Position numbers and translations under genes: made by a program
The notes under the pieces: model-generated
Database searches by the model: none
Told to the model about the DNA's origin: nothing
The model's input: only the letters and a program-made list of their open reading frames with translations
Shown here: positions 1-5,962 of the stretch, piece by piece
How the letters are laid out: every line of letters starts with the position of its first letter
Numbering within the stretch: position 1 is the first letter of the stretch
NCBI GenBank assembly: GCA_945861315.1
Contig: CAMAUB010000089.1
Coordinates: 1-5,962 of the forward strand
DNA from: Chlamydia trachomatis
GTDB taxonomy: Bacteria > Chlamydiota > Chlamydiia > Chlamydiales > JAAKFR01
Length of the DNA: 5,962 nt
Reading direction: 5' to 3'

Positions 1-140
1 ATTTTATGGTTGCGCCAAAGCCCCGCGGTTTAATGATCACAAGTCGGTTAATATTAGAAATATTGATCAACTTGGGATCATTAAACCCCGGGTGCTTTCG
101 CGTAACCAGAGGGTATCAATCTAAATTTAATCGACTATAT
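1..140 (-). mobile_element. Palindromic repeat element, copy 1 (left end outside window)
   Basis: Positions 8-107 form a long imperfect hairpin with a 3-nt loop (56-58). Arms 8-55 and 59-107 pair through most of their length. The right outer arm (about 114-140) is the partner of a terminal repeat whose left half lies beyond the window start. Bases 1-140 match the reverse complement of 5220-5359 with a single difference (G at 74 versus the T implied by A at 5286), so this is a nearly identical copy of the element at 5221-5384 in opposite orientation. It encodes no protein and fits a non-autonomous, MITE-like element. Bases after its end read TCA, matching the flank of the other copy. It lies downstream of gpi and could also act as a transcript-end hairpin. 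Confidence 0.85.
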
Positions 141-150
141 CATTCCGGAC

Positions 151-163
151 TTAATCGACTATA
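151..163. repeat. Extra copy of the element's terminal 13 bases
   Basis: TTAATCGACTATA at 151-163 repeats exactly the last bases of element copy 1 (127-139), 24 bp further on and outside the element. The 10 bases between them (141-150) are not repeated. It may be the remnant of a second, nested or excised element, or a local duplication made during insertion. Confidence 0.6.
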
Positions 164-180
164 ATACATTTTCAATTTTC

Positions 181-220
181 TTGGCGTCTTGGCGTCTTGG
201 CGTCTTGGCGACTTTGCGTT
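181..220. repeat. Octamer tandem repeat TTGGCGTC
   Basis: Three perfect TTGGCGTC units (181-204) are followed by the variants TTGGCGAC (205-212) and TTTGCGTT (213-220). The array lies between palindromic element copy 1 and the 3' end of gpi. The 8-bp period is not a codon multiple and no ORF uses it. It is a simple-sequence tract that could vary in copy number. The remainder of the gap (141-180 and 221-266) shows no gene and no clear terminator. Confidence 0.8.
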
Positions 221-266
221 GATATCTGTTGTTATGTTCATTATGCCAGACGTTTTACAATTCCCT

Positions 267-1871
267 CTAAAGTCTGTTTAGGTGGTCGATCATCGCTTCT
301 GCTTGCGGAAACTTTTCTGTTTTTTTGCCCTCTTTCTTTGCTTTGAATTGATCTATAATTTTGTTCGCAAGCACTTTTCCAAGCTGTACTCCTTCTTGGT
401 CAAATGAATTGATATTCCAACAAAAGCCTTGGAAGGCGATCTTATTTTCATAGTAAGAAAGAAGCGACCCAAGAGTAAAGGGATCAAGTCTTTTTCCAAG
501 GAGAATTGTGTTCGGTCTATTTCCTGGAAAGACTTTGTTTGGATTGTCGCTTTTTTGCCCGCCAGCTAGTGCTAGTGATTGTGCAAAAAGATTTGAGAGG
601 AGTTTTTCTTGGGAGGTTGATCCCTTGATGTTGAGGTCTTCTTTATATTGGCTCTCTCTAAATCCTATGAAGTCAACTGGGACAACATTGGTTCCTTGGT
701 GGATGAGCTGATAAAAAGAGTGTTGTCCATTGGTCCCTGGCTCTCCCCAAATAATGGGGCCGGTGTCAAAGTCAACTGGATTGCCAAGCTTGTCAATTCG
801 CTTTCCATTTGATTCCATGTTGCACTGCTGCAAGTGGGCAGGAAAGCGTAGAAGCGCTTGGGAATAGGGGAGAATGGCTACTGTTGGATGGTGGAGAAAG
901 TTGCGATTCCAAATCCCTAGCATTGCAGCAAAAAGTGGAAGGTTTTGATCAAAGTCATGGTCAAGTGCAATGCGGTCCATCTCATGTGCACCTTTGAGAA
1001 TATTCATGTATTGATCAAAGCCAAGTGCAAATGAGAGCATGACAGCGCCAACCATCGATGTTGCGGAGTAGCGTCCACCAATAAAATCCCATATATAGAA
1101 AGAAGCGAGGTAGCGGCTTGGATTGTCCATAGGACTTTTCTCGCCAGTGACGGAAATGAAATGCTCTTCTGGTTTGCAACCTGCTCGTTTGAAGTGATTG
1201 GATACAAACTCTTCATTGGTGAGAGTCTCTAGGGTTCCACCCGATTTTGAAACGGTGACCACAAGGGTTTTTTTAGGATCAACACCTTTTAGTACATTTG
1301 TTGCGTCATCGGGATCAACGTTAGAAATGAAATGAACGTTGCGCCCAGGTTTTTTGTATGCTTGTAATGCAACAAAAAGTGCTCTAGGTCCTAGGTCTGA
1401 TCCGCCAATGCCAATTTGAATAATGTCAGTAAAACGACCTTGATGATCAATTTTAGACATGAACTGTTGAAGTTTGTCACACTCTTTTTTGGCAGCTTTT
1501 GTGGCTGCTTTAGCACTAGCCCCCTCATTTGGATGCATGAAAAAATCGCGCATTGCTGTATGGAGCACCATTCGGTTTTCGCTCTCACATCCTTCAATTT
1601 TATTGATCACATCCCCGCGCTGCATCGTCTGCATCTTTTCAATCAAGCGAGCTTCATGAGCAAGCTCCTTAAGCGCTTGTAGAACATCATCATTGACTCT
1701 CTCAGTCCCGTAGAGCAGCTTAAATTCCCCAGCACTTAAGCAGTAGCGCTCGATGCGCTCTTGAGATAGATTTCCGTTAATCGTCAAATCATACGGATGT
1801 GATGCTAAATTTTTGAGTACGTGGCTGGCTCGATATTGTCGAAAACTGACGGTTGTAGCCGATTGGGGCAT
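267..1871 (-). CDS. gpi: Glucose-6-phosphate isomerase
   Basis: Interconverts glucose 6-phosphate and fructose 6-phosphate in the cytoplasm (glycolysis and gluconeogenesis). The 534-aa product is the normal length for the larger PGI class. Seen in the sequence, numbered from the chosen Met: IGGSDLG near 155, the sugar-phosphate loop SGGT near 210, the family signature GGRYS near 265, catalytic Glu353 in MESNGKR, His384 in GQHSFYQ, and Lys499 in the C-terminal signature FDQEGVQLGK. All expected catalytic residues are present, so the enzyme should be active. The start is set by a strong ribosome binding site, AAAGGAG, six bases before the ATG. The frame stays open 27 codons further upstream, but that extension runs through the promoter region and looks non-coding. 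The gene is divergent from the hypothetical-xerD operon. It ends with TAG about 125 bp from a palindromic element. Confidence 0.97.
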   Translation of the reverse strand: MPQSATTVSFRQYRASHVLKNLASHPYDLTINGNLSQERIERYCLSAGEFKLLYGTERVNDDVLQALKELAHEARLIEKMQTMQRGDVINKIEGCESENRMVLHTAMRDFFMHPNEGASAKAATKAAKKECDKLQQFMSKIDHQGRFTDIIQIGIGGSDLGPRALFVALQAYKKPGRNVHFISNVDPDDATNVLKGVDPKKTLVVTVSKSGGTLETLTNEEFVSNHFKRAGCKPEEHFISVTGEKSPMDNPSRYLASFYIWDFIGGRYSATSMVGAVMLSFALGFDQYMNILKGAHEMDRIALDHDFDQNLPLFAAMLGIWNRNFLHHPTVAILPYSQALLRFPAHLQQCNMESNGKRIDKLGNPVDFDTGPIIWGEPGTNGQHSFYQLIHQGTNVVPVDFIGFRESQYKEDLNIKGSTSQEKLLSNLFAQSLALAGGQKSDNPNKVFPGNRPNTILLGKRLDPFTLGSLLSYYENKIAFQGFCWNINSFDQEGVQLGKVLANKIIDQFKAKKEGKKTEKFPQAEAMIDHLNRL

Positions 1872-1877
1872 GAAAAA

Positions 1878-1884
1878 CTCCTTT
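1878..1884 (-). promoter_or_regulatory. Ribosome binding site of gpi
   Basis: Read on the minus strand this is AAAGGAG followed by a 6-nt spacer and ATG. It decides in favour of the start at 1871 over the in-frame ATG at 1952. Confidence 0.85.
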
Positions 1885-1898
1885 GTTATTAGGATATA

Positions 1899-1927
1899 GA
1901 CATCCCAAAAATAAAAATTTGAGTCAA
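1899..1927 (-). promoter_or_regulatory. Possible gpi promoter
   Basis: On the minus strand TTGACT (1922-1927) matches the -35 consensus at five of six bases. Seventeen bases on is GATGTC (1899-1904), a poor -10. A better-looking TATATC (1893-1898) is 23 bp from the -35, which is too far. The -35 is convincing; the -10 assignment is weak. Confidence 0.35.
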
Positions 1928-1936
1928 GAGGGAATG

Positions 1937-1992
1937 AATTGCAAAACTCCATTTGGGCGCAAATTCGCGCTCTGAAGCGAGTTTTGCAATTC
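1937..1992. repeat. 56-bp imperfect palindrome between divergent genes
   Basis: GAATTGCAAAACTC (1937-1950) and its exact reverse complement (1979-1992) enclose 28 bp. The inside is also partly palindromic around a GCGCAAATTCGCGC core. The structure sits between the putative gpi -35 and the start of the hypothetical-xerD operon, so it could be an operator acting on both directions or a cruciform. It carries no T-tract that would make it an obvious terminator. It lacks the GCGCCAAAGC box of the larger palindromic elements, so it is not another copy of them. Confidence 0.7.
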
Positions 1993-1994
1993 CT

Positions 1995-2025
1995 TCTTAA
2001 TTATTTTTATTCTATATGTTACAAT
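1995..2025 (+). promoter_or_regulatory. Possible promoter of the hypothetical-xerD operon
   Basis: TACAAT (2020-2025) is a good -10 box. The only upstream candidate is a weak TTCTTA (1995-2000) with 19-bp spacing. The alternative pair TTGCAA (1984-1989) and TATTCT (2008-2013) has 18-bp spacing. With TACAAT as -10, transcription would begin at or next to the ATG at 2032, implying a leaderless message, which agrees with the lack of any ribosome binding site there. Confidence 0.35.
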
Positions 2026-2031
2026 ATAGCC

Positions 2032-2457
2032 ATGTCTAAAATTCCAACAAGGTCCCGTTTGTGCTGCAAAGGTGAGGAACTTTTTGAACCAGGTTCTAGC
2101 TATAGCTCAACTATTAAATGGGAGAGGGGTGAGTGGAAGCGTTTCGATTTTTGCCCTAAATGTTTTGAAAAGCTGGGGCAGCAAGGACCTACGTGGCATG
2201 GCAAAATCCCCTTAAAGCAAGAGAAAAAGCTTACGCCAGATGAAGAGGCTTATGCCCGCTTTTGCTCTTTGCATAAAAATGGGCAAAGCCCAGAGCTTCT
2301 TTTTCTGTTAGCTCTTTATCTAGAGCGAAAAAAAATGTTGATACGCTGCCATATGACGCTTTTTGAAGAGCCAAATTCTGGAGAAACCTTTGAAGTAAAA
2401 TCCGTAGCTGTGAATGATCAAGCAAAAGAAGAACTACTAGAACTATTTCATGCTTGA
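2032..2457 (+). CDS. Conserved-looking hypothetical protein with paired cysteines
   Basis: The 141-aa product has no function I can name. It has a CC pair at residues 11-12 and CPKC at 41-44, a spacing that could bind a metal in a zinc-ribbon-like N-terminal half. Between them is an FEPGSSYSS stretch and aromatic residues. The C-terminal half contains the helix-like LLFLLALYLERKKML (about 89-103). From memory this layout resembles short uncharacterised proteins found in Planctomycetes, Verrucomicrobia and Chlamydiae, but I cannot verify that. The ATG at 2032 was chosen over the upstream TTG at 1939 because the extension crosses the palindrome and promoter region. No ribosome binding site is visible. 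The stop overlaps the xerD start by 8 bp, so the two are co-transcribed and probably translationally coupled. Four cysteines and no signal peptide suggest a cytoplasmic protein. Confidence 0.75.
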   Translation: MSKIPTRSRLCCKGEELFEPGSSYSSTIKWERGEWKRFDFCPKCFEKLGQQGPTWHGKIPLKQEKKLTPDEEAYARFCSLHKNGQSPELLFLLALYLERKKMLIRCHMTLFEEPNSGETFEVKSVAVNDQAKEELLELFHA

Positions 2458-3286
2458 GCACCTGCCTAATTTTCTTGCTTATCTACGTACAGAAAAAGGG
2501 CTCTCACACAATACCCTTATAGCTTATCAGCACGACCTTGAAAGATTTTCAGGAAGTGTGGTCACCGAAGAAACTCTTTATCAACAGCTATCCCAGATGC
2601 GCCGCAAGGGATACGCCTCTTCGAGCATGGCGCGCATGATTATTGCTTGTAGAGTTTTTGTCCGCTTTCTTATCCGTGAGGGAATTATTGATTCGAAGCA
2701 AAAGCTCTTAGTTGAGACTCCAAAGCTTTGGCAGCTTATTCCAGAAGTTTTGACAATTGAAGAAGTTGAGCGTCTTCTTTCTGCCCCCGACCGAGAAACA
2801 TTTATTGGAGCTAGGGACCTTGCAATCATTGAATTGCTCTATGGAAGTGGGTTACGTGTATCGGAGCTTTGTACTCTTAAGCTTAACAATCTTGGTGATG
2901 ATGCCTTAAGAGTAATGGGGAAAGGGGAGAAAGAGCGCATTGTTCCAGTTGGGCGCAAAGCAATTGAAGCTGTTGATCACTATCTTTTGCATTTTCATCA
3001 AGAGGGGGAGGTGCTTTTTGTTTCGAAGAGCGGGAAGCCAATTGATCGAGTCTTGATTTGGAGAATGATCAAGCAGTATGGGAAAAAAGTGGGTATTGAA
3101 AAGAGAATCTCTCCCCATACCTTGCGCCACAGCTTTGCAACCCACTTGCTTGAAAATGGAGCCGAGTTGCGTGTGATTCAAGAGATGCTTGGGCATGCAT
3201 CGATTGCAACAACAGATCGCTATACCCAAATTAGTCAGCGTCATATAAAAACAGCCTTTGAGAAATTTACTCCTAAGGGCCCGTAA
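2450..3286 (+). CDS. xerD: Site-specific tyrosine recombinase XerD
   Basis: Acts with XerC at dif to resolve chromosome dimers. The 278-aa product has an N-terminal SAM-like domain (LSHNTLIAYQHDL, about 18-30) and a C-terminal catalytic domain. The full catalytic set is visible: Arg136 (GLRVSEL), Lys158, His223 and Arg226 (SPHTLRHSFATH), His249 (LGHASI) and nucleophile Tyr258 (DRYTQ). The SPHTLRHSFATHLLENGA block and LSxNTLxAYxxDL motif favour XerD over XerC. The start overlaps the preceding gene by 8 bp with no clear ribosome binding site, pointing to coupling. The last codons (Gly-Pro-stop) lie inside the palindromic element at 3277-3438. Without the insert the protein would end ...TPKR, closer to the HPRA-type end usual in XerD. 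The catalytic domain is untouched, so activity is probably retained. Confidence 0.93.
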   Translation: MLEHLPNFLAYLRTEKGLSHNTLIAYQHDLERFSGSVVTEETLYQQLSQMRRKGYASSSMARMIIACRVFVRFLIREGIIDSKQKLLVETPKLWQLIPEVLTIEEVERLLSAPDRETFIGARDLAIIELLYGSGLRVSELCTLKLNNLGDDALRVMGKGEKERIVPVGRKAIEAVDHYLLHFHQEGEVLFVSKSGKPIDRVLIWRMIKQYGKKVGIEKRISPHTLRHSFATHLLENGAELRVIQEMLGHASIATTDRYTQISQRHIKTAFEKFTPKGP

Positions 3287-3438
3287 AACAATAACATGGA
3301 CGACTGGACGGCGCCAAAGCCCCGGGATTGAACGATCGAAATGGGGTTAGTATGAGTCAATACTAACCCCATTTCGATCGTTCAATCGCGGGAGCTTTCG
3401 CGCTAGTCCAGTCGTCCATGTTATTATTTTACGGGCCC
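3277..3438 (+). mobile_element. Palindromic repeat element, copy 3 (xerD/rsbT junction)
   Basis: A 162-bp near-perfect palindrome with a 6-nt loop (GAGTCA, 3354-3359). The outer arms begin GGGCCCGTAAAA and are almost perfectly complementary over about 33 bp. The inner module 3311-3337 / 3376-3402 is homologous to 12-38 / 76-102 of copy 1 (23 of 27 and 22 of 27 identical). Direct repeats TAA at 3274-3276 and 3439-3441 flank it and look like a target duplication. Deleting the element plus one TAA gives CCTAAAAGATGAAA, in which the xerD stop TGA overlaps the rsbT ATG. The element supplies the present xerD stop codon. In RNA it would be a long stem, a likely RNase III substrate or a barrier between xerD and rsbT. 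No protein is encoded. Confidence 0.88.
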
Positions 3439-3444
3439 TAAAAG

Positions 3445-3837
3445 ATGAAAAAACGTGTTTTCAAACTAACAAATAGTGAAGAGCTTGACCTTGTAAGAGC
3501 TGAGGTGATAAAAGCGTGTCGTCGTTGCAATCTTGATAGCCTGAATGAAGTGCGTGTTGTAACAGCTGTCATGGAAGTTGCTTATAATACATCACACTAC
3601 GCGAAAAAGGGGAAGATAACAGTTCGTGAGCTCAAGAGGGGGATTGAAATTGTAATTGAGGATAAAGGACCAGGAATTGAGGAGGTTGAGAAGGCAATGA
3701 AAGAGTGCTACTCCACCCACAATGGGCCAGGACTTGGACTTCCTGTTGCAAAAACACTGATGGATGAATTTGAGATCACTTCTAAGCTGGGGGTTGGCAC
3801 GAAAATCGTGATGCGAAAGTTCCAACCGCTCCTCTGA
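3445..3837 (+). CDS. RsbT-like serine/threonine kinase (HATPase anti-sigma regulator family)
   Basis: A 130-aa GHKL-fold ATP-binding protein of the partner-switching type, which phosphorylates a STAS-domain antagonist and/or controls a downstream partner. Visible motifs: N-box TAVMEVAYNTSHYA (Glu44, Asn48), G1 box EDKGPGI (72-78), Ser-Thr then GPGLGLP (94-100) as G2 box, and MDEFEITSKLGVGT (106-119). The MDEFEI and YST.GLGLP features match RsbT from memory better than RsbW, so an RsbT-type role is favoured; in chlamydiae such genes are often labelled rsbW. The start codon has no ribosome binding site, only TAAAAG before ATG. Before the palindromic insertion it probably overlapped the xerD stop (ATGA), so translation would have been coupled. 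Its present expression may be altered by the hairpin. The stop lies within a 35-nt repeat shared with the region after bioY. Confidence 0.88.
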   Translation: MKKRVFKLTNSEELDLVRAEVIKACRRCNLDSLNEVRVVTAVMEVAYNTSHYAKKGKITVRELKRGIEIVIEDKGPGIEEVEKAMKECYSTHNGPGLGLPVAKTLMDEFEITSKLGVGTKIVMRKFQPLL

Positions 3838-3867
3838 ATATCTGTGGGATAAACCCAAAACTCAGGT
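3833..3867 (+). repeat. 35-nt direct repeat, copy A (before bioY)
   Basis: TCTGAATATCTG followed by GGGATAAAC and a C-rich tail. It matches 4486-4520 at 31 of 35 bases. It begins in the last codon of the RsbT-like gene. CTG-n-GGG and CTCAG/CCCAG could pair in both copies (a G-U pair here, G-C in the other), leaving a 12-nt loop. Confidence 0.75.
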
Positions 3868-3885
3868 CTCTCATCTAATTGCTCC

Positions 3886-3914
3886 TTGATTTTAAGAGTG
3901 CTTCCTCATACAAT
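3886..3914 (+). promoter_or_regulatory. Promoter of bioY
   Basis: TTGATT (3886-3891) and TACAAT (3909-3914) are separated by exactly 17 bp, a good match to a housekeeping sigma70-type (chlamydial sigma66) promoter. Predicted transcription start is near 3921, giving a short leader of about 17 nt before the bioY ATG. Confidence 0.65.
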
Positions 3915-3927
3915 TTTTGATTACCCT

Positions 3928-3931
3928 GGAG
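3928..3931 (+). promoter_or_regulatory. Ribosome binding site of bioY
   Basis: GGAG with a 6-nt spacer before ATG at 3938. With the promoter just upstream, this rules out the in-frame TTG at 3917 as start, since that codon precedes the predicted transcript. Confidence 0.8.
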
Positions 3932-3937
3932 ATAAAA

Positions 3938-4483
3938 ATGAATGCTCATATTGAAACAAAATCTACTAAGTGGCTTTCACAAGTGGCTTACCAAACGTTT
4001 ATAATTTTTGGAGGAGTCCTTTTTTTAGTTCTCTGTTCTCTTTGCCGTTTTCCTCTTTGGTTTACTCCTGTACCCGTTACGTTACAGACATTTGCTATCC
4101 TTCTTATGGGAGCTTTTTTAGGAAGTAGAAAAGCGCCAATAGCAGCATTGATCTATCTTGGTTGTGGCTCATTTGGCCTCCCTTTTTTTTCTACTGCATT
4201 AGGTGGTGCTACAACAGGCTATTTACTCGGATTTGTCTTAGCTACATTTTTAGTGGGTCTTTTATTTGAGAGGGGAGCCGCGCGTCATGTCACTCTTACA
4301 GCCTTAACATTTTTGGTAGGCTCATTGGTTATTCAGCTTTGTGGTGTTCTTTGGCTTGGATCATTGATTGGTTTTAAACAAGCGCTTGTCATGGGCTTCT
4401 ACCCTTTCATTATTGTTGATCTTGCAAAAGTGGTCGTTGCAACGGGGATTTGCTCGGCACGATGGAAGCTTAAGAAATCTTAG
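3938..4483 (+). CDS. bioY: BioY biotin transporter (ECF S component)
   Basis: Membrane substrate-binding subunit for biotin uptake, 181 aa, the usual length. About six hydrophobic segments are visible after a polar N-terminus of about 15 residues. Family hallmarks: PVPVTLQTFAILLMGAFLG (44-62), GGATTGYLLGF (89-99) and the C-terminal PFIIVDLAKVVVA (156-168) with Asp161 and Lys164, corresponding to the conserved P-x-D-x-x-K segment. No ECF ATPase or EcfT gene lies beside it, so it is a solitary BioY that either works alone or shares a distant energising module. Biotin import by BioY from the host is established for Chlamydia. It has its own promoter and ribosome binding site, so it is independent of the xerD-rsbT operon. 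It is bracketed by two copies of a 35-nt repeat. Confidence 0.93.
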   Translation: MNAHIETKSTKWLSQVAYQTFIIFGGVLFLVLCSLCRFPLWFTPVPVTLQTFAILLMGAFLGSRKAPIAALIYLGCGSFGLPFFSTALGGATTGYLLGFVLATFLVGLLFERGAARHVTLTALTFLVGSLVIQLCGVLWLGSLIGFKQALVMGFYPFIIVDLAKVVVATGICSARWKLKKS

Positions 4484-4485
4484 AA

Positions 4486-4520
4486 TCTGAATATCTGCGG
4501 GATAAACTCAAAACCCAGAT
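4486..4520 (+). repeat. 35-nt direct repeat, copy B (after bioY)
   Basis: Starts two bases after the bioY stop and matches 3833-3867 at 31 of 35 bases. It precedes the Inc-like gene as copy A precedes bioY. The stretch between it and the next ATG ends in eight T residues after an AGG that may be the ribosome binding site. No convincing promoter was found, so read-through from bioY is likely. Confidence 0.75.
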
Positions 4521-4548
4521 TACTATGCCCTAAACACAGGTTTTTTTT

Positions 4549-5220
4549 ATGGTGTTACCTACAGCTAGTCGCATTTGTGCTGAAAGAAAAGAGTATTATC
4601 AACCTTGCCAAGAAAATGCGCGTGTTAATCACTCACTCATCTCAACACTTGCAATCGCCACTGTTGCTATGATAGGCCTTACTTTAGCAATGCACTTTGG
4701 GGCCTTTACAGTTAACCCAGCAGGCCTAACAACATGCTCCGTTGTAACAGGTGTTGTTGGCTTAGGTTTGATTACTGCTATTGCCTCACGTTGCATAGGA
4801 TTTCCAAAGTCAACTCAAGCTGAGCCTGATGGTGAGAAACATTTTGAGGCATGCATAAAAGAGACTTCTGATGCAACTAGCGCTTGTAGGAGACCAGTTT
4901 GTGTATTTAGTGCTTATACCGTGATGCCTAACGGTATTTCAGTGAAAATTCAGTTAACAGATAGAAGTGCTGAGTTTGCTCTAATAAGGGTGGACTCTAT
5001 CGATAATTATCAATTTTTTATCGATACGCAAGCCTTAGTTTTTGATGAGAGCGATACGGTAATTTATCATATAGTCTATGGGTTCAACGAAGAGTTGGAC
5101 CGGTCAGATCCACATCCACAGACATGGGCGCTTGAAACCTCACCGCACCTTGAGAAGCTATTTGATGTTGATCAGAGGAAGAAGTTCCCTTTTGGTGCTC
5201 TAATACGATTAGGCTCATGA
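4549..5220 (+). CDS. Putative inclusion membrane (Inc-like) protein with a two-lobed hydrophobic domain
   Basis: A 223-aa protein with no sequence family I recognise. After a polar N-terminus of about 29 residues, two hydrophobic segments (about 30-50 and 58-80) are separated by a short loop, followed by a soluble C-terminal region of about 140 residues. This bilobed hairpin near the N-terminus is the hallmark of chlamydial Inc proteins, which are secreted by type III and anchored in the inclusion membrane with both ends facing the host cytosol. Inc proteins have little sequence conservation, so assignment is by topology only. An ordinary two-pass inner-membrane protein is the alternative. 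A weak AGG lies eight T residues before the ATG. It probably shares the bioY transcript. The TGA stop coincides with the 3-bp direct repeat flanking palindromic element copy 2; removing the element leaves the stop unchanged. Confidence 0.6.
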   Translation: MVLPTASRICAERKEYYQPCQENARVNHSLISTLAIATVAMIGLTLAMHFGAFTVNPAGLTTCSVVTGVVGLGLITAIASRCIGFPKSTQAEPDGEKHFEACIKETSDATSACRRPVCVFSAYTVMPNGISVKIQLTDRSAEFALIRVDSIDNYQFFIDTQALVFDESDTVIYHIVYGFNEELDRSDPHPQTWALETSPHLEKLFDVDQRKKFPFGALIRLGS

Positions 5221-5384
5221 TATAGTCGATTAAATTTAGATTGATACCCTCTGGTTACGCGAAAGCACCCGGGGTTTAATGATCCAAAGTTGATCAATAT
5301 TTCTAATATTAACCGACTTGTGATCATTAAACCGCGGGGCTTTGGCGCAACCATAAAATATCAATCTAAATTTAATCGACTATA
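5221..5384 (+). mobile_element. Palindromic repeat element, copy 2 (complete)
   Basis: A 164-bp palindrome with perfect inverted ends: 5221-5246 pairs exactly with 5359-5384 (26 bp, TATAGTCGATTAAATTTAGA and on). The core at 5258-5348 holds the GCGCCAAAGC / GCTTTCGCG box module shared with copy 3. It is flanked by TGA at 5218-5220 and at 5385-5387, a likely 3-bp target duplication. Deleting the element plus one TGA leaves GCTCATGAGC, itself a palindrome. Bases 5220-5359 equal the reverse complement of 1-140 except for one base. It lies between two convergent genes, so the hairpin may end transcription from either side. No transposase is present in the window; if mobile, it must be moved in trans. 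Confidence 0.88.
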
Positions 5385-5436
5385 TGAGCTTCGAAATGCT
5401 TGATCAAATCTACTGCACGATCTAATTTTATGAACT

Positions 5437-5962
5437 TTATTTCTTGTAATTGGTATAACGAGTGGTTTCTGGATTTTTGTGAAGGAAGTCGTTGTATTTC
5501 TTATCGCTTCCAGTACTTAGTAGTGCATTCACTTCAGGCTCTTCCCAAAGCAGGTAGATGCTGTAGAGTGATTGAAAAAGGCTCATTTCATCATCGTTAT
5601 GTCTTCCAGGCAGAAAAGGGGAACTCTGGATTTTTCTAAAGACAGCCTGCGCTTTATCAGCAGCTTTTGCCCCGGCTGAGCGTTGTGTCGCATTTTGACA
5701 GTTTTTACTGTGCTCAAACCCTAAGTGTTTAGCAAGTAGATCCAGATAGAGCAGCTCATCAATTCCTTTAAGGTTTTTTTTGTCAGGACGTTTTTTGCTG
5801 AGCAGTGCAAGCAGAGTGGTGACAATCTCTACATGACCTAGAACTTGCATAAGTGAGCTGATCAGCCACGCTCTTAGTTGGTTAAAAGCGTCAACTGCGC
5901 AAAGAGTTTTTTTCTGTTGCTCAAGATAGTCGCTATGATTCTCATCGAGCATAAGGGCAATT
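5437..5962 (-). CDS. Hypothetical protein, 5' end uncertain; possible divergent CX5R phosphatase domain
   Basis: The frame is open to the window edge. An ATG at 5952 would give 171 aa but has no ribosome binding site, so the gene probably continues outside. Counting from that Met, the region includes helical segments (about 20-52), then LGFEHSKNC with Cys85-x5-Arg91-Ser92, then SSPFLPGRHND (110-120) and a C-terminal EVNALLSTGSDKKYN (140-154). The NCx5R(S/T) followed by a later TG-rich tail resembles the C-terminal catalytic part of SopB/IpgD-type phosphoinositide phosphatases, whose motif is NCKSGKDRTG. Here the Lys and Asp inside the loop are replaced (CQNATQR), so activity may be lost or different, or the likeness may be chance. 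Such enzymes are secreted effectors in other pathogens. It is convergent with the Inc-like gene. Gene reality is fairly sure; function is speculative. Confidence 0.6.
   Translation of the reverse strand, partial: IALMLDENHSDYLEQQKKTLCAVDAFNQLRAWLISSLMQVLGHVEIVTTLLALLSKKRPDKKNLKGIDELLYLDLLAKHLGFEHSKNCQNATQRSAGAKAADKAQAVFRKIQSSPFLPGRHNDDEMSLFQSLYSIYLLWEEPEVNALLSTGSDKKYNDFLHKNPETTRYTNYKK

Follow-up and report, generated by a model that had tools for sequence, protein, structure and literature searches.

Hairpin elements of environmental Chlamydiota with a conserved core and several kinds of terminal repeat

Described hairpin elements and the three copies of the window

The Correia elements of Neisseria (CREE/NEMIS), most commonly 153-157 or 104-108 bp long, combine inverted repeats and a conserved core with a target duplication and alternative end variants, as presented in the passages of PMC2649163 that concern their structure. 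RUP of Streptococcus pneumoniae is a non-autonomous element of 107 bp that has IS630-Spn1-like ends and inserts at TA, according to the passages of PMC2229807 devoted to it, and the REPs of REP/RAYT systems are 20-40 bp long, some families of these hairpins carrying fixed mismatches or 1-bp bulges in the relevant part of PMC3733652. The chlamydial elements studied here are like the Correia elements, as portrayed in those passages, in their size, in joining inverted repeats to a core (the cores being likened by description), in target duplication and in end variants; unlike them, they carry other ends as well, one class of which has a 3-bp duplication, and they belong to another phylum. RUP, as far as those passages of PMC2229807 go, comes closest in logic, but it has one end type, and no functional DNA motif is reported there.

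The window, that is, the whole analysed stretch of 5,962 nt, holds three copies of the element, which are listed together with adjoining features.

1-139, + strand: hairpin element, copy 1, truncated by the window start, with its core at 12-102 and a right TATAG-type end at 115-139
140-163, - strand: probable remnant of a second TATAG-type end adjoining copy 1, from the repeat listing
2450-3286, + strand: tyrosine recombinase gene of the XerC/XerD type, which runs into copy 2 with its final two codons and stop
3274-3276, + strand: TAA, the 3-bp target duplication on the left of copy 2
3277-3438, + strand: copy 2, an element of the TNA/GGR class, 162 bp
3311-3402, + strand: core hairpin of copy 2 with two conserved boxes
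3439-3441, + strand: TAA, the 3-bp target duplication on the right of copy 2
5221-5384, - strand: copy 3, an element of the TATAG class with TA at both ends
5258-5348, - strand: core hairpin of copy 3 with the two-box pattern

All three copies match the two-box core pattern GCGCCAAAGCNCCG ... GGGNGCTTTCGCG, for which shuffled sequences give an expectation of 0. On folding, copy 2 forms a single hairpin over its full length (-87.2 kcal/mol, z -22), and copy 3 reaches z -14.8. The first-pass annotation had recognised two unrelated kinds of arm, which stands, and its ambiguous grouping can be made definite: one kind belongs to copies 1 and 3, the other to copy 2. The leading 18 nt of the Correia repeat, in the form given in that portion of PMC2649163, is identical at 17/18 positions in copies 1 and 3 (3 matches, 0 expected), and its 27-nt form has no match in the window with up to 3 mismatches, so that by this measure the copies are not Correia elements. 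The partial end at 140-163 is probably what is left of another element at the site of copy 1. Copies 1 and 3 are near-identical in inverted orientation (1-143 and 5217-5359, 1 difference in 143 nt) and lie 5.07 kb apart, a pair that could allow inversion of the intervening segment.

The final two residues of the tyrosine recombinase, together with its stop, are encoded by copy 2. When the flanks of copy 2 are joined, the protein ends in FTPKR*, the stop then overlapping the next start codon; furthermore, the C-terminal end lies 1-3 residues past the same PK or PR in 11 aligned homologues (taken from a list of 120 proteins that includes the one encoded in the window), which fits an insertion of copy 2 at the end of the recombinase gene. 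Elsewhere in the window, a 33-nt direct repeat, 91% identical, flanks bioY at 3833-3865 and 4486-4518, and at 180-210, downstream of pgi, units of the CTTGGCGT type form a short tandem array. The ATPase protein of the window had no match at E 1e-15 among 232 Chlamydiota genomes.

Distribution, core anatomy and genomic setting

Across 84,980 species genomes (genome_contigs), the two-box pattern occurs in 50 stretches, every one of which bears the title of a Chlamydiota MAG; viral_contigs gave 0 matches, and blastn of plasmids and phages found no element. A covariance model of the core (R1), built from 39 pattern-chosen cores, matches 97 of 232 Chlamydiota genomes at E 1e-5, in a survey that was confined to that phylum, applied strict filters and scored 16 candidates in each genome, and it is positive in 12/12 and 30/30 genomes of two sets that were picked for already having the element. 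Matches on both strands range from 4 to at least 150 per genome in the 12 genomes picked as carriers, and as palindromes score on both strands, the true copies amount to about half of these counts. The element is about 163 bp long, reaches dozens of copies per genome and is spread over environmental Chlamydiota; the multi-copy family claimed by the first-pass annotation is thereby borne out, and the concern it raised, that no more than three copies might exist, falls away. Short, multi-copy and devoid of a transposase gene, the element resembles a MITE in this first respect. A chlamydial family of this kind was not found described in a literature search made mostly outside subscription papers, and a term search of the text of a review of prokaryotic MITEs (PMC10969869) returned neither 'chlamyd' nor 'IS630'. 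Rfam offered as its best hit only mir-203, at 20.4 bits versus a gathering score of 65, and hence no family match.

The full element has sharp ends around a core hairpin of about 92 nt. The alignment of 39 cores predicts 41 pairs, of which 22 have changed on both sides, with pairing kept, in at least one sequence. Two irregularities persist: just before AAAG there is a C/G mismatch, and on one arm AAAGC is followed by an additional base. A further mismatch a few bases inward is frequent. Since the search pattern itself had fixed the boxes, the asymmetry was tested on elements that do not fit it: among 31 such elements (one per genome) the mismatch is present in 26 (25 as C/G) and the bulge in 29, relative to a background of 344 mismatches in 3761 paired columns overall (9.1%), a test biased insofar as R1 was trained on pattern-chosen cores and in which, of 47 elements, L086 had no anchor and L182 had a misplaced one and was counted as unmatched. 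In a larger set of 119 elements, which includes pattern-chosen ones and at least one doubtful member (L123, which looks like a chance hairpin), the mismatch occurs in 108, the bulge in 113, and in 102 the bulged arm has a G opposite a C. The detector behind this set misses copies: it picked up 10 elements in a half of G229 (its first 1.2 Mb) that holds 16 end pairs spaced 161-162 nt apart. One member of the set, L239 (around 387-555), has lost both mismatch and bulge; its arm identity is 0.986, the median being 0.859, and it is the sole copy at or above 0.97.

A fixed mismatch and a fixed bulge amid co-varying pairs suggest that the folded strand of the core is read, a role which we infer from the pattern of conservation. 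In integron attC sites the stem varies, and strand identity is determined by unpaired bases that are conserved; the chlamydial core is like them in having unpaired bases conserved within a variable stem, a comparison of features only.

Stem co-variation is also what one would see if the core were an RNA hairpin useful to the host, such as an RNase III site, an mRNA 3' end or a terminator, its mobility being secondary. Such a function would agree with the binding of Correia elements by RNase III (reported in the portion of PMC2649163 concerned) and with the position of the copies, which lie closer to gene 3' ends (median 37 bp, at most 20 bp in 31/72) than to 5' ends (median 95.5 bp, at most 20 bp in 14/72). 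However, the 72 elements with neighbours on both sides fall between 36 co-directional, 18 convergent and 18 divergent gene pairs, convergent and divergent settings thus being equal, and their orientation relative to co-directional neighbours is 19:17. The 3' bias may reflect only that insertion is tolerated there, and we consider a primary RNA function unlikely. Within reading frames of at least 100 aa lie 16 of the 119 elements.

End classes and their separability from the core

The same class is found at both ends in 86 of the 119 elements (52 TATAC, 19 TNA/GGR, 9 TAGTA and 6 TATAG). In the others one end or both could not be assigned to a class, except for L066 and L091, where the class patterns disagree between ends although the arms look alike. 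A search of 4 genomes with a TATAC pattern gave 7 matches, which fall in 2 of them. The terminal inverted repeats have sharp boundaries, as MITEs do, and terminal definition, whose absence the annotation had named as fatal to its proposal, is present. Likewise MITE-like is the target duplication of the GGR class, a direct 3-bp TAA/TTA in 18 of 19 elements; for the TA classes TA is part of the class motif, so that they provide no independent test of duplication.

Some elements depart from these classes. L187, which bears a core, has TTAACTCGA ends on both sides, perhaps a further end class seen in one case. Five coreless 47-bp palindromes consisting of ends only occur in the first 1.2 Mb of G229 (L244-L303; 173344, 499029, 712324, 721472 and 1133556); they may have arisen by deletion or be independently mobile. 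Elements in L147 and L166 likewise lack a core but bear TATAG ends; they were found in G142 and G057, the latter not being among the R1-positive genomes.

The arms were compared with the ends of transposons encoding PF13358, which we take to be DDE_3 of the IS630 type, and PF13586, presumably of the IS5 type. PF13358 is present in 62/232 genomes (E 1e-10), and among 33 loci (L101-L103, L304-L333) 12 had ends definable by eye, a thirteenth (L314) showing only one end. TATAC arms reach a mean best score of 11.1 with PF13358 ends (shuffled 7.2), a value that stems partly from the class motif itself, as the shuffles kept 3 nt of a motif of 5; 61 of 64 distinct arms score higher with these than with PF13586 ends, and some reach only 8-9 with the transposon ends. 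For instance, the end TATACTCAAGGTGACTCAAAAATTGG of a transposon of G229 (L310:952-2070) is identical at 20/26 positions to TATACTCAAACAACTTCAAAAATTGG of the elements in the same genome. TATAG arms behave similarly (11.2, shuffled 7.9), 5 of 8 scoring better than with PF13586 ends and 3 being ties. GGR arms lean weakly towards PF13586 ends (8.1, shuffled 6.9), 26 of 37 distinct arms scoring better there, 4 worse and 7 equally, and TAGTA arms are ambiguous (8.4, shuffled 7.5; of 15, 7 better, 6 worse and 2 ties). PF13586 transposons occur with TAA/TTA flanks (e.g. L338, L340) and without them (e.g. L342, L352). A transposon sharing the ends, which the first-pass annotation had proposed to seek, has thus come to light for TATAC and TATAG in the form of PF13358 and would be the autonomous partner expected of a MITE, but the GGR lean is weak and TAGTA stays ambiguous.

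That annotation had further conjectured that movement depends on recognition of the hairpin or inner box rather than of the ends, for which REP/RAYT and IS200/IS605 systems would be the parallel. Although the conserved mismatch and bulge, whose relative polarity is fixed with the G lying on the arm that carries the bulge, would suit such recognition, the conjecture is at odds with the sharply bounded ends, the GGR duplications and the preference of TATAC arms for PF13358, and we judge it very unlikely. To our knowledge, REPs lack target duplications. Moreover, unlike REP/RAYT and IS200/IS605, the chlamydial elements have no linked Y1 transposase: PF01797 is not associated with the presence of the element (42/97 genomes with it versus 46/135 without, p 0.17), and the core is absent from 30 fetched Y1 loci.

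The first-pass proposal that the inside is kept while the ends vary agrees with the arm comparisons. TATAC and GGR arms score no better than shuffled sequences over their outer 18 nt (-5.3, shuffled -5.0) and are alike over their inner 18 nt (+0.5, shuffled -5.4); the same holds for TATAG and GGR arms (outer -4.0, shuffled -4.2; inner -1.4, shuffled -4.9), whereas the outer arms of TATAC and TATAG are alike (0.0, shuffled -4.7). Core identity averages 0.736 within a genome between different end classes, and between genomes 0.658 with different and 0.675 with same ends (103 of the 119 elements); these values imply that the end class says little about the core. Many GGR cores nevertheless have as nearest relative a GGR core of another genome, which indicates occasional rather than frequent exchange of ends.

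One might suppose instead that there are several separate families of ordinary MITEs, each derived from its own IS by internal deletion, whose interiors are alike by descent or chance. RUP with IS630-Spn1 is a known case of this kind (in the passages of PMC2229807 concerned), the arms do match PF13358 transposon ends, and a whole element, L101:1217-1392, follows a PF13358 transposase frame downstream at a distance of about 24 nt. Yet paired core boxes were found in 0/12 PF13358 transposons with defined ends, two of which (L329, L330) show a lone AAAG-type match at one end, and R1 had no match in any of 30 loci with PF13358 or of 30 with PF13586, so that the interior of the element was not traced to an internally deleted transposon in this material. 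Separate families of this sort are therefore quite unlikely: coreless PF13358 transposons, and the same core between unrelated ends, argue that ends and core are separable and that the core travels as a MITE-like passenger.

A proposed route of movement and candidate partners

From these comparisons we consider it rather probable that the family consists of a conserved core hairpin framed by exchangeable terminal repeats, IS630-matching or IS5-resembling, and that it is likely moved in trans by the corresponding transposases. A resident transposase would bind the outer ~20 nt and ignore the core, moving the unit and duplicating TA or TNA. A new end acquired on one arm could then be copied to the other by hairpin-templated repair, which would keep the ends matched; that arms can become equal is shown by the near-perfect symmetry of L239. 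Such copying would erase the asymmetry of the core, yet mismatch and bulge persist, which argues for selection on both. The core would be kept since its folded, asymmetric strand helps the element to persist, candidate benefits being the binding of a protein or making a long palindrome tolerable.

Against this explanation stands that the presence of the element is untied to that of PF13358 (29/97 genomes with the element versus 33/135 without, p 0.37) or PF13586 (12/97 versus 23/135, p 0.36), in a comparison in which draft assemblies drop IS copies; the IS5-type link, in addition, is weak. A bolder version, which we advance tentatively and with some doubt, would make the core an independent mobile module, a parasite of transposons whose strand-specific hairpin swaps IS630- and IS5-type ends by arm copying, agnostic of the transposase and phylum-wide. 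An ordinary non-autonomous element is tied to one transposase and dies out with it; if the core keeps its inside while changing its ends, it shows how such elements outlive their helpers, and the family is a natural test of what the interior of a MITE is for.

Other candidates for a partner were rejected. PF13340 was present in 0/8 genomes. Among the PF13358 and PF01609 loci L101-L133, no terminal repeat was arm-like by eye among the best pairs listed, and R1 gave, besides the element next to the PF13358 gene in L101, a weak match in L124. As autonomous copies, both an element of G198 split by a 3.27-kb insert (L171:8307-11667) and the G229 pair 873745/877011 were discarded, no transposase being recognised in their reading frames; the L171 insert holds a reading frame of 957 aa with a glycine-rich part. 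Finally, five PF13358 transposons of about 930 bp (L304, L312, L315, L325 and L330) have ends of the TATAGT or TATAGC type, reminiscent of the Correia repeat, which hints at the type of transposase that could have moved Correia elements.
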